NCBI RefSeq assembly: GCF_024623785.1
Contig: NZ_JANKBZ010000008.1
Location: 186,001-250,000, forward strand
Direction of reading: 5' to 3'
Source: Archangium lipolyticum
Lineage (GTDB): Bacteria > Myxococcota > Myxococcia > Myxococcales > Myxococcaceae
Length of the DNA stretch: 64,000 nucleotides
The notes under the pieces were generated by a model, which searched no databases, was not told where the DNA came from, and saw only the letters and a program-made list of their open reading frames with translations. A program made the translations under genes and the position numbers. This document shows positions 1-64,000 of the stretch, piece after piece; the stretch's first letter is position 1, and each line of letters opens with the position of its first letter.

Positions 1-402
1 ATGCGCCGAGAAGGCCAGGGCCATCGGGGTGTAATACCAGAGCACGAACTCGTTCACGTCCTGGTCCTCGAGCAGCGCATGGAGCAGCTCGCGCTGCACG
101 GCCGCCAGGACGTCGGGGTCCATCCGGGTGCCCGGCGGTGGATCCGGCGTCACCTGAGTGGAGCCCCCCACGTGGATGTGGGGCGTCGCCACCCAGACCC
201 CCTCGGGTGAGCGAGCCGCCTCCAGCCGGGTGGGGCCAGGGCCCCAGACAGGCTCCTCCACGAAGAAGACGCGGCGCTCGCGAGCGAAGCGCGACATCAG
301 GTGCTGAGGGCGCTGAAAGACGAAGTTCCAACGCAGGTGAGACAGGCAGACGAGATCCGGGAGCCCGCTCCCCGTGTCGTTCCGTCCATGCGAGCGCTGC
401 AT
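1..402 (-). CDS. Glycosyltransferase family 1-like protein, N-terminal part (runs off the window)
   Basis: Reading the minus strand from an ATG at 402 gives 134 open codons up to the window edge, so the C-terminal part, including any catalytic GT-B domain, is missing. The start is preceded by GGAGGGA eight bases upstream. The first residues contain DLVCLSHLRWNFVFQRPQH followed by a RVFFVEEP stretch and later FVLWYYTPMAL. This N-terminal pattern is known from bacterial glycosyltransferases and polysaccharide-associated GT1 proteins that begin with the nucleotide-independent Rossmann half. It probably transfers a sugar during cell-surface polysaccharide or glycolipid synthesis; donor and acceptor cannot be read. 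It lies in the same direction as the aminotransferase behind it, with 134 bp between. The family call is good; the substrate is unknown. Confidence 0.75.
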   Translation of the reverse strand, partial: MQRSHGRNDTGSGLPDLVCLSHLRWNFVFQRPQHLMSRFARERRVFFVEEPVWGPGPTRLEAARSPEGVWVATPHIHVGGSTQVTPDPPPGTRMDPDVLAAVQRELLHALLEDQDVNEFVLWYYTPMALAFSAH

Positions 403-536
403 GCGAGTTCCCTCCGGCAGGGTGTGACCTGCGGGGAAGGATGGGCATCGCTCCGCTACATTCCCATTGGACTTGGAGTCAGATGGGAAGGTCCCGGGCG
501 GAGGCTCGTACGCCAGCTCGTATGCCTGCTCCCGGG

Positions 537-1703
537 TCAGCGGGTGGTGACGCGCTCGATGGCCTCCAGGGCCTCGGGGAAACGCTCCGGGTGCATGCCC
601 AGGCCCAGCCGGAAGCCGTGACCGCGCTCCAGCGGATGGGTGCCCGCGGGGTCGCCGTGCTCCATGGAGCTGAGCGGCAGGACGAACACCCCGGCCTCGC
701 CGAGCGCCTGGAACTTCGCCTCGAGCTCCTTCGGACCGGCCACGCCGCGCACACCGATGCAGGTGACGAGTCCGCCCGTGGGGGCCACGCCATACACGCC
801 CCGCGAGCGCTCCAGGAAGGCGGCGAGGATGCGCCGGTTGCTCAAACACTCCTCGCGCGCCTGGCGCAGGGCGGGACTGTGCAGGTCCTTGAGGACCTCG
901 TAGGAGATCCACTCGGTGACCGGGTTCACGGTGTGCGTGGTGTAGTTCTTCTCGTTCTGCATGCCCGCCAGCATGGCCGTGTCACCCACGCACCAGCCGA
1001 TGCGAAGGCCCGGGCAGCCCAGGCACTTGATGAAGGAGCCGGTGACGAAGCTCCGGGTGCCCGCGCGGTACACCGTGGACCCCAGCACCTCCGTCTCGGA
1101 GGAGAGGAAGCGGTAGTGCTCGTCGCCCACCAGCGTGGCACCGGAACGCTCCGTCCAGCGGGAGACGCGCTCCAGCAGCTCCGGCTCCAACACCAGGCCG
1201 CTCGGGTTGTGGGGGTTGTTGATGATGACCACGTCCGGGCGCTCGCGCTCGAGCCGCTCCAACCACGCGTCGGCGTCCACGGAGGGCACGCCCCGCTCGT
1301 CCCAGCGCAGGGGAAGGCGGACGATCTCCGCGCCCTGCTGCATGGGCAGCTCGTAGAGGAGCTGGAAGGCGGGCCAGGCGAGGGCCACCTTCTTCGGGCG
1401 GAGCTGGCGGAAGAGGAGCAGCAGGGCCTCGCTGGTGCCAGTGGTGATGAGGACGTTGTCGCGCGTGGCGCCGGGATGCATGGCGGCCACCAGGTCCCTC
1501 AGGTCGGCGCGGCCCCAGTTGGGGCTGTCACGCAGCAGGGTGGAGAGGAACGTGTCGGCGGCCTGCTGGGGGCCGACGCCGGAGCCGGCGAGCAGCTCGC
1601 CCACCGTGCGGGGCCGGGCACCGGACTCCCCGAGGTTGTAGCGCGCGGTGAAGCGCGAGCCCTCGAGGTAGTCCTCCATGAAGAACGAGCGAAGGGGTTC
1701 CAT
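537..1703 (-). CDS. PLP-dependent class I/II aminotransferase
   Basis: A 388-residue fold-type I PLP enzyme. Visible landmarks are PNWGRADLR (61-69), the cofactor-binding NNPHNPSG (162-169), DEHYRF (194-199), the Schiff-base lysine K226 in SFIKCLGCPGLRIGW, and the arginine of GLRIGW that holds the substrate carboxylate. The length is normal for the family. Overall style (RYNLGESGARPRTVGELL near the N terminus) recalls the capreomycidine synthase/VioD-like branch more than housekeeping aspartate transaminases, but this is recall and not proof. It starts 15 bp after the methyltransferase stop, so the two are almost certainly co-transcribed and may modify the same amino-acid-derived substrate. 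Confidence 0.85.
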   Translation of the reverse strand: MEPLRSFFMEDYLEGSRFTARYNLGESGARPRTVGELLAGSGVGPQQAADTFLSTLLRDSPNWGRADLRDLVAAMHPGATRDNVLITTGTSEALLLLFRQLRPKKVALAWPAFQLLYELPMQQGAEIVRLPLRWDERGVPSVDADAWLERLERERPDVVIINNPHNPSGLVLEPELLERVSRWTERSGATLVGDEHYRFLSSETEVLGSTVYRAGTRSFVTGSFIKCLGCPGLRIGWCVGDTAMLAGMQNEKNYTTHTVNPVTEWISYEVLKDLHSPALRQAREECLSNRRILAAFLERSRGVYGVAPTGGLVTCIGVRGVAGPKELEAKFQALGEAGVFVLPLSSMEHGDPAGTHPLERGHGFRLGLGMHPERFPEALEAIERVTTR

Positions 1704-1718
1704 GTCTCTCCAGGAGCG

Positions 1719-3218
1719 TCAGCGGGAAGGGAGGCCGTCCGGCCAGGGGACGTCCCCGCGCGAGGCGATGACGACCTGCTGGATGGGCATGTCGAAGCCG
1801 CGGGAGGACGTGAGGCCCACGGGCTCGAGCAGCCGCCGGAAGTCGGGCATGGACAGCACATCACCCTCGTTGGACACGTAGCGGCGCAGCGAGAAGTAGA
1901 GCGCATCCAGGGGACCATCGCGCCGGTCCGTCAGCAGGTAGCCCGAGATGATGAGCAGCCCCCGGGGACGCAGCGCGCGGGCGAGCTGCCCGAAGAGCCG
2001 CGGCAGCTCCTCGGGAGGCAGCGCGGGGATGACCTGGGGCAGGAGGATGAGATCGTATTGCGCCTCGCCGTAGTCCACGGAGAGGCAGTCCCCGGCCCAA
2101 TAGCGTGCACGGCCGTCCAGCTTGAGCTTCGCGATGTTGGGCTTCACCTGCTCCAGGACGTGCTCGGAGTCCAGGTAGGTGACGTGCACCGTGGGGTCCG
2201 CCAGCCCGAAGGCGGCGCCCCAGACACCCGAGCCGGTGCCCACGTCCAGGACCCGAGCCTCCTTCAGCGGACGCATGGAGGCGACGAGCTCCGCGGCCTT
2301 GCGGCCCAGCTTCACGTGCGAGGCGAAGATGCCGGTGATGCGCGAGGCGTTGCGCTGGTAGATGCGCTTCGCCGTCTCGGGGTCGCGCAGATCCAACCGG
2401 AACTTCCGCTGGGTGACGGCCTCGTCCAGGTGCCCGAAGGCCTCCCAGTAGTCCATGGTGGCCGGGAAGGCGCGCTGGAAGTACGGCAGGCTGCTCGCGT
2501 CCAGGGAGCGGCCGGCCAGCTCGGTGTACCCGAAGGACTCCGCCTCCCGCTGGACGAGGCCCATGGACACGAGCACCTCCAGCAGCACGCGCAGCGCCTC
2601 GGGATGGGAGCCGGTGGCCTTCGCCAGCTCCGCGAGCGGCCGGGGTCCGGACACCAGCGCCTCCAGCAGACCCACCTCACCGCTCGTCACGAGCGCCTGG
2701 GTGCGGAGGAAGTTGCGCGCGGCACGGTCGTCGTAGTCCTCGGCGGTGGTGCTCGACACGGGGGCCCGGGGTTCCAGGAACTCCTTCCGGTACCACCCGA
2801 GCAGGTCGCGGGACTCCCCGTGCCAGTCCACCGGAGCGCCGGTGCGGACGGCCTCGGGCAGCTTCGCGGACACGAGCCACCAGCCGAGCGCCTCGCGCAT
2901 CCGGGCGGCGAAGTCGGGGCGGCGGAGGAAGGCGCTCGCCACCGGGAGCGAATACCCCCTCCCCTCCTCCAGCCGGACGAAGCCGAGCCCCACCAGCGGC
3001 TCGAGGACGGAGCGCGTGCCTCGCACGGTACCGCCGATGCGGGAGGCGAGCGTCTCCAGGGACACCGGCACGGCGGAGCCCTCGTCCGGGAGGTGGGCGA
3101 ACAACCCGAGCGCGAAGGCGCCCAGGAGCGCGGCCGACTCGTTGCTCGCATCGCGGGCCCAGAAGTTGAGCTGTTGGATGAACGCCGTCTGTGAGGACGC
3201 GGGGGGAGACTCCGCCAA
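1719..3218 (-). CDS. SAM-dependent methyltransferase with two winged-helix modules
   Basis: A 499-residue protein. The C-terminal half is a class I methyltransferase: motif I VLDVGTGSG at about 323-331, acidic YLDSEH after strand 2, and a WAGDCLSVDYGEAQYD segment before the LILLPQV strand. The N-terminal part contains two helix-turn-helix-like regions, roughly residues 30-95 and 175-240, each reading like the dimerisation/winged-helix domain found once at the front of plant- and polyketide-type O-methyltransferases. The duplication makes it longer than the usual 340-380 residues. It is first in a two-gene unit with the aminotransferase 15 bp downstream, suggesting joint action on a small metabolite. 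The substrate is unknown. Confidence 0.8.
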   Translation of the reverse strand: MAESPPASSQTAFIQQLNFWARDASNESAALLGAFALGLFAHLPDEGSAVPVSLETLASRIGGTVRGTRSVLEPLVGLGFVRLEEGRGYSLPVASAFLRRPDFAARMREALGWWLVSAKLPEAVRTGAPVDWHGESRDLLGWYRKEFLEPRAPVSSTTAEDYDDRAARNFLRTQALVTSGEVGLLEALVSGPRPLAELAKATGSHPEALRVLLEVLVSMGLVQREAESFGYTELAGRSLDASSLPYFQRAFPATMDYWEAFGHLDEAVTQRKFRLDLRDPETAKRIYQRNASRITGIFASHVKLGRKAAELVASMRPLKEARVLDVGTGSGVWGAAFGLADPTVHVTYLDSEHVLEQVKPNIAKLKLDGRARYWAGDCLSVDYGEAQYDLILLPQVIPALPPEELPRLFGQLARALRPRGLLIISGYLLTDRRDGPLDALYFSLRRYVSNEGDVLSMPDFRRLLEPVGLTSSRGFDMPIQQVVIASRGDVPWPDGLPSR

Positions 3219-3273
3219 GGTGGCTCCTCGTCGGTGGGGGGAGCCCGAGTATGGCCCAGGTGGGCCCGGTCTT

Positions 3274-4422
3274 TCACCTGGGTGGGGACAGGCGCCGCCA
3301 GGCCCCGATGAGCGCTTCCGCGGCGGTCATCACGTCCCCAAGCGTCGTCGTCCGGCCCAGGGACAGGCGCACCGAGCCGAGCGCCTCCCCGGGAGCCACA
3401 CCCATCGCGGTGATGATGGAGGAGGCGGACTCCTCGCCCGCGTGGCACGCCGAGCCCGTGGAGGCAGCCACCTCGGGAGCCGCGGCCAGGAGCGCGGAGC
3501 CGCTCACACCGGGGAAGCGCACGTTGAGGGTGTTCGGCAACCGCTCCTCCAGGTGGCCATTGAGCACCAGTCCCGGGATGCGCGCCCGCAGCCGCGTCCA
3601 GAGCTCGCCCCGCAGCCTGCGCATCCGCGTCTCCTCGCCTTCCACCGTGCGGAGGGCCACCTCGCAGGCCGCCCCGAGCCCCACGATGGACGCGACGTTC
3701 TCCGTGCCCGGGCGCAGGCCCCGCTCATGCCCCGCCCCGAGCAGGACCGGACGCAGCGGCGTTCCCCGGCGCACGTACAGTGCGCCCACGCCCTTGGGGG
3801 CGCCGAACTTGTGGCCCACCACCGTGAGCAGGTCCACGCCCAGCCCATCGACGGACACGGGTAGCTTGCCCACCGACTGGGCCGCATCGGTGTGTACCAG
3901 CACCCCACGGGCGCGGGCCTCGAGGGCCACCTCGGAGATGGGCTGCAGCACGCCCGTCTCGTTGTTGGCATGCATGAGGGTGACGAGCGCCGTGTCGCTC
4001 CGCAGTGCCGCCACGGCCTCGTCGACGCGGATCCGGCCGTCCCCATCCACCGGGAGCCATGTCACCCGCGTGCCGTGTTTCTCCAGCTCGCGGCAGGGCT
4101 CGGTGGTGGCCGGGTGCTCGATGACGGAGGTCAACACGTGCCGCTTCTCCGGGAGCGCGGCCGCCACGCCACGGATGGCGAGGTTGTTGGCCTCCGTCCC
4201 ATGCGCGACGAAGAAGAGCTCCTCCGGGGCGGCGCCGAGCAGCGCCGCCACCTGGGCCCGAGCCCGATCGACGGCCTCGCGGGCCCGGCGTCCATAGACG
4301 TGCGCGCTGGAGGGGTTGCCGAAGTGCTCGCGCAGATACGGGAGCATGGCGTCCACCACCTCGGGCAGCAGCGGCGTGGTGGCATTGTGGTCCAGGTAGA
4401 CAGGGTCGCGTGGAGCACTCAT
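3274..4422 (-). CDS. Cysteine desulfurase (NifS/IscS family)
   Basis: A 382-residue PLP enzyme that removes sulfur from cysteine to supply Fe-S cluster and thio-cofactor synthesis. It opens with VYLDHNATTPL, carries the PLP lysine K205 in GHKFGAPKGVGALY, and the catalytic cysteine C326 in STGSACHAGEESAS, which forms the persulfide. Spacing of these residues matches E. coli IscS (K206, C328). The short insertion after C326 places it nearer to the NifS/group I type. It stands alone: no iscU, iscA or iscR follows, and the gene ends 55 bp before the methyltransferase start, so it may act as a general sulfur donor. It is divergent from rnk across about 186 bp. Confidence 0.93.
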   Translation of the reverse strand: MSAPRDPVYLDHNATTPLLPEVVDAMLPYLREHFGNPSSAHVYGRRAREAVDRARAQVAALLGAAPEELFFVAHGTEANNLAIRGVAAALPEKRHVLTSVIEHPATTEPCRELEKHGTRVTWLPVDGDGRIRVDEAVAALRSDTALVTLMHANNETGVLQPISEVALEARARGVLVHTDAAQSVGKLPVSVDGLGVDLLTVVGHKFGAPKGVGALYVRRGTPLRPVLLGAGHERGLRPGTENVASIVGLGAACEVALRTVEGEETRMRRLRGELWTRLRARIPGLVLNGHLEERLPNTLNVRFPGVSGSALLAAAPEVAASTGSACHAGEESASSIITAMGVAPGEALGSVRLSLGRTTTLGDVMTAAEALIGAWRRLSPPR

Positions 4423-4513
4423 GAGGAGGGAAGGCTAACCGTTGACGACGCGGTGCGTCTGGGTTTCGTACGAACGGTCAATCCCGGACGTGCCGTCAGG
4501 GTGACGCCCGGTG

Positions 4514-4535
4514 GGGCGTCTGGTTTCAGACGCCC
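4514..4535. promoter_or_regulatory. Perfect 8-bp hairpin in the nifS-like/rnk divergent intergenic region
   Basis: GGGCGTCT and AGACGCCC flank a six-base loop between the divergent cysteine desulfurase and rnk starts. There is no T-run on either side, so it is not an obvious terminator. Because both genes start away from it, it would lie in a 5' leader or be a protein-binding palindrome. Function is unknown. Confidence 0.4.
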
Positions 4536-4608
4536 TGCCGCCATGCAGGCACGGCTCGGAACCTGCTTGGTTGACCGGCCACACGTAGGGTCAAAGGATT
4601 GAGCAGTC

Positions 4609-5013
4609 ATGAGCACGCAAGAGCCGAGGATCGTGGTCACGTCGACCGACATGGAGCGGCTGCGAACCCTCATCGATACGACCGCGGGAGATCTGGCGGA
4701 AGCGCTCGATGCGGAGTTGCTGCGCGCGGAGGTGGTGGAGCCCACCCAGGTGCCGCCCGACGTCGTGACGATGAACAGCCGGGTGGTGTACGAGGACGAG
4801 GACACGCACGAGAAGCGGGAGGTGACACTGTCCTATCCGAAGGACGCGTCGCTCCAGCAGGGGCGGGTATCCGTGCTGGCGCCCGTGGGAGCGGCGCTGC
4901 TCGGACTTTCGGAGGGGCAGGAGATCGAGTGGGAGCTACCTGGCGGAAAGCACAAGCGCCTGCGCATCCTCTCCGTCACCTACCAGCCGCAGTCGGCCGG
5001 GCACGCTCACTGA
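4609..5013 (+). CDS. rnk: Rnk-like regulator (GreA/GreB C-terminal domain)
   Basis: A 134-residue protein of the nucleoside diphosphate kinase regulator family. Residues about 50-130 read as the GreA/GreB-type C-terminal FKBP-like domain: VVTMNSRVVYEDED, REVTLSYP, SVLAPVGAALLGLSEGQEIEWELPGG. The long Gre coiled coil is absent; only a short helix (MERLRTLIDTT) precedes the domain, as in Rnk. Such proteins bind RNA polymerase near the secondary channel and modulate transcription without transcript cleavage. The gene is monocistronic in appearance, followed immediately by a REP-like repeat, and divergent from the cysteine desulfurase. Confidence 0.88.
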   Translation: MSTQEPRIVVTSTDMERLRTLIDTTAGDLAEALDAELLRAEVVEPTQVPPDVVTMNSRVVYEDEDTHEKREVTLSYPKDASLQQGRVSVLAPVGAALLGLSEGQEIEWELPGGKHKRLRILSVTYQPQSAGHAH

Positions 5014-5022
5014 GCCCCCCTC

Positions 5023-5055
5023 CCCTCTCCCCCTGGGAGAGGGACGGGGTGAGGG
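5023..5055 (+). repeat. REP-like palindromic repeat, copy 1
   Basis: CCCTCTCCC and GGGAGAGGG form a 9-bp stem around a CCT loop (5023-5043), followed by ACGGGGTGAGGG. It begins ten bases after the rnk stop codon. A second copy with identical arms and identical 3' tail lies at 27644-27676, likewise directly behind a stop codon, and a degenerate half copy at 29070-29085. This pattern resembles widespread intergenic REP sequences mobilised by REP-associated (RAYT) transposases. Confidence 0.75.
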
Positions 5056-5065
5056 TCTCTCGTCT

Positions 5066-5082
5066 CCCGGGTCGAACCCGGG
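5066..5082. terminator. CCCGGG stem-loop between rnk and the chorismate-binding gene
   Basis: CCCGGG-TCGAA-CCCGGG forms a perfect 6-bp GC stem between the REP-like repeat and the next gene. No T-tract follows. It may act with the adjacent REP hairpin as a transcription end or mRNA-stabilising structure for rnk. The call is weak. Confidence 0.3.
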
Positions 5083-5094
5083 GCCCATGAAGGC

Positions 5095-6594
5095 GTGGCC
5101 TTTGTTACAAGCCCGCCCATGCCGGTCCCCCCGACCCCGCCCCCCTCTCCGTTGGACCGCGAGCGCTTCGAGGCGCTCGTGGCGGAGGGCTACAACCAGG
5201 TCCCCCTCGTCCGTGTGGTGGAGCTGCACGGCCGGAGACCGGTGGACCTGCTGCGAGCCCTGCCGCCGGGACACCGCATCCTGCTCGAAAGCACCCGAGC
5301 CTCGAACGAAGGCCGCTACTCCTTCGTGGGAGCCAGACCCTTCCTGACGTTCAGGGCGAAGGGAGGAAGGTGCGAGATCAACGGCGAACCCCAACCGGGG
5401 GAGCCACTGACCACCTTGCGAGGGCTCCTGAGACGTTTTCGCGGTGTGCGCCTTCCAGGGATGCCGCTCTTCTGTGGTGGAGCGGTGGGCTTCTTCGCCT
5501 ACGAGGCGGCGCACCATTTCGAGTCCCTGCCGCGCCACGGGAACGACGATCTGGGACTGCCGGACATCGCGCTGGACTTCGTGGACACGTTCGTGGCGGT
5601 GGACCACCAGGAGAGCCGGGCGCTCGTGGTGGCCACGGGCGACGACCACGAGGACTGCCTGCGACGGTTGGAGGAGCTGGAGCGGGTGGTACGCGCGGTG
5701 GCCTCCACAACGCCTCCGGCGCGCGCCTGGCACCTCGAGGACGGACAGACGCCGGACGTGCCCTGGCGCTCCAACTTCACGCAGGAGGGCTACCAGCGAG
5801 CGGTGGAGCGCGTACAGGAATACATCCGCGCGGGAGACACCTACCAGGTCAACCTCTCGCAGCGGCTGGAGGTGGAGCCCAGGCTGCCCGCGCTGGAGCT
5901 GTACGAAGCCCTCTCGGCCATCAGCCCGGTGCACTTCGCCAGCTACCTGGAGGTGGACGGCTTCGAGGTGGTGAGCGCCTCGCCCGAGCGGCTGGTGCGG
6001 GTGGAGGACGGCAGGGCCATCACCCGGCCGATCGCGGGCACGCGGCGCAAGGGAACACCAGAGGAGAACGCCCGGTTCGTACACGAGCTGCGCACCAGCG
6101 AGAAGGAGCGGGCCGAGCACGCGATGCTGGTGGATCTGGAGCGCAACGACCTGGGGCGCGTCTGCACTTACGGGAGCGTCCAGGTGACGAAGCTGATGGA
6201 GATCATCGAGTACGCCCACGTGCTCCACATCGAGTCCGAGGTGGTGGGCCGGCTGGCGCCGGGAGTGGAGCCGCTCGACGTGGTGGCGGCGGTGTTCCCG
6301 GGCGGCACCATCACCGGGGTGCCGAAGATCCGCACCATGCAGATCATCACCGAGCTGGAGCCACACGCGCGGGGCCTCTACACGGGCTCGCTCGGATACC
6401 TGAGCTTCACGGGCGAGATGGACCTCAACATCGTCATCCGCACGGTGGTGCTGAAAGGCGGACGGGCCTGGGTGCAGGTGGGGGCGGGCATCGTCCACGA
6501 CTCGGAGCCGAGGCGCGAGTACCAGGAGACGCTGCACAAGGCGCGCTCGCCGCTGCTGGCGCTGTCCGCACGGCCGGCGGAGGGCGCGAAATGA
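5095..6594 (+). CDS. Chorismate-binding synthase component I (PabB/TrpE family)
   Basis: A 499-residue enzyme that aminates chorismate using ammonia from the glutaminase encoded next. Residues 30-170 are the component I N-terminal region; the chorismate-binding domain fills the C-terminal half, with [43 protein letters not shown] (312-320), [26 protein letters not shown] and [10 protein letters not shown] all intact. The following pabA- and pabC-like genes argue for aminodeoxychorismate synthase (folate). However, the active-site motif reads PIAGT, the anthranilate-synthase form, whereas E. coli PabB has PIKGT with a nucleophilic lysine. The enzyme could be TrpE, PabB of the alanine type, or serve both paths. 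The start is uncertain: GTG 5095 or ATG 5119; neither has an ideal ribosome site. Confidence 0.88.
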
Positions 6595-7163
6595 TGCTGC
6601 TCATCGACAACTTCGACTCCTTCACCTTCAACCTCGTGCAGGCGCTGGGCGGGCTCGGGGCGGAGCTGAAGGTGGTGCGCAACGATGCCCTCACCCTCGC
6701 CGGGGTGGAGGCGCTGCGGCCGGATCGCATCGTCATCTCGCCGGGCCCTTGTACGCCGAACGAGGCCGGCATCTCGCTGGAGGTCATCCGCGCCTTCGCG
6801 GGCCGGGTGCCGGTGCTCGGGGTGTGCCTGGGGCACCAGTCCATCGGCCAGGTGTTCGGAGGGCGCGTCGTGCGGGCCCCGGTGCCCGTGCACGGGAAGA
6901 CGGCCGACATCCACCACGATGGCCGGGGCGTCTTCCGGGGACTGCCCCATCCCTTCGTGGCCGCGCGCTACCACTCGCTGGTGGTGGAGCGGGCGAGCCT
7001 TCCGGACTGCCTGGAGGTCTCCGCCTGGTGCGGAGAGCTGGTGATGGGACTGCGCCATCGCGAGTACCCATGGGTGGAGGGCATCCAGTTCCATCCCGAG
7101 TCCTTCCTCACGCCGCACGGCACCACGTTGCTCGCGAGGTTCCTGGAGGCGCGAATCGGATGA
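6591..7163 (+). CDS. pabA: Glutamine amidotransferase component II (PabA/TrpG)
   Basis: A 190-residue class I glutaminase that releases ammonia from glutamine for the component I enzyme. It opens with [15 protein letters not shown], and the triad is complete: nucleophile C79 in GVCLGHQ, H168 and E170 in [17 protein letters not shown] (50-60) is the conserved substrate loop. The ATG overlaps the upstream TGA in an ATGA arrangement, and its own TGA overlaps the next ATG in the same way, so all three proteins are probably translationally coupled in equal amounts. The pabC neighbour favours a folate role; a shared amphibolic role with tryptophan synthesis is possible. Confidence 0.92.
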
Positions 7164-7969
7164 TGGACACGGTCGCGGTGAACGGAGAGGTGCGGCGGTG
7201 GGAGGAGCTGCGGCTCCAGGACTTCCTCCAGTCGTTCTTCTTCGGCGCGGGCTTCTTCGAGACGTTCCTCGTCACCGGGGGCGTGCCCATGTTCCTGGAG
7301 CGGCACCTCGCGCGGCTCCGGTCGAGCCTCGAGGCCCATGCGGCCTGCGTGCGCGCGCCACCCGAGGACGTGCTCACCGCCAGGTCCGTCCTCGACTCCC
7401 TGCATCGATGCCTGGAGGCGGATGCCAGCCTGGGGCCTCGCTTCACCGGCGTGGGCAAGCTGGTGGCGGGAGATGGGCGGCTGCTGCTGTCCTTCCGGGA
7501 ACTGCCGGCCCCCCAGGCGCACACCGTCCTCGACGCGCTGGAGGACCGCTGCTACCGGAGGGGCGACCCCACCCTGAGACACAAGAGCATCTCGTACCTG
7601 CGGCAGTACGCGCACTTCGGCCGGGGAACGGTCTTCGCCAACGAGGCCGGGGAGCTCTGCGAGGCGCCGAACGGCAATCTGTTCTTCCTCGTGGGAGACG
7701 CGGTGGTGACTCCGCCCCTGGAGGTCCCCTGCCTCCCGGGCATCATCCGCTCCGTGCTGCTGGAGGAAGGACGGCTCGGGGACATGCCGGTGGTGGAGCG
7801 CACGGTGGGGCGGGAGCAGCTGGAGGACGTCCGGGGCTGTGTCCTCACCAACTCCGTCAGCCTCGCGCTCGCCGTCCCGCGACTGCTCGGGCGGGAGCTG
7901 CCCGGGAGCCACATGCTGGCCGAGCGCGCCCGGGTCGTGGTGCGGGAGTCCGCACGGCGCGAGGGGTGA
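7160..7969 (+). CDS. pabC: Aminodeoxychorismate lyase-like PLP enzyme (PabC, fold type IV)
   Basis: A 269-residue member of the branched-chain aminotransferase/4-amino-4-deoxychorismate lyase family, expected to split aminodeoxychorismate into p-aminobenzoate and pyruvate. [13 protein letters not shown] corresponds to the usual GDGxFET start, [11 protein letters not shown] carries the PLP lysine K142, and [16 protein letters not shown] is the family's cofactor-phosphate region. ATG 7160 overlaps the pabA stop by four bases. A D-amino-acid transaminase role cannot be excluded from sequence alone, but placement directly behind component I and II genes makes the lyase assignment the best reading. 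It converges tail-to-tail with the hybrid kinase six bases away. Confidence 0.85.
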
Positions 7970-7975
7970 AGCCCC

Positions 7976-10378
7976 TCACTCCACTTTCGGAGAGAGGGGG
8001 TGGGACCGCACCGGGACGTGACGCGGCAGCCGCACCGTGAAGGTCGTGCCCTCGCCAGCGCTGGAGCTCACGTCGACGGAGCCCCCATGGGCCCGGACGA
8101 TGCTGTCCACGATGAAGAGGCCCAGGCCGATGCTGCGGCTCGCCCGATCCACCTCGGAGGCGCCTCGCGTCATGGGCTGGAAGAGACGCTGACGCAGCTC
8201 GGGAGGGATGGGGTCGCCCGTGTTGTGGACCTCCAGGGAGACCTGGCCGTCATGGCCGCGCGTCACCACCGTGACGAGGGTACCCGCGGGGCTGTACTTC
8301 GCCGCGTTGGACACCAGGTTGGTGATGACCTGGGCCAGGCGGTCGGGGTCCCACTGCCCCTGCCCGTCCCCCTCCGAGTCCACCCGGAAGCTCCGCTCGG
8401 GGTAGCTCATCCGCACCTCGTCCAGCACCTGGCGGGTGAGGGCGTGCAGGTCGAGCGGAGCGGGATGGATGGGGATGCCGCCGCCCAGGCGCGCCTGGGT
8501 GAAGTCCAGCAAGTCCCTCACCATGCGGGCGGCGCGCTCGGCCGAGGACTGGATGCGGGTGGCGGTCAGCGCCTGGCTCTCATCCAGACCGTTCCGCCGC
8601 CGCAGGAGGCTCTGCGCACCGAGGAGAATGGCGGTGATGGGGTTGCGCAAATCGTGGCTGACGATGCCGACCAGCTGCTGCGCGAACTCGGCCCGGCGCC
8701 GCAGCTCCTCCTCGGCGCGCTTGCGCTCGGTGATGTCGCGGCTGGTGCCCGCGATGGCCTCCACCTGCCCGTCCGGTCCGAAGATGGGGGCGTAGATGTA
8801 CTCGTAATGGCCAGTGCCGGAGGCGCTCGTGTACGGGTTGTCGCCACGCACGGGCCTCCCCGTGCGCAGCACCTCGTCGAGCTGCCGCCGGTGCTTCTCT
8901 ACCAGCTCGGGGGGATAGCCCAGTTCCTGGAAGTTCCTCCCCACCGCCTCCTCCAACCGCTTGCCCCAGAGCTGCAACAACGAGCGGTTGACGTAGGTGA
9001 AGCGGTGCCGCCGGTCGAACAGGTACATGAAGTCCGGATGGGCGGTCAGCATGGTGTCGAAGGTGCGCGCCTGCCGCTCGTATTGGACGGCGAGCTCACG
9101 GTAGCGCGCTTCACTCTCCCGCAGGGCCGCCTCCAGGCGCTTCGTCTGCGTCACGTCCCGCGCCACGGCGAAGATGAGTCCCTGCTCCGCCATCGACGCC
9201 GACGTCCACGACAACCAGCGATAGCTCCCATCCCTGCACCGGTAGCGGTTCTCGAAGTGCAGCGTGTGCCCTCCCCGGGCGAGATTCTCCACCTCGGAGC
9301 GGGTGGCCGAGAGATCCTCCGGGTGCAGGAGGCTGGCGAAGGGACGGGAGAGCAATTCCTCTTCGCTCCAGCCCAGCGTCTGGGAGAAGGCGGGGTTGAC
9401 GCGCTTGAAGAAGCCATCCGTCCCCGCCACGGCCAGCAGATCGTGCGAGAGACGGAAGAAGTTGTCGAACTCGGCCTCGACGCGCTTCCTCGCCGTCACG
9501 TCCATGAAGGTGGCGACGCCCGCTATCCGTTGCCCTCGCGCATCGAGCACCGGACCCGAGGAGATGCTGAGCGTGACGCGGCTGCCGTCCGCGCGCGCCA
9601 CCTCCACCTCCTCGCCCTCCACCACCTCACCGGAGAGGAGGCTTCGGGACAGGGGCCACTCCTCACAGCGGTAGGGCCGGCCGTCCGGGTGGATGCCCCG
9701 GAGGGCGTCTCCGTACTCGCTCACCCCCTGCGAGGCCCGGAAGGGGTAGCGAAGAATCTGCTCCACGCGCGCGCTGGCCAGCAGCAGCTTGCCGGAGGGC
9801 TCCGCCACGAGGACACCCGAGGGCATCTGCTGGAGGACGGCATCGAAGAGGGCACGCTGTGCCTCCGCCTCGCCCAGCAGCCGCTCGCGCTCGCGCACGA
9901 GCGCCTCGACCTCGGCCCGCGCCGCCCGCTCGCGCGCCAATACGGCGTCCCGCTCCCGCTCGGCCTCACGGTGGCGGCGCTCCAACACGGCCTTCTCGAT
10001 GGCGTTGTGCGTCGCCCGGTAGAGGCTCGCCGGGGTGATGTCGGACTTGATCAGGTAGTCCGAGGCACCCGCCTTCATCGCCGACACCGCCACCCTTTCA
10101 CTGCCCCGCCCCGTCACCAGCACCACCGGAGGAGCCGCCTCGCCGAGCACCTCCTTCAACCGCCGCAGGAAGCCCAGGCCGTCCATCCCCGGCAACCCGT
10201 AGTCGAGGATGACGCAGTCCACGGGATGGGCCAGACAGAGCGCGAGCCCCTCTTCCGCGTCCTCCGATTCGATGAAGGACCAGGTGTGGTCCTGTTCCTG
10301 TCGCAGGAACGCCGCCCAGGTGCCCCGGTCCTCGGGGCTGTCGTCCACGAGTAGCAGGGTAAAGGAGGACGCCGTCAT
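7976..10378 (-). CDS. Receiver-first hybrid sensor histidine kinase with multiple PAS domains
   Basis: An 800-residue cytosolic kinase without membrane segments. Order: receiver domain 5-125 (phospho-acceptor in CVILDYGLPGMDG), a charged coiled coil of about 60 residues, three PAS/PAC modules (about 190-320, 325-450 and 460-580), a HisKA box with the phosphorylated histidine in GIVSHDLRNPITAIL, and an HATPase domain ending near GLGLFIVDSIVRAHGG. The receiver sits upstream of the sensor part, so phosphate may be received from another kinase before PAS sensing. There is no DNA-binding output. ATG 10378 overlaps the TGA of the pseudouridine synthase gene (ATGA), so the two are one transcription unit. 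Confidence 0.9.
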   Translation of the reverse strand: MTASSFTLLLVDDSPEDRGTWAAFLRQEQDHTWSFIESEDAEEGLALCLAHPVDCVILDYGLPGMDGLGFLRRLKEVLGEAAPPVVLVTGRGSERVAVSAMKAGASDYLIKSDITPASLYRATHNAIEKAVLERRHREAERERDAVLARERAARAEVEALVRERERLLGEAEAQRALFDAVLQQMPSGVLVAEPSGKLLLASARVEQILRYPFRASQGVSEYGDALRGIHPDGRPYRCEEWPLSRSLLSGEVVEGEEVEVARADGSRVTLSISSGPVLDARGQRIAGVATFMDVTARKRVEAEFDNFFRLSHDLLAVAGTDGFFKRVNPAFSQTLGWSEEELLSRPFASLLHPEDLSATRSEVENLARGGHTLHFENRYRCRDGSYRWLSWTSASMAEQGLIFAVARDVTQTKRLEAALRESEARYRELAVQYERQARTFDTMLTAHPDFMYLFDRRHRFTYVNRSLLQLWGKRLEEAVGRNFQELGYPPELVEKHRRQLDEVLRTGRPVRGDNPYTSASGTGHYEYIYAPIFGPDGQVEAIAGTSRDITERKRAEEELRRRAEFAQQLVGIVSHDLRNPITAILLGAQSLLRRRNGLDESQALTATRIQSSAERAARMVRDLLDFTQARLGGGIPIHPAPLDLHALTRQVLDEVRMSYPERSFRVDSEGDGQGQWDPDRLAQVITNLVSNAAKYSPAGTLVTVVTRGHDGQVSLEVHNTGDPIPPELRQRLFQPMTRGASEVDRASRSIGLGLFIVDSIVRAHGGSVDVSSSAGEGTTFTVRLPRHVPVRSHPLSPKVE

Positions 10379-11178
10379 CGCCGCCCCTCGGCGAAGCCAA
10401 GGCCTCGCTCCACCTCGGCGTCCGTGAGCAGCCGGCAGGAGCCCTCCGGCACGTCCAGCACCAGCTCGCCCACGGCCTCGCGGTGCAGCGTCCGCACCGG
10501 GTGCCCCACCGCCGCCAGCATCCGCTTCACCTGGTGGTGCCGCCCCTCCGTGAGCACCAGCTCGACCCGGCTGGGAGCCAGCAGCCGAGCCACCGCTGGC
10601 CGGGCCGGTCCATCCTCGAGCAACACGCCCTCGCGCAGCGTCTGGAGGGCCACCTCCGAGGGCCTGCCCTCTACCTCCGCCACGTAGCGCTTGGGCACGT
10701 GCGTCTCGGGAGAAGTCGCGTGCGCCACCAGCCGCTCCTCGTTGGTGAAGAGCAACAGGCCCGTGGTGTCCCGGTCCAGCCGCCCCACCGCGTACCACTC
10801 ATACCCGAGCAGCTCCGGCGGCAGCACCGGCCGCAAGCGCTCGAAGACGGTGCCGATTCCCTCGGGATCACTCCCGTGCACCACCACCCCCGCGGGCTTG
10901 TGGAACATCAGCGCCAGCGTCCGCGCCTCCAACGTGCGCGGCTGCCCATCCACCCGCACCGCGCTCCCTTCGTGCACCTGTGCGAAGGGGTCGTGCGCCA
11001 CGCGCCCGTCCACCTCCACCCGCCCCTCGCGGATGGCCCGCTCCGCCTCGGCCCGCGGCATCACTCCCGCGCGTCCCAGGGCACGCGCCAGCCAGTCCGC
11101 GCGGCTCCCTTCCGGCACCGGCATCGTGCGCCGGCGCGCGGCCTCCAACCATCGCGGTGTCTTCGGCTTCCTCGCCAT
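10375..11178 (-). CDS. RsuA/RluB-family RNA pseudouridine synthase
   Basis: About 267 residues. Residues 20-85 form an S4 RNA-binding domain (RADWLARALGRAGVMPRAEAERAIREG...), followed by the synthase domain with LMFHKPAGVVV, the catalytic motif GRLDRDTTGLLLFTN whose first aspartate attacks the uracil, KRYVAEVEG and the C-terminal EGRHHQVKRML signature. It belongs to the RsuA/RluB/RluE/RluF branch that modifies single uridines in rRNA; which site cannot be told. ATG 11178 was chosen because GGAAGGGG lies about eight bases upstream; an in-frame start ten codons earlier lacks a site. Its stop overlaps the hybrid kinase start. Confidence 0.9.
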   Translation of the reverse strand: MARKPKTPRWLEAARRRTMPVPEGSRADWLARALGRAGVMPRAEAERAIREGRVEVDGRVAHDPFAQVHEGSAVRVDGQPRTLEARTLALMFHKPAGVVVHGSDPEGIGTVFERLRPVLPPELLGYEWYAVGRLDRDTTGLLLFTNEERLVAHATSPETHVPKRYVAEVEGRPSEVALQTLREGVLLEDGPARPAVARLLAPSRVELVLTEGRHHQVKRMLAAVGHPVRTLHREAVGELVLDVPEGSCRLLTDAEVERGLGFAEGRR

Positions 11179-11372
11179 CAACGCCCCTTCCGTTGGAGCT
11201 TCCCACACCGCGCATTTCTATTCCCGCAATCCGAACGTCCCTCTCCGCTGCCCGCTCCGCGAGCGATTCCCGCCCATTCCATGGCGCCTGCCTGGGCGTG
11301 CCTAGCTTCTGTCATGTGTGGGTCATTCCTGCATGAGCAGTACTCCATTCCAACCTACTCGGAGGAGACCGC

Positions 11373-11804
11373 ATGGCAACCGTCACTGAAGGAGGAATCC
11401 AGGGTTCCAGCTTCACCGCCACCGGCACGTCGATGGGCGGCCGTGACGTCTCGGAGCAGGACACGGGCTTCGCGTCCCAGGGCAAGGAACAGGTGAAGCG
11501 CTTCACCGGTGTAACCCGGGATCGGGTCTACCACCAGATCGACGACCGGAAGGGCGAGCTCATCAAGGGACTCCAGGGCTTCGTCTCGACGCTGGAGAAC
11601 GCCTCTCAGAACGCCGATGGCTTCTCTCAGCAGCTGATCGGTGGCGCCGTGGGCTACATCCGCAAGTTCTCGGACCGCATCGAGCAGGGCTCCACCGAGG
11701 AGCTGGTGAGCGACGCCAGGCAGTTCATCCGTGAGCGGCCCGCTCCCTTCTTCGCTGGCTGCATCGCCGTGGGGTTCCTCGCCGCCCGGCTGCTGAAGGA
11801 ATAG
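11373..11804 (+). CDS. YqjD-like (DUF883-type) C-terminal membrane-anchored protein
   Basis: A 143-residue protein preceded by a GGAGGAG ribosome site. The N-terminal 45 residues are low-complexity and polar, the middle is a long amphipathic helix region (VYHQIDDRKGELIKGLQGFVSTLENASQ...), and the end is ARQFIRERPAPFFAGCIAVGFLAARLLKE, a proline-led single membrane helix. This architecture matches the YqjD/ElaB/YgaM group of E. coli inner-membrane ribosome-associated proteins, although residue-level similarity is modest. It heads a three-gene unit with a YqjE-type protein and a DUF3618-like protein. Probable role: envelope or ribosome-associated stress protein. Family membership is inferred from architecture and context. 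Confidence 0.65.
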   Translation: MATVTEGGIQGSSFTATGTSMGGRDVSEQDTGFASQGKEQVKRFTGVTRDRVYHQIDDRKGELIKGLQGFVSTLENASQNADGFSQQLIGGAVGYIRKFSDRIEQGSTEELVSDARQFIRERPAPFFAGCIAVGFLAARLLKE

Positions 11805-11814
11805 GGAGGACACG

Positions 11815-12291
11815 ATGCAACCGGAGAATCCAGGGACACGGAGAAGCTACAACTACGAGGAGCGCACCATTCCGGGTGATGGCATGTCGGACCGCGCGTT
11901 CGGTTCGCTGCTGGGTGAATTCTTCGATCAGGCCCGGCGGCTGATCCGCGCGGAGGTGACGCTCGCGAAGACAGAAATCCGCCAGGAGGCGACGAAGGTC
12001 AAGGCGGGCGGCGTGATGCTGGGCGTGGGCGGAGGGCTGCTCCTGCTCGGCGGCATCGCCTTCACGCTCTTCGCCGTCTTCGCGTTGGATCTGCTGCTGC
12101 CGCTGTGGGCCGCGGCGCTCATCGTCACGGTGCTCTTCTGCGGCATCGGCGCGGGCATCGCCAAGGTGGGCCTCAACCGCATGAAGGAGATCCACGCTCC
12201 CAACCAGACCATTCAAACCCTGAAGGAGGACTCTCAATGGGCGAGCAGGACGTTCCAATCCGTGAAATCACAGATGCACGGGCACGCATGA
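11815..12291 (+). CDS. YqjE-like phage-holin-superfamily III membrane protein (DUF1469)
   Basis: A 158-residue inner-membrane protein. After a 25-residue polar head comes an amphipathic helix (FGSLLGEFFDQARRLIRAEVTLAKTEI), then two hydrophobic helices at about 67-90 and 97-117, and a charged C-terminal tail. The family (Pfam Phage_holin_3_6) is named after actinobacterial holin-X but in proteobacteria is a chromosomal envelope protein, as in E. coli yqjE beside yqjD. No lysis gene is nearby, so a phage role is unlikely. It starts eleven bases after the preceding gene and overlaps the next gene by 55 bp. Confidence 0.8.
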   Translation: MQPENPGTRRSYNYEERTIPGDGMSDRAFGSLLGEFFDQARRLIRAEVTLAKTEIRQEATKVKAGGVMLGVGGGLLLLGGIAFTLFAVFALDLLLPLWAAALIVTVLFCGIGAGIAKVGLNRMKEIHAPNQTIQTLKEDSQWASRTFQSVKSQMHGHA

Positions 12292-13220
12292 GCGAGCTCG
12301 CCGATGAGCTGGCCCGCCGCATGGAGAAGGAGCACCTCAAGGAGGTCGCCTCCACCAAGGTGATGGAGTTGAAGGAGCAGGCCAGGGAGCGAGCAACGGA
12401 GAAGGTTGACGAACTGAGGACGCACGCCAAGGAGGCGGTGATGCGCAGAACGACGGAAATCAAGGAGCGGGCGGACACGCCCAAGGGCTGGAGCATGTTG
12501 GGGGCTGTCATCGGCGCGGGCGTGGGCTCGGTGCTGATGAAGAAGGTCTTCGACGTACGCCACGACCATCACCTGCACAGCGGGTACGACCGGGACATGT
12601 CCCTGGTGCCAGCACCCGAAGGTGGCCTGATGCGGCCCACCGGTGACGTGCGGGGCTCGCTGGGCAGTGACATCGGCGTGCGCACCAGCACCGACGTGGG
12701 CGCCGTGAACGTCGGCTCCAGCTACATGGGCGATAGCACCCAGGACGAGAGCGGGTTGAAGGCACGCGCCTCGGGTGCCGTGGACATGGCGAAGGAGAAG
12801 GCCTCGGATCTCAAGGAGCGCGCCAGCGGCCTCGTCGACATGGCGAAGGACAAGGCCTCCGGGCTTCGCGAGCACATCCCCAGCCGGCACGAGATGACCC
12901 AGCGGACGTCGGGCTGGTACGACACCGTGTCCGAGAACCCGGTGCTGCTGGCCATCGGCGGCCTGGCGATTGGCGCGCTGTGCGCCAGCCTCATCCCGGT
13001 GACCAGCCGTGAGCGGCAGCTCATCGAGCCGGCCAAGGCCAAGGTGAAGGAGCGCATCTCCAACCTCGGCGACCAGCTCGAGACGAAGCTGTCGGGGCAG
13101 ACCGAGGACGTGAGCGGACGGGAGGACGAGTTCCAGGCCTCCGCCTCCTCGGAGAGCGAGCGCGAGCGCGGCGCCATCCCGCCACTGCCGACGCTCGATG
13201 ACTACACCTCCGTCCACTGA
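12237..13220 (+). CDS. DUF3618-like protein with central LEA-like repeats and C-terminal membrane helix
   Basis: A 327-residue protein. Residues 9-40 (REITDARARMSELADELARRM) resemble the DUF3618 motif, followed by a long lysine/glutamate-rich helix and a small hydrophobic stretch (SMLGAVIGAGVGSVLM). The middle carries repeats of the type VDMAKEKASDLKERASGLVDMAKDKASGL, similar to LEA/apolipoprotein-like 11-mers, and a proline-led membrane helix ENPVLLAIGGLAIGALCASLIPV lies near 245-267, again the YqjD-type anchor. ATG 12237 has AGGAGG seven bases upstream; an ATG at 12288 overlapping the previous stop is the alternative. It likely acts with the two preceding membrane proteins in envelope stress protection. 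Confidence 0.75.
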   Translation: MGEQDVPIREITDARARMSELADELARRMEKEHLKEVASTKVMELKEQARERATEKVDELRTHAKEAVMRRTTEIKERADTPKGWSMLGAVIGAGVGSVLMKKVFDVRHDHHLHSGYDRDMSLVPAPEGGLMRPTGDVRGSLGSDIGVRTSTDVGAVNVGSSYMGDSTQDESGLKARASGAVDMAKEKASDLKERASGLVDMAKDKASGLREHIPSRHEMTQRTSGWYDTVSENPVLLAIGGLAIGALCASLIPVTSRERQLIEPAKAKVKERISNLGDQLETKLSGQTEDVSGREDEFQASASSESERERGAIPPLPTLDDYTSVH

Positions 13221-13241
13221 AGCAAGGGAACGGAGCGCACG

Positions 13242-13277
13242 AGGCCGGACGGGGCGAGTACCGCCTCGCCCGGCCTT
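13242..13277. terminator. Bidirectional hairpin between convergent genes
   Basis: AGGCCGG and GGGCGAG on the left pair with CTCGCCC and GGCCT on the right, with a small bulge, forming a strong GC stem in the 60-bp gap between the plus-strand stress operon and the minus-strand GNAT gene. Position between converging stops supports a terminator for both, although no clear T-tract is present. Confidence 0.55.
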
Positions 13278-13280
13278 GCT

Positions 13281-13856
13281 CTATGTCGAGGAGGACCGGG
13301 CCGCGGCGCGAGCCCGCCACTCGTGATCGAGCAGGGCGTAGATGAGGGAGTCACACCACTCGCCCTTGAGGAAGACGTTCTCGCGGAAGTGCGCCTCCTT
13401 GCGCATGCCCAGCTTCTCCATCACCCGGAAGGAGGCGGGGTTGCGCGGGTCGCAGTCGGCCCAGACGCGGTGCAGCCCGAGCGTCCCGAAACCGAAGTCC
13501 ACGAGCGCCTGGACCGCCTCGGGGATGTAGCCCTTGCCCCACCGCGAGCGATCGAGGACGTACCAGAGCATGGCCTCGTTCATCTCGGGGTTGTTGACGT
13601 GCATGCCACAGCGCCCGATGAGCCGGTTGCCGTCGCGCAGCACCACGGCCAGGTCATAGACGCGCCGGGGTGTCTCGCTGGCCAGGGCCCTCACCCGGCG
13701 GATGTAGTCCCGGCTCTCCTCGGAGGTGCGGACACCGTGGGACTGGTAGCGCACCACCTCCGGGTCGGACTCGTAGGGGTGGGTGGCACGCCAGTCGTCC
13801 TCCTCGAACTCGCGCAGCAGCAGGCGGGGCGTGGACAGCGGCGTGGTGAAGAGCAT
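13281..13856 (-). CDS. GNAT N-acetyltransferase, RimJ/RimL type
   Basis: A 191-residue protein that fits the Acetyltransf_3 group. It begins with TPRLLLREFEEDDW, the classic first strand and helix of RimJ/RimL-like enzymes, and contains the acetyl-CoA-binding segment SRWGKGYIPEAVQALVDFGF (beta4-alpha3, Q/RxxGxG/A variant), then HRVWADCDPRNPASFRVMEKLGM, where the asparagine and the ENVFLKGEW tail are typical. It would acetylate an amino group on a protein N terminus or small amine; the substrate is not predictable. It is separate from neighbours, converging with the stress operon and divergent from the ThrE-like exporter. Confidence 0.88.
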   Translation of the reverse strand: MLFTTPLSTPRLLLREFEEDDWRATHPYESDPEVVRYQSHGVRTSEESRDYIRRVRALASETPRRVYDLAVVLRDGNRLIGRCGMHVNNPEMNEAMLWYVLDRSRWGKGYIPEAVQALVDFGFGTLGLHRVWADCDPRNPASFRVMEKLGMRKEAHFRENVFLKGEWCDSLIYALLDHEWRARAAARSSST

Positions 13857-14012
13857 GACCGTCAGGACTCCTGGCCCGGAGCATCGGGGAAGAAGGCGTG
13901 CAGCTTGCCCTGCTCACCCAGGAAGGAGAAGTCCTGGAAGTCACGCCTTGGGAGCAAGCATGCTGGCGGGCTGACGGAGGCTTCGTTTGACACCCCCGAA
14001 GGCCTCTGCGAT

Positions 14013-15263
14013 GTGCGCCCCGTGCTCCCGGCCGAACAACTCATCGCGCTCCAGCCGCCTCCCCCTGGACCCTCCGTGGCCTTCACGCTGCGGCTCGGGC
14101 AGGCGCTGCACCGCTATGGCACTCCCGCCCACCGGCTGGAGGAGCAGATGCGGCTGGTGTCGCAACGGCTGGGTCTGGAGGCCCGCTTCTTCTCCACTCC
14201 CACCTCCATCTTCGCGTCCTTCGGCCCCCCCGAGGCCCTCCAGACCTGCCTCATCCGCGTGGAGCCCGGGGACATGGACCTCGGACGGCTGGCGAGCCTC
14301 GACTCGCTCGCGGACGCGGTCATCCGGGGCGATCTCTCCCCCGAGGAGGGCGCCGAGCGCGTGGAGGCCGTCCTCGCCGAGCCTCCCCGCTATGGCAACG
14401 CCCTGCTCCTGCTGTGCTGGGCCCTGGCCGCCGTCGGCGGCGCACGGCTCTTCGGCGGTGGCCCGCGCGAAATGGGCGTGGCGGCGCTGATCTCCCTCCT
14501 CGTCGGTGGGCTGGACACCTGGACACGGCGGCAGCCCTCCACGGTCTGGGTGCTGGAGCCCATCGCCGCCATCCTCTCCTCGGCGCTGGCCGTGGTGGCG
14601 GCCAGTCTCGTGGGCCCGTTGTCGGTGCAGATCGTCACCCTCGCGGGTCTCATCGTGCTGCTGCCCGGCCTCAGCCTCACCGTGGCCCTCAACGAGCTCG
14701 CCACCCGGAACCTCATCTCCGGCACGTCGCGGCTCACCGGCGCGGCGATCGTGTTCCTCGAGCTCGGCTTCGGCGTGGCGCTCGGCACCCGGCTGGCGGC
14801 CTGGTTCCCCCTGCCCGCCAAGATGGGTCCCCTCCCGGCGCTCCCCGCCTGGACGGAGCCCCTCGCCCTGGTGTCGATGCTGTTCGCGGTGAGCGTCATC
14901 TTCCGCGCCCGGCCCCGGGACTGGGGGTGGATCACCGTGGCCGGAACGCTGGCCTACGCGGGCTCTCGCCTGGGCACCCAGGTCCTCGGGCCCCAGCTGG
15001 GCGCGTTCGTCGGCGCGCTCATCGTCGGCATCGTCACCAACCTGCTCGCCCGCGTGCGCAACCGTCCCGCCGTCATCACCCTCGTGCCCGCCATCATGCT
15101 GCTCGTTCCCGGCAGCATCGGCTTCCGCAGCATGGAGTCCCTGCTCGCACGCGACGTGCTCGCCGGCGTGGACACCGCCTTCTCCATGCTCATGGTGGCC
15201 GTGGCCCTCGTCGCCGGCCTCCTCTTCGCCAACGCCCTCGTCCAGCCCCGCAAGGTGCTCTGA
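14013..15263 (+). CDS. ThrE-type threonine/serine exporter family membrane protein
   Basis: About 416 residues. The first 130 residues are the cytosolic ThrE domain (FTLRLGQALHRYGTPAHRLEEQM, FSTPTSIFASFG), followed by around ten hydrophobic helices covering both the ThrE (DUF1212) and ThrE_2 (DUF3815) parts in one chain, including LLPGLSLTVALNELATRNLISGTSRL and PAIMLLVPGSIGFRS. Fused single-chain exporters of this kind move threonine or serine outward using the proton motive force. No ATG lies at the expected place; GTG 14013 is the most upstream sensible start, with GTG 14022 and GTG 14076 as alternatives. Monocistronic. Confidence 0.85.
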   Translation: MRPVLPAEQLIALQPPPPGPSVAFTLRLGQALHRYGTPAHRLEEQMRLVSQRLGLEARFFSTPTSIFASFGPPEALQTCLIRVEPGDMDLGRLASLDSLADAVIRGDLSPEEGAERVEAVLAEPPRYGNALLLLCWALAAVGGARLFGGGPREMGVAALISLLVGGLDTWTRRQPSTVWVLEPIAAILSSALAVVAASLVGPLSVQIVTLAGLIVLLPGLSLTVALNELATRNLISGTSRLTGAAIVFLELGFGVALGTRLAAWFPLPAKMGPLPALPAWTEPLALVSMLFAVSVIFRARPRDWGWITVAGTLAYAGSRLGTQVLGPQLGAFVGALIVGIVTNLLARVRNRPAVITLVPAIMLLVPGSIGFRSMESLLARDVLAGVDTAFSMLMVAVALVAGLLFANALVQPRKVL

Positions 15264-15337
15264 GCGTCCGCCTCCGGGCACTCCTCTTCCCCAGGCTTGA
15301 CCGCCTGCCCTTCTTGGTGCATCTTGATTTTGAAAAC

Positions 15338-15356
15338 GATAATCAGAATCATTATC
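15338..15356 (+). promoter_or_regulatory. Fur box (ferric uptake regulator operator)
   Basis: GATAATCAGAATCATTATC matches the 19-bp Fur consensus GATAATGATAATCATTATC at 17 of 19 positions and is palindromic. It lies 30 bp upstream of the CxC miniprotein start in an otherwise GC-rich stretch, where a promoter would be. This predicts that the miniprotein and the heme-oxygenase-like gene behind it are repressed by iron-loaded Fur and expressed under iron starvation. Confidence 0.85.
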
Positions 15357-15385
15357 GCCCCACATCTCGAGTGACGAGGGACTCC

Positions 15386-15613
15386 ATGCCGACTCCTACC
15401 TGCTGCCGCACCCTCCTGGCCCACGGCCCCAGCGCGGAAGTAGCGCGCTGCACCTGCGGGCACATCCACCTGAGCCTCGGACCCATGACGATCCGCATGG
15501 ACGAGGACACGCTGCACGCGGTCTGGCACACGATGGGCGATGCGCTGCGGGCCCTGTCCCGGGCCCCCGAGCGGACTGCCGAGCCGGTCACCGCCGGAGG
15601 GTGGAAGCAGTGA
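15386..15613 (+). CDS. Small CxC protein of a Fur-box-preceded operon
   Basis: A 75-residue cytosolic protein with no signal peptide. It contains CCRTLLAH, then CTCGHIHLSLGPMTIRMD and a helix HAVWHTMGDALRALS. The C-x-C-G-x-I-H-L motif plus the CC pair and histidines could hold a metal (zinc or iron) or a redox centre. I do not recognise a named family; small proteins with a CxCGxxHL knuckle and a following leucine-rich helix occur next to iron or heme genes in other bacteria, but this is only recall. Its TGA overlaps the GTG of the heme-oxygenase-like gene, and a near-perfect Fur box precedes it, so a role in iron or heme handling is the best inference. Confidence 0.7.
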   Translation: MPTPTCCRTLLAHGPSAEVARCTCGHIHLSLGPMTIRMDEDTLHAVWHTMGDALRALSRAPERTAEPVTAGGWKQ

Positions 15614-16323
15614 GCACGCTGACGGAGCTGCTGCGGCGGGTCACCGCCGACGAGGCGCAGGCCGTGATGCGCACGCCCCTCGCCCTGCGGCTCGCGAGGG
15701 GCACGCTGGAGCGGAGTGACTACGTGCGGCTCCTGTCCAGCCTCCAGGCGCTCTACGCGGAGCTGGAGTGGGCGCTCATGTGGAACCGCGCGCACCCCAC
15801 GGTGGGCCCCCTCTGCCTGCCCGAGCTGTGGCGCAACGAGCTGTTGCAGGACGATCTGCGCGCCCTGCTCGGCCCGGGCTGGTACTCGAGCACGCCCCGC
15901 CACCACGCGGCGCCGTACGTGGAGCGGCTCGGGCTCCTGTGCGACGAGGCCCCCGGGTTGCTCGCCGCGCACGCCTGGGTGCTCTACGCCACACCGCTGC
16001 CCGGCGCGGGCCAGACGGGCACCGGTATCGCCCGGGCACTCGGGCTGCGTGGGAACGCGGGCACCGTCTTCCTCCGCCACTCCACCCACCTGGACGGAGA
16101 GGCCTACCGGGCGCACCTGCTCGATACGTTGGATCGCATGCCCGTGGAGGAGCGGGGACGCGCGGCGCTCGCCGACGAGGCCCGGCTCGCCGTGCGCGGA
16201 GTGCACATGCTCTTCGCGGCACTCGGCCGGAGCCTCACCCCGGCGCACGCCGAGCGGCGCGAGGGCTCGAGGATGGGAGGCTGGCTGCCGCGAGCGCTGA
16301 TCCCCGCGCGCGGCATGTCCTGA
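15610..16323 (+). CDS. Heme-oxygenase-fold protein lacking the proximal histidine
   Basis: A 237-residue protein that matches the HemO/HO-1 helical fold: TPLALRLARGTLERSDYVRLLSSLQALYAELE aligns without gaps to the HO-1 segment following its heme-ligand histidine, and HAWVLYATPLPGAGQTG takes the place of the distal-helix YLGDLSGGQ segment. At the position of the proximal histidine (HO-1 H25) this protein has alanine (ADEAQAV), and no histidine occurs in the first 60 residues; the distal GDLSGG glycine/aspartate pattern is also altered. It may therefore be a degenerate or re-purposed heme-oxygenase homologue. GTG 15610 overlaps the upstream TGA and has GGAGG nine bases before it. It is expected to share iron control through the Fur box. 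Confidence 0.7.
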   Translation: MSTLTELLRRVTADEAQAVMRTPLALRLARGTLERSDYVRLLSSLQALYAELEWALMWNRAHPTVGPLCLPELWRNELLQDDLRALLGPGWYSSTPRHHAAPYVERLGLLCDEAPGLLAAHAWVLYATPLPGAGQTGTGIARALGLRGNAGTVFLRHSTHLDGEAYRAHLLDTLDRMPVEERGRAALADEARLAVRGVHMLFAALGRSLTPAHAERREGSRMGGWLPRALIPARGMS

Positions 16324-16357
16324 GCACCCGGAGCGAGGGGCCGGGCGCCGCGTGAGC

Positions 16358-19171
16358 CTACGGCACGGAGCGGACCAGGCCCCTCTTGCGCTTCGAGGAC
16401 AGGGCCTTGGCGCGCGAGGACCTCGGCTTCTCCTCGGGCACCGGGTGGGACTTCAACCACGCCTCCACCTCGGCCACGCGCTCCTGCTTGCCCACCTGGA
16501 CGAAGCGCTCGCGGGCCTTGGAGGCCTCGGCGAGTGCCCGGACGAAGTCCTTCTCCGACTGCCAGAGGGCCCGCGCCAGGGCGAAACCACTCTCCGCCAG
16601 GGGCTCCGGCTCCACGTCCTCGAAGGAGAGCGCCTTCTCCAGGGGAGCGATGGCCTCCTCCGCGCGCCCCGCCGCCAGCAGCGCCTGGCCGATGCCATCG
16701 TACGAGAAGGACAGGTCCGGGCTGTCGGACCCCAGCGCCTTCTCCTTCATCGCCAGCGCGGTCTCGAAGGTCGTGCGCGCCTCGTCGTGGCGTTCGAGCG
16801 CGATCAGGCTCATCCCCACCGCGTCCAGCGCATCCGCCACGGCCGGGTGCTCCTCACCGAACATGGCCTTCTGGATGTCCACCGCCGTCCGCGCGTGCGT
16901 CAGCGACGGCTCCAGGCGGCCCAGCTCCCGGTTCGCCCAGGCGAGCATGGAGTGGCAGTCCGCCACATGGGGATGGCTCTTGCCCAGGAGGGCCTCCATC
17001 CGGCCGCGCGCCTCGTTCAGCAGCTCCAACGCGCGCTCGCGCTCGCCCATCATCAGGGCGGCCACCCCCAGGTTGTACGTCGTCCACGTGCTCCGGAGAT
17101 CCTCCGGCGCCATCACCTTCAGCTGCAGCTCGCGCGTCTTCTCGAAGCGCCGCTTCGCCTCCGGGTAGTTGCCCTGGCGCAGGGCCACGGTGCCCAGGTT
17201 GCCCTCCAGCTCGCTGGCCAGGAGCGTATCTCCTCCCATGCGGCTCAGCGCCGAGCCCGACAGCCGGGCCCACTGCTCCGCCTGCTTCTCCTGGCCCTGG
17301 AGGCCGAGAATGAACACCAACCGGTTGATCGCATCGACCTTCAGGCGATCCGCCTTGCCCGCCTCGGCGTCATTGATCGCCTGCTCCACCTGGAAAGCCC
17401 CGGACTCGAGGTCGCCCACGGTCTGCTGGTACCACCCCAGGCTGCTGCGCAGCTCGGCCTGGAGCGGCAGGTAGCCGGTGGCCAGCACCTTGGGCTCGAG
17501 CTGTTGGGCCTGGCTCAGCGCGGCCTTGTAGCGCCCCGCCCTGCCGAGCGCCTTCACCGCGGACAGCTCCGTGGCGAGCTGCTCTATCTGTCCGCGCAGG
17601 GCCGGGTCCGCCGGCAGGCTGGCCTGGGTGGACAGGGAGACGATGTCCTGGCACTCCCGCGGCGAGGGCAGGCCGTTGACGGCGTCCACCGCGCGATCCA
17701 CCAGCTTGCGGTCCGCCTCCGTGAGCAGGTGGGCCAGCGCCTGGAAGTCCTGGCGATGCCGCTCCAGGCACACCACCCGAAGCGACAGCAGCTCCTCGGT
17801 CTGCACGCCGCGCACCCGCGTGGCCTCGCACGCCTCGGTGTGCTGGCGCACCCACTCGCCCGCGTACGTGTCCAGCACCTGGCCCACGCTCCGGGCCACC
17901 TCCGGCGCGAAGGCCCTGCCCGTCGCGGAGAACGCCGCCTCCAGCTTCTGGCGCATCTCCGGGTTCCACGACCGCGCCATGAGCTGGTCCGACCCGGCGC
18001 AAATCTGGCTCTGCCGGTGCGTCTGCACGCCCACCGCAGCGATCAGCGCCACCGACAGGCCCGCCGCCACCATCAGTCCCTGGCGCTTCGCCGCCCGCCG
18101 GGGCTCCTGCGACAGCGCGTCCAGCAGCGCCCTCATGGAGGCGAACCGCTCCTCCGGGCGGAGCGACAACCCCTTGAGCACCGCGCGCCGCACCCAGGCG
18201 GGTACCTTGGAGCTGGAGGGGGGCGCCTGGATCGCCAGCGAAGCCGTGGACCGCTCGCCCAGCTCCGCGGCGGCCGCGGCCATCTGCTTGGGCTCGAAGG
18301 GGCGCGTCCGGTAGAGGGCCTTGAAGAGCGCGGCGCAGAAGCTGAACTGGTCCGAGCGCGCGTCCGGCGTATTCCCGAGGTACTGCTCGGGAGGCATGTA
18401 GTTGGGCGTGCCCACCACCACCCCGACCTGGGTGACGGACGAGGAGACCCCGGGCGAGCTCTCGCCCATCCTCCCCGGAGGCAACGCGAGCGAGGCGGAG
18501 GGATCCTCCTCTTCCTCTTCGTTGGAGGACACCAGCCGCGCCAGACCGAAGTCCGTCACGAACGCGCGATCATCCTTGCCGATGAGCACGTTGGCCGGCT
18601 TGAAGTCGCGGTGCACCAGCCCCGCCGCGTGTGCCGCCTCGAGGCCCTGGCCCGCCTGGAGGAACACCCTCAGCACGTCCCGCCACGAGCGCTCCTGCTT
18701 CAGCCACTGGTGCAGCGTGGAGCCGGAGATGAACTCCATGGCGATGAAGACCTGCTCGCCGAACGTCCCCACGTCGTACACGGAGCACACGTTGGGATGG
18801 GAGACGCGCGCCATGGCCTGGGCCTCGCGCAACAACCGGGCCCGCCCCTGCTCCGCGTCGTTCATCTCCAGGCGCAGCAGCTTGAGCGCCACCTTGCGAT
18901 CCAGCTCCGGATCATAGGCGGCATACACCACGCCCATGCCCCCCTCGCCCACGGCCTTGAGGATGACGTAGCGATCGACCCGCTCGCCCCGGCGCAGCTC
19001 GGGCCCCTCCGGCTCCGAACGGTCCTGGAGATAGGGCGTATGGGCCTGCCTCGCCCGCGGACCCGCGGGAGCGGTGCGCTCCCGGGGCGGTGGGGTCAGA
19101 GGCTGGGTCTCGTCCTGGGGCTGCCCGGGGTCTCTGTCGTCAGGGGGCCATGAGGGAGGCATCGCCACCAC
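16358..19171 (-). CDS. Transmembrane Ser/Thr protein kinase with TPR sensor tail
   Basis: A 937-residue Hanks-type kinase. After a proline-rich head, the kinase domain spans about 65-340: GEGGMG loop (75-80), K97 in VALKLL, E116, HRDFKPAN catalytic loop (187-194), DFG (207-209) and a NYMPPEQ activation-segment end; all catalytic residues are present. The juxtamembrane region is followed by one membrane helix near 400-420 and a long alpha-helical C terminus (450-937) of tetratricopeptide repeats, recognisable in pairs such as LGVAALMMGERERALELLNEA and DAVGMSLIALERHDEARTTFETAL. This is the usual myxobacterial signalling kinase layout. The start may be the internal ATG at 19162. It lies 96 bp behind the C39-like peptidase gene on the same strand. 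Confidence 0.92.
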   Translation of the reverse strand: MVAMPPSWPPDDRDPGQPQDETQPLTPPPRERTAPAGPRARQAHTPYLQDRSEPEGPELRRGERVDRYVILKAVGEGGMGVVYAAYDPELDRKVALKLLRLEMNDAEQGRARLLREAQAMARVSHPNVCSVYDVGTFGEQVFIAMEFISGSTLHQWLKQERSWRDVLRVFLQAGQGLEAAHAAGLVHRDFKPANVLIGKDDRAFVTDFGLARLVSSNEEEEEDPSASLALPPGRMGESSPGVSSSVTQVGVVVGTPNYMPPEQYLGNTPDARSDQFSFCAALFKALYRTRPFEPKQMAAAAAELGERSTASLAIQAPPSSSKVPAWVRRAVLKGLSLRPEERFASMRALLDALSQEPRRAAKRQGLMVAAGLSVALIAAVGVQTHRQSQICAGSDQLMARSWNPEMRQKLEAAFSATGRAFAPEVARSVGQVLDTYAGEWVRQHTEACEATRVRGVQTEELLSLRVVCLERHRQDFQALAHLLTEADRKLVDRAVDAVNGLPSPRECQDIVSLSTQASLPADPALRGQIEQLATELSAVKALGRAGRYKAALSQAQQLEPKVLATGYLPLQAELRSSLGWYQQTVGDLESGAFQVEQAINDAEAGKADRLKVDAINRLVFILGLQGQEKQAEQWARLSGSALSRMGGDTLLASELEGNLGTVALRQGNYPEAKRRFEKTRELQLKVMAPEDLRSTWTTYNLGVAALMMGERERALELLNEARGRMEALLGKSHPHVADCHSMLAWANRELGRLEPSLTHARTAVDIQKAMFGEEHPAVADALDAVGMSLIALERHDEARTTFETALAMKEKALGSDSPDLSFSYDGIGQALLAAGRAEEAIAPLEKALSFEDVEPEPLAESGFALARALWQSEKDFVRALAEASKARERFVQVGKQERVAEVEAWLKSHPVPEEKPRSSRAKALSSKRKRGLVRSVP

Positions 19172-19267
19172 TCTAGTCGAACCGGGAAGTGGCGCGCCTT
19201 CGCGTGACGGGCAGTGCCGCCCGCCCGCCGGCCCGTGCCCCGCTCACGGACCGGGACGCGGGACACC

Positions 19268-20329
19268 TCACTCCTCGTAACCCCGGACCTTGACGCGCTG
19301 GCCGATGCCCGCCTGGTCGGCGAAGCTCTGCATGATCTTCTCGTACGCCGTCTGGTCCACCGGGTTGGCGCTCGTCTTGAGCCCATCGAGCAGTTGCTGT
19401 CCCTGCTCCTTCACCGAGGTGTCCTCGCCGTTCTGGCCCAGCAGCCCCAGCACGTGATTGGCGTACTTGTCCGGACCCATGTCGTGGGCGACGAGCTGCG
19501 GGGCCTCGGCCACCGTCGGAACCACGGGCTTGAAGAGGGCCTTGGTCTCCTGCGGATTGAGGGTGACCGGCGGCCTGGGCTGGTGGTCCTGGAAGCTGTC
19601 CGTCAGGTACGGCTTGAAGGTGGTGTCCTTGCCCTGCACCTTGCTGTCGTCGGTCTTGATGACATCGACGGTGGGGCCGGACACCTTCGACGTGCCCAGT
19701 CCACCCGGCGAGGCGGCCTCCTGGGGAGCGACGGCGCGTGGCTGGGCCGGTTTGATGGGGATGAGCACGCCCCCGGCGCCGGGCATGTGATTGACGGCCT
19801 TGCGCAGCGACTCCGCCGACATCGAGTAGGTGCCCTTCAGCGGATCCTTGATGACGTAGCGGCCGTTCTTGTCCTTCCCATCGACCAGGACGTAGTGCGG
19901 GTCGTAGCGGCCGGTGCTCTCGTTCTTCACCCCCACCTGGGCGACGACCTTGTCCCCCTTGGCCAGGAGCGAGTCCAACCGGCTGTCCGAGTAGCGCCCG
20001 GTGATCGCCTTGCCGTCGACCTGGGCCCCCACCTCCTTGAGCATGGAGACCATACCCTTGGTGGTGGTGCCCTTCGAGGTCGTGCGATCCCTCGACAGGT
20101 CATTGATGAGGTCGGCGTCCGACTGCCCCTGCTTCGTGCCCAGCGCGCGAGCCACCGTCGCGGCCACGGCCCCGGCGCAGTTGTAGACGCCATTGCGATA
20201 GGTCTCGGGGGTAGCCCCCTCAGGATTGAGCTGGTCGACGACCGGGACCTCCTTCCACTGGGGACGCTGGACGTCCTGCGTCGCAAGAGAAGGGCGGATG
20301 ATCCCCGACCTGCCGATATTCAGACTCAT
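19268..20329 (-). CDS. C39-like papain-fold cysteine peptidase domain protein
   Basis: A 353-residue protein without signal peptide or membrane helix. Residues 47-165 read as a C39-like papain fold: nucleophile C51 in YNCAGAVAATVARALG, GTTTKGMVSMLKEVG, then H145 in DPHYVLVDG and D162 in YVIKDPLKG, giving a Cys-His-Asp triad. The rest (170-353) is polar and resembles a linker plus helical tail, with no transporter domain, so this is not a bacteriocin-processing exporter. The start has GGGAGC upstream. It precedes the Ser/Thr kinase, suggesting a possible kinase-controlled or secreted peptidase. The biological substrate is unknown. Confidence 0.65.
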   Translation of the reverse strand: MSLNIGRSGIIRPSLATQDVQRPQWKEVPVVDQLNPEGATPETYRNGVYNCAGAVAATVARALGTKQGQSDADLINDLSRDRTTSKGTTTKGMVSMLKEVGAQVDGKAITGRYSDSRLDSLLAKGDKVVAQVGVKNESTGRYDPHYVLVDGKDKNGRYVIKDPLKGTYSMSAESLRKAVNHMPGAGGVLIPIKPAQPRAVAPQEAASPGGLGTSKVSGPTVDVIKTDDSKVQGKDTTFKPYLTDSFQDHQPRPPVTLNPQETKALFKPVVPTVAEAPQLVAHDMGPDKYANHVLGLLGQNGEDTSVKEQGQQLLDGLKTSANPVDQTAYEKIMQSFADQAGIGQRVKVRGYEE

Positions 20330-20428
20330 GGCTCGCTCCCAACAACATGGGTTCTTGAAGGTATTTTCGTCATGACTCGGTGGAAGTTGCTTACATCTGC
20401 GCAGATTTCATGCGAAACCGCTTTCTTC

Positions 20429-21088
20429 TTACGGGGTGAGACTGCCCTCCGGTGTTGTCTCGAGGAAGAGGACGGCATCGGTCCATGCCCCCTGCTGGGA
20501 GAGGGACAGGCGGATCCGCTGCTCCCGCCGGCGGAAGAGCCACGGAGACTCCTCCTTGTATCCAACGCGGGTGAGCTGCTCGCGGTACCAGGCCCGGACC
20601 TGCGCCTCCTTCGCCACCACCCGGAAGGAGAGCGTCCGCGCCCCCTCGAAGTCCCCTTGGAGGGGGCTCACCGCCCCGGGGTACACGGGAAGCGGCCCGA
20701 AGGGCCCGGCCTGTTGACGCTCGCCCAGCCTGGCCTCGCCGAGCACCACCGTGGTGAGCCCCCCGGGCTCGGGCTGGAGGATGACGGTATAGGAGGTGAA
20801 GGTCCGCGTATCCAACGCGGTGAGGGTGGGCTGGGCGACCAGCTGTCGCTGGTTGCGCTCGAGGTAGAAGCCGGCGTCGTCGAAGGCGGTGGCGAAGTGC
20901 TGGAGGAGGCGCTCCACCGGCTCGCGCGAGGTGTACACCCGCATGCGCACAGGGATGCCGCCCACGTTCATCTGGGCGGGCACCTCCACCGTGGACACCA
21001 GCCCCGGCACCTCCCAGCGGAAGGGCTCCCGGGCGTGCGCCGACGGCGCCGCCATCAACAGCTCGAGCACGAGCAGGCAGCTCAGCAT
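20429..21088 (-). CDS. Secreted protein of unknown function, last gene of the Tad-like operon
   Basis: About 219 residues with a signal peptide (LSCLLVLELLMAAPSAHA, cleavage after AHA). The mature part reads as a mixed alpha/beta protein with two similar halves: VRMRVYTSREPVERLLQHFATAFDDAGFYLE and LSFRVVAKEAQVRAWYREQLTRVGYKEESPW, each a strand followed by a helix and an aromatic strand. This pattern is common in hypothetical proteins paired with Flp/Tad pilin genes. ATG 21088 overlaps the end of the TadE-like gene by seven bases; a GTG at 21109 is the less likely alternative. It is probably periplasmic or surface-located. Confidence 0.65.
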   Translation of the reverse strand: MLSCLLVLELLMAAPSAHAREPFRWEVPGLVSTVEVPAQMNVGGIPVRMRVYTSREPVERLLQHFATAFDDAGFYLERNQRQLVAQPTLTALDTRTFTSYTVILQPEPGGLTTVVLGEARLGERQQAGPFGPLPVYPGAVSPLQGDFEGARTLSFRVVAKEAQVRAWYREQLTRVGYKEESPWLFRRREQRIRLSLSQQGAWTDAVLFLETTPEGSLTP

Positions 21089-22143
21089 CCCCGCAGCCCC
21101 AGGAAGCACATGTTGGAGGGGCGGCGCCGGACCTCCGGCTTGTGATCCACGCCCCCGGTGTTGCGCGGCCGATCCCTCTCGTCCTGGGACTCGCCACGAG
21201 GGGTGTCCAGCTCGACGTAGTTGTCCTCCTCACCGCGGTAGCTCATGAAGAAAGCGCTTTCATCAATGGGACTGAAACCGACGAAAGCCTCGGCGAAATC
21301 AGAAGCGGCCCGGCCCGCGGCGCGCCCCGTGTTGTCGAACACCTTCTTGGCCGCGTAGTAGAAGGCCCGGTTCTCGGGACAGGGCATGTCTGGCCTCTCG
21401 GGTTGAAGGGGGCAGTGGCCGCTCACCTCGGTATCGGCGAAGCCGAAGTCCCCGAGCAGGATGCCGTAGCTGCCCTGGCAGCGCCCACCCACGGGCCGGC
21501 CCGCGGCGCACGCCCGGATGTCCAGCCACACGGAATGCTTCTCCTCGAAGAATCCCCCCTCCCCCTCCAGGAAGGAGGTGGGCAGCGTGGGCAACCCCTC
21601 GAGGTGGGCCTCCGCGGCGCAACGAATGCCGCCCTCGTTCTCGTAGACGCCATCGAGCACACTGTCCGTCGGGCTGCCCACGTCCTGTCCGGGAGGGTAG
21701 GTGCCCCAATCACCGGCCCGGGGTGAACGCATGGAAGGGAGCTGGCCCCGGGGAAGGTCGAAGGCCACCTCGTCCTCCGGGGCGCACCGCACGCTCAGCT
21801 CATCCAACCGGGTGAAGGCCTGGGAGAGGTGAGCGCGCGCGCCCGGGGTGGAGCTGCGCCCGTCGAAGTCGCGGTAGCGCTCGCGGGCGTTGGCCGTCAC
21901 CGCGGGAGCGATGGCGTCGAAGGCGCCGAAGTCACCGATGTCGTTCTGCTGGCCCCGCATCCGGTGCACCCGGAGCGCCGTGCTGTCCCAGAGGGGGGAG
22001 ACCGCCGCCTGGTGCACCTTGAGCGACAGGTAGCCCACCTCGGAGAAGTGGATGCCAACCATCACCACGGTGACGAAGACGGTCAGGCCCAGCGCCAGCT
22101 CCACCGAGGCCTGGCCACGAGGAGTCCGTCGGAACGCGCCCAT
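21082..22143 (-). CDS. TadE-like pseudopilin/membrane protein
   Basis: A 353-residue protein beginning with RTPRGQASVELALGLTVFVTVVMVGIHFSEV, the TadE-like head: a glycine-glutamine processing-type site, a glutamate at about +5 and one hydrophobic helix. The remainder is exported and rich in aromatic and cysteine residues (for example CAPEDE, CAAEAH, CPLQPERPDMPCPEN), much longer than typical TadE pilins. ATG 22143 shares one base with the TGA of the upstream TadG-like gene, so the genes are coupled. Confidence 0.75.
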   Translation of the reverse strand: MGAFRRTPRGQASVELALGLTVFVTVVMVGIHFSEVGYLSLKVHQAAVSPLWDSTALRVHRMRGQQNDIGDFGAFDAIAPAVTANARERYRDFDGRSSTPGARAHLSQAFTRLDELSVRCAPEDEVAFDLPRGQLPSMRSPRAGDWGTYPPGQDVGSPTDSVLDGVYENEGGIRCAAEAHLEGLPTLPTSFLEGEGGFFEEKHSVWLDIRACAAGRPVGGRCQGSYGILLGDFGFADTEVSGHCPLQPERPDMPCPENRAFYYAAKKVFDNTGRAAGRAASDFAEAFVGFSPIDESAFFMSYRGEEDNYVELDTPRGESQDERDRPRNTGGVDHKPEVRRRPSNMCFLGLRGC

Positions 22144-23633
22144 CAGTGCACCCCCTTGTAACCAGAGAGGATGAGCTGCTGGAAGGCCGCGGCCGAGGTT
22201 CCACCCACCGTGTCCGGGATGTCGGTGCCCCCGCGCCGCAAGTCGCCCCCGTTGTCCACGTCCGAGGAGACGAGGGTGGCGCGCCAGTAGGGATTCCAGA
22301 GGTTGGGCGGCTCGTTCCAGTGGCCGCGCCGGTGGTAGTAGGCCAGCCCGGTGGCGAGCGCGGATTGCACGCTGATGTCGGTGCCATCCGCCAGGTGCAG
22401 GCCGTGGTTGTCGAACGTGCTGTCGCGCCCGGGGGTGAAGTGGAAGCGGAAGAGGAGGTTCCAGGGATCGCTCCTCAGCCCCCGCTCCTTGTAGTCCCGC
22501 TGGGCGAGCGCGAAGATCTTCGGCTGGGCCCAGAGGTTGTCGCCCGAGATGTCGCCCGTGTTGTACGTCATGCCGCCGATGAAGGTGCTCGGGCAGCCCT
22601 TGCGGGGCTGGCAGGAGATGAGCGTGTGGCGGAACTGTTTCTCCATGCCCGGATCCGCGTTTCCGACGCGCGGGAGGGAGGGCGTCCACCAGTGGTTGTC
22701 ACTGCCATCCTCGAGGTCGGTGGCCTTCACGCCCGCCCAGGCCGGCACGCGGAAGGGCGCGCAGCCGGGGAAGACGACCTCCACCACGGCATGGTCTTCC
22801 GCCCAGGTGAACTCGGTCTTGTCCGCCCGCCCGCCATGTCCGAGGGCCGTCCCCCAATAGGCACTGCCGCCACTTCGGACGAAGCGCAGACGCCCCCCCG
22901 CGGTGGCCAGGGCGCCCAGGATTCCCCTGGACACGCCGCGCTCCGGCAGACCCTGGCGGCGGGTGATGAACTCATAGCCCCGGGTGGCCATGGCCATGTC
23001 CAGGGCATGGCCGTACCCGCCGGTGGTGGCATGCACCAGCTCGTTCACGGACACCGGGGTGGGCCCCGCGCGCAGCTCGCGCGGGAAGCGGCTGCCCTCG
23101 TTCGCCATCGTCGCCAGCTGCTCGACGAAGGAGCCCTGCCCTCCCGCGACGGACTCCTTGAGCTCGCCGAACATCTGGCTCTGCATGCCCGCCAGGTGAA
23201 CGCCCAGGTTCTGGATGTTGTAGGCCTGCACACCGGCCTTCGCGTCCAGCTCGTTCCACGGCTGCTCGATGGCCTCGTTCTGCGCCCTCAACGCCTCCAG
23301 GGCGGCGGCGGCGGAGGGACACGCCTCGGCGGCCAGGATGGCGGAGTTGAGGCCGGCTCGCATCATGCTGGTCCAGCTGATGAGGCTCATCGTCCCGGAG
23401 ATGGCCACCAGCTGGGCCGTCTGGGCGCGGCGCATGAGGGCGATGCTGTTGAAGGTGCGCGCGGTGGCCACCGCGCCGCTGTAGGCCGCCAGGTCCGCCA
23501 CGCTCTGGGTCTCCATCTTCTCGCGCACCTTCATGGTGAACGAGAGCGTGAGGAACACCATCACCGTGACGAGCAGCATCGTCAGGCAGAAGAGCACCAG
23601 CGACTGGCCGCGGCGTGCACGAATGGCGCTCAT
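22143..23633 (-). CDS. TadG-like (Flp pilus assembly TadE/G family) protein
   Basis: A 496-residue protein with the TadG-type start SAIRARRGQSLVLFCLTMLLVTVMVFLTLSFTMK followed by KVREKMETQSVADLAAYSGAVATARTFN, the characteristic amphipathic helix after the single membrane helix. The exported remainder of about 430 residues is unlike known domains. The ATG overlaps the preceding TGA (ATGA). Such proteins usually sit with pilin processing and secretion ATPase genes, which are not nearby; the operon may use an apparatus encoded elsewhere or be a stand-alone surface system. Confidence 0.75.
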   Translation of the reverse strand: MSAIRARRGQSLVLFCLTMLLVTVMVFLTLSFTMKVREKMETQSVADLAAYSGAVATARTFNSIALMRRAQTAQLVAISGTMSLISWTSMMRAGLNSAILAAEACPSAAAALEALRAQNEAIEQPWNELDAKAGVQAYNIQNLGVHLAGMQSQMFGELKESVAGGQGSFVEQLATMANEGSRFPRELRAGPTPVSVNELVHATTGGYGHALDMAMATRGYEFITRRQGLPERGVSRGILGALATAGGRLRFVRSGGSAYWGTALGHGGRADKTEFTWAEDHAVVEVVFPGCAPFRVPAWAGVKATDLEDGSDNHWWTPSLPRVGNADPGMEKQFRHTLISCQPRKGCPSTFIGGMTYNTGDISGDNLWAQPKIFALAQRDYKERGLRSDPWNLLFRFHFTPGRDSTFDNHGLHLADGTDISVQSALATGLAYYHRRGHWNEPPNLWNPYWRATLVSSDVDNGGDLRRGGTDIPDTVGGTSAAAFQQLILSGYKGVH

Positions 23634-24385
23634 AGGGCCTCCGGAGTGAGAGGACAGTTCTGCTTCCGGAAGTACCGGGCGCGCGCCGGTGTCATCATCC
23701 GCATGGCGTAGCTGGCTTGGAGGGGAAAGACGTATTCGCGGCGGCTGGCGCGCTCGAGCAGCTCCTCGCGGATGGCCAGGTCGAGGGAGGCCGCGAGCCG
23801 GCCGCTCCAACGCGCCTGACGGGCGGGTTGGAGCGGGTCCGTGGAGGAGTACTCCCGCAGCCCCAGGTGGGCCAGGAACATCCGGCCCAGGACCCAGTCG
23901 GCGAAGGGGATGCGCAGGGGGAACCAGAAGACGAGCCGCGCCTCCAACCGCGTGACATCCGCCACGCCCGAATAGCGGGCCGGATCGTCGAAGGACTCCT
24001 CCTCGTCCTCGCGGATCTCCCCGAGCAGCGGGCGCTCCCGGGCAATCCACACGATGGCGCCGCTGTGCCCGGAGTCACGCCTGGGGTCGTACTGGTTTTC
24101 CCGGTGGTGCAGGAAGGCCGTCCCGAGCGCCGCGGGAGAGTCGGTCCGGGCGAAGGTAGGGAGCAGCACCGCGATGGCCGAGTGCGTCATGGCCTCGCAG
24201 TCACCGTATTTGACACTGCCCGTGCGCACGGCCCGGAACGCCGCGTACTCCGTCAGCGCCCGGGCCTGGAGCAGCAGGAAGAGCTGAAGCGTCCCCAGGA
24301 TGAGAAACACCGTCAGCGGCAGGGTGAGCGCCGCCTCGACCAGTGCCTGGCCGGACTCCCTATCTGATGGGCCATACCTCCACAT
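23630..24385 (-). CDS. TadE-like membrane protein, first gene of the operon
   Basis: A 251-residue protein. SDRESGQALVEAALTLPLTVFLILGTLQLFLLLQARALTEYAAFRAVRTG is a textbook TadE head: GQALVEAALTLP site plus a long hydrophobic helix, then the AYRAVRTG-like segment. The exported remainder includes VTRLEARLVFWFPLRIPFADWVLGRM, typical of TadE-related proteins that insert a second amphipathic helix. ATG 24385 is preferred; an upstream TTG at 24469 would add a 28-residue leader without a ribosome site. Stop overlaps the TadG start. The operon of four genes (to 20429) is preceded by an AT-richer 180-bp promoter region. Confidence 0.78.
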   Translation of the reverse strand: MWRYGPSDRESGQALVEAALTLPLTVFLILGTLQLFLLLQARALTEYAAFRAVRTGSVKYGDCEAMTHSAIAVLLPTFARTDSPAALGTAFLHHRENQYDPRRDSGHSGAIVWIARERPLLGEIREDEEESFDDPARYSGVADVTRLEARLVFWFPLRIPFADWVLGRMFLAHLGLREYSSTDPLQPARQARWSGRLAASLDLAIREELLERASRREYVFPLQASYAMRMMTPARARYFRKQNCPLTPEAL

Positions 24386-24569
24386 GGCGGCGCACTCTTG
24401 ACGAGCTGTAATCCCGAAATCCACAGGATAACGGACCAACCCGATCTTCCCTGTTTTATACCTACCCAAGAAGTTTAAGCACAGATGGAAGATTACGTCA
24501 CGGGTCTTCCTGCCGGGGCGCCATCATCCGGCGACGACCCGCCTGGAAACGCGGGGTGCATGCCCGCGC

Positions 24570-25844
24570 TCAGCGGGAGGGCGCCGGGAGTTGGAGCGGC
24601 CGCAAACGCCCGTAGGTGAGCTGGCGCCACATCCACTCCACCGGTCCCTGCGAGTGGCGGCGGAGCCACAGGACACTGAAGCCCCACTGCGCGGCCAGGA
24701 GCACGGGCGTGAGCGGGAGCAGCCACACCGAGCCCACCCGGCCCATGAGGTTCAACCCGTAGCCGTAGAAGAGCAGGAGCCCCATCACCGTCTGGCAGAG
24801 ATAGTTCGTCAGGGCCATCCGGCCGAGCGGAACGAAGACGGAGAGGAGGCGCCGGCCCCGGGCCGTGCCCCACAGCAGCGCGAAGCCCGCGCCGTAGGCC
24901 AGGGTGAGCGGGGCCACGCCCACCGCGTACGCGAGCGTCTGCACGAGCCCCAGGGGCGTGAGCGCGAAGGACTTCCCTGTCTCCGCCTCGAGCCAGGCGA
25001 ACGCGCCGCACCCCAGCAGACCGAGCACCAGGCCTCCTCCGAGCACCCGGACCAGGAGCTGGCGGTGGACGAGCGGATCCGGCAACAGGCGCCGGCCCAC
25101 CCAGAGGCCGAGCAGGAACATCGCGAGGACCTTCTCCGGCCGTCCCGTCTGCAGGTAGCGCCCCGGACGCTGGACGGCGTTGGCGAGGTTGCCCAGGAAG
25201 ACCTGCCACGGCTGGTCGGAGGAGCGCAGGGTGAAGAGCGTGGCCTCCGGACCACCCGCGGCCTCCCGGATGGTGCGGGAGAGCGCATCGAACGGGGGTG
25301 TCGGGTCCAACGCCCCACCCGTCCCCATCATGGCGAGTTGGAAGAGGAGGGGCATCCCGAGGAGCGCCAGTGCCCACCCCAGGAGCGCGCGGTCCGCCGC
25401 CCGCCGGAACAGGAGGAAGACGAAGCCCATCAGCGCATAGAGGGTGAGGATGTCGCCATGCCACATCACGAGGATGTGGAAGAGGCCGATGCCGAGCAGC
25501 GCGGTCATCCTCCGGAGGAACAACCGCCGGAAGTCGCCGCCACGCCGCTCCGTGCGCTCCTGGAGCAGGGCGAACCCCACCCCGAACAGGAGCGAGAAGA
25601 GGGAGTAGAACTTCCCCTCCACGAACAGGCCCATGAGGAACACCACGGCCCGGTCGAGCTGCGCCGTGGGGAGCGCCGCCAGCTGCGCGGGGCTCATCAC
25701 GTAGTGACCGGCGAAGCTGACCAGGTTGGCGAAGAGGATGCCGAGCAGCGCGAAGCCGCGGAGTGCGTCGAGCAGGTCGATGCGCTCCTCGGGCTGGGCC
25801 GGCCGGAGCGCACCCCCGGTGGACGCAAGGGAGGGGCGGGACAT
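24570..25844 (-). CDS. DUF418 family multi-pass membrane protein
   Basis: A 424-residue membrane protein. It opens with ERIDLLDALRGFALLGILFANL, the signature start of DUF418 proteins (a YeiB-like relative of acyltransferase 3), followed by roughly ten hydrophobic helices. The C-terminal third has the DUF418 block MALTNYLCQTVMGLLLFYGYGLNLMGRVG and QWGFSVLWLRRHSQGPVEWMWRQLTYG. Biochemical function is not established for this family; a transport or membrane-lipid acyl transfer role is suggested by relation to acyltransferase 3. Monocistronic, minus strand. Confidence 0.88.
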   Translation of the reverse strand: MSRPSLASTGGALRPAQPEERIDLLDALRGFALLGILFANLVSFAGHYVMSPAQLAALPTAQLDRAVVFLMGLFVEGKFYSLFSLLFGVGFALLQERTERRGGDFRRLFLRRMTALLGIGLFHILVMWHGDILTLYALMGFVFLLFRRAADRALLGWALALLGMPLLFQLAMMGTGGALDPTPPFDALSRTIREAAGGPEATLFTLRSSDQPWQVFLGNLANAVQRPGRYLQTGRPEKVLAMFLLGLWVGRRLLPDPLVHRQLLVRVLGGGLVLGLLGCGAFAWLEAETGKSFALTPLGLVQTLAYAVGVAPLTLAYGAGFALLWGTARGRRLLSVFVPLGRMALTNYLCQTVMGLLLFYGYGLNLMGRVGSVWLLPLTPVLLAAQWGFSVLWLRRHSQGPVEWMWRQLTYGRLRPLQLPAPSR

Positions 25845-25904
25845 GCCCCCATTTCACCCGGCCGCCAACAGAATGCAACTCCGTTGCATGAGCATCGGTA
25901 TTGC

Positions 25905-26861
25905 TCAGGGCAGGAGCAGCGGCAGCAGGTGGGTGCGGACCAGGTCCAGCCCCGGCCGCCAGTGGGGCGGCATCCGGTCGGTGGGCGGCGGGCCGGGGTC
26001 GAAGCCCGGGTCCCCCGTCGTCACCACGACCGCACGCACCGACGGCACCACCACCACGTGCTGCCCGGCCCACCCGCCAGCGAAGAAGTAGCCCCGGTCG
26101 ACCCACGTGAGGTAGCCGTGGGCGGTGCCCTCGGGTGGGCCGCCGGCCGAGTGCGCCCGGACCATCTCCCGCACGTACGCCTCCGGCACGAGGCTCCGCC
26201 CGCGCCACGTGCCCGAATCGAGCCAGAGCTCGCCGAGCCGCCTGAGCGCCTCCGGCCGCAGGCGCAGGTGGCCGAACCCGTAGTCCCGCCCATCCGGGTC
26301 GCGCGGCCAGACCCACTCGTCGATACCGAGCGGTGAAAAGAGCCGCTCCCCGGCGTACGCAGACAGTGGACGGCCCACCACGGCGCTCAACGCGGCCCCG
26401 AGGACATGGACACCACCGCTGTCGTAGCGGAAGGTCGTTCCCGGAGGGTGGACCTGCGGCGCGGCCAGGACCTGGTCCACCCACCCTCGCGGAAGGGCCA
26501 TGACGGCGTCGATGTCCCACGGCCCGTCGGTAGCGCAGCCCCGAGTCTGCGTGAGCAGGTGGCGCCAGGTATGCACGGCCGCGGGATGCGCGGACGGCAG
26601 ACCGAGCGGACCTCCGACAGGCGCATCGAGATCCTCGATCAGCCCGTCACCGACGGCGGCCCCCAGCAAGGTGGCCAGCACGGTCTTGGTCACGGAGAAC
26701 GTGTCCGCGACACCTTGTCCGCGCAGGCGCTCCTCGACGAGGACGTGCCCGTCGATGCTCACGGACAGGCTGCACATGTGAGAGAACTCCGGCCGGGACG
26801 AGAACGCGGCGAGGATCCGCTGGCAGCGCTCCCGGAGGCTGGCTGCTTCGGTGGCGAGCAT
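25905..26861 (-). CDS. Serine hydrolase, beta-lactamase/class C (esterase-like) family
   Basis: About 318 residues with the beta-lactamase class C/penicillin-binding-protein fold. The catalytic SxxK is SVTK in [19 protein letters not shown]; the second motif is YDSGG rather than YAN; a [10 protein letters not shown] segment stands where the HxG or KTG motif is usually found. This combination suits class C-like esterases or peptidases rather than true beta-lactamases. No signal peptide is evident, so it may be cytosolic. ATG 26861 is favoured over an earlier GTG at 26888 because of the GGTGAG upstream. Divergent from msrA. Confidence 0.82.
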
Positions 26862-26985
26862 CCAGAGATGCTCACCGGGCCGACGCACCCGTGCAAGCAG
26901 GCGTGACGATTTCCTGAAACCTCATCGGGTGTCCCGCGTACCAGGAGAGAGCGCCCACCCCGGGCGCGTCTGGAGGTCTGAGCCC

Positions 26986-27630
26986 ATGTCGTCCACATCC
27001 GCTGTCCCTCCCCTCGCCCACCGTCCCCCGCTGACGATGGCGCGCCGGCTGTTGCCCGCGGCGCTGGCCCTGCTCACGGTCCTGAGTGCATCCGCCGAGG
27101 CACGCGACACCCCGGGCAAGAACATCGCGGAAGCCACCACGGAGACGGCGTACCTGGCCGGCGGGTGCTTCTGGGGAATGGAGGACCTGCTGCGCAAGAT
27201 TCCGGGCGTCCTCGAGACGGAGGTTGGCTACACGGGTGGCGCGAAGCCGTTCTCCCGTCCGACCTACGATGACGTGCGCACGGGACGAACGGGGCACGCG
27301 GAGTCCGTACGCGTCGTCTTCAACCCGAAGCTGCTGACGTACGAGGCGCTGCTGGAGAAGTGGTTCTTCCGCATGCACGACCCGACGACGCTCAACCGCC
27401 AGGGCAACGACGTGGGCACGCAGTACCGCTCGGCCATCTTCTATCTGACGGAGGAGCAGCGCCGGGTGGCCGAGGCGGTGAAGGCCCGGGTCAACGCGTC
27501 GGGCAAATGGAAGCGACCCGTCGTCACGGAGATCACCGCCGCGGGCGAGTTCACTCCCGCCGAGCAATACCACCAGGACTACCTGGTGAAGAACCCGGGC
27601 GGCTACACCTGCCACTACATGAGGGAGTAG
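26986..27630 (+). CDS. msrA: Peptide methionine sulfoxide reductase A, exported form
   Basis: A 214-residue MsrA reducing S-methionine sulfoxide in proteins. The active-site [17 protein letters not shown] places the nucleophile at C61; VGYTGG and [17 protein letters not shown] are complete, and the [12 protein letters not shown] end is present. Residues 19-40 ([21 protein letters not shown]) look like a signal peptide, so this copy probably works in the periplasm or outer membrane, as in other Gram-negative MsrA with leaders. ATG 26986 follows GGAGG. A REP-like repeat comes 13 bp after the stop, and a 36-bp relic of its 3' end lies at 30947-30982. Confidence 0.93.
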
Positions 27631-27643
27631 CAAACCCAAACAC

Positions 27644-27676
27644 CCCTCTCCCTCCGGGAGAGGGACGGGGTGAGGG
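27644..27676 (+). repeat. REP-like palindromic repeat, copy 2
   Basis: CCCTCTCCC and GGGAGAGGG (9-bp stem, TCC loop) followed by ACGGGGTGAGGG, starting 13 bp behind the msrA stop. Arms and tail are identical to copy 1 at 5023-5055, with only the loop changed. Confidence 0.75.
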
Positions 27677-27848
27677 TACCGAGCGCCCCGGGTTGCGCCT
27701 CCTCTCCGAGCGAGCCCGGCTCGCGCGGGGCCGCTGGCGGGTGGATTCCTGGCAACGTGAGGATTCGGACTTGCACCACGGCGTGTGCTCGCCAACGCTC
27801 GCGAGCATGTCCGTGACCCCCGCCGCGCCGCCTCCCGAGGAGTCAGCC

Positions 27849-29048
27849 ATGCCGCCCGAGCCCCCTGCCGGGCGGCGGAGCCTTGCCACCGATGTCTCGC
27901 TCTCCGCCGTCATCACCGGGTTCGTGACGGTGCTCGTCGGCTACACGAGCTCGGCCGTCATCATCTTCGAAGCCGCGCGGGCCACGGGAGCGGACGCGGC
28001 GATGGTGGCGTCATGGATGTGGGCGCTGGGGCTGGGCATGGGGCTCACGACCATCGGTCTGTCGATGCGGTACCGCATGCCCGTGGTCACGGCCTGGTCG
28101 ACACCGGGCGCGGCGTTGCTCGTCACGAGCGCGCCGGGGATTCCCATGTCCGCGCTCTCCGGGGCCTTCGTCGCGACCGGAATCCTCATCCTCGTCGCGG
28201 GCGCGACGGGCTGGTTCGAGCGCGTGATGTCGCGCATTCCCCTGTCACTCGCCTCGGGGATGCTCGCGGGCGTCCTGCTGCGCTTCGGGCTCGACGCGTT
28301 CGGCGCGGTGCGCACCGCGCCCGTGCTCGTCACGACGATGTTCGGCGTCTGGCTCCTGGGGCGCCGGCTCTGGCCACGCTACGCCGTGCCAGGTGCGCTC
28401 GCGGCGGGGATCGCCCTCGCGGCGGGGGCTGGGACGCTCCGACTCACGGACGTTCCGCTGGCGCTGGCGACCCCGGTCTTCGTGACCCCCACCGTCTCCT
28501 GGCCGGCGCTCGTCAGCGTCACGGCGCCCCTGTTCATCGTGACGATGGCGTCGCAGAACATCCCGGGCGTCGCGACGATGCGCGCACACGGCAATATGAC
28601 CCCTGTCTCTCCCGTGATTGCGTGGACGGGCGCCGCGACGACACTGCTGGCGCCCTTTGGCGGGTACACGCTGAACCTCGCGGCGATCACCGCCGCCATC
28701 TGCATGGGCCGCGATGCGCACGAGGATCCACGCCGGCGCTATGTGGCGGCGGTGGCGGCCGGGGCGTTCTACGTGCTGCTCGGACTCTTCGGCGCGACGA
28801 TCGGCGCGCTGCTCGCGGCCTTCCCGCGCGAGCTCGTCATGGCGATCGCGGGGCTCGCGCTGGTGGGGACGATTGGAAACGGGCTCGCGGCCGCCGCCAG
28901 GGACGAGACGGAACGCGAGGCGGCGATCGTGACCTTCCTCGTCACGGCGTCGGGCCTCACCCTGTGGGGCGTGGGGGCCGCGTTCTGGGGCCTCGTCGCC
29001 GGCCTGGTCGTGCGGGCGGCGTTCTCATGGAAGCGCCCGGCGCGCTGA
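27849..29048 (+). CDS. benE: BenE family benzoate/H+ symporter-like membrane protein
   Basis: About 399 residues and some twelve hydrophobic helices. DVSLSAVITGFVTVLVGYTSSAVIIFEAA is the BenE family start; TAWSTPGAALL and SQNIPGVATM with GGYTLNLAAITAAICMG are conserved membrane motifs. BenE proteins import aromatic acids such as benzoate with protons, though many are uncharacterised. ATG 27849 is preceded by GAGGAG at ideal distance, so it is preferred over ATG 27807. No aromatic-degradation genes lie nearby, which leaves the substrate open. A degenerate REP-like half follows the stop. Confidence 0.88.
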   Translation: MPPEPPAGRRSLATDVSLSAVITGFVTVLVGYTSSAVIIFEAARATGADAAMVASWMWALGLGMGLTTIGLSMRYRMPVVTAWSTPGAALLVTSAPGIPMSALSGAFVATGILILVAGATGWFERVMSRIPLSLASGMLAGVLLRFGLDAFGAVRTAPVLVTTMFGVWLLGRRLWPRYAVPGALAAGIALAAGAGTLRLTDVPLALATPVFVTPTVSWPALVSVTAPLFIVTMASQNIPGVATMRAHGNMTPVSPVIAWTGAATTLLAPFGGYTLNLAAITAAICMGRDAHEDPRRRYVAAVAAGAFYVLLGLFGATIGALLAAFPRELVMAIAGLALVGTIGNGLAAAARDETEREAAIVTFLVTASGLTLWGVGAAFWGLVAGLVVRAAFSWKRPAR

Positions 29049-29069
29049 GACGCACTGGAAGGAGGACAA

Positions 29070-29085
29070 GGGATGGGGTGAGGGT
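29070..29085 (+). repeat. Degenerate half of a REP-like repeat
   Basis: GGGATGGGGTGAGGGT differs by one base from the 3' tail of the REP-like copies at 5023 and 27644 and lies 21 bp after the benE stop. The inverted stem is lost, so it reads as an eroded third copy. Confidence 0.45.
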
Positions 29086-29131
29086 GCCCGTCCCTGTCGT
29101 CCTACCCGGTCCCCAAGCCGGCCCTTCCGGT

Positions 29132-29156
29132 GCCTGGGAGGGCTCCGGCCCCAGGC
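29132..29156. terminator. Possible terminator stem between converging benE and lipoprotein genes
   Basis: GCCTGGG and CCCAGGC form a 7-bp GC stem with an 11-base loop in the gap between the two converging genes. No T-tract. Weak call based on position. Confidence 0.35.
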
Positions 29157-29195
29157 GCGACCGCATGAAGCCGGAGCGTCGCGGAAGAACGCCGC

Positions 29196-29921
29196 TCAGT
29201 AGGTCCAGATCTTGTAATTGTTGCCCGGGCCGATGCCGTAGTAGCCGTCCGCGCTGACGATGCGGACCGTGCGGTCCGTCGCGGTGACGGCCAGGCTGTC
29301 GATGCCGCCCGTGGTCGTCTGGGTAGACTCCTGGAGCACCGTCACCGTGCCGTCGACGCTGTTCCAGCGGACGAGCTGGATGTTGTAGTTACGGCCCGGG
29401 GGCGACTTGATGTTGACGCCGGTGTCGCCCGTCGGCACGCGCCAGTAATCCTCGTCCGTGCTGTCCGTCAGGAAGTCCGACGCCGCATTGGCCTGCGTGT
29501 TCGCGGTGATGGTCAGCGGGTACTGGGGGTTGCTGATGCCGTCCGGCGCCCAGCCCGCCAGCACGAGGTCCACGGCCTTCACGTAGCCGAAGTCGTAGTT
29601 GCCCTTGACGTCCAACACCGCGAAGAAGCCGTTCGTCGGGCACGCCCGCCAGTTCTCGAAGTTGGTCGTCTCCAACTCCACGGTGTGGCCCACCGGCAAA
29701 TCCAGCACCACGGCGCTCGTCGCGTTGGGACTCGCATACATCTTCGTGGCACGGCTCGTCGCCACCACGCGGGTCGGCAGGTTCACCTGGCAGTTGGTCG
29801 CGGAGATGGCGCTCTCCTGCTGCGCGACGCTGTCCGCTGCGGCCGCGCTGTCATCGACAACCGCGCTGCCACAGGCAATGAGCTGGGTAGACACCGCCAA
29901 TACGGAAAGGAGCTTCTTCAT
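29196..29921 (-). CDS. Lipoprotein with SH3-like and PPC-like beta domains
   Basis: A 241-residue exported protein. KKLLSVLAVSTQLIACGS is a lipoprotein leader with lipobox LIAC, cysteine about position 17. The mature chain begins with a short acidic linker, then an SH3-like region (TKMYASPNATSAVVLDLPVGHTVEL), and a C-terminal beta domain containing SDFLTDSTDEDYWRVPTGDTGVNIKS, reminiscent of bacterial pre-peptidase C-terminal beta folds. It is likely outer-membrane attached. ATG 29921 is the start; the 53 codons upstream have no signal for translation. Divergent from the next lipoprotein gene across an unusually long 489-bp gap. Confidence 0.75.
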   Translation of the reverse strand: MKKLLSVLAVSTQLIACGSAVVDDSAAAADSVAQQESAISATNCQVNLPTRVVATSRATKMYASPNATSAVVLDLPVGHTVELETTNFENWRACPTNGFFAVLDVKGNYDFGYVKAVDLVLAGWAPDGISNPQYPLTITANTQANAASDFLTDSTDEDYWRVPTGDTGVNIKSPPGRNYNIQLVRWNSVDGTVTVLQESTQTTTGGIDSLAVTATDRTVRIVSADGYYGIGPGNNYKIWTY

Positions 29922-30410
29922 GGGATGAGAGGATCCTGGCATGCCGCGCGGAAGGAGCCGCGCGGACGGGGGGGGCGCACCGCTAAACGAACCGGGCCGC
30001 AATCCTCCGGGGCGTTCCGTCCCTCGGGATATCGGTTGCGATGCAAAGCAGTGATTACACGTTTTCCTGGCTGACGTCACCTTTTGAGGTGCGGAGCCCT
30101 CGCCCGTTCAACTGGCAGTCAATCCTGCCTGCTACATTCAGTGCGGATGATCGTCTTCAGCGAGGCGATGGGAAGACCGTGACGAACACCCGCGCATCGA
30201 CAAGAGCTTGCACACCAACTCCAAGGCAGCTCACGGGTTTCCGGTGTTCACGACAAGGAACAATGGGCGTACACTCGCGTGCACGCATTGTTGGGGGATT
30301 GAGATCCATTGCCATCGCCCGCAGTGTGAATACGGCCACTTGAAAGGCCGTTCGGTGCGGTCCTTCGCTTGTATGGGTCCTCGCCGCATTCCCACCCTGG
30401 AGCGTTGCCC
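29922..30410. other. Long intergenic region, no gene recognised
   Basis: A 489-bp gap between divergent lipoprotein genes, visibly less GC-rich than its surroundings with runs such as TTTTCC and TTTTGAGG. I find no convincing reading frame, tRNA or strong inverted repeat. It must hold two divergent promoters and may contain decayed foreign DNA. Confidence 0.5.
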
Positions 30411-30884
30411 TTGAAATCATTCGTTGCGAAGCGCGGTCTGTTCACCTGTCTCGTGGCCTCCTCCGTCGTTCTCGGAGGCGCCGCGTGCGGCCTCGAGGCC
30501 GAGCTCGACGAAACGGGCTCGGAGGTCGGTGAGGTGGAGAACCCGCTCACGGTCACCAAGGCCGCTGCGGGCGAGGCCGAGTGCACGGCCACGGTCTCCA
30601 TCAACCGCGTCGATACCTCGCTCGTCAGCTCGTGCCAGGTGAGCTGCAAGCGCGATGGCGCGCTCAACCTGCGCCTCCACATCCAGAAGAAGTCCGAGAC
30701 GGGCACCTGGTCGTCGGTGGCTTTCGGGTCGCTCGGCACCGACGCCCGCACGGGCGGCACCGTGAATGCGACCGCGCCCAACCAGCCCACGGGCATCTAC
30801 CGCGCCCAGTGCTGGGTCGACCACAGTGAGCAGACCGTCCACCAGTCCAGCTACGTCTACGCTGGCGGCAATCTGGTCTTCTAG
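30411..30884 (+). CDS. Small secreted lipoprotein-like protein
   Basis: A 157-residue exported protein starting at TTG 30411 (GGAG nine bases upstream). KSFVAKRGLFTCLVASSVVLGGAACGLEAELDE is a leader with a weak lipobox ending GAAC, so the protein may be lipid-anchored or simply secreted. The mature part is about 120 residues of beta-type sequence with four cysteines (ECTATVSINR, SSCQVSCKRDG, YRAQCWVDHS) that could form disulfides. The end SSYVYAGGNLVF is typical of short myxobacterial surface proteins. The function is unknown. Confidence 0.65.
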   Translation: MKSFVAKRGLFTCLVASSVVLGGAACGLEAELDETGSEVGEVENPLTVTKAAAGEAECTATVSINRVDTSLVSSCQVSCKRDGALNLRLHIQKKSETGTWSSVAFGSLGTDARTGGTVNATAPNQPTGIYRAQCWVDHSEQTVHQSSYVYAGGNLVF

Positions 30885-30946
30885 TCCAGTCTGTCTCCAG
30901 CCAAGAGCCCCTGCCTCTCAGCGCGCGCTGGACGTAGGGAGCGGGG

Positions 30947-30982
30947 TTCACTCCCGCCGAGCAGAACCACCAGGACTACCTG
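30947..30982 (+). pseudogene. 36-bp relic of the msrA 3' end
   Basis: The stretch beginning TTCACTCCCGCCGAGCAG matches msrA 27550-27585 at 34 of 36 bases and encodes the same FTPAEQxHQDYL residues. It sits in the gap between a lipoprotein gene and the LigT-like gene and has no surrounding msrA sequence, so it is a captured or rearrangement-left fragment, not a gene. Confidence 0.65.
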
Positions 30983-30985
30983 AGG

Positions 30986-31483
30986 TCAGATGAATGGCAC
31001 CTCGGCCTCCAAGGCCCAGGGTCCACCCAGGTAGCGCCACAGCAAGAGGCCCTCGCCTCGCGCCGTGAAGGGCGAGAAACCCGCTTCCAGCGAGGCCTTC
31101 AGCGCGCGGGCCTCTTCGGCGGGAACCTTGTTCTGAACCGTCACGTGAGGGCGGAATCCCTGCCGATCCTGGGGCGTCAGCCAATGCGCCCACCGCCGGG
31201 CCAGCTCCGCGCGCAAGGAGCTCAATGGCGGAGAGACGATCTCGAACGCCACCCCGCGCCCCAGCGAGCGCGGACCCGTCACCTGTAGATCCACCGCGGC
31301 GGTGGGCGCCACCGCGCGCAGGTCCGCCTCCACCCTGTCCCGCTCCTCTCCGGGCAGATGGTGGAACAACGTCAGGTGCGCGGAGAGGTGGTTGAGCTTC
31401 GCCGGGAAGTGTTCCCGACGCAGGCGGTCGAAGCGGGAGAAGGTGTCCACATCGAGCTTCAAGGTCACGATGAGGGGTTCCAT
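30986..31483 (-). CDS. 2'-5' RNA ligase/2H phosphoesterase family protein (LigT-like)
   Basis: A 165-residue protein with the two tetrapeptide motifs of the 2H phosphoesterase fold: HLTLFHH (about residue 36) and HVTVQNK (about residue 113), each H-x-T-x. The length is typical of bacterial LigT/ThpR-like enzymes, which act on 2'-5' RNA linkages or cyclic phosphodiesters such as 2',3'-cyclic nucleotides. Which reaction applies here is not readable. A solitary minus-strand gene between two exported-protein genes, just after the msrA relic. Confidence 0.82.
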   Translation of the reverse strand: MEPLIVTLKLDVDTFSRFDRLRREHFPAKLNHLSAHLTLFHHLPGEERDRVEADLRAVAPTAAVDLQVTGPRSLGRGVAFEIVSPPLSSLRAELARRWAHWLTPQDRQGFRPHVTVQNKVPAEEARALKASLEAGFSPFTARGEGLLLWRYLGGPWALEAEVPFI

Positions 31484-31521
31484 CCTCCTCCCCTTCCTTC
31501 AGCCCCGAGGCGCCTGGCGGC

Positions 31522-31785
31522 TCAGAACTCGGTGGTGCACTGCCACTGATTGAAGGGAATTTCCTGGCAGTAGCACCAGCCTTGCGCGCCATTGCTGAAC
31601 ACACAGGGCACTTCGGAGGTCGGGTTGCAGCCACGGTTCTGGATCTGCTCACAGGACGTGGCGAGCTCCGCCTTGTCCTGCTGCGCGGGCGCTTCGTTCC
31701 CGGTGCTGTCGGGCTCAACTCCCCCACCACACCCCACTCCCACTGCGGCGACGAGGAACGCGGACACGAGGACGGCTCTGAACAT
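31522..31785 (-). CDS. Small cysteine-rich lipoprotein
   Basis: An 87-residue exported protein from ATG 31785, with GAAAGGGG eight bases upstream. FRAVLVSAFLVAAVGVGCGGGVEPDST is a lipoprotein leader (lipobox GVGC). The mature chain has a flexible acidic linker and then a compact cysteine-rich end (TSCEQIQNRGCNP, VPCVFSNGAQGWCYCQEI, WQCTTEF) with six cysteines, consistent with three disulfides. Similar short Cys-rich lipoproteins are common in myxobacteria; no enzymatic function can be assigned. Confidence 0.7.
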   Translation of the reverse strand: MFRAVLVSAFLVAAVGVGCGGGVEPDSTGNEAPAQQDKAELATSCEQIQNRGCNPTSEVPCVFSNGAQGWCYCQEIPFNQWQCTTEF

Positions 31786-31996
31786 GCGTGAGGCCCCTTT
31801 CACGAAAGGAAACGGGATGGGACACAACTCGAGACGCGTTCGTCAAGCAAATCCACGTACAGACGATCTTGATGCTGTCATGGTCCAGCACGAGCGTCGC
31901 CGACACACCGTCCCCATCGATCTTCGATGTTGAACGTGCTCTGATGTGCCCGGGCAGTCACCTGTTGTCTCGACAATCACTTGCACAGGAGAAGTC

Positions 31997-32305
31997 ATGA
32001 ACGCGTTGATCAAGCCCCTGGTAAATCTGGCTGTTCTCTCCGTCCTCACCTTCGCGCCTTCCGCGCTGGCGGTCCTGCCTTGCGACCAGACGTGTGGAGA
32101 GAGCGTGCCGTGCGACAGCGAGTGTTATGTGGCGTGGCTGGGGCGCACGACCTGCGGTAAGGCCGGCCTGGAGTGCACGAGCGAACCCCTGGAAGCCTCG
32201 CAGGTCTCCAGGACCGAGCAGCGGTCCTCGTCCGAGGAGTCCTCGCTGACGTGCCATGCGCCGAAGCAGGCACCCGAGTCCTCTGCTCAGCCCGCCAGGA
32301 GCTGA
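31997..32305 (+). CDS. Small secreted cysteine-rich protein
   Basis: A 102-residue protein with AGGAG before ATG 31997 and a Sec signal peptide (NALIKPLVNLAVLSVLTFAPSALA, cleaved after ALA). The mature part begins with a cysteine knot-like pattern: CDQTCGESVPCDSECYVAWLG then TTCGKAGLEC, eight cysteines within about 35 residues, followed by a polar tail. The spacing C-x3-C-x5-C-x3-C resembles small disulfide-rich exoproteins, but no named family is recognised. Translated alone, divergent from the neighbouring lipoprotein. Confidence 0.7.
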   Translation: MNALIKPLVNLAVLSVLTFAPSALAVLPCDQTCGESVPCDSECYVAWLGRTTCGKAGLECTSEPLEASQVSRTEQRSSSEESSLTCHAPKQAPESSAQPARS

Positions 32306-32409
32306 CGCCCGGTGCACGGCCAGTGCAGGCCCGCGCCGGGCTGAGCGCGAGCGTGCGTTCGGACCCCACGGTAGAATCCACCGGGCTCGCCGAAAAGGAC
32401 GGCCTTGCA

Positions 32410-32895
32410 TTGACGCCGCTCTCCTCATTCACGCTTCGCGGCGAGCCCGCGACTCGGAAAGGGCCCGTGGGCGCGCTTCTCCATGAAGGACGCGAGACGG
32501 GCCTGCGCATCCACGCCGCCATGCTCGAAGCACAGTTCCAGGTCCAGCCGAACCTCTTCCTGCTGTTCTTCACCGACGACTGTCCCTTCGAGGAAGAGCT
32601 TCAAATCCTGTTGCTGGACATGCACTTCCAGCTCCTGGATGGGCTCAGGTTGGGACAACCGTACACGCCGGGGATTCTCTCCGGGCTCGACGCCCAGGGT
32701 GAGCAGCGGCTCCTTTTCGACTTCTTCTCGGGCACACGCCTGCTCCTGAGCGTTCATCCCGAGGGCGTGTTTCACGTGAGCAGGCGCCTGCCGTCCTTCG
32801 CCAGACCCATCAAGGGCCGCTTCTTCGCCAGACACTATTTGACCCTCCAGAAAGCTCCGGGCGCCACGGACAAAGAAAACCAGGATGCCCGATAA
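32410..32895 (+). CDS. Conserved hypothetical protein
   Basis: About 161 residues, cytosolic. TTG 32410 is preferred because AAAGGA lies at the right distance; the same frame is open further upstream into the preceding gene region, where GTG 32353 is an alternative. The sequence is a compact alpha/beta domain: LLHEGRETGLRIHAAMLEAQFQVQPNLFLLFFTDDCPFEEELQILLLDMHFQLLDGL and FHVSRRLPSFARPIKGRFF. No catalytic motif is visible and I do not recognise the family. It is the last normal-looking gene before the MITE-like element. Confidence 0.6.
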   Translation: MTPLSSFTLRGEPATRKGPVGALLHEGRETGLRIHAAMLEAQFQVQPNLFLLFFTDDCPFEEELQILLLDMHFQLLDGLRLGQPYTPGILSGLDAQGEQRLLFDFFSGTRLLLSVHPEGVFHVSRRLPSFARPIKGRFFARHYLTLQKAPGATDKENQDAR

Positions 32896-32944
32896 GGAGC
32901 CGCGCTTTGAACTGGGCTTGACCCGGTGACGCGGACAGTTGGCT

Positions 32945-33109
32945 CTAGTACTACTATGTCATAAACGTCAGGCATTGCTGGAAATGGCCCCTGCACACGA
33001 GGGACCGCATTCCGCAGGCCGCGCCTCGGGCGTACTTGCTCGTATCTAATGGCCGAAACCTCCTCTGGACGCCGACCAATCCCTCAACTTTATGACACAG
33101 TAGTACTAG
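32945..33109. mobile_element. MITE-like element 1, 165 bp with 21-bp terminal inverted repeats
   Basis: The left end CTAGTACTACTATGTCATAA and the right end TTTATGACACAGTAGTACTA are inverted repeats matching at 20 of 21 positions, including the final CTAG/CTAG. The 165-bp interior has no transposase or complete gene. It is non-autonomous and probably moved by a transposase encoded elsewhere; the CTAG ends may be the target duplication or part of the repeat. It abuts the SitA-like relic. Confidence 0.8.
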
Positions 33110-33147
33110 GTGGGGGAGGGCGGCGGTACGCAACTCAAGGCCCGCGA

Positions 33148-33800
33148 CGGTGGGCGCCGGCAGGCGCCCTCTCGCTCATCGTTCTCTTCCTCTACTCGGC
33201 CTGCGCGACGCAGGGGCGCGGTGCGAGTCGGGAGACGGGGGGAGCGACGGCTGGGAGGCGGCGGCGGAAACTTAGGCGTGAGCGGTGCCGAGGGAGCTGC
33301 AGTTGGTTGTTGTCGTCTACGCGGGCCACGTCGAGGCGGGCGGGCAGACATGGGTGGTGGCCGTCACGCGGGAGGAGTACCAGCGCGCGGTGGCGCAGTT
33401 CCTCCAGCACCTCCAGGTGCAGGGAACACCACAAGAAGCCGCGCAAGGACTGCTCCAGGCCATGCCCGAGGAGGATCTGCTCTCCGAGGTGTCCCGCGAC
33501 AGGGTGCTCACCTTGGCGCCCCTCGGCGACGAAGGCACACTCGTCCCCGCGGCCGAGGCGGCGCTCAAGGAGAAGAACCTCCGGTGGTGCCAGCCGCGCG
33601 GCGGCGGTGACTGCCTGGGCCTCGTCACGGACGGGCCCTACCTGCGCACCGACGACAGGCGCCCCCGGGCGCCCGCCCTAGCCTTCGGCTCGGTGCTGGA
33701 CGAGACGCGAGCGGCCCTGGGGCGCGAACTCAGCCCACAGGCGGGGATGGCCGCGTTCTTGAAGGGCCTAGTCCAGCGCCGCCCGGGGATACCGACGTAG
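33148..33800 (+). pseudogene. SitA-like polymorphic toxin lipoprotein, frameshifted and truncated
   Basis: The reading frame is broken at least twice. First frame: WAPAGALSLIVLFLYSACATQG, a lipoprotein leader with lipobox YSAC. Second frame near 33240-33290: GGGGGNLGVSGAEGAAV. Third frame from about 33290: VVVYAGHVEAGG, EEYQRAVAQFLQHLQVQGTP, RWCQPRGGGDCLGLVTDGPYL, then LDETRAALGRELSPQA and an early stop at 33800. This order resembles the conserved delivery half of SitA5/SitA6-type myxobacterial toxins transferred between cells by TraA/TraB outer-membrane exchange. The membrane-spanning segment and the variable toxin tail that should follow are absent. It begins 39 bp behind MITE-like element 1. 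Confidence 0.55.
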
Positions 33801-34035
33801 CGGCAGCTGCCCATGGTGGCAATGAACACTCGGTTTTGGCCCCCCCCGGCTCCCGTAGTGGGTGCGAGGAGGCACGAAGCAGCAGCGCCTTCCGGTGAGG
33901 GGGTTCACTCCACCACCTCCATCTGCATGGACTGCAGCGGAGGCTGTACCTTCCTCCGCAGCTGCTCCACCCACTGAGACTGTGGCGTCGCCGGCATGGG
34001 TGGTAGCGTCGGTGCCTCACTTCGAGGAGGCGCGC
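33801..34035. other. Gap after the SitA-like relic, no gene recognised
   Basis: A 235-bp region between the truncated toxin relic and the next gene. It is frame-open in places but codes nothing convincing. It occupies the place where the toxin tail would have been and may be its decayed remainder. Confidence 0.4.
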
Positions 34036-34656
34036 GTGGCAGCAACCTGGGACAATGTCCTGCCGAGTCTCATCACCAGCCTGTTCGACAAGGCGATCCT
34101 CGGCGGCGTGCTGGCCGTCGTGGGCTTCTGGTTCCAGAAGCGGCTTGAGGTCTACAAGCGCGACCAATCGCTCGCGTCGGAGTGGGCCAAGGCGCGCATG
34201 GCCGCCTACCACAGAGTGCTCTCTGCTCTATCGAAATTCGATATCGCCGTAGGTCTTCTGCAGGCAGCGGCGCTGGGCGAACTCCCTACCTCGGAAACCC
34301 GGCCAAGGACGGTGGTGTTACAGGAGAAGCGCGAGGGGTTTCAGACGGCCTTCAGGGAAGTACAGGAGGTGCTGGCACCGGAGCGGCTCCTCATTGGAGT
34401 CAGCTTCACAAGGGCGATTGCGAGATACGTAACCGAGTGCCACACCTACTTGGTGGAGCTACAGAACGGCGCGAGGCCTGATGAGCCCGCGCTTGAACGC
34501 AAAGACGCAGAGATCGACCGTCTCCGCAAAGCGATCGATCTCTGCCTGCCTCCGTTCGCCAGGCCCCCTGCTGGGGACCGGCACTTCAGCGCCCCGGAAC
34601 TCGATGACGTCATCAGGGGTCTCGACGTGATGGAGATGAAAGGACCCAAGAAGTAG
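34036..34656 (+). CDS. Membrane-anchored helical protein of unknown function
   Basis: About 206 residues from GTG 34036, which has GGAGG at good distance; an ATG at 33862 with an unlikely proline-rich head is the alternative. One N-terminal membrane helix (LPSLITSLFDKAILGGVLAVVGFWF) is followed by a charged cytosolic helical domain (RLEVYKRDQSLASEWAKARMAAYHRVLSALSKFDIAVGLLQAAALGEL ... LERKDAEIDRLRKAID). I do not recognise the family. Following the SitA-like relic, an immunity role is conceivable, but family members also occur alone, so this is speculation. Confidence 0.6.
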   Translation: MAATWDNVLPSLITSLFDKAILGGVLAVVGFWFQKRLEVYKRDQSLASEWAKARMAAYHRVLSALSKFDIAVGLLQAAALGELPTSETRPRTVVLQEKREGFQTAFREVQEVLAPERLLIGVSFTRAIARYVTECHTYLVELQNGARPDEPALERKDAEIDRLRKAIDLCLPPFARPPAGDRHFSAPELDDVIRGLDVMEMKGPKK

Positions 34657-34828
34657 CCAGCGGACGGCGAGGGCCCGTAGGGCCCGCCCACTACTTACTG
34701 CACCACCTCCGGAGGGCGTACCCCAATCACTGGGGGGATGAGATTGCTTCGATAGCGTTCGCTGAGACCCTTGGTGGCTCGAACCGGACGCTCCTCTATT
34801 CGAACGGCAAGGTTCACAATGAGTAGAG
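34657..34828. other. Intergenic DNA before MITE-like element 2
   Basis: About 170 bp with no convincing gene or RNA. Together with the element and the following stretch it makes a nearly 700-bp gene-free region, unusually long for this chromosome. Confidence 0.4.
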
Positions 34829-34971
34829 CTAGTGGAGTGTCCGCGAAGTAATTCGACATAGTCGTTGGGAGCGCAACGCCCTACTCGGAGGCACGACCCG
34901 ACCTGGTAATACCGGGTCGGGAAAGCGATGTCCGTCCTCTATGTTGAAAAACTTGTCGGACACTCCACTAG
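34829..34971. mobile_element. MITE-like element 2, 143 bp, CTAG-ended inverted repeats and central hairpin
   Basis: Left end CTAGTGGAGTGTCCG and right end CGGACACTCCACTAG are perfect 15-bp inverted repeats; similarity continues weakly inward (AAGT on both sides). The middle holds a near-perfect 12-bp hairpin, CCCGACCTGGTA with TACCGGGTCGGG at 34897-34921. No transposase. Ends begin with CTAG, as in element 1, although the rest of the repeat differs. Confidence 0.78.
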
Positions 34972-35352
34972 CCACTTGAGCTGGGGGGACGCGGCCGCGA
35001 GTTCGTCGTCGAGAACGTCACTATCAACTGAGGTGCGCAAGCCCCGTGCCGTGGGCCAGCGCCCGAACGTGAAGCAGAAGCGAAGGTGGGGGCGGAGGCT
35101 TGCGGTGGCGTTGGGTACGAGCCAGGCGCGTCAGCTCAAGCCCAGGGCGTTCAGGCAGTTGCGCGCCGCCTCTGGAATCTCAGGTGGAGGGACTGAATCC
35201 AGCGACTAGGTCGTCATCAACTTGAAACGCCTGCGGGTGCGAAAGGAGCGAAGTGCTCAGATGCACCTCTCGCTCCTCCGTCTCGGCTGCTGCCTCATCC
35301 TCTACCGCGAGTTAGAGCGCCACTTACGAGATGGTCCCTGAGGAGGCAGGGC
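34972..35352. other. Intergenic region, no gene recognised
   Basis: About 380 bp after MITE-like element 2. A short open stretch at 34928-35209 begins inside the element and has arginine-rich, non-protein-like composition, so I reject it. No hairpin with a T-tract and no tRNA is seen. Confidence 0.4.
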
Positions 35353-36141
35353 ATGTTACCTGCCCTCTCTGGTCCATTTTTGAAACGAGTTCTTACGAGT
35401 GAGGTTCACCAGATGAGCGAGAACATGAAGGGACTGCTCCTGGAGGATCGCTGGGCGCCTGTCACTTCCGAACTGGGATTTCTGGAGACGGATGCGGAGC
35501 ACGCTGCCCGCGCATTCGCGGCGTGGCAGGGCGGGTTGCTGGCCCCCCGTGGCATCACCGTGGGGGTATCTCCGGTTTCAGGAACCCTGGAGCAGACTCT
35601 TTCCTCCCTACTGCCCCTGAACGATGCGGAGAGGCGCCGGCACCTCTTCATCCCAACGAGCAGTCCCTGGACGGCCTACATCGACAACGGATGGCAGGGG
35701 ACCGATGCCGCGAGCGCCATGGCCTACATGGCCCGGACGATGGGCTGCCGGGGCATGCGTGTGGTCGCGGTGCCCCACACCCTGCGCAAGGACAAGGGCC
35801 GCTATGGCGCCGTGATGTTCGAGCTGTACGGTCCACGGCAGACGGACTGGCTCAACTACCTGCGCACCCTCCATGCCGCCAACGATGGTGGCCGCTGGGT
35901 GTTCGGCCAGTCCGGCGAGCCATTACCCTTCGAGAAGCTGGAGCGGTACCAGGCACGCAAGGTGCGGGACCGCTTCACCTTCGACATGCTCGAGGAGTAC
36001 CTGCACCACCTGGGGCTGTCCCCCTTCCAGGAGGACTTCTACCTGCCCCAGGGCTCTCCCGCCTGGCTCGTGGAGAAAACAGGGCCTGTCGTCTCCACGC
36101 AAAAGGAGTACACCCTCGCTCAGGTCCGTGAGGACTTCTGA
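35353..36141 (+). CDS. Conserved hypothetical protein (possible immunity-type or orphan)
   Basis: A 262-residue cytosolic protein from ATG 35353, preceded six bases upstream by AGGAGG; ATG 35413 (242 residues) also fits. The sequence is well conserved in style: DRWAPVTSELGFLETDAEHAARAFAAWQ, IDNGWQGTDAASAMAYMARTMGCRGMRVVAVPHT, RYGAVMFELYGP, NDGGRWVFGQSGEPLPFEKLERYQARKVRDRFT and LGLSPFQEDFYLP. I recall similar proteins scattered through many bacteria, often in accessory regions and next to toxin genes, but no function is established. No enzyme motif is visible. It stands alone between MITE-like element 2 and the kinase-tail protein. Confidence 0.6.
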   Translation: MLPALSGPFLKRVLTSEVHQMSENMKGLLLEDRWAPVTSELGFLETDAEHAARAFAAWQGGLLAPRGITVGVSPVSGTLEQTLSSLLPLNDAERRRHLFIPTSSPWTAYIDNGWQGTDAASAMAYMARTMGCRGMRVVAVPHTLRKDKGRYGAVMFELYGPRQTDWLNYLRTLHAANDGGRWVFGQSGEPLPFEKLERYQARKVRDRFTFDMLEEYLHHLGLSPFQEDFYLPQGSPAWLVEKTGPVVSTQKEYTLAQVREDF

Positions 36142-36203
36142 GGCGGCCACCGCGTGACTCAAAAGACACCGTTCGGCACCAACGAGTGGAAGGAAGGCGA
36201 CTC

Positions 36204-36959
36204 TCAGGGTTGGACGGATTGCGGCAGACGGCCTCGGTCTTTCGAAATGGGCATGTAGCACTTGCCCTGATACTCGGCCTGGGTCACAGAGCAGGGAGGA
36301 CGCCGAGCGAGCTCCATCCAACAACCCCCATTGATTTCGACTTCATCTGCCTGGGTTCTGCACGGAGCCTTCGCCTGGTTGCGAAAAGGCTGTGCGGGCA
36401 GAGGGTAGGCAATGCTCGGTGCCTGCGAATCCTCCGTATTGATCAAATCCGGTGCATCGGTTGAGGCAGGTCCTTGGGACTTCACGTCGGGCAAGATGGG
36501 CTCCGAGTGCTCGGGCCCGCTTGCCCCATGCAACCAGACGCCCAGTCCCAGCGCGAGCACGGCGAGGCCCGCGACGGCACGCGGACCCCATCGACCCCAG
36601 GGGCTCACCCGTCCTTCCGCGAGGTGAGCCTGCAACTGGGCGTTGTCCTCCACGCGTTCGACCGCGGCAGTCATCAGCACAAGGATGTCCACCAGTTCCT
36701 TCACCGGGACCGAGGCAGGCGCCTGCTCCACCTCCAGCGTCACGGAGGGCGGCTCTGGCTGACAGGAGAGCCGCAGCCGCCATACTCCCTCGGGTTGCCA
36801 TTCCACACGGTCTCCGGGTAGCAGCGTCAGTGCTGCTCTCCCCGTGCCGGTATGCCGCGCTTCGTAGAGGCTTCCCAAGCCGGGCCCTACCTCCTCATAT
36901 CTCCTGCCGAGCTGGAATGGCCCCGGCCCATCGTTCTTCCCAGTCTTCTCGTTCGCCAC
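36204..36959 (-). CDS. Membrane protein with a kinase-type C-terminal tail but no kinase domain
   Basis: About 251 residues from GTG 36959, where GAAGGGA lies upstream. The N-terminal half (FQLGRRYEEVGPGLGSLYEARHTGTGRAALTLLPGD) looks like the glycine loop and first strands of a Ser/Thr kinase N-lobe, then VRLSCQPEPPSVTLEVEQA. No catalytic HRD or DFG motif follows. A membrane helix is at VAGLAVLALGLGVWLHG. The tail EINGGCWMELARRPPC ... YQGKCYMPI is the cysteine-rich exported end known from many myxobacterial kinases, so this is a degenerate kinase-like receptor. Confidence 0.6.
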   Translation of the reverse strand: MANEKTGKNDGPGPFQLGRRYEEVGPGLGSLYEARHTGTGRAALTLLPGDRVEWQPEGVWRLRLSCQPEPPSVTLEVEQAPASVPVKELVDILVLMTAAVERVEDNAQLQAHLAEGRVSPWGRWGPRAVAGLAVLALGLGVWLHGASGPEHSEPILPDVKSQGPASTDAPDLINTEDSQAPSIAYPLPAQPFRNQAKAPCRTQADEVEINGGCWMELARRPPCSVTQAEYQGKCYMPISKDRGRLPQSVQP

Positions 36960-37019
36960 GTGCTGTCCCTTCGGGAATGCGCGCTTCACGCCCGCCCAGG
37001 GGAGCGGATTTGACTCCAC

Positions 37020-37186
37020 GAGTCAAGTCGCTCCATGGGTCCTGTTGGGTTCTCCGAGGCCAGTTTCCTGAACCTGGCTGACGTCGTGCTCCAGCAGCGC
37101 TGCATCTACAGCGAGCAAGACGTGCACAGCGCACTCGGCGAGGAGCTCGGGGTCTGCGGTATGTACGAGACCGGCGGAGTTGGGAC
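37020..37186. other. Gap between kinase-tail gene and xdhB
   Basis: A 167-bp region. On the plus strand it is open and reads like a short fragment beginning MGPVGFSEASFLNLAD, but it has no stop context, ribosome site or recognised domain, so I do not call a gene. Confidence 0.3.
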
Positions 37187-39556
37187 TTACCGCGCCGCGG
37201 CCCGGGCCATCTCCACCGAGCGCAGGATGGCCTCCGGAGTCGCCGGCGAGGCCAGCTCCACCGGCGTACGCGGCGGCCCGAAGGCGGCCACCGCATGCCG
37301 CAGCGCCGTCACCGCTCCAATGGCCAGCATCAACGGGGGCTCTCCCACCGCCTTGCTGCCATGGATGGTGTTGTCCTGCGGCGCGCGCTCCAGCAAGGCC
37401 ACGCGGAAGTCCTCGGGCGCGTCCCCCACCGCCGGAATCTTGTACGTGTCCGGCGAGTGCGTGAGGAGCCGCCCCTTCGCGTCGAACAGCACCTCCTCGC
37501 ACGTCAGCCACCCCAGGCCCTGGATGAAGCCTCCCTCCACCTGGCCCCGGTCGATGCTCGGCACCAGCGAAGTGCCGACGTCGTGCAGGACATCCACCCG
37601 GCGCACCCGGTGCTCGCCGGTGAGGCCGCTCACCTCCACTTCCACCACGGCGGCCCCGAAGGCGTAGTAGTGGAATGGCTTCCCGCGTCCTGCCACCCGG
37701 TCGTACGAGATGTCCGGCGTGCGGTAGTAGCCCGTGGCCGACAGCGACACCTGGGCCAGATACGCGGCGTGCACCACCTCGGCGAAGGACACCGAGCGCT
37801 CGGCGCGCGCGGGGAGGAAGACGCGCCCCCCGGTGAAGACGAGCGAGTCCGCCTCGCCGCCGCGTTCGAGCTGCAACAACCTCGCGGCCACCGGGCGCAA
37901 CCGGTCCCGAATCACCTCACACGCCTGCTTCACCGCCATGCCGTTGAGGTCCGAGCCGCTCGAGGCCGCCGTGGCCGAGGTGTTGGGCACCTTGTCCGTG
38001 GCGGTGTTCATCACCCGGACGCGCTCGACGGGCACGCCCAGCTCGTGGGCGCACACGGCCCGCATCTTGGTGTGCAGCCCCTGCCCCATCTCGGTGCCAC
38101 CGTGATTGAGCTGCACGCTGCCGTCCGTGTACACCATCACCAGGGCCCCGGCCTGGTTGAGGAAGCTCGTGGTGAAGGAGATGCCGAACTTCACCGGCTG
38201 GAAGCCGATGCCCCGCTTCGTCCACTTCGAGCTGGCATTGAAGGCGTCGATCTCCGCCCGGCGCCGGGCGTAGTCACTGGAGTTCATCAGCTCCGCGTGG
38301 ATGCGCGGCAGGCGGTTGCCCTCCACGGCCTGTCCATACGGCGTCACGTTCGAGGGCGCGTCCCGGTAGTAGTTGCGCTCGCGCACCACCGTGGGGTCCA
38401 TCCCGAGCCGCTCGGCGGCGCGATTGAGCACCTCCTCCATCACGAACATGCCCTGCGGTCCGCCGAAGCCGCGGAAGGCCGTGTTCGAGGGCAGGTTCGT
38501 CCGAGCCACCTGCCCGGTGAAGTGCAGGACCGGGATGAAATAAGCGTTGTCCAGGTGGAAGAGGGCCCGATCCAGGATGGCGCGCGACAGGTCCGTGCTC
38601 CAGCCGCCGTCGGAGTACAGCTCCACCTTCAGCGCGAGCAGCCGCCCCTCGGTGTCGAAGCCGGCGTCGAAGCGGCCCAGGAAGGGGTGGCGCTTGCCCG
38701 TGAAGGCCATGTCCTGGTCGCGGTTGAGCCACACCTTCACCGGCCGCCCGGTGGCTCGCGCGCCCAGGGCCGCCAGGCACGCGAAGGGCGCGGCCTGCGT
38801 CTCCTTGCCGCCGAAGCCTCCGCCCATGCGCGGCACCTCCACCACCACCTGGTGCCGCCCCGTGCCGAGCACCTCGGCCACGAGCGTCTGCACCTCCGTC
38901 GGGTGCTGGGTGGAGCACCACAGGTGCACCGCGCCGTCCTCGCCGGGCACCGCCAGCGTCACCTGAGTCTCCAGGTAGAAGTGGTCCTGCGCGCCCGTCA
39001 TGCACTCGCCCGCGAGGCGCACCGGCGCGGCGGCGAGCGCGGCTTCCGGCTCTCCCCGGCGGATGGTGTGCACGTCCGAGAGGAAGGAGCCGGCCTCCAC
39101 CGCCTCCTTCAACGTCAGCAGCGCGGGCAGCGGCTCGTACTCCACCTCCACCAGCGCGGCGGCCCGGCGGGCCAGCGCGGCGCTCTCCGCGAGCACCACC
39201 GCCACCGTCTGTCCGTGGAAGTGCACCTCGCCCTCGGCGAACAGGGGCTCGTCCTTGAAGACGGGGCCCACCTGGTTGTGCCCGGGCACGTCCTCGGCGA
39301 AGAGCACCGCGTGGACTCCGGGCAGCGCCCGGGCGCGCGAGGCATCCCTGCGCACGATGCGCGCGTGCGCGTGCGGCGAGGTGACGAGGTGCCCCGCCAG
39401 CATCCCCGGCGGCTCGGGCATGTCGTCCACGTAGACGGCTTCGCCGCTGGTGTGCTTCAGGCCGCTCTCGTGCGGAGCCGGGGCATGCAGGGGCGTGCTC
39501 GCCGGTGAGGGACGCTGGGCCTGGGGGGTCTCGGGAGAAGAAGGAATCGTGCTCAT
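37187..39556 (-). CDS. xdhB: Xanthine dehydrogenase molybdopterin-binding subunit
   Basis: A 789-residue Mo-pterin subunit that oxidises hypoxanthine and xanthine to urate. After a proline-rich head it has SGEAVYVDDMPEP, the substrate-cleft VPRMGGGFGGKETQ, TAFRGFGGPQG, GTEMGQGLHTKM and the catalytic glutamate in VGEPPLMLAIGAVTAL near the C terminus. Length and motifs agree with bacterial two-subunit xanthine dehydrogenases (XdhB). ATG 39556 lies six bases downstream of the xdhA stop, so the two are one operon. No xdhC maturation chaperone is in the window; it may be elsewhere. Confidence 0.93.
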   Translation of the reverse strand: MSTIPSSPETPQAQRPSPASTPLHAPAPHESGLKHTSGEAVYVDDMPEPPGMLAGHLVTSPHAHARIVRRDASRARALPGVHAVLFAEDVPGHNQVGPVFKDEPLFAEGEVHFHGQTVAVVLAESAALARRAAALVEVEYEPLPALLTLKEAVEAGSFLSDVHTIRRGEPEAALAAAPVRLAGECMTGAQDHFYLETQVTLAVPGEDGAVHLWCSTQHPTEVQTLVAEVLGTGRHQVVVEVPRMGGGFGGKETQAAPFACLAALGARATGRPVKVWLNRDQDMAFTGKRHPFLGRFDAGFDTEGRLLALKVELYSDGGWSTDLSRAILDRALFHLDNAYFIPVLHFTGQVARTNLPSNTAFRGFGGPQGMFVMEEVLNRAAERLGMDPTVVRERNYYRDAPSNVTPYGQAVEGNRLPRIHAELMNSSDYARRRAEIDAFNASSKWTKRGIGFQPVKFGISFTTSFLNQAGALVMVYTDGSVQLNHGGTEMGQGLHTKMRAVCAHELGVPVERVRVMNTATDKVPNTSATAASSGSDLNGMAVKQACEVIRDRLRPVAARLLQLERGGEADSLVFTGGRVFLPARAERSVSFAEVVHAAYLAQVSLSATGYYRTPDISYDRVAGRGKPFHYYAFGAAVVEVEVSGLTGEHRVRRVDVLHDVGTSLVPSIDRGQVEGGFIQGLGWLTCEEVLFDAKGRLLTHSPDTYKIPAVGDAPEDFRVALLERAPQDNTIHGSKAVGEPPLMLAIGAVTALRHAVAAFGPPRTPVELASPATPEAILRSVEMARAAAR

Positions 39557-39561
39557 CCGCG

Positions 39562-41013
39562 TCACCTCACCTGCACCGTGGCCGTGTGCCCCCGCGCGAG
39601 CCGCGGCTGCGGCTCCGAGAGCGTCTCGTGGAAGAAGCCGCGCAGGAGGTTCTTCGCCACCCGCGCGCGGTACCACGCCGAGCCCCGGTGGTCGGACAGG
39701 GGCTGGAAGTCCTCCTCCAGCTTCGCCAGCGCCTCCTCCACCGTGGCCTCCGTCCAGGGCCGGCCCACCAGCGCGGCCTCCGTGCGCCGGGCCCGCGCGG
39801 GCGTGGCCGCCATGCCGCCATAGGCCAGCCGGGCCTCCGTCACCCTCCCCTCCCCGTCCACCACCACGCGGAAGCCCGCGGACACGGCGCTGATGTCCAG
39901 CTCGCGCCGCTTGGACACCTTGTAGGCCAGGGCCCTCGCGCCCACCGGTTGCGCCGGCACGTCCACGAAGGCCAGCACCTCGCCACGCCCGAGCGCCGTG
40001 CGCCGGTAGCCCTGGAAGAAGTCCTCCAGCGGCATCCGCCGCTCTCCCGCCCGCGAGCGCAGCACCGCCTCGGCGCCCAGCGCGAGCAGCACCGGCGCCA
40101 TGTCACCGATGGGCGACGCGGTGCACAGGTTGCCGCCCACCGTCGCGCGGTTCTTGATCTGCCGCGAGCCGAAGTAGCGCAGCATCCGCTCCAGGGGCGG
40201 GCACGTGGCGCGCGCGTAGTCCTCCAGGTCCGTCAGCCGCACCGTGGCGCCCACGCGGTGCCCACCGCCACGAGGCTCCAGCACGCGCAGCTCGGACAGG
40301 GCCTCCAGCGACACCAGCAGCGGCGGCTCCGCGTAGCGCTTCGTCACCTCCAGCGACAGGTCCGTCCCGCCCACCACGAAGCGCGCCTCCGGGTGCTTCT
40401 CCAGCACGTCCCAGAGGGCCTCCAGCGAGCCGGGGGTGAAGAAGCGCTGGGCACCGGCCTCGTAGGCCAGCTCCATCGGGCCGGGCTGCGTCTCCGCGAG
40501 CGCCCGGGCGAAGCGGTCCGGCGGACGCAGGCCGGCCACCTGGCTCGTGGCCTCGCGGATGGGCCGGTAGCCGGTGCAGCGGCAGAGGTTGCCGCACATC
40601 TGCGCGTCCAGCTTCCAGGGCTCGTCCAGGTCCTTGCGGTGGCAGGCCTCCAGCATCGCCATGGCGACACCGGGGGTGCAGTAGCCGCACTGAGAGCCCA
40701 GCTCGCGCGCCAGCGTCTCCTGGACGACGTGGTACTTCCCGCCCTCCTTGAGGGCCTCCACCGTGTAGACGCGCTTGCCCTGCACCATGGGCAGCAGCAC
40801 CAGGCACGCGTTCACCGCACGCAGGGCCGGTGCCCCCTGACCATCCTGCTCCAGGATGGCGACGGAGCAGGCCCCACAGTCCCCCTCGGCACAACCCTCC
40901 TTGGTGCCGGTCAGGTGCGCCCTGTCCCTCAGGTAGCGCAGCAGGGTGGTGGTGGGAGAGAGCCCCGTCTCCTCGACGGGCCGGTCATTCAGGAAGAAGC
41001 GCAGGCGTTCCAT
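39562..41013 (-). CDS. xdhA: Xanthine dehydrogenase small subunit (2Fe-2S and FAD)
   Basis: A 483-residue subunit carrying electrons from the molybdenum site to NAD. Residues 1-160 bind two 2Fe-2S clusters: GCAEGDCGACSV and the second CGYCTPG ... CGNLCRCTGYRPI. The FAD domain begins near 190, with VGGTDLSLEV, ATVGGNLCTASPIGDM and the CO-dehydrogenase flavoprotein C-terminal part. All cluster cysteines are present. It precedes xdhB directly and follows a DoxX-like gene by 96 bp on the same strand. Purine catabolism. Confidence 0.93.
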   Translation of the reverse strand: MERLRFFLNDRPVEETGLSPTTTLLRYLRDRAHLTGTKEGCAEGDCGACSVAILEQDGQGAPALRAVNACLVLLPMVQGKRVYTVEALKEGGKYHVVQETLARELGSQCGYCTPGVAMAMLEACHRKDLDEPWKLDAQMCGNLCRCTGYRPIREATSQVAGLRPPDRFARALAETQPGPMELAYEAGAQRFFTPGSLEALWDVLEKHPEARFVVGGTDLSLEVTKRYAEPPLLVSLEALSELRVLEPRGGGHRVGATVRLTDLEDYARATCPPLERMLRYFGSRQIKNRATVGGNLCTASPIGDMAPVLLALGAEAVLRSRAGERRMPLEDFFQGYRRTALGRGEVLAFVDVPAQPVGARALAYKVSKRRELDISAVSAGFRVVVDGEGRVTEARLAYGGMAATPARARRTEAALVGRPWTEATVEEALAKLEEDFQPLSDHRGSAWYRARVAKNLLRGFFHETLSEPQPRLARGHTATVQVR

Positions 41014-41109
41014 GGGCCTCCCCTGGCCCCCAGGAGGGAGGCCGGGGGGCCAGCGTACTACGGCCGGCGCGTTCCCGCCCGGTCAGGACTGGCAGATACC
41101 CGACACGGC

Positions 41110-41523
41110 TCAGCCCCGCAGGGCGAGCAGTGCCACCAGGCTGACGAGGAAGTAGGGGACCAGGCCCGCGGCCCCCGCGTAGTCCTTGGCCATGCGCTGG
41201 CCGAAGAAGAGGGCCACGAAGGAGAGCCCCGAGAGGGCCGCGCCCCAGATGGCCACCCGCGTGCCACCCGCGAACACCAGCACCACCACGCCGGCCGCGC
41301 TCACCGAGCCCGCTGCCAGCTCCAGCAGCGTGAGGGTGGCCAGCATGGGCGCCACCACCCCGCGCAGCGGGCTCTTGGCGAAGTGCCCGGTGAGCCATCC
41401 GAGGTTGCCCTTCCAGTCGAAGACCTTGTCCAGTCCGGACTGAAGGAAGGTGATGGCGAGGAAGAGGACGCACAGCGTCTGGACGAGCCAGAGCGGGAAG
41501 AGGTTCGAGTCGAGCGACGGCAT
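41110..41523 (-). CDS. DoxX-like membrane protein
   Basis: A 137-residue protein with four hydrophobic helices (FPLWLVQTLCVLFLAITFLQSGLDKVFDW, VVAPMLATLTLLELAAGSVSAAGVVVLVF, VAIWGAALSGLSFVALFFG, GLVPYFLVSLVALLA). QSGLDKV and the second-helix glutamate match the DoxX family pattern. Family members are inner-membrane proteins linked to quinone- or thiol-redox processes in a few cases; nothing specific is visible. It may be transcribed into xdhA, 96 bp downstream on the same strand. Confidence 0.75.
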   Translation of the reverse strand: MPSLDSNLFPLWLVQTLCVLFLAITFLQSGLDKVFDWKGNLGWLTGHFAKSPLRGVVAPMLATLTLLELAAGSVSAAGVVVLVFAGGTRVAIWGAALSGLSFVALFFGQRMAKDYAGAAGLVPYFLVSLVALLALRG

Positions 41524-41641
41524 GGGACGCGCACTCTAGCTTGCCTGCCCGCTTCCCCAAGTACCAAGCAGTGTCCGCGAGCCGTCAGCCGGGCGGTCTC
41601 CACCCCTACCTTCCGGTCGGGGGAGCCCCCATCGTCCGCCC

Positions 41642-42805
41642 ATGGCCACTGAACAAGGTTCCCGGCGGGTCTTCATCGGGCTCATCCTCCTCGCCATCGC
41701 CCTGGTGCTGCTGGTCGCCTCGCCCTTCTTCGAGGCCTTCTTCCTGGCCGCGGTGCTCGCCGGGGCGTTCCAGGGCCTGCAGGGGTGGTTGACGCGGAAG
41801 TTCCGGGGGAAGAGCGGGCTGTCGGCCGGGGTCATCTGCGTGGGCACCGTCCTGGCCCTGCTGGCGCCCCTGGCCGCCCTCACCGCCTTCATCGTCTCCG
41901 AGGTCATCGAAGGGGTGAACTTCATCTCCAACATCGTGCAGCAGCGGGGACTGGAGGGACTGCTGGCCTACGTTCCCGGCCCGCTGCGAGACCACGCCGG
42001 ACAGTTGCTGGATCGCTTCCAGACGCGGAGCGCCGGGCTGTGGCAGACGCTGCAGGAGCAGCTGAGCACCCGGGGCGCCACCGCGGCCCAGACGGTGGGC
42101 GGAGTCGTGGCGACCACGGGCTCGGCGGTCCTGCAGACGGCGATGATGCTCATCGCGCTCTACTTCCTGCTGGTGGACGGCGGGCGGCTCGTCACCTGGC
42201 TGGAGAGCGTGTCCCCCCTCAGGCGCGGGCAGACGACGGAGCTGCTGACCGAGTTCCGCAGGGTCACCAAGTCGGTGCTGGTGTCCACCATCGCCACCGC
42301 GGGTGTGCAGGCGGTGGCGGCGCTGGTGGGCTACCTCATCACCGGCGTGCCCGTGCCCATCTTCTTCGGGGCGGTGACGTTCTTCTTCGCCCTCATCCCG
42401 GCCATCGGTGGCGCCTCGGTGTGCATCGTCGCCTCCATCATCCTGCTGGCCACCGGCCACCCCGTGGCCGCCCTCATCCTGGCGCTCTGGGGCGTCATCG
42501 TGGTGGGGCTCTCCGACAACATCGTCAAGCCGCTGCTGGCCAAGCGCGGCATGCACATGCACGGCGCCATCGTCTTCTTCGCCCTGCTCGGCGGCCTGGC
42601 CGTCTTCGGCGCCATCGGCCTGCTGCTGGGGCCGCTCATCGTGGCCTTCTTCCTCTCCGTGGTGCGCATCTACGAGCGCGACTACGGCCGCCCCTCCGGG
42701 CGCCCCGGGGACCCGGGCACCCCTCCCCTGAACAAGCCCACCGTGCCCGAAGGTGAGGAGTGGGAGCCCTCCGGACTCCACCCGGAGGAGACGCACCCCC
42801 ACTGA
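41642..42805 (+). CDS. AI-2E family transporter (PerM/YdiK-like permease)
   Basis: A 387-residue membrane protein. Around eight helices: an N-terminal pair (FIGLILLAIALVLLVASPFFEAFFLAAVLAGAF), a large cytosolic or periplasmic stretch, then IALYFLLVDGGRLVTW, and the C-terminal block TGVPVPIFFGAVTFFFALIPAIGGA and WGVIVVGLSDNIVKPLL, which is the AI-2E family signature. Members range from autoinducer-2 exporters to Na+/H+ antiporters, so the substrate is uncertain. The C terminus has an acidic, proline-rich tail. A terminator hairpin lies just beyond the stop. Confidence 0.88.
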   Translation: MATEQGSRRVFIGLILLAIALVLLVASPFFEAFFLAAVLAGAFQGLQGWLTRKFRGKSGLSAGVICVGTVLALLAPLAALTAFIVSEVIEGVNFISNIVQQRGLEGLLAYVPGPLRDHAGQLLDRFQTRSAGLWQTLQEQLSTRGATAAQTVGGVVATTGSAVLQTAMMLIALYFLLVDGGRLVTWLESVSPLRRGQTTELLTEFRRVTKSVLVSTIATAGVQAVAALVGYLITGVPVPIFFGAVTFFFALIPAIGGASVCIVASIILLATGHPVAALILALWGVIVVGLSDNIVKPLLAKRGMHMHGAIVFFALLGGLAVFGAIGLLLGPLIVAFFLSVVRIYERDYGRPSGRPGDPGTPPLNKPTVPEGEEWEPSGLHPEETHPH

Positions 42806-42811
42806 GTCTCC

Positions 42812-42837
42812 GAGGGGAGCCCACCGGGGCTCCCCTC
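42812..42837. terminator. Bidirectional terminator between converging genes
   Basis: GAGGGGAGCCC and GGGCTCCCCTC form a perfect 11-bp stem around ACCG in the 40-bp gap between the AI-2E-type gene and the secreted phosphatase-fold gene. Its position and stem strength fit a terminator shared by both strands. Confidence 0.7.
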
Positions 42838-42845
42838 CCGAGGGA

Positions 42846-44474
42846 CTACGGCTGGACGACGGCGCCGGACACGTTGAGCGTGTAGCTGCTCGTGGCGCCC
42901 GCGTAGCCCACCACCTTCACGTAGTAGGTGCCCGCCGCCGAAACGTTGTAGGTGCCCACCTCGGGGTTGGCCGTGGTGTAGCCGCGCGTCAGGTACGTGG
43001 TGACGTTGGAGCCGGAGTACAGGTACCAGTCCAGGTCCCCCGTCCCGGGCATGGTCAGCTTCACCGTGACGAAGCCCGGCGCGGTCACCGTGAACTTGAA
43101 CCAGTCGATGTCCGTGCTGGTGGAGACGCTCCCGGTCACGTTGGTGCCCGCCGCCACCCGGCCATTGGCGCCCGCCGCGGTGTTGTTGACCTCGGTCTCC
43201 TGGGTGATGACGGGGTCCGGAGTCGGACCGGGGGCGGTGATGGTGAAGGCCCCGTCGCTCGTGTCGGAGGTGGCCACGTTGGACGCGTCACTCACCCGCA
43301 CCCTGGCCGTCGTGGTCGCCGTGCCCGGCACCGTCCAGCCGTAGCTGCCCGCCGAGGCCGGCGTGCTCGCGGTGATGACGTTCCACGTGCTGCCATCGAG
43401 CGTGTACTCGAGCTTCACGTTCGTCACGTTGCTCGCCGTCCAGGTGATGGTCCCGTTCAGCCCGCCCGTCCAGCTCTCCCCACCATTGGGCGACACCACC
43501 GTCACGCTCGCCGGAGGCGGCGGGGTCGTGTCCGCCGGAATGAGGAAGTCCTTGATGACGGCCATGTGCTGCATGTTGGTGGAGGCGCTGTCGCCATACT
43601 GCGCCGGGGAGATGTCCGAGAGCGGCGTGTACACCCGCGTGTCCACCACCACGCCCGCGCTGAAGGAGCTGGAGCCGAGGACCGTGGGCGTCTGGTAGGC
43701 GCGCAGGTCCGAGTCCACGAGCACGTGGTCATAGGGCTTGTTGCGGTTGGAGTTGGTGTCGGGGTCGCCGTTCTGGTCCACCGGATGCGGACCGTTGGTG
43801 GTCACCACCTGGTTGAAGGTGCTGAAGCAGGACTCGGTGCGGCTGTCGGTATTGAAGTCCCCACCGATGGTCAGGTAGTCGCCCACGGGCACGAGCTCGT
43901 TGATGCGCTTCACCAGCTCGATGGCCTCGTTGTTGCGATCGCCAGCGGAGCCAGAGTTGAGCAGGTGCACGCTCACCACCCAGAGGTCCTTGGAACCCGG
44001 CACGTCGATACGCGCCCAGGCGAAATCACGGTTGGAGACGACCGGGTCATTCCACTGACCCGAGGAGACGATGGGCCAGCGGCTGATGACACCGTTGGGA
44101 ATCTGCGCCCCGGTCTCTCGCGAGTAATGGAAGCCCGTCCCGAAGGCGGTATCGACGAAGCTCCGGAGGGCGCTGGCCGAGTTGTTGCCGTAGTTGAACT
44201 CCTGGATCATCACCACGTCCGGCTGCGTGCCCTGGAAGATGCGGATGCCCTCTCCCGGGTCGTAGCTCTGGCCATTGCCGCTGGTGATGTTGGCGGCCAT
44301 CAGCCGCACCCGCACATCCGCGAGTGGCGCCGCGCTGGCGGACACGCTTTCGTCCGCGGGCTCTCGCGTGTCCACGGCACTCCCGCCACAGGCGGCGAGA
44401 ACCAGGGTGAGCAGCGGCGCCAGCAGCCAGGACCGGAGCCCGGTGCGCATCGAGAAGGTGGGAGACTGTCGCAT
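42846..44474 (-). CDS. Exported endonuclease/exonuclease/phosphatase-fold lipoprotein with Ig-like and PPC domains
   Basis: A 542-residue protein whose start at ATG 44474 is supported by AGGAAG. The leader LRSWLLAPLLTLVLAACGG carries lipobox LAAC. Residues about 60-300 form an endonuclease/exonuclease/phosphatase domain: MAANITSGNG, PDVVMIQEF, FAWARIDVPG, VVSVHLLNSG, LTIGGDFNTD, KPYDHVLVD and the closing H of MQHMAVI. Then an Ig-like PNGGESWTGGLNGTITWTA domain and a C-terminal pre-peptidase domain (DIDWFKFTV ... GTYYVKVVGY). It probably acts outside the cell as a DNase, phosphodiesterase or sphingomyelinase-like enzyme. Confidence 0.85.
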   Translation of the reverse strand: MRQSPTFSMRTGLRSWLLAPLLTLVLAACGGSAVDTREPADESVSASAAPLADVRVRLMAANITSGNGQSYDPGEGIRIFQGTQPDVVMIQEFNYGNNSASALRSFVDTAFGTGFHYSRETGAQIPNGVISRWPIVSSGQWNDPVVSNRDFAWARIDVPGSKDLWVVSVHLLNSGSAGDRNNEAIELVKRINELVPVGDYLTIGGDFNTDSRTESCFSTFNQVVTTNGPHPVDQNGDPDTNSNRNKPYDHVLVDSDLRAYQTPTVLGSSSFSAGVVVDTRVYTPLSDISPAQYGDSASTNMQHMAVIKDFLIPADTTPPPPASVTVVSPNGGESWTGGLNGTITWTASNVTNVKLEYTLDGSTWNVITASTPASAGSYGWTVPGTATTTARVRVSDASNVATSDTSDGAFTITAPGPTPDPVITQETEVNNTAAGANGRVAAGTNVTGSVSTSTDIDWFKFTVTAPGFVTVKLTMPGTGDLDWYLYSGSNVTTYLTRGYTTANPEVGTYNVSAAGTYYVKVVGYAGATSSYTLNVSGAVVQP

Positions 44475-44565
44475 ACGGAGACTTCCTGCCCGCGAGGCGC
44501 GGGCGGGTGGGAGGAGGACGGCGCGCGTCATCATCGCCCATCACCCCCCCCGCCGTCTCGCAGTC

Positions 44566-45054
44566 CTACGGTGAAATTCCAGCCTGGCTCGCCGCGGCAA
44601 CGGACAGGGCGACGAAGAGGTAGCGCAGCGCCTTGCCCAGGGTGACGAAGGCGACGAAGGGCGCCCAGCGCATCCCCACGAGGCCGGCGGCGAGCACGAA
44701 CACGTCCCCCACCACGGGGAGCCACGCGAGGAGGAGCACCGGAGCGCCCCAGGTGGCCAGCCGCGCCTGGGCCCGCTCCAGCCGGGGACCCTCCCGCGCG
44801 CGGCGGCGTTGCACCCAGCGCCCCACCGGGCCCCCTCCCCCACGCGCCACCCAGCGCCCCAGGAGGTAGACGGTGATGGCCCCGAGCACGTTGCCCACGG
44901 TGGCCACCGCCACGGTCCACGCCGGCTGCACCCCTCCATAGATGAGCGCGGCCAGCACCGCCTCGGAGGGAGCCGGCAGCACGGAGCCCGCCATCACGGC
45001 CACGAGGAAGAGCCCGGGCAATCCCCATTCGGCCAGGGTGGAGGAGTCCGGCAT
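44566..45054 (-). CDS. DedA/YqaA (VTT domain) small membrane protein
   Basis: A 162-residue inner-membrane protein in the YqaA-like branch of the DedA/SNARE-associated family. AEWGLPGLFLVAVMAGSVLPAPSEAVLAALI includes the reentrant-type VLPAPSE segment, followed by VGNVLGAITVYLLGRW (G-x-x-x-G with acidic-to-basic switch), LLAWLPVVGDVFVLAAGLVGMRWAPFVAFVTLGKALRYLFV. DedA proteins support membrane lipid transport and envelope homeostasis. ATG 45054 chosen; monocistronic. Confidence 0.82.
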   Translation of the reverse strand: MPDSSTLAEWGLPGLFLVAVMAGSVLPAPSEAVLAALIYGGVQPAWTVAVATVGNVLGAITVYLLGRWVARGGGGPVGRWVQRRRAREGPRLERAQARLATWGAPVLLLAWLPVVGDVFVLAAGLVGMRWAPFVAFVTLGKALRYLFVALSVAAASQAGISP

Positions 45055-45186
45055 GGTCGCGCCCACTTTAGGACGTTCCCGCGCCCGTCCGTACAGCCAC
45101 GAACTCCCCGTACTCCCGGGAGGGATGGACGCCTGCCTGCCCATTCCTACCTTCTGGCCAACCCCTTCCCCGTACCGAGGTCTCCC

Positions 45187-45864
45187 ATGAAGCCCTTCGT
45201 CGTCCTCGCGGCCACGGGCGCCGTGCTCGCCAGTGGACTCTGTCTGGCCCAGTCCGCCAGGTACACCGTGAGAATCCAGGAGCTGTTCCTCCTGCCCGGA
45301 GTCTCCACCCCCACCACCAACCAGAGCGCCAGCGGCGAGTGGAAGGACGTGCTCCACACCACCCTGACGACGGCCCAGAAGAAGAACCTCGCGATGAGGG
45401 TGGAGCTCGAGGCCGGCCTGCACACGGACGCGCCCACGCGCGGCAGGGCCTTCCCCGGGGAGGTCTCCGCCCGGGGTCAGCTGGAGATCCGTGTGCTGGT
45501 GGACGGCACCCAGGTGGCCCCCGGCCCCCTCGTCATCGCCGAGAGCACCCAGCCCCAGATGAACCGCTTCGGAGACCTGCTCTCCAGCTGTGCCGACACC
45601 AACGCGGACGGCACCCTCCTCTTCGAGGAGTGCATCTTCACCCTGGAGGAGCAGCGGCGCGTGCTCCGGGCCCTCGACGCCCGCGCGCTCTCCTTCTCCC
45701 TGGACGACATCGACACCGGCACGCATGACCTGCGGGTGCAGGCGCGCGTCAGCGTCTCCAGCCAGGGCGCCAGCGGCTCGGCCTCGGCGGGCGCGTGGTT
45801 GGGCCGAGGCACCATCAGCCTCGAGGAGGTGCGGCTGGTGAAGAGCTTCGATATCTCCGACTGA
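45187..45864 (+). CDS. Exported protein of unknown function
   Basis: A 225-residue protein with a Sec signal peptide (KPFVVLAATGAVLASGLCLAQS, cleavage near AQS). The mature chain is beta-rich with ARYTVRIQELFLLPGVSTPT, LEIRVLVDGTQVAPGPLVIAES and THDLRVQARVSVSSQG, and two cysteines (SSCADTNADGTLLFEECIF) that may pair. The DTNADG stretch resembles a calcium loop. No family is recognised. Its end overlaps the 3' end of the converging hybrid kinase by 50 bp. Confidence 0.6.
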   Translation: MKPFVVLAATGAVLASGLCLAQSARYTVRIQELFLLPGVSTPTTNQSASGEWKDVLHTTLTTAQKKNLAMRVELEAGLHTDAPTRGRAFPGEVSARGQLEIRVLVDGTQVAPGPLVIAESTQPQMNRFGDLLSSCADTNADGTLLFEECIFTLEEQRRVLRALDARALSFSLDDIDTGTHDLRVQARVSVSSQGASGSASAGAWLGRGTISLEEVRLVKSFDISD

Positions 45865-47677
45865 GCACCTGGGGTGCGATCGAGGCCACCACGGAGAGCA
45901 ACTGCGAGGGGTTCAGCGGTTTGGCGAGGTGCACATCGAAGCCCGCGGCCAGGGCACGCCGCCGGTCCTCGCTCCGGGCGAAGGCCGTGAACGCCACCGC
46001 GGGGATACGCTCCTCGTTCCGCTCCCGCTCCTGGGCGCGGAGCTGGCGGATCAAGCTGTAGCCATCCTCTCCGGCCATGCCGATGTCCGAGACGAGCACA
46101 TCGGGCCGGAGGGAGCCGAGCAGCGCCAGGGCCTCCCGGGTGCTCGCCGCGCGAATTACCTGGGCACGGCAGCCCTCCAACACCTCGGAGAGGAGGGCCA
46201 GCGTATCCGGCTCGTCCTCCACCACGAGGATGTGAAGTCCCTCCAGGCAAGGTGTCCAGGCCTCCGGGGGCCGAGCGCCCTGTTCCGGCCGGGCCTGAGT
46301 GGACGGTGACGGCTCCGGCGCGCATGGCGGGGGATGGGGAAAGGTGACGCGGAAGGTGGCGCCCCGGCCCGGCCCGTCGCTGTGCGCGAACACGGTGCCC
46401 CCGTGCATCTCCACCAGGTGACGCACGATGGCCAGCCCCAGACCCAGGCCACCATGGGAGCGCGTGGAGCTGCTGTCGGCCTGGCGGAAGCGCTCGAAGA
46501 CATGCGGAAGGAAGGACGGGGCGATGCCCTGCCCCGTGTCCTCCACCTCCAGCCGGGCCTCGCCCTCTCCCTGCTCCAGCCGCACCACCACCTGGCCTCC
46601 CGAGGGCGTGAACTTGATGGCGTTGGTCAACAGGTTCCACACCACCTGCTGCAAGCGCTCGGCATCCACGGACAGGGGCCCCACACCGGGGGCGACACTC
46701 AGGGACAGCCGCACGCCCCGGGCCTCGGCCGCCGGGCGGACCGCGTCGAGCGCCGCCTCCAGCACCGGCAGGGGCTCCAGCGGACGCACGTCCAGCCGCA
46801 GCTTCCCGGTGACGATGCGGCTGATGTCCAGCAAGTCCTCGATGAGCTGCGTCTGCGCCCGCGCGTTGCGCTCGATGGTCGCCAGGGCGCGCTGGCGCTT
46901 GTCCTCCGGCATCTCGCGCGTGCGCAGCAGCTGGGCCCACCCGAGGATGGAGGTGAGGGGCGTGCGCAGCTCGTGGGACAGCGTGGAGAGGAACTCGTCC
47001 TTCATCCGGCTGGCGGACTCGGCTTCCCGGCGGGCCTGGCGCTCGAGGGCCAGCAGGCGCTCCCGCTCCTGTTCCGCCCGGGCCTTCTCCATCGCCACGG
47101 AGGCGATGTGGGCCATGGTCTCGATGAGGTGCAGCTCGTGCTCCGTGGGGGCCCGGGGCTCTTTGTAATACATGGCCAGCGTCCCCAGCACCCGCCCTTC
47201 CGAGGAGAGGATGGGACCGGACCAGCACGCCTGCAGCCGAAGCACCTTCGCGAAGTCCTGGTAGGGAATCCAGTTGGGGTGCGTGTTGATGTCCGTCACC
47301 ACCACCATCCGTTTCCAATACGCGGCCGCGCCGCAGGAGCCCACGGTGGGGCCGATGGGCAACCCCTCGACGAGGGCGTTGTAGGCGGGCGGCAGGCTGT
47401 CCCCAGCTCCCACGTGGAGGAGGCCAGCGTCATCCAGCAACAACACCGAGGCCATCATCCCCGGGCTCAACAGCTCGATGGCACGGGTGATGGACCGCAA
47501 CATGTCCGGCAACGAAGTGCCGCGAGCCACCAGCTCCAACAGCCGGTTCTGCATCGCCAGACGAGCTTCCACCTGGCCGCGCCCATCTGCCTTGTCATTC
47601 GCCAACCCGGTGAGCGCCTCCAGCTCTCCCAACAGTGCGTCCGATGAACCCGGCGAGGAAGCAGACGGATGATCCAT
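45815..47677 (-). CDS. GAF-domain hybrid sensor histidine kinase with C-terminal receiver
   Basis: A 620-residue cytosolic kinase. GAF domain about 55-205 (ASVLLLDDAGLLHVGAGDSLPPAYN ... GSCGAAAYWKRMVVVTDINTHPNW), coiled coil 215-240, HisKA with phosphorylated histidine in STLSHELRTPLTSILGW, HATPase with NLLTNAIKFTPSGG and GLGLGLAIVRHLVEMHGG, and a receiver (LHILVVEDEPDTLALL, phosphoacceptor in DVLVSDIGMAGEDG) at the C terminus. It can phosphorylate its own receiver and pass phosphate onward; no output gene is nearby. ATG 47677 chosen. Its end runs under the tail of the neighbouring exported-protein gene. Confidence 0.9.
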   Translation of the reverse strand: MDHPSASSPGSSDALLGELEALTGLANDKADGRGQVEARLAMQNRLLELVARGTSLPDMLRSITRAIELLSPGMMASVLLLDDAGLLHVGAGDSLPPAYNALVEGLPIGPTVGSCGAAAYWKRMVVVTDINTHPNWIPYQDFAKVLRLQACWSGPILSSEGRVLGTLAMYYKEPRAPTEHELHLIETMAHIASVAMEKARAEQERERLLALERQARREAESASRMKDEFLSTLSHELRTPLTSILGWAQLLRTREMPEDKRQRALATIERNARAQTQLIEDLLDISRIVTGKLRLDVRPLEPLPVLEAALDAVRPAAEARGVRLSLSVAPGVGPLSVDAERLQQVVWNLLTNAIKFTPSGGQVVVRLEQGEGEARLEVEDTGQGIAPSFLPHVFERFRQADSSSTRSHGGLGLGLAIVRHLVEMHGGTVFAHSDGPGRGATFRVTFPHPPPCAPEPSPSTQARPEQGARPPEAWTPCLEGLHILVVEDEPDTLALLSEVLEGCRAQVIRAASTREALALLGSLRPDVLVSDIGMAGEDGYSLIRQLRAQERERNEERIPAVAFTAFARSEDRRRALAAGFDVHLAKPLNPSQLLSVVASIAPQVLSRRYRSSSPAAPPRG

Positions 47678-47840
47678 GGGAACCCCACATCCACGCGAAC
47701 ACCCCAGAGGGTGACGCGCCAATCCCCATTCTATGAGTCGCGCGGAGTCGTCGCACAGCGAGCCCTCGCCCCCCAGGTGTCAGCTTCGAGCGGCTCCCTC
47801 GTCCTGTGGCCCATCCGTTTGGGATACAAAGGAATACACC

Positions 47841-48299
47841 ATGTGCCGATACGCGATGAGCGGCCCCTACAAGCAGCACTACGCCTGCTTCGACTGTCGC
47901 AAGAGCTTCAAGTGGCCGCGGGACGCCCACCAGCCACGCTCAGCGGACACCCCTTCCGAAGTGAAGTGCCCGCAGTGCGGTGAGCCCATGTCCTCCATGG
48001 GCATGGACTTCAAGCCACCCCCCCGGCACGACACCCACCAGTGGGAGAAGGTCCGCGTCCTGCTCGCCCACGGGTACACGTACCACTCGTGTGGCTGCGG
48101 CGGACCGGGTTACCGGCCCCGGACGTTGGGCGAGGTGCCGGAGTTCCTCGCCAGCCGGCCACCGCGCTCGCCGGGTGAGGCACTGCTGCGGCGCATCTCC
48201 GCACGGGAGGAAGGTGGAGCCCGGTGGAAGCGGGAGTCGAGCCTGTCGGACAACCAGTATTGGAGCCCGAAACAAAGGCCCCGCCGTCCCGGTGCCTGA
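47841..48299 (+). CDS. Zinc-ribbon protein of unknown function
   Basis: A 152-residue protein starting at ATG 47841 with AAAGGAA upstream. It has CFDCRKSFKWP, then VKCPQCGEPM, two C-x2-C knuckles that likely hold one zinc ion, followed by FKPPPRHDTHQWEKV and a Gly/Cys stretch YHSCGCGGPGYRPRTLGEVPEFL. The ribbon resembles domains that bind nucleic acid or serve as structural zinc sites. Not a recognised named family. Solitary gene between the hybrid kinase and the GH43 glycosidase. Confidence 0.65.
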   Translation: MCRYAMSGPYKQHYACFDCRKSFKWPRDAHQPRSADTPSEVKCPQCGEPMSSMGMDFKPPPRHDTHQWEKVRVLLAHGYTYHSCGCGGPGYRPRTLGEVPEFLASRPPRSPGEALLRRISAREEGGARWKRESSLSDNQYWSPKQRPRRPGA

Positions 48300-48317
48300 G
48301 TCGGCGCCGAGTATCCG

Positions 48318-49265
48318 TCATCCGGCCGTGCGAGGGAGGTGCGTCGGCACGAAGGACGGTCCGAGCACCCGGGGGCCCTGCTCGCCCCACACGAGCGGGT
48401 CGATGCACATCCGGCGAGCCGTCCGGCCCGGGTCCCACGCGTGGTAGACGACGACGTCCTGCCCGCCGGGACCGGTGACCACGCAGTTGTGCCCGGGGCC
48501 GATCACCTTGTCCGACACGGTCCGCAGCAGAGGGGGGATGCCGGCCGGCTCGACCCATGGCCCGAGCGGGTGATCGGCCACGGCATACGCGACACCGTAC
48601 GTCGGCTCCAGCCAGGAACCGCCGGAGTAGAAGCAGTAGTAGCGGCCCTCGTAGCGGCGGACGAACGGACCTTCCAGCGTGTGCCAGTCATAGACCTGCC
48701 CGTACATCTTCCGCTCGCGCAGGAACACCTGCCAGTCGCCACTGGGCCGCAGCATGGTGCGAGGCTGTCCGCGCAGCCGGGTCATGCCCTCCAGCACGTC
48801 GACGGCGAGCATGGTGCCGACCCGGTCGCCCTCGAGGACGTCCCGGGCGTAGAAGAGGTACCAGGTGCCGTCCTCGTCCCGGAAGGGGCTCGCGTCGATG
48901 GCGAAGCGCTCCCCCGGGGTGAGATTGATGCCCTGGTCGATGAACGGGCCCGTCGGACGGTCGGCGACCGCGACCCGCAGATGGTGGCCAGCGTCCCCGA
49001 ATCCCACGGAGTAGTACATCCACCACTTCCCATGAGCCTCGGTGACCTCCGGTGCCCAGTAGTCGCTTCCGGCCTCCGGGGGTAGCAGCTCGAGGGCGCC
49101 TCCCACGCTGCTCCAGGTGATGAGGTCTGGAGACGTGAGCACTTCAAAAGCGCGCCCGTCGACCACCCGGCCGGTACCGTAGGCGACATACCCGTCCCCG
49201 ACCCGCAGGACGAAGGGGTCCGCGAAGTAGGCGTCGTGCACGGGGTTGCAGTAGCGGAGGGTCAT
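48318..49265 (-). CDS. Glycoside hydrolase family 43-type (five-bladed propeller) protein
   Basis: A 315-residue protein with the GH43 propeller pattern. The general-base aspartate is in FADPFVLRVGDGYVAYGTG, the middle aspartate in IDASPFRDEDGTWYLFYA, and the acid glutamate in LEGPFVRRYEGRYYCFYSGG. WAPEVTEAHGKWWMYYSVG is the third-blade signature. No signal peptide is seen, so it would act on imported arabino- or xylo-oligosaccharides in the cytosol. No transporter or other glycosidase gene surrounds it. Confidence 0.87.
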   Translation of the reverse strand: MTLRYCNPVHDAYFADPFVLRVGDGYVAYGTGRVVDGRAFEVLTSPDLITWSSVGGALELLPPEAGSDYWAPEVTEAHGKWWMYYSVGFGDAGHHLRVAVADRPTGPFIDQGINLTPGERFAIDASPFRDEDGTWYLFYARDVLEGDRVGTMLAVDVLEGMTRLRGQPRTMLRPSGDWQVFLRERKMYGQVYDWHTLEGPFVRRYEGRYYCFYSGGSWLEPTYGVAYAVADHPLGPWVEPAGIPPLLRTVSDKVIGPGHNCVVTGPGGQDVVVYHAWDPGRTARRMCIDPLVWGEQGPRVLGPSFVPTHLPRTAG

Positions 49266-49316
49266 GGCGGGATGACTACAACATGAGTGACCTGGAGGAA
49301 GGTGAAGTGGCTCATG

Positions 49317-50114
49317 TCACGGTGAGCCGATGTCCAGTTCCCGCCGTGTGGGGATGCGGATCAGCACGCGCAGTCCCTTCCTGCGATTGAATCCCACTGA
49401 GTAGAGCTCGCTCCCAATGGCGACCACAGCCGGAGGCGGGGGCGAGGGCTGCGTCTCCAACCAGGAATACGCCTCCTCCCGGGTCGCGAAGGACCGGACC
49501 GGGCGCGAGACCCTGGTGGAGTGGAGGGTACCCAGGAACTCCTCGAAGCCATGGTGCTCCCCAATGTCCATCACGAAGTGGAAGGCAATCTTGGCGATCC
49601 TGATGGCCTCCAATTCCTCAGGTGAAGACATACGCTGCTCCATCTCATGGAGGTGGAGGCAGGTCTTGTTGCAGAGATCGAAGAGGCTGAAGCGCGCACC
49701 ACGACCCGGGTTCGGAGTGCTGGGCTCTTCCTCTTCCTCTTCCTCCGCACCCGCCATCCGCGCCCACTCTTCTTTGGAGGCAAGGCGGAGCAGCTTCCGG
49801 TGCTCGAGCTCGCGCGAGTACGCGACGTGATAGAGAGAATCCCCCACCCCGATGATGGCCCCATGGGGAGGAGCTGGGTGAACCCGCAGCCAGGCCTCCG
49901 CCTCTTCCTTCGTCACGAAAGAGAGAGCCGGAGTCAGCCGTGCCGTGTTGAAGCCTTCGAGGTATTCCTCGAACTCGATGGCCTCGTTCCTCTCCAAGAT
50001 GAAGTGAAGAGCGATCCTGGAGTTCTCGAGCGCGTCATGCTGCTCCGAGGTGGATGCAAACCGCTCCACTCCGTGAAGCAAGACCAAGGTGCTCTGGATG
50101 AGAACAGGATTCAT
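49317..50114 (-). CDS. Internally duplicated hypothetical protein, partner of the upstream lipoprotein
   Basis: A 265-residue protein starting at ATG 50114. The two halves (about 8-110 and 150-255) are repeats: each has a helical segment (IALHFILERNEAIEFEEYLEG and IAFHFVMDIGEHHGFEEFLGT), a region with TARL/STRV and SFVTKEEAEAWL/SFATREEAYSWL, and a GxxLYHVAYSR/GSELYSVGFNRR strand pair. The linker is an acidic, proline-rich stretch. No known domain or export signal. It lies 38 bp behind the lipoprotein gene in the same direction, so they are probably one unit. Confidence 0.65.
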   Translation of the reverse strand: MNPVLIQSTLVLLHGVERFASTSEQHDALENSRIALHFILERNEAIEFEEYLEGFNTARLTPALSFVTKEEAEAWLRVHPAPPHGAIIGVGDSLYHVAYSRELEHRKLLRLASKEEWARMAGAEEEEEEEPSTPNPGRGARFSLFDLCNKTCLHLHEMEQRMSSPEELEAIRIAKIAFHFVMDIGEHHGFEEFLGTLHSTRVSRPVRSFATREEAYSWLETQPSPPPPAVVAIGSELYSVGFNRRKGLRVLIRIPTRRELDIGSP

Positions 50115-50152
50115 ATGGACGCTCCAACGAGCCGTGTGGTGCGCATTGCGCT

Positions 50153-50740
50153 TCAACCCGCCATGAGCACGACGGGAGCCAGTACGACCACGCCAGCCCC
50201 AGCCGAGAGGGTCACGAAAGCAACACCCGCGATGACGACGACCGTGCCAACGAGGAGCTCCTTCCGGTTCCGTTTCAGCCATTCGGCCGCCTCATGCGTG
50301 GCGGAAAACTCCAGGGCAGGCGAGCGCTGCGACTTGAGGCAATCCTGGTATTCCTCCATGCACTTCTCGGCGCAGTAGCTTCCCTTGCTACCGTCCCCAC
50401 GCTTGACATGACTCAGATAGGACGGAAGCCTGCGTTTCATGCAGTCCCGAAAGCAGTCGATATGCTCCTGCTCACAGTCCCTCGGACGGGATGAGGCGAG
50501 CACGATGTTTTCAACTGCATCGCCCGTGCTGGAGAGGTGGTCATACCACGACAGGTCGAACTCGCTGGCGCGTTGCCAGGAGTGCCTGGCCTGACCATCC
50601 GATGCATCCTCGATGACGAGCACGAAGCCGGTAAGCTCCTCGGAGCGTGAAGGTGCGGCATGGCGAGTACTGCCACAAGAGACCAGCAGCAAGACGAGGC
50701 CAGCCGCGAGCAGCTTGGAAACAAGTGCCTGGGTACTCAT
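50153..50740 (-). CDS. Cysteine-rich lipoprotein with C-terminal membrane helix
   Basis: A 195-residue exported protein. The leader TQALVSKLLAAGLVLLLVSCGS ends in lipobox LVSC. The middle has paired CxxxC motifs: CEQEHIDCFRDCMKRR and CAEKCMEEYQDC, followed by AAEWLKRNRKELLVGTVVVIAGVAFVTLSAGAGVVVLAPV, a hydrophobic helix near the end. I recall the same C-x3-C arrangement in several myxobacterial lipoproteins placed next to an unrelated cytosolic gene, consistent with a toxin- or effector-type pair, but no function is shown. Confidence 0.65.
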   Translation of the reverse strand: MSTQALVSKLLAAGLVLLLVSCGSTRHAAPSRSEELTGFVLVIEDASDGQARHSWQRASEFDLSWYDHLSSTGDAVENIVLASSRPRDCEQEHIDCFRDCMKRRLPSYLSHVKRGDGSKGSYCAEKCMEEYQDCLKSQRSPALEFSATHEAAEWLKRNRKELLVGTVVVIAGVAFVTLSAGAGVVVLAPVVLMAG

Positions 50741-50800
50741 GGAGTGACGCACTACCAGACAGACGAGCGCCATCCAAACAACTGGCCCTTCGAGCACCCG

Positions 50801-52057
50801 TCACGCCGCGACGGCGTGATCCAGCGAGCGCCAGGTGCCCAGCGCCCAGTCCTGCTCGTCCGGATCGTCGAAGCTCACCACGCACAGCGCGCGATGCGCT
50901 CCGGCCTCGCACAGCGCCGTCAGCCGGCACTCCTCCGCCCCCACGTGCAGCGTGGCCCTTCCGCTCACCCGCTCTCCGTGGTGCTGGAACTCGTACGGCA
51001 GCGATTCCTCGGGTCCCGGTGCGATGCCACTCACGTCCTGCAACGGCACGAAGCGCACGCTCCGCCGATGGTCCCTCGCCACCCAGCTCCCATCCGCCAG
51101 CCGCTGCTCGGCCAGCGAGCCAGGAATGCGGATCTCCCACCCCTCGGGCAGCGTCACCTGCACCGCGCCCCGCCGGTATCCAATGAGCGAGCCCGATGGC
51201 GCCTCGGCGGCGTGCCGCGACACCCGCTCCGCCAGCGTGCCTCCAATGCCCAGGTACCCCAGCACCTCCTGCCACTCGCGCCACGGGTACGGCAGCGTCG
51301 GGTCCTCCCGCCACGCCAGCTCCAGCAGCCGGGCCACGTCGCGGAACAGGTGCCGCTCCTCCTCGAGCAGCGGCGGGCGCCACACCATCTCCGTCCAGAT
51401 GCGGCTGAGCGCACGGCCCAGCCGCGTCGAGGCACCCAGTCCAGGCTCCCACCACGGGAAGATGTCCCGGCCGTTGCGCGGATCCTCCCGCACGGCGCGC
51501 AGCCACGACTCGTCACGAGGGCCCAGCGGCGTCAGCAGGGCACCGGGGTATTCGAAGCCGTGCCCCGAGCGCATCGACAGCGTGGCACCCGAGTGGCCGA
51601 GCCTCCGGAAGTCCAGCACCCGGCCCGCCATCTCCGACAACCAGGCGAGCATGCGCGGCTCGATTTCGCTCGCATCCCCGGTGTGGAAGTAGCCCGTGGG
51701 ATCCCCTACTCCGGCGGTGGTGAGGGCGGGTTCGGCCCAGTCCACCTGGAGCGCGTCCCCCAGGGCGTGCAGCAGATCGCACAGGTAGCGGTGATAGCCG
51801 GGCCCCACCATGGAGGTGTTGGCCAGGACGACCACCCGCCCCTGCCCTGCGGCGACGATGGCCACCTCCTCGGCGGCCGGGTGCAGACGCAGGAAGAGGA
51901 CGGGCCCCTGGGGGCTCTCCACCGTGCGCGAGCTCTCCAGCAGTTCCTCCGCGGCCTCGTGGACCCAGCGCTCCACCTTCCGCAGCCAGGGCCGGGGAGC
52001 CTCGGGCGCGCTGAGCTCGCCCCCATACCAGCCAGCCAGTAGCAGCTTCACTCCCAT
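50801..52057 (-). CDS. Conserved hypothetical protein
   Basis: A 418-residue cytosolic protein from ATG 52057 with AGGAGAGGA upstream. No signal, membrane helix or familiar catalytic motif is visible. Notable stretches are GPVLFLRLHPAAEEVAIVAAGQGRVVVLANTSMVGPGYHRYLCDLLHALG, GYFHTGDASEIEPRMLAWLSEMA, FPWWEPGLGASTRLGRALSRIWTEMVWRPP and a C-terminal segment with PLQDVSGIAPGPEESLPYEFQHHGERVSGRATLHV. It probably folds as an alpha/beta protein found in myxobacteria. The family is not recognised. Confidence 0.6.
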   Translation of the reverse strand: MGVKLLLAGWYGGELSAPEAPRPWLRKVERWVHEAAEELLESSRTVESPQGPVLFLRLHPAAEEVAIVAAGQGRVVVLANTSMVGPGYHRYLCDLLHALGDALQVDWAEPALTTAGVGDPTGYFHTGDASEIEPRMLAWLSEMAGRVLDFRRLGHSGATLSMRSGHGFEYPGALLTPLGPRDESWLRAVREDPRNGRDIFPWWEPGLGASTRLGRALSRIWTEMVWRPPLLEEERHLFRDVARLLELAWREDPTLPYPWREWQEVLGYLGIGGTLAERVSRHAAEAPSGSLIGYRRGAVQVTLPEGWEIRIPGSLAEQRLADGSWVARDHRRSVRFVPLQDVSGIAPGPEESLPYEFQHHGERVSGRATLHVGAEECRLTALCEAGAHRALCVVSFDDPDEQDWALGTWRSLDHAVAA

Positions 52058-52135
52058 CGCGTCCTCTCCTCTCCATCCGGCGGCGGACCCATCCCCACGC
52101 AACGGGCAACAGGAGCCGATTATGTCTCGGGGCCC

Positions 52136-52759
52136 TCAACTCCAGCGGATGTCGTAATCGATATCGAGCGGCGCCAGTCGGTGACCCCGCACCACGATCT
52201 CCTTCGCCGAGGACTGCTCCAGCGCGTAGGTGAGGACGCCCTCGTTGTAGGCCATGGGCAGGAGCTCCCGGCGCACCCGGAACCTCGCCTGCTTGTCCCC
52301 CAGGAGCTCCACGGTGCGGTTGCCAGTGCTGAGTGACGCCCGGAAGGCGGTGGGAAAGCTGTTGACCACCCGATGCGGATCCCTGCCGGCGAGCGCCAGC
52401 ATCGTCTTGCCCACGGTGGATTGGTGGAAGTCCTCCGTGGCCCGCCGTCCCAGCAGGTGCATCACCGCGTCCCGCCCTCCGTGCTTCGGCCCGAGCAGCT
52501 CCGCGGCGGTGAAGAGGGCCTTGAGGAAATCCGCGATCGGGTAGCTGAAGAAGTCCACGAACTTCTTCGCACCCGCGGCCACGTAGCATCGGGCCCGGGC
52601 TTCCTCACCCCCGAGCGAACGCACCGCGTCGAACAGCCCGTTGAAGAACATGCCGCGGCACGTGTCCTCGGGAGTGGTCAGGGTGAGCAGGTGCTCCAGC
52701 TCGGGCGTGGGAATGACGGAGGTGGAGGGAAGAGACACGGGGGACCTCATGGGGGGCAT
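52136..52759 (-). CDS. DUF2378 family (TIGR02265) myxobacterial protein
   Basis: A 207-residue protein with the family pattern: DTCRGMFFNGLFDAVRSLGGEEARARCYVAAG, FSYPIADFLKALFTAAELLGPKHGGRDAVMHLLGRRATEDFHQSTVGKTMLALAG and the tail LAPLDIDYDIRW. DUF2378 is a multi-copy family almost confined to myxobacteria and its function is unknown. Start ATG 52759 or 52750. The gene overlaps nothing and has its own spacing. Confidence 0.85.
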   Translation of the reverse strand: MPPMRSPVSLPSTSVIPTPELEHLLTLTTPEDTCRGMFFNGLFDAVRSLGGEEARARCYVAAGAKKFVDFFSYPIADFLKALFTAAELLGPKHGGRDAVMHLLGRRATEDFHQSTVGKTMLALAGRDPHRVVNSFPTAFRASLSTGNRTVELLGDKQARFRVRRELLPMAYNEGVLTYALEQSSAKEIVVRGHRLAPLDIDYDIRWS

Positions 52760-52831
52760 GTCCGTTGGCCGCTCGGACGGCCTCCGGACAAGGGGGGGAG
52801 CCCATTACACCCCAAAACACCGCCCCCGGTG

Positions 52832-54472
52832 TCACGCCGTGCGGATGTTCGCCGCGGCCTCCAGCCCCAGCTCCACCACCGCCACCTCTCGCATCCGGAA
52901 TTTCTGGATTTTCCCTGTCACCGTCATGGGGAACTCGTCGACGAACTTCCAGAAGCGGGGAATCTTGAAGGTGGAGATGCGGCCGGTGCAGAAGCGGACG
53001 AGCTCCTCCTGGGTGCAGGTGGCGCCGGGCTTCGTCTTCACCCAGGCCATCACCTCCTCGCCGTACTTCTCGCTGGGCACGCCGATGACCTGGGCCTCGC
53101 TGACGGCCGGGTGGGTGTGGAGGAACTCCTCGATTTCGCGCGGGTACACGTTCTCGCCGCCGCGGATGATCATGTCCTTGATGCGGCCAACGATCTTCAC
53201 GTAGCCCTCCTCGTCCATGGTGGCGAGGTCGCCGGTGTGCATCCAGCCGGCCGCGTCGATGGACGTACGGGTGGCCTCGGGGTTGTTCCAGTAGCCGAGC
53301 ATCACGCTGTAGGCGCGCGTGCACAGCTCGCCGGGCGAGCCGCGAGGCACCACCGCGCCCGTGCCTGGATCGACGATCTTCACCTCCACATGCGGGTGCA
53401 CCCGGCCCACGGTGGAGACACGCTTGTCCAGGGGGTCATCCAGCGAGCTCTGCGTGGACACCGGCGAGGTCTCCGTCATGCCGTAGCAGATGGTGACCTC
53501 GCGCATGTTCATGCGCGACTGGACCTTCTTCATCACCTCGATGGGGCACGGCGAGCCGGCCATGATGCCGGTGCGCAGCGAGGAGAAGTCGAACTCGGCG
53601 AAGCGCGGGTGGTCCAGCTCGGCGATGAACATGGTGGGCACGCCGTAGAGCGCGGTGCAGCGCTCGGCGCCCACCGTCTGCATCACCGCGAGCGGATCGA
53701 ACGCCTCGCTCGGAATCACCATGGTGGAGCCGTGGGAGGTACAGGCCAGGTTGCCCATCACCATGCCGAAGCAGTGGTAGAAGGGCACGGGGATGCAGAC
53801 GCGGTCCTCGGGCGTGAGGCCGATGGCCTCTCCCACGAAGAAGCCATTGTTGAGGACGTTGTGGTGGCTGAGCGTGGCGCCCTTGGGAAAGCCGGTGGTG
53901 CCGGACGTGTACTGGATGTTGATGGGGTCGTCGAACTGGAGCGTGGCCTCGCGGTCCGCCAGGGTGCGCTCGCTCACGTGGGTCCCGTTCTTGAGCAGCA
54001 GCTCCCAGTCATCGTCCAGCACCAGGGCGACGCGCAGGCCGGGGCAGCGCGGGCGCACCTCCTCCAACATCTTGCGGTAGTCCGACTGGCGGAAGCCGCG
54101 CGAGAGCAGCAGCACGCTGGTGCCGGACTGGTTGAGCGCGTACTCCAGCTCCGCCGTCTTGTAGGCGGGGTTGAGGTTCACGAGGATGGCGCCAATGCGG
54201 GCCGCGGCGTACTGGGCCACCACCCACTCGTAACGGTTGGGGGACCAGAGGCCCACCCGATCCCCCTTCTCCACGCCAAAGGCCAACAGGCCCAGCGCCA
54301 CCCGCGTCGTCACATCCCAGAACTCGCGCCACGTGGCACGGTAGCCCTGGGAGACGACCACGAGCGCTTCCCGATCGCCGTGGCGCTCGACGGTGCGCCG
54401 CAGGTTCTGGCCAATGGTCTCCCCGAGCAGCGGGGTGGTGCTGGTGCCGTGGACGTAGGAAGGAGAGGGCAT
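52832..54472 (-). CDS. Medium/long-chain acyl-CoA synthetase (AMP-binding)
   Basis: A 546-residue ANL-superfamily ligase activating fatty acids as acyl-CoA via acyl-AMP. The P-loop is [18 protein letters not shown], followed by [23 protein letters not shown], the adenylate motif [40 protein letters not shown], and the catalytic lysine near the end in [14 protein letters not shown]. This subgroup resembles FadD35/LcfB-like ligases. ATG 54472 is preceded by GGGAGG. Divergent from the MFS transporter gene. Confidence 0.92.
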
Positions 54473-54603
54473 GGGGTGGATCCTCCCCGTCCCCCCTCGG
54501 CCCGCGCAAGCCCCGCGAGCGCACCACCGGGGCTCCTGGCCCGGAGAACCCGGCCTCATGAGCCCCGCTTGTCGGGAGCCGGAGCGGGCTGTATGGGGGC
54601 GCC

Positions 54604-55779
54604 GTGAAGTCCCATTCCATGAGCCCCGGCCTCGTCTGGATGATGGCCGCCGCCGCGGGCCTCGCCGTCGCGAACCTCTACTACCACCAGCCCCTGCTCG
54701 GAGACATCGGCCAGACGTTCCAGGCCTCGGACCAGGCGTTGGGGCTCATCCCCACGTTCTCCCAGGTGGGCTACGCCCTGGGCCTGCTGCTCGTCGTCCC
54801 GCTGGGTGACAGCCTCGAGCGGCGGCGCGTCATCGTCGTCATGACCGTGCTGGTGAGCCTGGCGCTGATGGGCGTGGCATTGGCGCCGAACCTGCCGTGG
54901 ATGGTGGCCGCCAGCGGCCTGGTGGGGGTGACGACGGTGGTGCCCCAGCTCATCGTCCCCTTCGCGGCGCACCTGGCGCCCGATGCCCAACGCGGCCGCG
55001 TGGTGGGCACGGTGATGAGCGGGCTGCTCATCGGCATCCTCCTGTCGCGCACCGCGTCCGGCTTCCTCGGGGTGCAGTTCGGCTGGCGCGCCATGTTCTG
55101 GCTCGCCGCGGGGCTGATGCTGGTGCTGGCGGTGGTGCTGCGGCTCACCCTGCCGAGCCTGTCCCCGAGCGCCCCCCTGCCCTACCCCGCCCTGCTGCGC
55201 TCCCTGGGAGGACTGGTGCGCGAGGAGCCCCTGCTGCGGCTGCACTCGGTGCTGGGCGCGCTCACCTTCGGCTGCTTCAGCGCCTTCTGGGCCACGCTGG
55301 CGCTCTACCTCCAGTCGATGCCCCAGCACTACGGGGCCCAGGTGGCGGGGCTCTTCGGCGTGGTGGGCGTGGCCGGCGCCATCGCCGCGCCGCTGGTGGG
55401 GCGTTACACCGACACGCGCGGGGACCGGCGCATCAACGCGCTCGGCATCGGCATCCTGTTCGCATCCTTCGGAGTGCTCTGGCTGCTGGGCCATTCACTG
55501 TGGGGCATCGCGCTCGGCGTCATCCTCCTGGACCTGGGCGCGCAGGCCAACCACATCTCCAACCAGACGCGCGTCTACGCGCTGCGTCCCGAGGCCCGCA
55601 ACCGGCTCAACACCGTCTACATGGTGACGTACTTCGCCGGGGGTGCCACCGGCGCATGGCTGGGCAGCCTGGCCTGGAGCCACTGGGGCTGGAGCGGCGT
55701 GTGCGCCGTGGGCGCGGCGCTGTCGCTCACCGGGTTGTTGGTGCTGGGGCTCGCCCGGCCGAAGCGCCCGGCGGCCTGA
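54604..55779 (+). CDS. Major facilitator superfamily transporter
   Basis: A 391-residue permease with twelve hydrophobic helices. The loop 2-3 motif is [17 protein letters not shown], and the C-terminal half contains [31 protein letters not shown]. Small tail. The family exports drugs or small metabolites; the substrate is not readable. Start GTG 54604 or ATG 54619. Confidence 0.88.
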
Positions 55780-55800
55780 GCGGGCCCGCCGGGCGGCGAT

Positions 55801-56379
55801 TCAGCGACTCGTCCTCTCCTTGTCCTTGCAGGGCGAGGGCTCACGCAGCGCGAAGCCCCTGCCCAGCGTGCCGAGGGTGCCCTGCAGGCACACGAGGCCG
55901 AAGGGCCCCCGGTAGCTGGCGGGCAGCATCACGCTCCGGCCGTCCTCGGTGATCCCCGTCTTCAGCGGGAAGGGGGAAGCACCGCTCTCGGTGACCTTGA
56001 GCCACAGCCGGGTGCGCTTGCCCTCCGCGAGCGCTGGCGCGGGCCGGGGGGCCCGGCTCGTGTCATCGGAGCGGCGGCCGTTGTGGAAGCGCAGCACGGG
56101 GCCGCGCTCGTCCACCTCCAGCAGGCCCCAGAGCTCCACGAGCGCTCCGGCCTCCGGCGTCCAGTCGAACGCCTGGCCCTCGACGCGAAGCGCGTAGCGG
56201 TCATTGGACACCACGCCGCGCACCAGCTCGGAGAACCCGGCCAGGGCCAGGTAGCGGCCGGAGACACGCACGAGGCCAGGGCCCGGTTGGCCCTGGGCCA
56301 GGGTGGCCAGGTCGAGCGGGCGGTAGGAGGTCTCCGCCGGAGCGGTGGCCAGCAGCAGTGCGAGCGGCAACAGGAACAT
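55801..56379 (-). CDS. Exported hypothetical protein
   Basis: A 192-residue protein with a short Sec signal (FLLPLALLLATAPAETSY). The mature part resembles an OB-fold-like beta chain: YLALAGFSELVRGVVSNDRYALRVEGQAFDWTPEAGALVELWGLLEVDERGPVLRFHNG ... RLWLKVTESG. The last segment LVCLQGTLGTLGRGFALREPSPC has two cysteines. Its ATG begins 3 bp beyond the metallopeptidase gene's stop, so the two are likely co-transcribed. No known family. Confidence 0.6.
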   Translation of the reverse strand: MFLLPLALLLATAPAETSYRPLDLATLAQGQPGPGLVRVSGRYLALAGFSELVRGVVSNDRYALRVEGQAFDWTPEAGALVELWGLLEVDERGPVLRFHNGRRSDDTSRAPRPAPALAEGKRTRLWLKVTESGASPFPLKTGITEDGRSVMLPASYRGPFGLVCLQGTLGTLGRGFALREPSPCKDKERTSR

Positions 56380-56382
56380 GGT

Positions 56383-58737
56383 TCACCGCTCCCGGGAGAA
56401 GAGGGTCTGGAAGATCGCCTGGGTATCGACGGGGGGCTGGAACCGTAGCGCGCCCTCCGGCAACACGTTCGCGCCCTGGCCACCGAGGGACGTCAGCACC
56501 GACATCCGCACGTTCACGGACGACACATCCGAGCTGACATCCAGGAGGGAACAACCGGTACCCGTGCCCGTGGTGTAGCAGCCGGAGTAGTCGCCAACAC
56601 CCAGGGAGCCGTCACCGTTGACATCATTGTACGCGAGGACGATGTAGTCGGCCGGCTCCACGTAGAGCGTGTAGCCGACGTTCGGCATCGCGAGGGCGAT
56701 CTTGAACCCCTTCGTCTTGGGCGAGCTCTCGTCGCACTTGCCCTCGACGGCGTGGCAGGCCACCACGTTCGTCCCCTGCAAGGAGCCGCCCGCCGGGGCG
56801 TACAGCGCGCCCTTGATGGCCTTGTAGCCGTAGGGCAGCGGGCCGGGCAGACGCACCACCACCGCATAGGGCGGTGCGCTGTTGCGCGCCTCGACGGTGA
56901 TGGTGGCACTGCCGCCCGTGCCATGACCCACCAGGTAGCGCATCGAGCGTGCGGTGCCGATGATGCCCTGGTACAGGGGGGTGTGGCCCAGCATGGACCA
57001 GCTCCCGTCACGCAGGTTGAAGTCCTGGTAGTCGTAGCCGGTGAGCAGCCCCGTGTGATCGAGCATCAACGTGGCGGCCCAGTCGAGCATCAGATCCGGG
57101 AAGGGAGAGCCCGTGTGCGCCTCCAGGTTGGCGATGCCCGTGTTGGGGCCGGCCATCCACGCGCTCCAGAATTGGGAGTGCCCCTTCTTCTCCGCCACGC
57201 GCCAGAGCAGGAGGAAGTTGTAGCCGTAGATGCTCAGCCCCTCATCGGGCGCCTCGGGCCTGCCCGGATACACCGTGCGGAAGCGCTGGGGAGAGACCAG
57301 GCTGTAGCGCGCGTAGGGCTGGACCTCGCCCACCTGCGTGCCCAGCCCCGCGAGCTGCTGGGCCGCCATGGCACTGCCCTCCTCGGCCCACATCTCCTCG
57401 GGCGCACGCTGGGGATTGGAGAGCAGGCGCGTGCTCGTGGCGATCTGGTGCTTGAGCTCGTGCACCATGGTGGCGGGCATGGAGACGTTGAAGTACCGGG
57501 AGCGGGTCATCCCGGAGAGGGTGCTCGGAGTGGCGGCGTAGAAGATGTCACCCTCGTTGCTGCGAACACCCTGCGGCGCGGTCTCCGCGTCGCTGAACAG
57601 GTCGGCGGGGTGCACGTAGCCCAGCAGACCCTCGGGCCCCAGCAGGCGGCTGAAGACGATGAAGATCTTCCCGTTCTGGTCCACGTCCGAGAAGTTGCCG
57701 AAGTACTTCCGGTCGGACGGCACCACCCGGGTCTCGAAATCGTTGGCGAGGCTCTGCAGCTCGGCCGCGGAGAAGTCGTTCGCGTCCTCGTTCTGCACGA
57801 ACCAGTACGCGTTGGCGCTCGCGTGGCGCAGCGTGGCGGTGATCTGCTGCTGCGTATCGCCGGTCATCACCCAGAAACCGCACTGGCGGGTGCCCACCGT
57901 GTACGGGCCGGGGCACTTGCCGAGCGAGGCCTGGGCGCTCACTCGGCCTGCACGGCTCAAGGGGATGGAGCCCGCCTGCTGGAGCCGCTCGGCCCACCGC
58001 AGGCCGTGCTCCAACCGGCGCAGGTGCGCGTCGGAATGCGTGGGGGCCGCATCGGCCGCCTGGAGGCCCACCGCCCCGCCCTCTGGACTGGTGCTCATCT
58101 GCTGGAGTTCGGGCAGCAGATCCTCCTGCGCCACCACGCCGCTGGTCTCGAGGCCGAACTGGAAGCCATCCACCTGGGAGGACTGGCTGGCGTGCACGGG
58201 GATGACGACCACGCGCTCCTGGACGCCGAGTGACGGGAAGGACACCGTGGCCTTGCCGTCCACGAAGTCCTTGGGGCGCAGGAACGTCACGTTCTCCGAG
58301 AGGGGGATGGTGCCGCCGGAGCCCTTCCTCTGCATGGTGATGTTGACGCCCAGCACGGGCGGAGTGACGGTGACGGCCTGCGAGCCGCCATTCGTATACA
58401 GACCCGAGTAGTCCCCATCATCGAACTCGCCGTTGTCGTTGACGTCCTGGGCGGCGAGCACGTGATAGGTGCCGGCGGCCAGGCCGTCGAAGCTGTAGGC
58501 GAAGCTCGAGCCCGAGGTCTGCAGCACCAGCTGCTTCGTGTTGCTGGAGTCGAGCGAGCACCCGTTGTTGATGACGAAGCACGCCACCACCTGGGTCCCC
58601 TGGAGGCTGACTCCGGCGGGCGCCGACACCGTGCCTCGGATGTAGAGGCTGGAAGGATCCGGCTCCGGTTTTTCCGGGCAGCCGGACAAGGACAGGGTGA
58701 GTCCCGCACAGGCGAGAAGTTGAAAGAACCTTCGCAT
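56383..58737 (-). CDS. Exported M30-like zinc metallopeptidase lipoprotein
   Basis: A 784-residue exported enzyme. The leader RRFFQLLACAGLTLSLSGCPEKPEP has lipobox LSGC. The catalytic centre is HELKH at 426-430 (HExxH) followed 22 residues later by WAEEGSAMAAQQ, a third-ligand glutamate arrangement as in gluzincins of the hyicolysin (M30) group, and by GYNFLLLWRVAEKKGHSQFW. The ends hold two similar domains of about 100 residues with a calcium-loop-like DVNDNGEFDDGDYSG (N-terminal) and DVNGDGSLGVGDYSG (C-terminal), each preceded by VSAPAGVSLQGTQVVACF-like strands. It probably digests proteins outside the cell. Confidence 0.8.
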   Translation of the reverse strand: MRRFFQLLACAGLTLSLSGCPEKPEPDPSSLYIRGTVSAPAGVSLQGTQVVACFVINNGCSLDSSNTKQLVLQTSGSSFAYSFDGLAAGTYHVLAAQDVNDNGEFDDGDYSGLYTNGGSQAVTVTPPVLGVNITMQRKGSGGTIPLSENVTFLRPKDFVDGKATVSFPSLGVQERVVVIPVHASQSSQVDGFQFGLETSGVVAQEDLLPELQQMSTSPEGGAVGLQAADAAPTHSDAHLRRLEHGLRWAERLQQAGSIPLSRAGRVSAQASLGKCPGPYTVGTRQCGFWVMTGDTQQQITATLRHASANAYWFVQNEDANDFSAAELQSLANDFETRVVPSDRKYFGNFSDVDQNGKIFIVFSRLLGPEGLLGYVHPADLFSDAETAPQGVRSNEGDIFYAATPSTLSGMTRSRYFNVSMPATMVHELKHQIATSTRLLSNPQRAPEEMWAEEGSAMAAQQLAGLGTQVGEVQPYARYSLVSPQRFRTVYPGRPEAPDEGLSIYGYNFLLLWRVAEKKGHSQFWSAWMAGPNTGIANLEAHTGSPFPDLMLDWAATLMLDHTGLLTGYDYQDFNLRDGSWSMLGHTPLYQGIIGTARSMRYLVGHGTGGSATITVEARNSAPPYAVVVRLPGPLPYGYKAIKGALYAPAGGSLQGTNVVACHAVEGKCDESSPKTKGFKIALAMPNVGYTLYVEPADYIVLAYNDVNGDGSLGVGDYSGCYTTGTGTGCSLLDVSSDVSSVNVRMSVLTSLGGQGANVLPEGALRFQPPVDTQAIFQTLFSRER

Positions 58738-59019
58738 CGAATCTTTTCCTTTCGGAGAGGGAAGCCGGCCGCGGGATGAGACCCCCCCGTCCACGCGGCC
58801 CGGGTCGCCATACACGACAGCCTACACCCCTGTCTCGTCACGATTCACATTCCAACATTCCCATTCACCAAGACGTCACACCTGAGAGACGCGTCGAGTG
58901 GTGGGCGGAGTCCTCCGCGCGAAGGGAGGGGGAGCCGGGCGGGCGTGCCTTCACGCCCCCTTGCCGTGGGTGCGAGCCGGTACGACCCTCAGGGCGATCC
59001 ACACTCCAAGGAGGCGGCG

Positions 59020-60111
59020 ATGGCGGACAGGCGGCGGCATGGCATGGAGCGGCAGGGATTGGGCCAGGACCCGGAGCGCGGCACCCGGCGTGATGTCACG
59101 GAACGAGGGCGGGACATGGGCCGCACGCGAAACGCCCGCGACGAGGATCGGGGCCCGGGCCGGGGCTACCGCGAGGAGGACCGGGACCGGGGCCGCTTCG
59201 GAGGTGGCGGTGGCATGAGGGGCAGCGGCTTCGACGATCGCGACGTGGGCCGCTACGGCCGGGGCTACGAGTACGGCGGTGACGAGGACCGGGGACGTTT
59301 CGACCAGGACAGCCGCGAGGAGTACCAGCGCGGCGGGCTGATGCGGGGAGCGCCAGGCGTGCGCCGGGCGGGCGGCCCCGGCGAGGAGTTCGGCGAGGGC
59401 TTCTGGAGCGAGGTGACGCGCGAGCGCACCCGGGGCGACTTCAACCGCTACGGGGACCGCGGCGCCGTCCGCACACAGCCGTACGACACCGACCGCTGGG
59501 ACCGGGGCACCTACGCACTGGGCGCCGCGAGGGACCCGGAGGACATGCGGCGCTACGGCTGGGGCGAAGGCTGGAGCCAGGATCAGGGCAATGATCGCGG
59601 CTACGGCACGCGCGGCTTCGGCGATACGGACTACGAGCCCCCACGCGTGCAGTCCTCGTACATCGAGCAGCGCCCGCGCACCGGCTACGCCACCAGCCCC
59701 ACGCGGGACATGGACCGGGAGATGGGCCACGGCGCCGGCCGCGGCGGCATGCAGGGCGCCTACCCCTACTACGAGCAGTCTCCCGAGCTGCCCCGGCGCC
59801 AGGGCCGAGGGCCGCGCAACTACCAGCGCTCGGATGAGCGCATCCGCGAGGATCTCTGCGAGCGGCTGATGCGGGCCTGGATGGACGCCGACGACGTGGA
59901 CGTCCGGGTGGAGAAGGGCGAGGTCACCCTCACCGGCACGGTGAAGAGCCGCGACGAGAAGCGCGCCATCGAGGACGTGGCCGAGGACATCCTGGGCGTG
60001 AAGGAGGTCCACAACGAGCTCCGCGTCGCCCGCGAGCAGCAGCGCGACCTGGGACAGGAGCGTCGGGACGAGGACCAGGGCTCGAAGCAGGAAGGCCGGA
60101 CGCTGCAGTGA
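59020..60111 (+). CDS. BON-domain protein with a long disordered Gly/Arg-rich head
   Basis: A 363-residue protein. Residues 1-275 are very rich in Arg, Gly, Asp and Tyr, without repeats of fixed length, and are probably unstructured and highly charged. The C-terminal BON domain (about 283-345) reads DERIREDLCERLMRAWMDADDVDVRVEKGEVTLTGTVKSRDEKRAIEDVAEDILGVKEVHNELRVA, a known phospholipid- or envelope-associated fold. AAGGAGG precedes the start. A shorter paralogue follows at once, so the two are one operon, probably an envelope or osmotic-stress pair like OsmY. Confidence 0.82.
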   Translation: MADRRRHGMERQGLGQDPERGTRRDVTERGRDMGRTRNARDEDRGPGRGYREEDRDRGRFGGGGGMRGSGFDDRDVGRYGRGYEYGGDEDRGRFDQDSREEYQRGGLMRGAPGVRRAGGPGEEFGEGFWSEVTRERTRGDFNRYGDRGAVRTQPYDTDRWDRGTYALGAARDPEDMRRYGWGEGWSQDQGNDRGYGTRGFGDTDYEPPRVQSSYIEQRPRTGYATSPTRDMDREMGHGAGRGGMQGAYPYYEQSPELPRRQGRGPRNYQRSDERIREDLCERLMRAWMDADDVDVRVEKGEVTLTGTVKSRDEKRAIEDVAEDILGVKEVHNELRVAREQQRDLGQERRDEDQGSKQEGRTLQ

Positions 60112-60150
60112 GACGGCGCCCCACGCAACCGACAGGAGAGGAGTCCACGA

Positions 60151-60696
60151 ATGGCACGGCGTGACAACGACAACTACGGCCAGGAGCAACGCTTCCCGGT
60201 GCGCGCGCGGCGCATGGAGCGCCCGGTACAGGACTACGGAACCCAACGCGGCGAGCAGGGCCGTCCGGGTTACGGCTCGTTCGGGGCCGAGCGGGGCTAC
60301 AACCAGGGCGGCTACGGAGGGCTGGGCGCCTACGAGCGCGGCTACCAGCCTCGAAGCTACGACGCGAAGCTGGTGCGCCCGCCACGCGGCTACCAGCGCT
60401 CGGATGACCGCATCCGTGAGGACGTCTGCGAGCGGCTCATGGAAGGGCCCGTCGACGTGGGTGACGTGGAGGTCACCGTCAAGGACGGCGAGGTGACCCT
60501 GATGGGCACGGTGGAGGAGCGCTGGGAGAAGCGCGCCATCGAGGACATCGCCGCGCACGTGCGTGGCGTGCACGACGTGCACAACCGCGTCCGCGTGAAA
60601 CCCCCGGAAGACAGGCCGATGGCCCGGGAAGCCACGAGGCTGCGCGAGGAGCGGCCCCAGGAGCCGCAGGGCGATCAGCCGCACATGGGCTCCTGA
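60151..60696 (+). CDS. BON-domain protein, shorter paralogue
   Basis: A 181-residue protein with an Arg/Tyr/Gly-rich head of about 85 residues and a BON domain (88-150): GYQRSDDRIREDVCERLMEGPVDVGDVEVTVKDGEVTLMGTVEERWEKRAIEDIAAHVRGVHDVHNRVRV. The start has GGAGAGGAG upstream, 39 bp behind the preceding BON gene. The shared QRSDxRIREDxCERLM block and domain order show tandem duplication. Confidence 0.82.
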   Translation: MARRDNDNYGQEQRFPVRARRMERPVQDYGTQRGEQGRPGYGSFGAERGYNQGGYGGLGAYERGYQPRSYDAKLVRPPRGYQRSDDRIREDVCERLMEGPVDVGDVEVTVKDGEVTLMGTVEERWEKRAIEDIAAHVRGVHDVHNRVRVKPPEDRPMAREATRLREERPQEPQGDQPHMGS

Positions 60697-60741
60697 CGGC
60701 CCCACCCGGGACGGAGGGCTCGCCAGGCGCCACGGCCTCAC

Positions 60742-62421
60742 TCAGGCCAGACCTTCCGCGCCCTCCTCCTCATCGCCGTCCAGTTCCCGGCCCCGGGGCA
60801 TGTCCACGATCGCCCCGAGCGGATAGATGGTGAGATGCCGCTGCGGCTCGCTGCCGTGGCTCACCGTCTCCAGATGGTAGCGCGACACGAGCCGATGCTG
60901 CAGCTTGCGCAGCCGGGGAGGCCTCGGGGCCAGGGGCACCGCCACGCTCTCGCTCAACACGCGCTGGATGGCATGCTCGGCCTCGAGCACCGCCTCGCGG
61001 ATCTGCTCCTCGTCCACGCCCTCGGCGAGGAGGAAGATGTCGCGCAGCACCCGCCGCATCTCCGACGAGCTGTTGCGCTTGATGGCCAGCACGCGCGCCC
61101 CCGTCTTCTCCGACACCTTTCGCAACTTCGGATCGTTCGCCCGCGAGCGCAACGTGATGACGACGTCCGCGTTCTCCAGGCGGCCCGCCACGCGCGCGTC
61201 CGCGCCAAGGTCCCGCAGCACCCGCTCGAGCAGATCCCTGCTGGCCGCGTGCGCGTAGACGCGCGTGGTGCCCTGGCGCAGGCCGGGCTCGCGCCGGGGC
61301 GGAGGGGCCGTCCGGGACGGCTCGCGACCGGGAGCTGGCTCCCGGGAGGATCCGCGCGAGAGCCCGCGAGGCGCCTCGGCGGCACGGGTCGGCAGGGGAG
61401 CCACCGCCTCGGGCTCCTCCTTCACCTCCACCTGGCCCTCGACGAGCTGGCGCCGCTCGCCGCCCACGTTCTCGCCCGCCAGCAGCCGGTCCACCGACTG
61501 GGCGGTGTCGCGGTGCACCAGCACCTCGTCGCGGTTCACCATCTCCACCACCACGTCGAAGGTGGGCGGAGCCCGGCGCTCGCTGATCGTCTTCTGCGTG
61601 CGCCGCCGCCGCGCCTCCTCGTCGCTGAGCGTGACGACGTGCACGCCGCCCACCAGGTCCGACAGCGTGGGGTTGAGGACGAGGTTCTCCAGCGTGTTGC
61701 CGTGGGCCGTGGCCACCAGCTGCACGCCGCGCTCGGCGATGGTGCGGGCCGCGGCGGCCTCGGCCGAGGTGCCAATCTCGTCGACGATGATGGCCTCGGG
61801 CATGTGGTTCTCCACCGCCTCGATCATCACGTCGTGCTGCCGGTCCGGCCGCGACACCTGCATGCGGCGCGCGCCGCCGATGCCCGGGTGGGGGATGTCT
61901 CCGTCGCCTCCAATCTCATTGGAGGTGTCCACCACCATGACGCGCTTGCCCAGGTCATCGGCCAGCACGCGGGCCACCTCGCGCAGCTTCGTCGTCTTGC
62001 CCACCCCGGGCCGGCCGAGCAGCAGGATGTTGAGGCCGCTGCCGATCAGATCCTTGAGCATGTCGATGGTGCCGAAGATGGCGCGCCCCACGCGCAGCGT
62101 GAGGCCCACGACCTTGTTCTGACGGTTGCGGATGGCGGAGACGCGGTGGAGGGTGCGCTCGATGCCGGCGCGGTTGTCCTCGCCCACCGAGCCCACCTGC
62201 CCCAGCACGTGCTCCAGGTCCTTGCGGGTGACGGGGGTTTCGGACAGGCGCACCACGCGCCCGGTGAGCCGGGCCTCGGGCGAGCGGCCGAGGTCCATCA
62301 CCACCTCGAGGACCTCCGTGGGAGACAGCTCCCTCACCGCCGCCTGCAGAGGCTCGGGCAGGACACTCACGAGGAGCTGGAAGTCGTCATGGGGAACGGC
62401 AATGGCGTCGCGCGAGCTCAT
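60742..62421 (-). CDS. R3H-domain AAA ATPase (SpoIIIAA/Ycf45-like)
   Basis: A 559-residue protein. Walker A is GRPGVGKTTKL at about 136-146 and Walker B is EAIIVDEIGT; TSNEIGGDGDIPHPGIGGARRMQV and ATAHGNTLENLVLNPTLSDL are typical of the SpoIIIAA-like/Ycf45 family of single-stranded nucleic-acid-binding ATPases. The middle is a long charged, proline-rich linker, and the C terminus has an R3H domain (HRLVSRYHLETVSHGSEPQRHLTIYP). Such proteins are known in cyanobacteria and plastids, with function mostly unknown. ATG 62421 chosen. It is divergent from the 62625 gene. Confidence 0.85.
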   Translation of the reverse strand: MSSRDAIAVPHDDFQLLVSVLPEPLQAAVRELSPTEVLEVVMDLGRSPEARLTGRVVRLSETPVTRKDLEHVLGQVGSVGEDNRAGIERTLHRVSAIRNRQNKVVGLTLRVGRAIFGTIDMLKDLIGSGLNILLLGRPGVGKTTKLREVARVLADDLGKRVMVVDTSNEIGGDGDIPHPGIGGARRMQVSRPDRQHDVMIEAVENHMPEAIIVDEIGTSAEAAAARTIAERGVQLVATAHGNTLENLVLNPTLSDLVGGVHVVTLSDEEARRRRTQKTISERRAPPTFDVVVEMVNRDEVLVHRDTAQSVDRLLAGENVGGERRQLVEGQVEVKEEPEAVAPLPTRAAEAPRGLSRGSSREPAPGREPSRTAPPPRREPGLRQGTTRVYAHAASRDLLERVLRDLGADARVAGRLENADVVITLRSRANDPKLRKVSEKTGARVLAIKRNSSSEMRRVLRDIFLLAEGVDEEQIREAVLEAEHAIQRVLSESVAVPLAPRPPRLRKLQHRLVSRYHLETVSHGSEPQRHLTIYPLGAIVDMPRGRELDGDEEEGAEGLA

Positions 62422-62624
62422 GGCGTGTCTAAAGGTGAATCCTTCCGAGTCGGGTTGCACGTGTCCCCGCGGCCGAGGGGCAACGGGGCACCCGATGCTA
62501 GCGGGCATCCAGGGGCACCGTCCCCTTCTCGTGACTGGGTACGTCGAGACACCCTGCATAGCTCAGCAACAGGGGCATGACTGGGGGCCTTTGCCTCCAG
62601 CCTCCACGCCCGAGGAGCGACCCC

Positions 62625-63152
62625 ATGGCCCGGTACGACAAGGACGACGAACTCAACACCCCCCACCCGAAGCACATCGACAAGCCCAAGGGAGAGATGA
62701 CCATCCGCGAGGCCGCCTCGAAAGAGATGGAGGAGCAATCCACCGGGACCACCGTCATGCGGGGAAAGGCGGTGCACGGTTTCGGAAATGGCACCGACAC
62801 GTCGAAGCGGCATGGCGACATGCGGTCCATGGACATGCCGATGATGCACGGCCCAGCGCTTCAGGAGGTGGAGGCCCCCATGAAGGGCTCCACCGCCGGC
62901 ATGGGGATGGGCATGCAGCCGCCGAGCACCGGGGAGTCGGTGACGCGGCTCATGGACATGATCTTCCAGCTCCCGTTCCACGCGCAGCTCAGTGTGCTGC
63001 GGATGATGGCGCCGCGGGTGCTCGGGTCCATGGACTCGAGGGATCTGGACAACTTCCTGCGCGACCTGCGCTCGGAGATCTCCACGGTGGAGTCGGGTGA
63101 GGAAGGCACCGGAACGCGCATCACGAACACACCGGACATCCAGGGGACGTGA
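62625..63152 (+). CDS. Small hypothetical protein with Met-rich segment
   Basis: A 175-residue soluble protein from ATG 62625 (GAGGAG upstream). It is acidic and basic in patches, with an unusual Met-rich part (MRSMDMPMMHGPALQEVEAPMKGSTAGMGMGMQPP) and a C-terminal helical region (SVTRLMDMIFQLPFHAQLSVLRMMAPRVLGSMDSRDLDNFLRDLRSEI). No signal, membrane helix or known family. Composition suggests a binding or scaffold role, but this is not shown. Confidence 0.6.
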   Translation: MARYDKDDELNTPHPKHIDKPKGEMTIREAASKEMEEQSTGTTVMRGKAVHGFGNGTDTSKRHGDMRSMDMPMMHGPALQEVEAPMKGSTAGMGMGMQPPSTGESVTRLMDMIFQLPFHAQLSVLRMMAPRVLGSMDSRDLDNFLRDLRSEISTVESGEEGTGTRITNTPDIQGT

Positions 63153-63251
63153 GCGGCGTCCCTCCCCGGTGGCCGACATGGGAGGGAGGGCTCGCCCGGT
63201 GGGCTGTCCTCCCTTCCGACGCAACCCGTCGTCGCCCAGTTCGTTCTCAGC

Positions 63252-64000
63252 TCAGTCCTTCTCGTCCCGGCGCGAGGGAGTGCCCAGGCCGAGTGCCGAG
63301 GAACGGATTCCCGCGCTGGCACTGGCGGCCATGAACCGGAGCACCTGCCGCGGGTCCTCCATCATCCGCTTCAGCTCGCCCCCGAGTTCCTGGAACAAGC
63401 TCCGGTAGAGCTCCATCTTCTCCGCGTCCGACAGCGGGGAGGCATGTCCCAGCGGTGGCAGCCGCCGCTGCCAGGCGCGCGAGCGCATCAACTGCGTGCG
63501 CAGGAAGTCCAGGACGTCGATGGGCGTCGGGGGCATGAGGCCCACCGAGATGGAGATGGACTCCTGCTCCGGCGCGCTCACGTGGTGCCAGTAGCCGCCG
63601 GGAATGTAGAGCCAGTCACCAGCCTCGAGTCGGCACTCCTGCACCGGCGTCCGCTCGCGCGAGACGTCCGGCGCATCGTTGAGCGTCTCGTGGAGGGGCG
63701 TGGGGTTGAGCGTGTTGCGCCGCAGCAGGTAGCTCTTGGCGCCCAGGGTCTGGAAGATGAAGACCTCTTCGGGGTCGCAATGCCAGCCAAAGCTGCCGTG
63801 CCCCGCGGGGGTGCAATAGAGCTGAAGGTTGACCGTGCCCTGAAGCTCGGCGGAGAGCGTACGCCCCAGCTCCGCGAGGCCGGCGTCGTGCCGGTCCGCG
63901 TGCCGCAAGACGATGGAATATCCCTGCGCGTGGAGCGCGCGGGCCTCGCGGGCGCTCGTGGGCCTGGGGCCGGTCCACAGCTTGCCATCGCGAACGAGCA
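63252..64000 (-). CDS. JmjC/cupin-type oxygenase family protein (5' end missing)
   Basis: The frame is open from the window edge to a stop at 63252, giving about 249 residues; the start lies outside. The cupin core is intact: HCDPEEVFIFQTLGAKSYLLRR supplies H-x-D iron ligands, and LEAGDWLYIPGGYWHHVSAPEQ supplies the distal H. This is the ROXA-like/JmjC layout of 2-oxoglutarate- and iron(II)-dependent oxygenases that hydroxylate ribosomal or other proteins. The C-terminal tail is helical. Confidence 0.82.
   Translation of the reverse strand, partial: LVRDGKLWTGPRPTSAREARALHAQGYSIVLRHADRHDAGLAELGRTLSAELQGTVNLQLYCTPAGHGSFGWHCDPEEVFIFQTLGAKSYLLRRNTLNPTPLHETLNDAPDVSRERTPVQECRLEAGDWLYIPGGYWHHVSAPEQESISISVGLMPPTPIDVLDFLRTQLMRSRAWQRRLPPLGHASPLSDAEKMELYRSLFQELGGELKRMMEDPRQVLRFMAASASAGIRSSALGLGTPSRRDEKD

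Follow-up and report, generated by a model that had tools for sequence, protein, structure and literature searches.

Heme oxygenases with and without the proximal histidine

The canonical heme oxygenases of the PF01126 family, such as HO-1, HO-2, HmuO, LepHO and Synechocystis HO1, are the closest relatives of the protein described here, called HO-A, with which they share fold, length, sequence family and the core residues Y49, E53, D82, L117-L118, H121 and E190. However, HO-A lacks the proximal His that binds the heme iron, and the equivalents of Glu29, Tyr134, Arg136, Gly139, Asp140, Ser142, Gly144 and Arg183 are changed.

Two eukaryotic proteins of this fold are known to lack the ligand His. 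PfHO, from Plasmodium, has no HO activity and is needed for the apicoplast (PMC11634067). The Arabidopsis protein AtHO2, as described where it is cited in PMC11634067, carries Arg instead of the ligand His and has no HO activity. The Arg of AtHO2 matches that of Corallococcus HO-A, and the distal residues of PfHO are also altered. AtHO2 and PfHO are, however, plastid or apicoplast proteins in which classical HO activity is absent, whereas HO-A is bacterial and probably inactive. HO-A also differs from them in having a Fur-box-like site, a small CxCG partner, and members with and without the His within one genus.

A third related system is the BphO-BphP-response regulator operon reported for myxobacteria (PMC6126659). 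The genome that encodes HO-A has a locus with this arrangement on contig 9, which contains a second PF01126 member, HO-B, followed by a phytochrome (PAS_2, GAF, PHY, HisKA and HATPase domains) and then a response regulator. Unlike HO-A, HO-B keeps the ligand His (ETRPHHER) and a distal motif, GSTLGG, and no Fur-box match is present within its 14-kb locus. Since this His-bearing HO sits in a phytochrome operon, biliverdin for light sensing need not come from HO-A.

Searches of the open literature yielded no paper on a pseudo-HO from bacteria or on HO-A of myxobacteria. HO-A has the HO fold, has lost the ligand His and is encoded by a gene under selection, the three features that define a pseudo-HO, and it is best read, by analogy, as a bacterial counterpart of AtHO2 and PfHO.

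The HO-A protein and its fold

HO-A is encoded in the window, that is, the whole 64-kb stretch of DNA analysed, which belongs to the 12.6-Mb genome of a predatory soil bacterium of the Myxococcaceae (G000); Archangium lansinium represents the same genus in our genome set. The open reading frame starts with a GTG codon at 15610 and its stop codon occupies 16321-16323 (Table 1). PF01126 (Heme_oxygenase) is the only Pfam match (E=4.2e-23, 82.7 bits, cut-off 23), and phmmer searches of the PDB gave good scores for true heme oxygenases only, the best being Leptospira HO (5kzl, 5e-16). The AlphaFold2 model, obtained from an alignment of 60 sequences (pLDDT 88.2, pTM 0.86), superimposes on HO-1 and HO-2 with Z up to 29.2 and an rmsd of 1.7 Å over about 210 residues (Foldseek, VIA-align), and human H25R mutant structures are among its fold matches. 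Both the profile score and the all-helical HO fold place HO-A in PF01126.

Table 1. Position of the HO-A operon features in the 64-kb window.
Feature	Position	Strand	Basis
Fur-box-like operator GATAATCAGAATCATTATC	15338..15356	+	17/19 consensus bases
75-aa partner protein, invariant C22-x-C24-G, C-terminal ...GGWKQ, predicted beta-beta-beta-beta-alpha	15386..15613	+	ORF, AF2 model, genome adjacency
GTGA overlap, stop of partner gene sharing bases with HO-A start	15610..15613	+	Sequence; translational coupling inferred
HO-A, heme-oxygenase-fold protein without heme-ligand His, 237 aa	15610..16323	+	PF01126 match, AF2 model, HO-1 fold match
Ala16 codon GCG, position of proximal heme ligand (HO-1 His25)	15655..15657	+	Alignments, orthologue survey
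TPLPGA (residues 128-133) replacing distal-helix GDLSGG	15991..16008	+	Alignments, orthologue survey
Leu171 codon replacing propionate-contacting Arg (HO-1 Arg183)	16120..16122	+	Comparison with 19 canonical HOs and 62 HO-A

Loss of the heme-binding site

The original prediction held that the HO-1-like proximal segment of this protein aligns without gaps with Ala at the ligand position, that His is absent from the first 60 residues, and that the distal GDLSGG motif is altered; it proposed structure prediction, alignment with known HOs and a survey of homologues. All three statements are borne out. The proximal helices of HO-A and Leptospira HO align gap-free (SLATILREGTSEEH over TLTELLRRVTADEA), with the iron-ligand His paired with Ala16, and the model, which has the HO fold (Z 29, 1.7 Å), gives the same pairing. 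The earliest His of HO-A is H62, and the distal motif reads TPLPGA. A misalignment of the ligand position was ruled out by the gap-free register, which the structure comparison and the flanking invariant residues L8 and T12 support; the first helix of the model, unbroken from residue 4 to residue 20, fixes this register. An alternative proximal ligand was also ruled out, as no His, Cys, Met or Tyr of the proximal helix is conserved in the Archangium clade. Two Archangium orthologues (L004 and L005) carry a His at the residue immediately after the ligand position; it is not conserved and, as it is shifted by one residue within a continuous helix, would be predicted to point away from the heme.

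The rest of the heme site is changed as well. Following the heme contacts given in the Leptospira HO structure paper (PMC5542595) and standard HO-1 numbering, Glu29 is replaced by Met, Tyr134 by Trp and Arg136 by Leu. In the distal motif Gly139 has become Thr and Asp140 Pro, the equivalents of Ser142 and Gly144 are also altered in comparison with canonical HOs, and Gly143 is retained. With respect to the propionate contacts, the changes of Lys18 to R9 and of Lys179 to R167 are conservative, and Arg183 is replaced by Leu171. Thus, HO-A has neither the proximal His, nor the distal GDLSGG, nor the propionate-contact set (K18, K179, R183) of a catalytic HO. Among the 43 columns with at least 90% conservation across 70 canonical sequences, HO-A has lost 8 of the 10 heme-contact columns vs 5 of the 33 others (Fisher p=3e-4), which indicates that the damage is focused on the heme site and is not fold-wide.

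Distribution and maintenance of HO-A

The HO-A set comprises 62 proteins, the window protein and its orthologues in 61 further genomes of the family, belonging to Archangium, Cystobacter-like genera, Corallococcus, Myxococcus, a Hyalangium/Stigmatella-type genus and the genus g4. The survey extends the initial observation to these 61 genomes, since their orthologues have all lost the distal motif and most of them the ligand His; the loss is thus neither a product of chance nor a sequencing artefact of a single genome. Neither Gly139, in whose place Thr, Leu, Gln or Arg is found, nor Arg183 remains in any of the 62 proteins, and the ligand His is absent in 52 (51 of the 61 orthologues), with Ala, Val, Leu, Thr or Arg in its place. 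The ligand position is occupied by Ala, Val, Leu or Thr in Archangium and the Cystobacter-like genera (n=11) and by Arg in Corallococcus (16), g4 (2) and the Hyalangium/Stigmatella-type genus (6); Myxococcus proteins have His (10), Ala (8), Arg (6), Leu (2) or Val (1). The 19 canonical comparators show His and Arg183 in 19/19 and Gly139 in 18/19: the 13 outgroup HOs have all three residues and the six canonical HOs from Myxococcota have His and Arg183 in 6/6 and Gly139 in 5/6. Y49, E53, D82, H121 and E190 are invariant throughout the HO-A set. A complete loss of heme chemistry is nevertheless unproven clade-wide, because ten Myxococcus orthologues have the His and Asp140, Glu29 and Arg136 are retained in most HO-A proteins from outside Archangium.

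In a tree of HOs built without the ligand column, the HO-A proteins group together (support 82, a node that is not starred), and five changes between His and non-His are counted among all rows. Since Gly139 is absent throughout HO-A, the distal site was probably lost first, the His drifting or being lost repeatedly afterwards. A re-gain of the His in Myxococcus is also possible, as Arg to His requires one transition (CGC to CAC).

HO-A is the sole PF01126 match in nine genomes, five of them Myxococcus with a His-bearing HO-A (G096, G101, G110, G112 and G113); this situation is thus found in 5 of the 10 genomes with a His-bearing HO-A vs 4 of the 52 without the His (Fisher p=0.004). The association is a lead only and might reflect shared ancestry, since four of the five genomes form one clade.

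Other structural variation was observed. HO-A proteins of Corallococcus, Myxococcus and the Hyalangium/Stigmatella-type genus have an N-terminal extension of up to about 45 aa (for instance L024, L022 and L014) and an insertion of 8-9 residues after the proximal helix (GTWGTSVYGQ type), the latter being absent in Archangium. Outside the HO-A clade, a cyanobacterial PF01126 protein (L124, Acaryochloris sp. IP29b_bin.176, match 3001-3597) shows DLSIGQ where canonical HOs have DLSGGQ, and its ligand residue is Arg, so that it looks like a pseudo-HO of independent origin. A divergent Myxococcota PF01126 protein (L062, G129, 7656-8282) has Trp as ligand residue and no GDLSGG; these two look like independent losses. 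The ligand region of an otherwise canonical HO from Piscinibacter aquaticus (L081), AAAHADLAGPPPVE, resembles a local frameshift.

Pairwise dN/dS values of HO-A within genera are 0.20-0.49, and those of HO-B, which these genomes encode as a second HO, 0.15-0.22. HO-A is therefore maintained under purifying selection, with a constraint looser than that of HO-B. A pseudogene was ruled out by these values and by the open frame found in every genome checked.

An operon with a Fur-box-like site

The operon structure, the regulatory site and the His-bearing HO-B had been passed over by the original prediction. The stop of the partner gene overlaps the start of HO-A, an overlap of the GTGA kind also being present at most orthologous junctions; both genes are adjacent in 56 genomes, and no neighbour beyond this pair is consistently conserved across genera. 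The Fur-box-like site GATAATCAGAATCATTATC lies 29 nt upstream of the partner gene. It is the sole site scoring at least 16 within the 64-kb window, and none of 100 simulated Markov-1 windows contained a site scoring at least 14. In the other genomes scanned, the HO-linked small gene is preceded, at a distance of 13-36 nt, by a site with 13-17 of the 19 bases. In six genomes of the Hyalangium/Stigmatella type the two genes are apart; the site then lies directly upstream of the HO-A gene, and the small genes scanned in this genus also have their own. Fur would thus probably control the partner/HO-A operon in vivo.

With respect to heme acquisition, the genome contains three HmuY-type candidates for heme capture, and neither HemS nor a degrader of the DUF2470/HugZ type was found in it. 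In Myxococcus xanthus, tan cells induce the genes for hemin transport and myxochelin (PMC3986340), which makes the use of heme under iron stress plausible in Myxococcaceae.

The CxCG partner protein family

The partner protein of the window contains the motif C22-x-C24-G-H-I-H, and GH[IF]H is present in all HO-A-linked copies from Myxococcaceae. It has no match in Pfam or NCBIfam, and its AlphaFold2 model (four strands and one helix, pLDDT 83) has no fold match in the PDB. Profile searches detected members of this undescribed small CxCG family (A3) in 75 of 195 Myxococcota genomes (loci include L237-L245, L064 and L066). Away from HO-A, these genes are found next to those for HmuY (in one case with a TonB receptor), imelysin and a di-heme oxidoreductase (DHOR), a HugZ-like CREG/DUF2470 protein, flavodoxin and Fur, a strong association, based on gene neighbourhood, of the family with iron and heme genes. 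None of the HO-bearing non-myxobacterial loci examined carried a partner gene. In a Myxococcales MAG (L135) a His-bearing HO is preceded, at about 0.9 kb, by the small gene, an arrangement that suggests that the ancestral unit consisted of the small protein and a working HO. HO-A and its partner may interact.

Possible functions of HO-A

The fold, the missing residues, their loss across the clade, the conserved operon, the Fur-box match and the purifying selection are computed here. The original prediction left two outcomes, heme being held differently or the fold having a new job. Its premise stands, as canonical binding and cleavage look abolished, and more thoroughly than it had noted (E29, Y134, R136, G139, D140 and R183 are affected as well); sequence alone does not choose between unusual heme binding and no heme at all.

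Our best guess, which we consider reasonably probable, is that HO-A is a pseudo-HO, probably induced by iron starvation, which acts with its partner in non-catalytic handling of heme/tetrapyrrole or iron. On the simplest account, the heme oxygenase of the operon would have lost catalysis in an ancestor of these genera and been kept for a non-catalytic role. HO-A keeps the HO fold but has lost the residues for heme-iron binding, propionate anchoring and O2 activation, which would preclude classical heme cleavage. Iron starvation would relieve repression by Fur, HO-A would then be made and translated together with the CxCG partner, and both might participate in binding, delivery or signalling of heme/tetrapyrrole or iron, biliverdin for the phytochrome being made separately by HO-B. 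Lost activity, Fur control in cells, heme binding, contact with the partner and the nature of the ligand are inferences. The faster evolution of HO-A relative to HO-B counts against this pseudo-HO reading, but a clade-wide loss in a selectively maintained, apparently iron-regulated gene speaks for a job, retained or new, and not for decay.

It seems unlikely, although it merits attention, that HO-A still degrades heme by means of another ligand, possibly one that the CxCGHIH protein, translated along with HO-A, provides in trans. The activity of HO-1 H25A is restored by added imidazole, and the partner offers an invariant Cys pair together with the GH[IF]H of the HO-A-linked Myxococcaceae copies. 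As the genome has HmuY-type candidates but HemS and DUF2470/HugZ-type genes were not found in it, a heme degrader regulated by Fur would make sense, and HO-A, the only HO-like gene found with an iron-regulation signature, is the sole candidate found. However, the Archangium clade conserves none of the residues His, Cys, Met and Tyr on its proximal helix, Thr, Leu, Gln or Arg stands in for Gly139, and no HO-A protein retains the propionate Arg. The presence of the partner family beside unrelated iron genes also indicates that it probably did not evolve as a ligand donor.

The reuse of the HO fold as a heme-free scaffold for protein-protein contacts or regulation, as proposed for PfHO, which functions without degrading heme (PMC11634067), is quite improbable here. 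Such a scaffold would fit the bulky side chains that cover the heme face and the lost propionate contact, both seen in all HO-A, but the Fur box and the heme and iron genes near which the partner family occurs argue for a link with iron or heme, and no binding partner is known. Very doubtful, too, is a two-part iron-starvation complex in which the CxCGHIH protein would give the heme ligand to HO-A in trans, as a split-site HO or a heme chaperone. Finally, HO-A is most unlikely to be the decaying remnant of an HO for iron acquisition, since, although its ligand residue is variable (A, V, L, T, R, H) and its dN/dS is above that of HO-B, it is kept with partner and Fur box in many species, its Y49, E53, D82, H121 and E190 do not vary and its dN/dS is well below 1.

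Significance of a probable bacterial branch of pseudo-heme oxygenases

In about 60 genomes the automatic annotation of HO-A as heme oxygenase is probably wrong on chemistry. Pseudo-HOs are known from plants and malaria parasites, where their jobs are mostly unclear, and HO-A would represent a bacterial branch. This branch has a genetically tractable member (Myxococcus), an iron-regulation signature and a fixed partner gene, and it includes close natural variants that either have or lack the ligand His, so that the role of a dead HO may be approached directly by knock-out or binding experiments.
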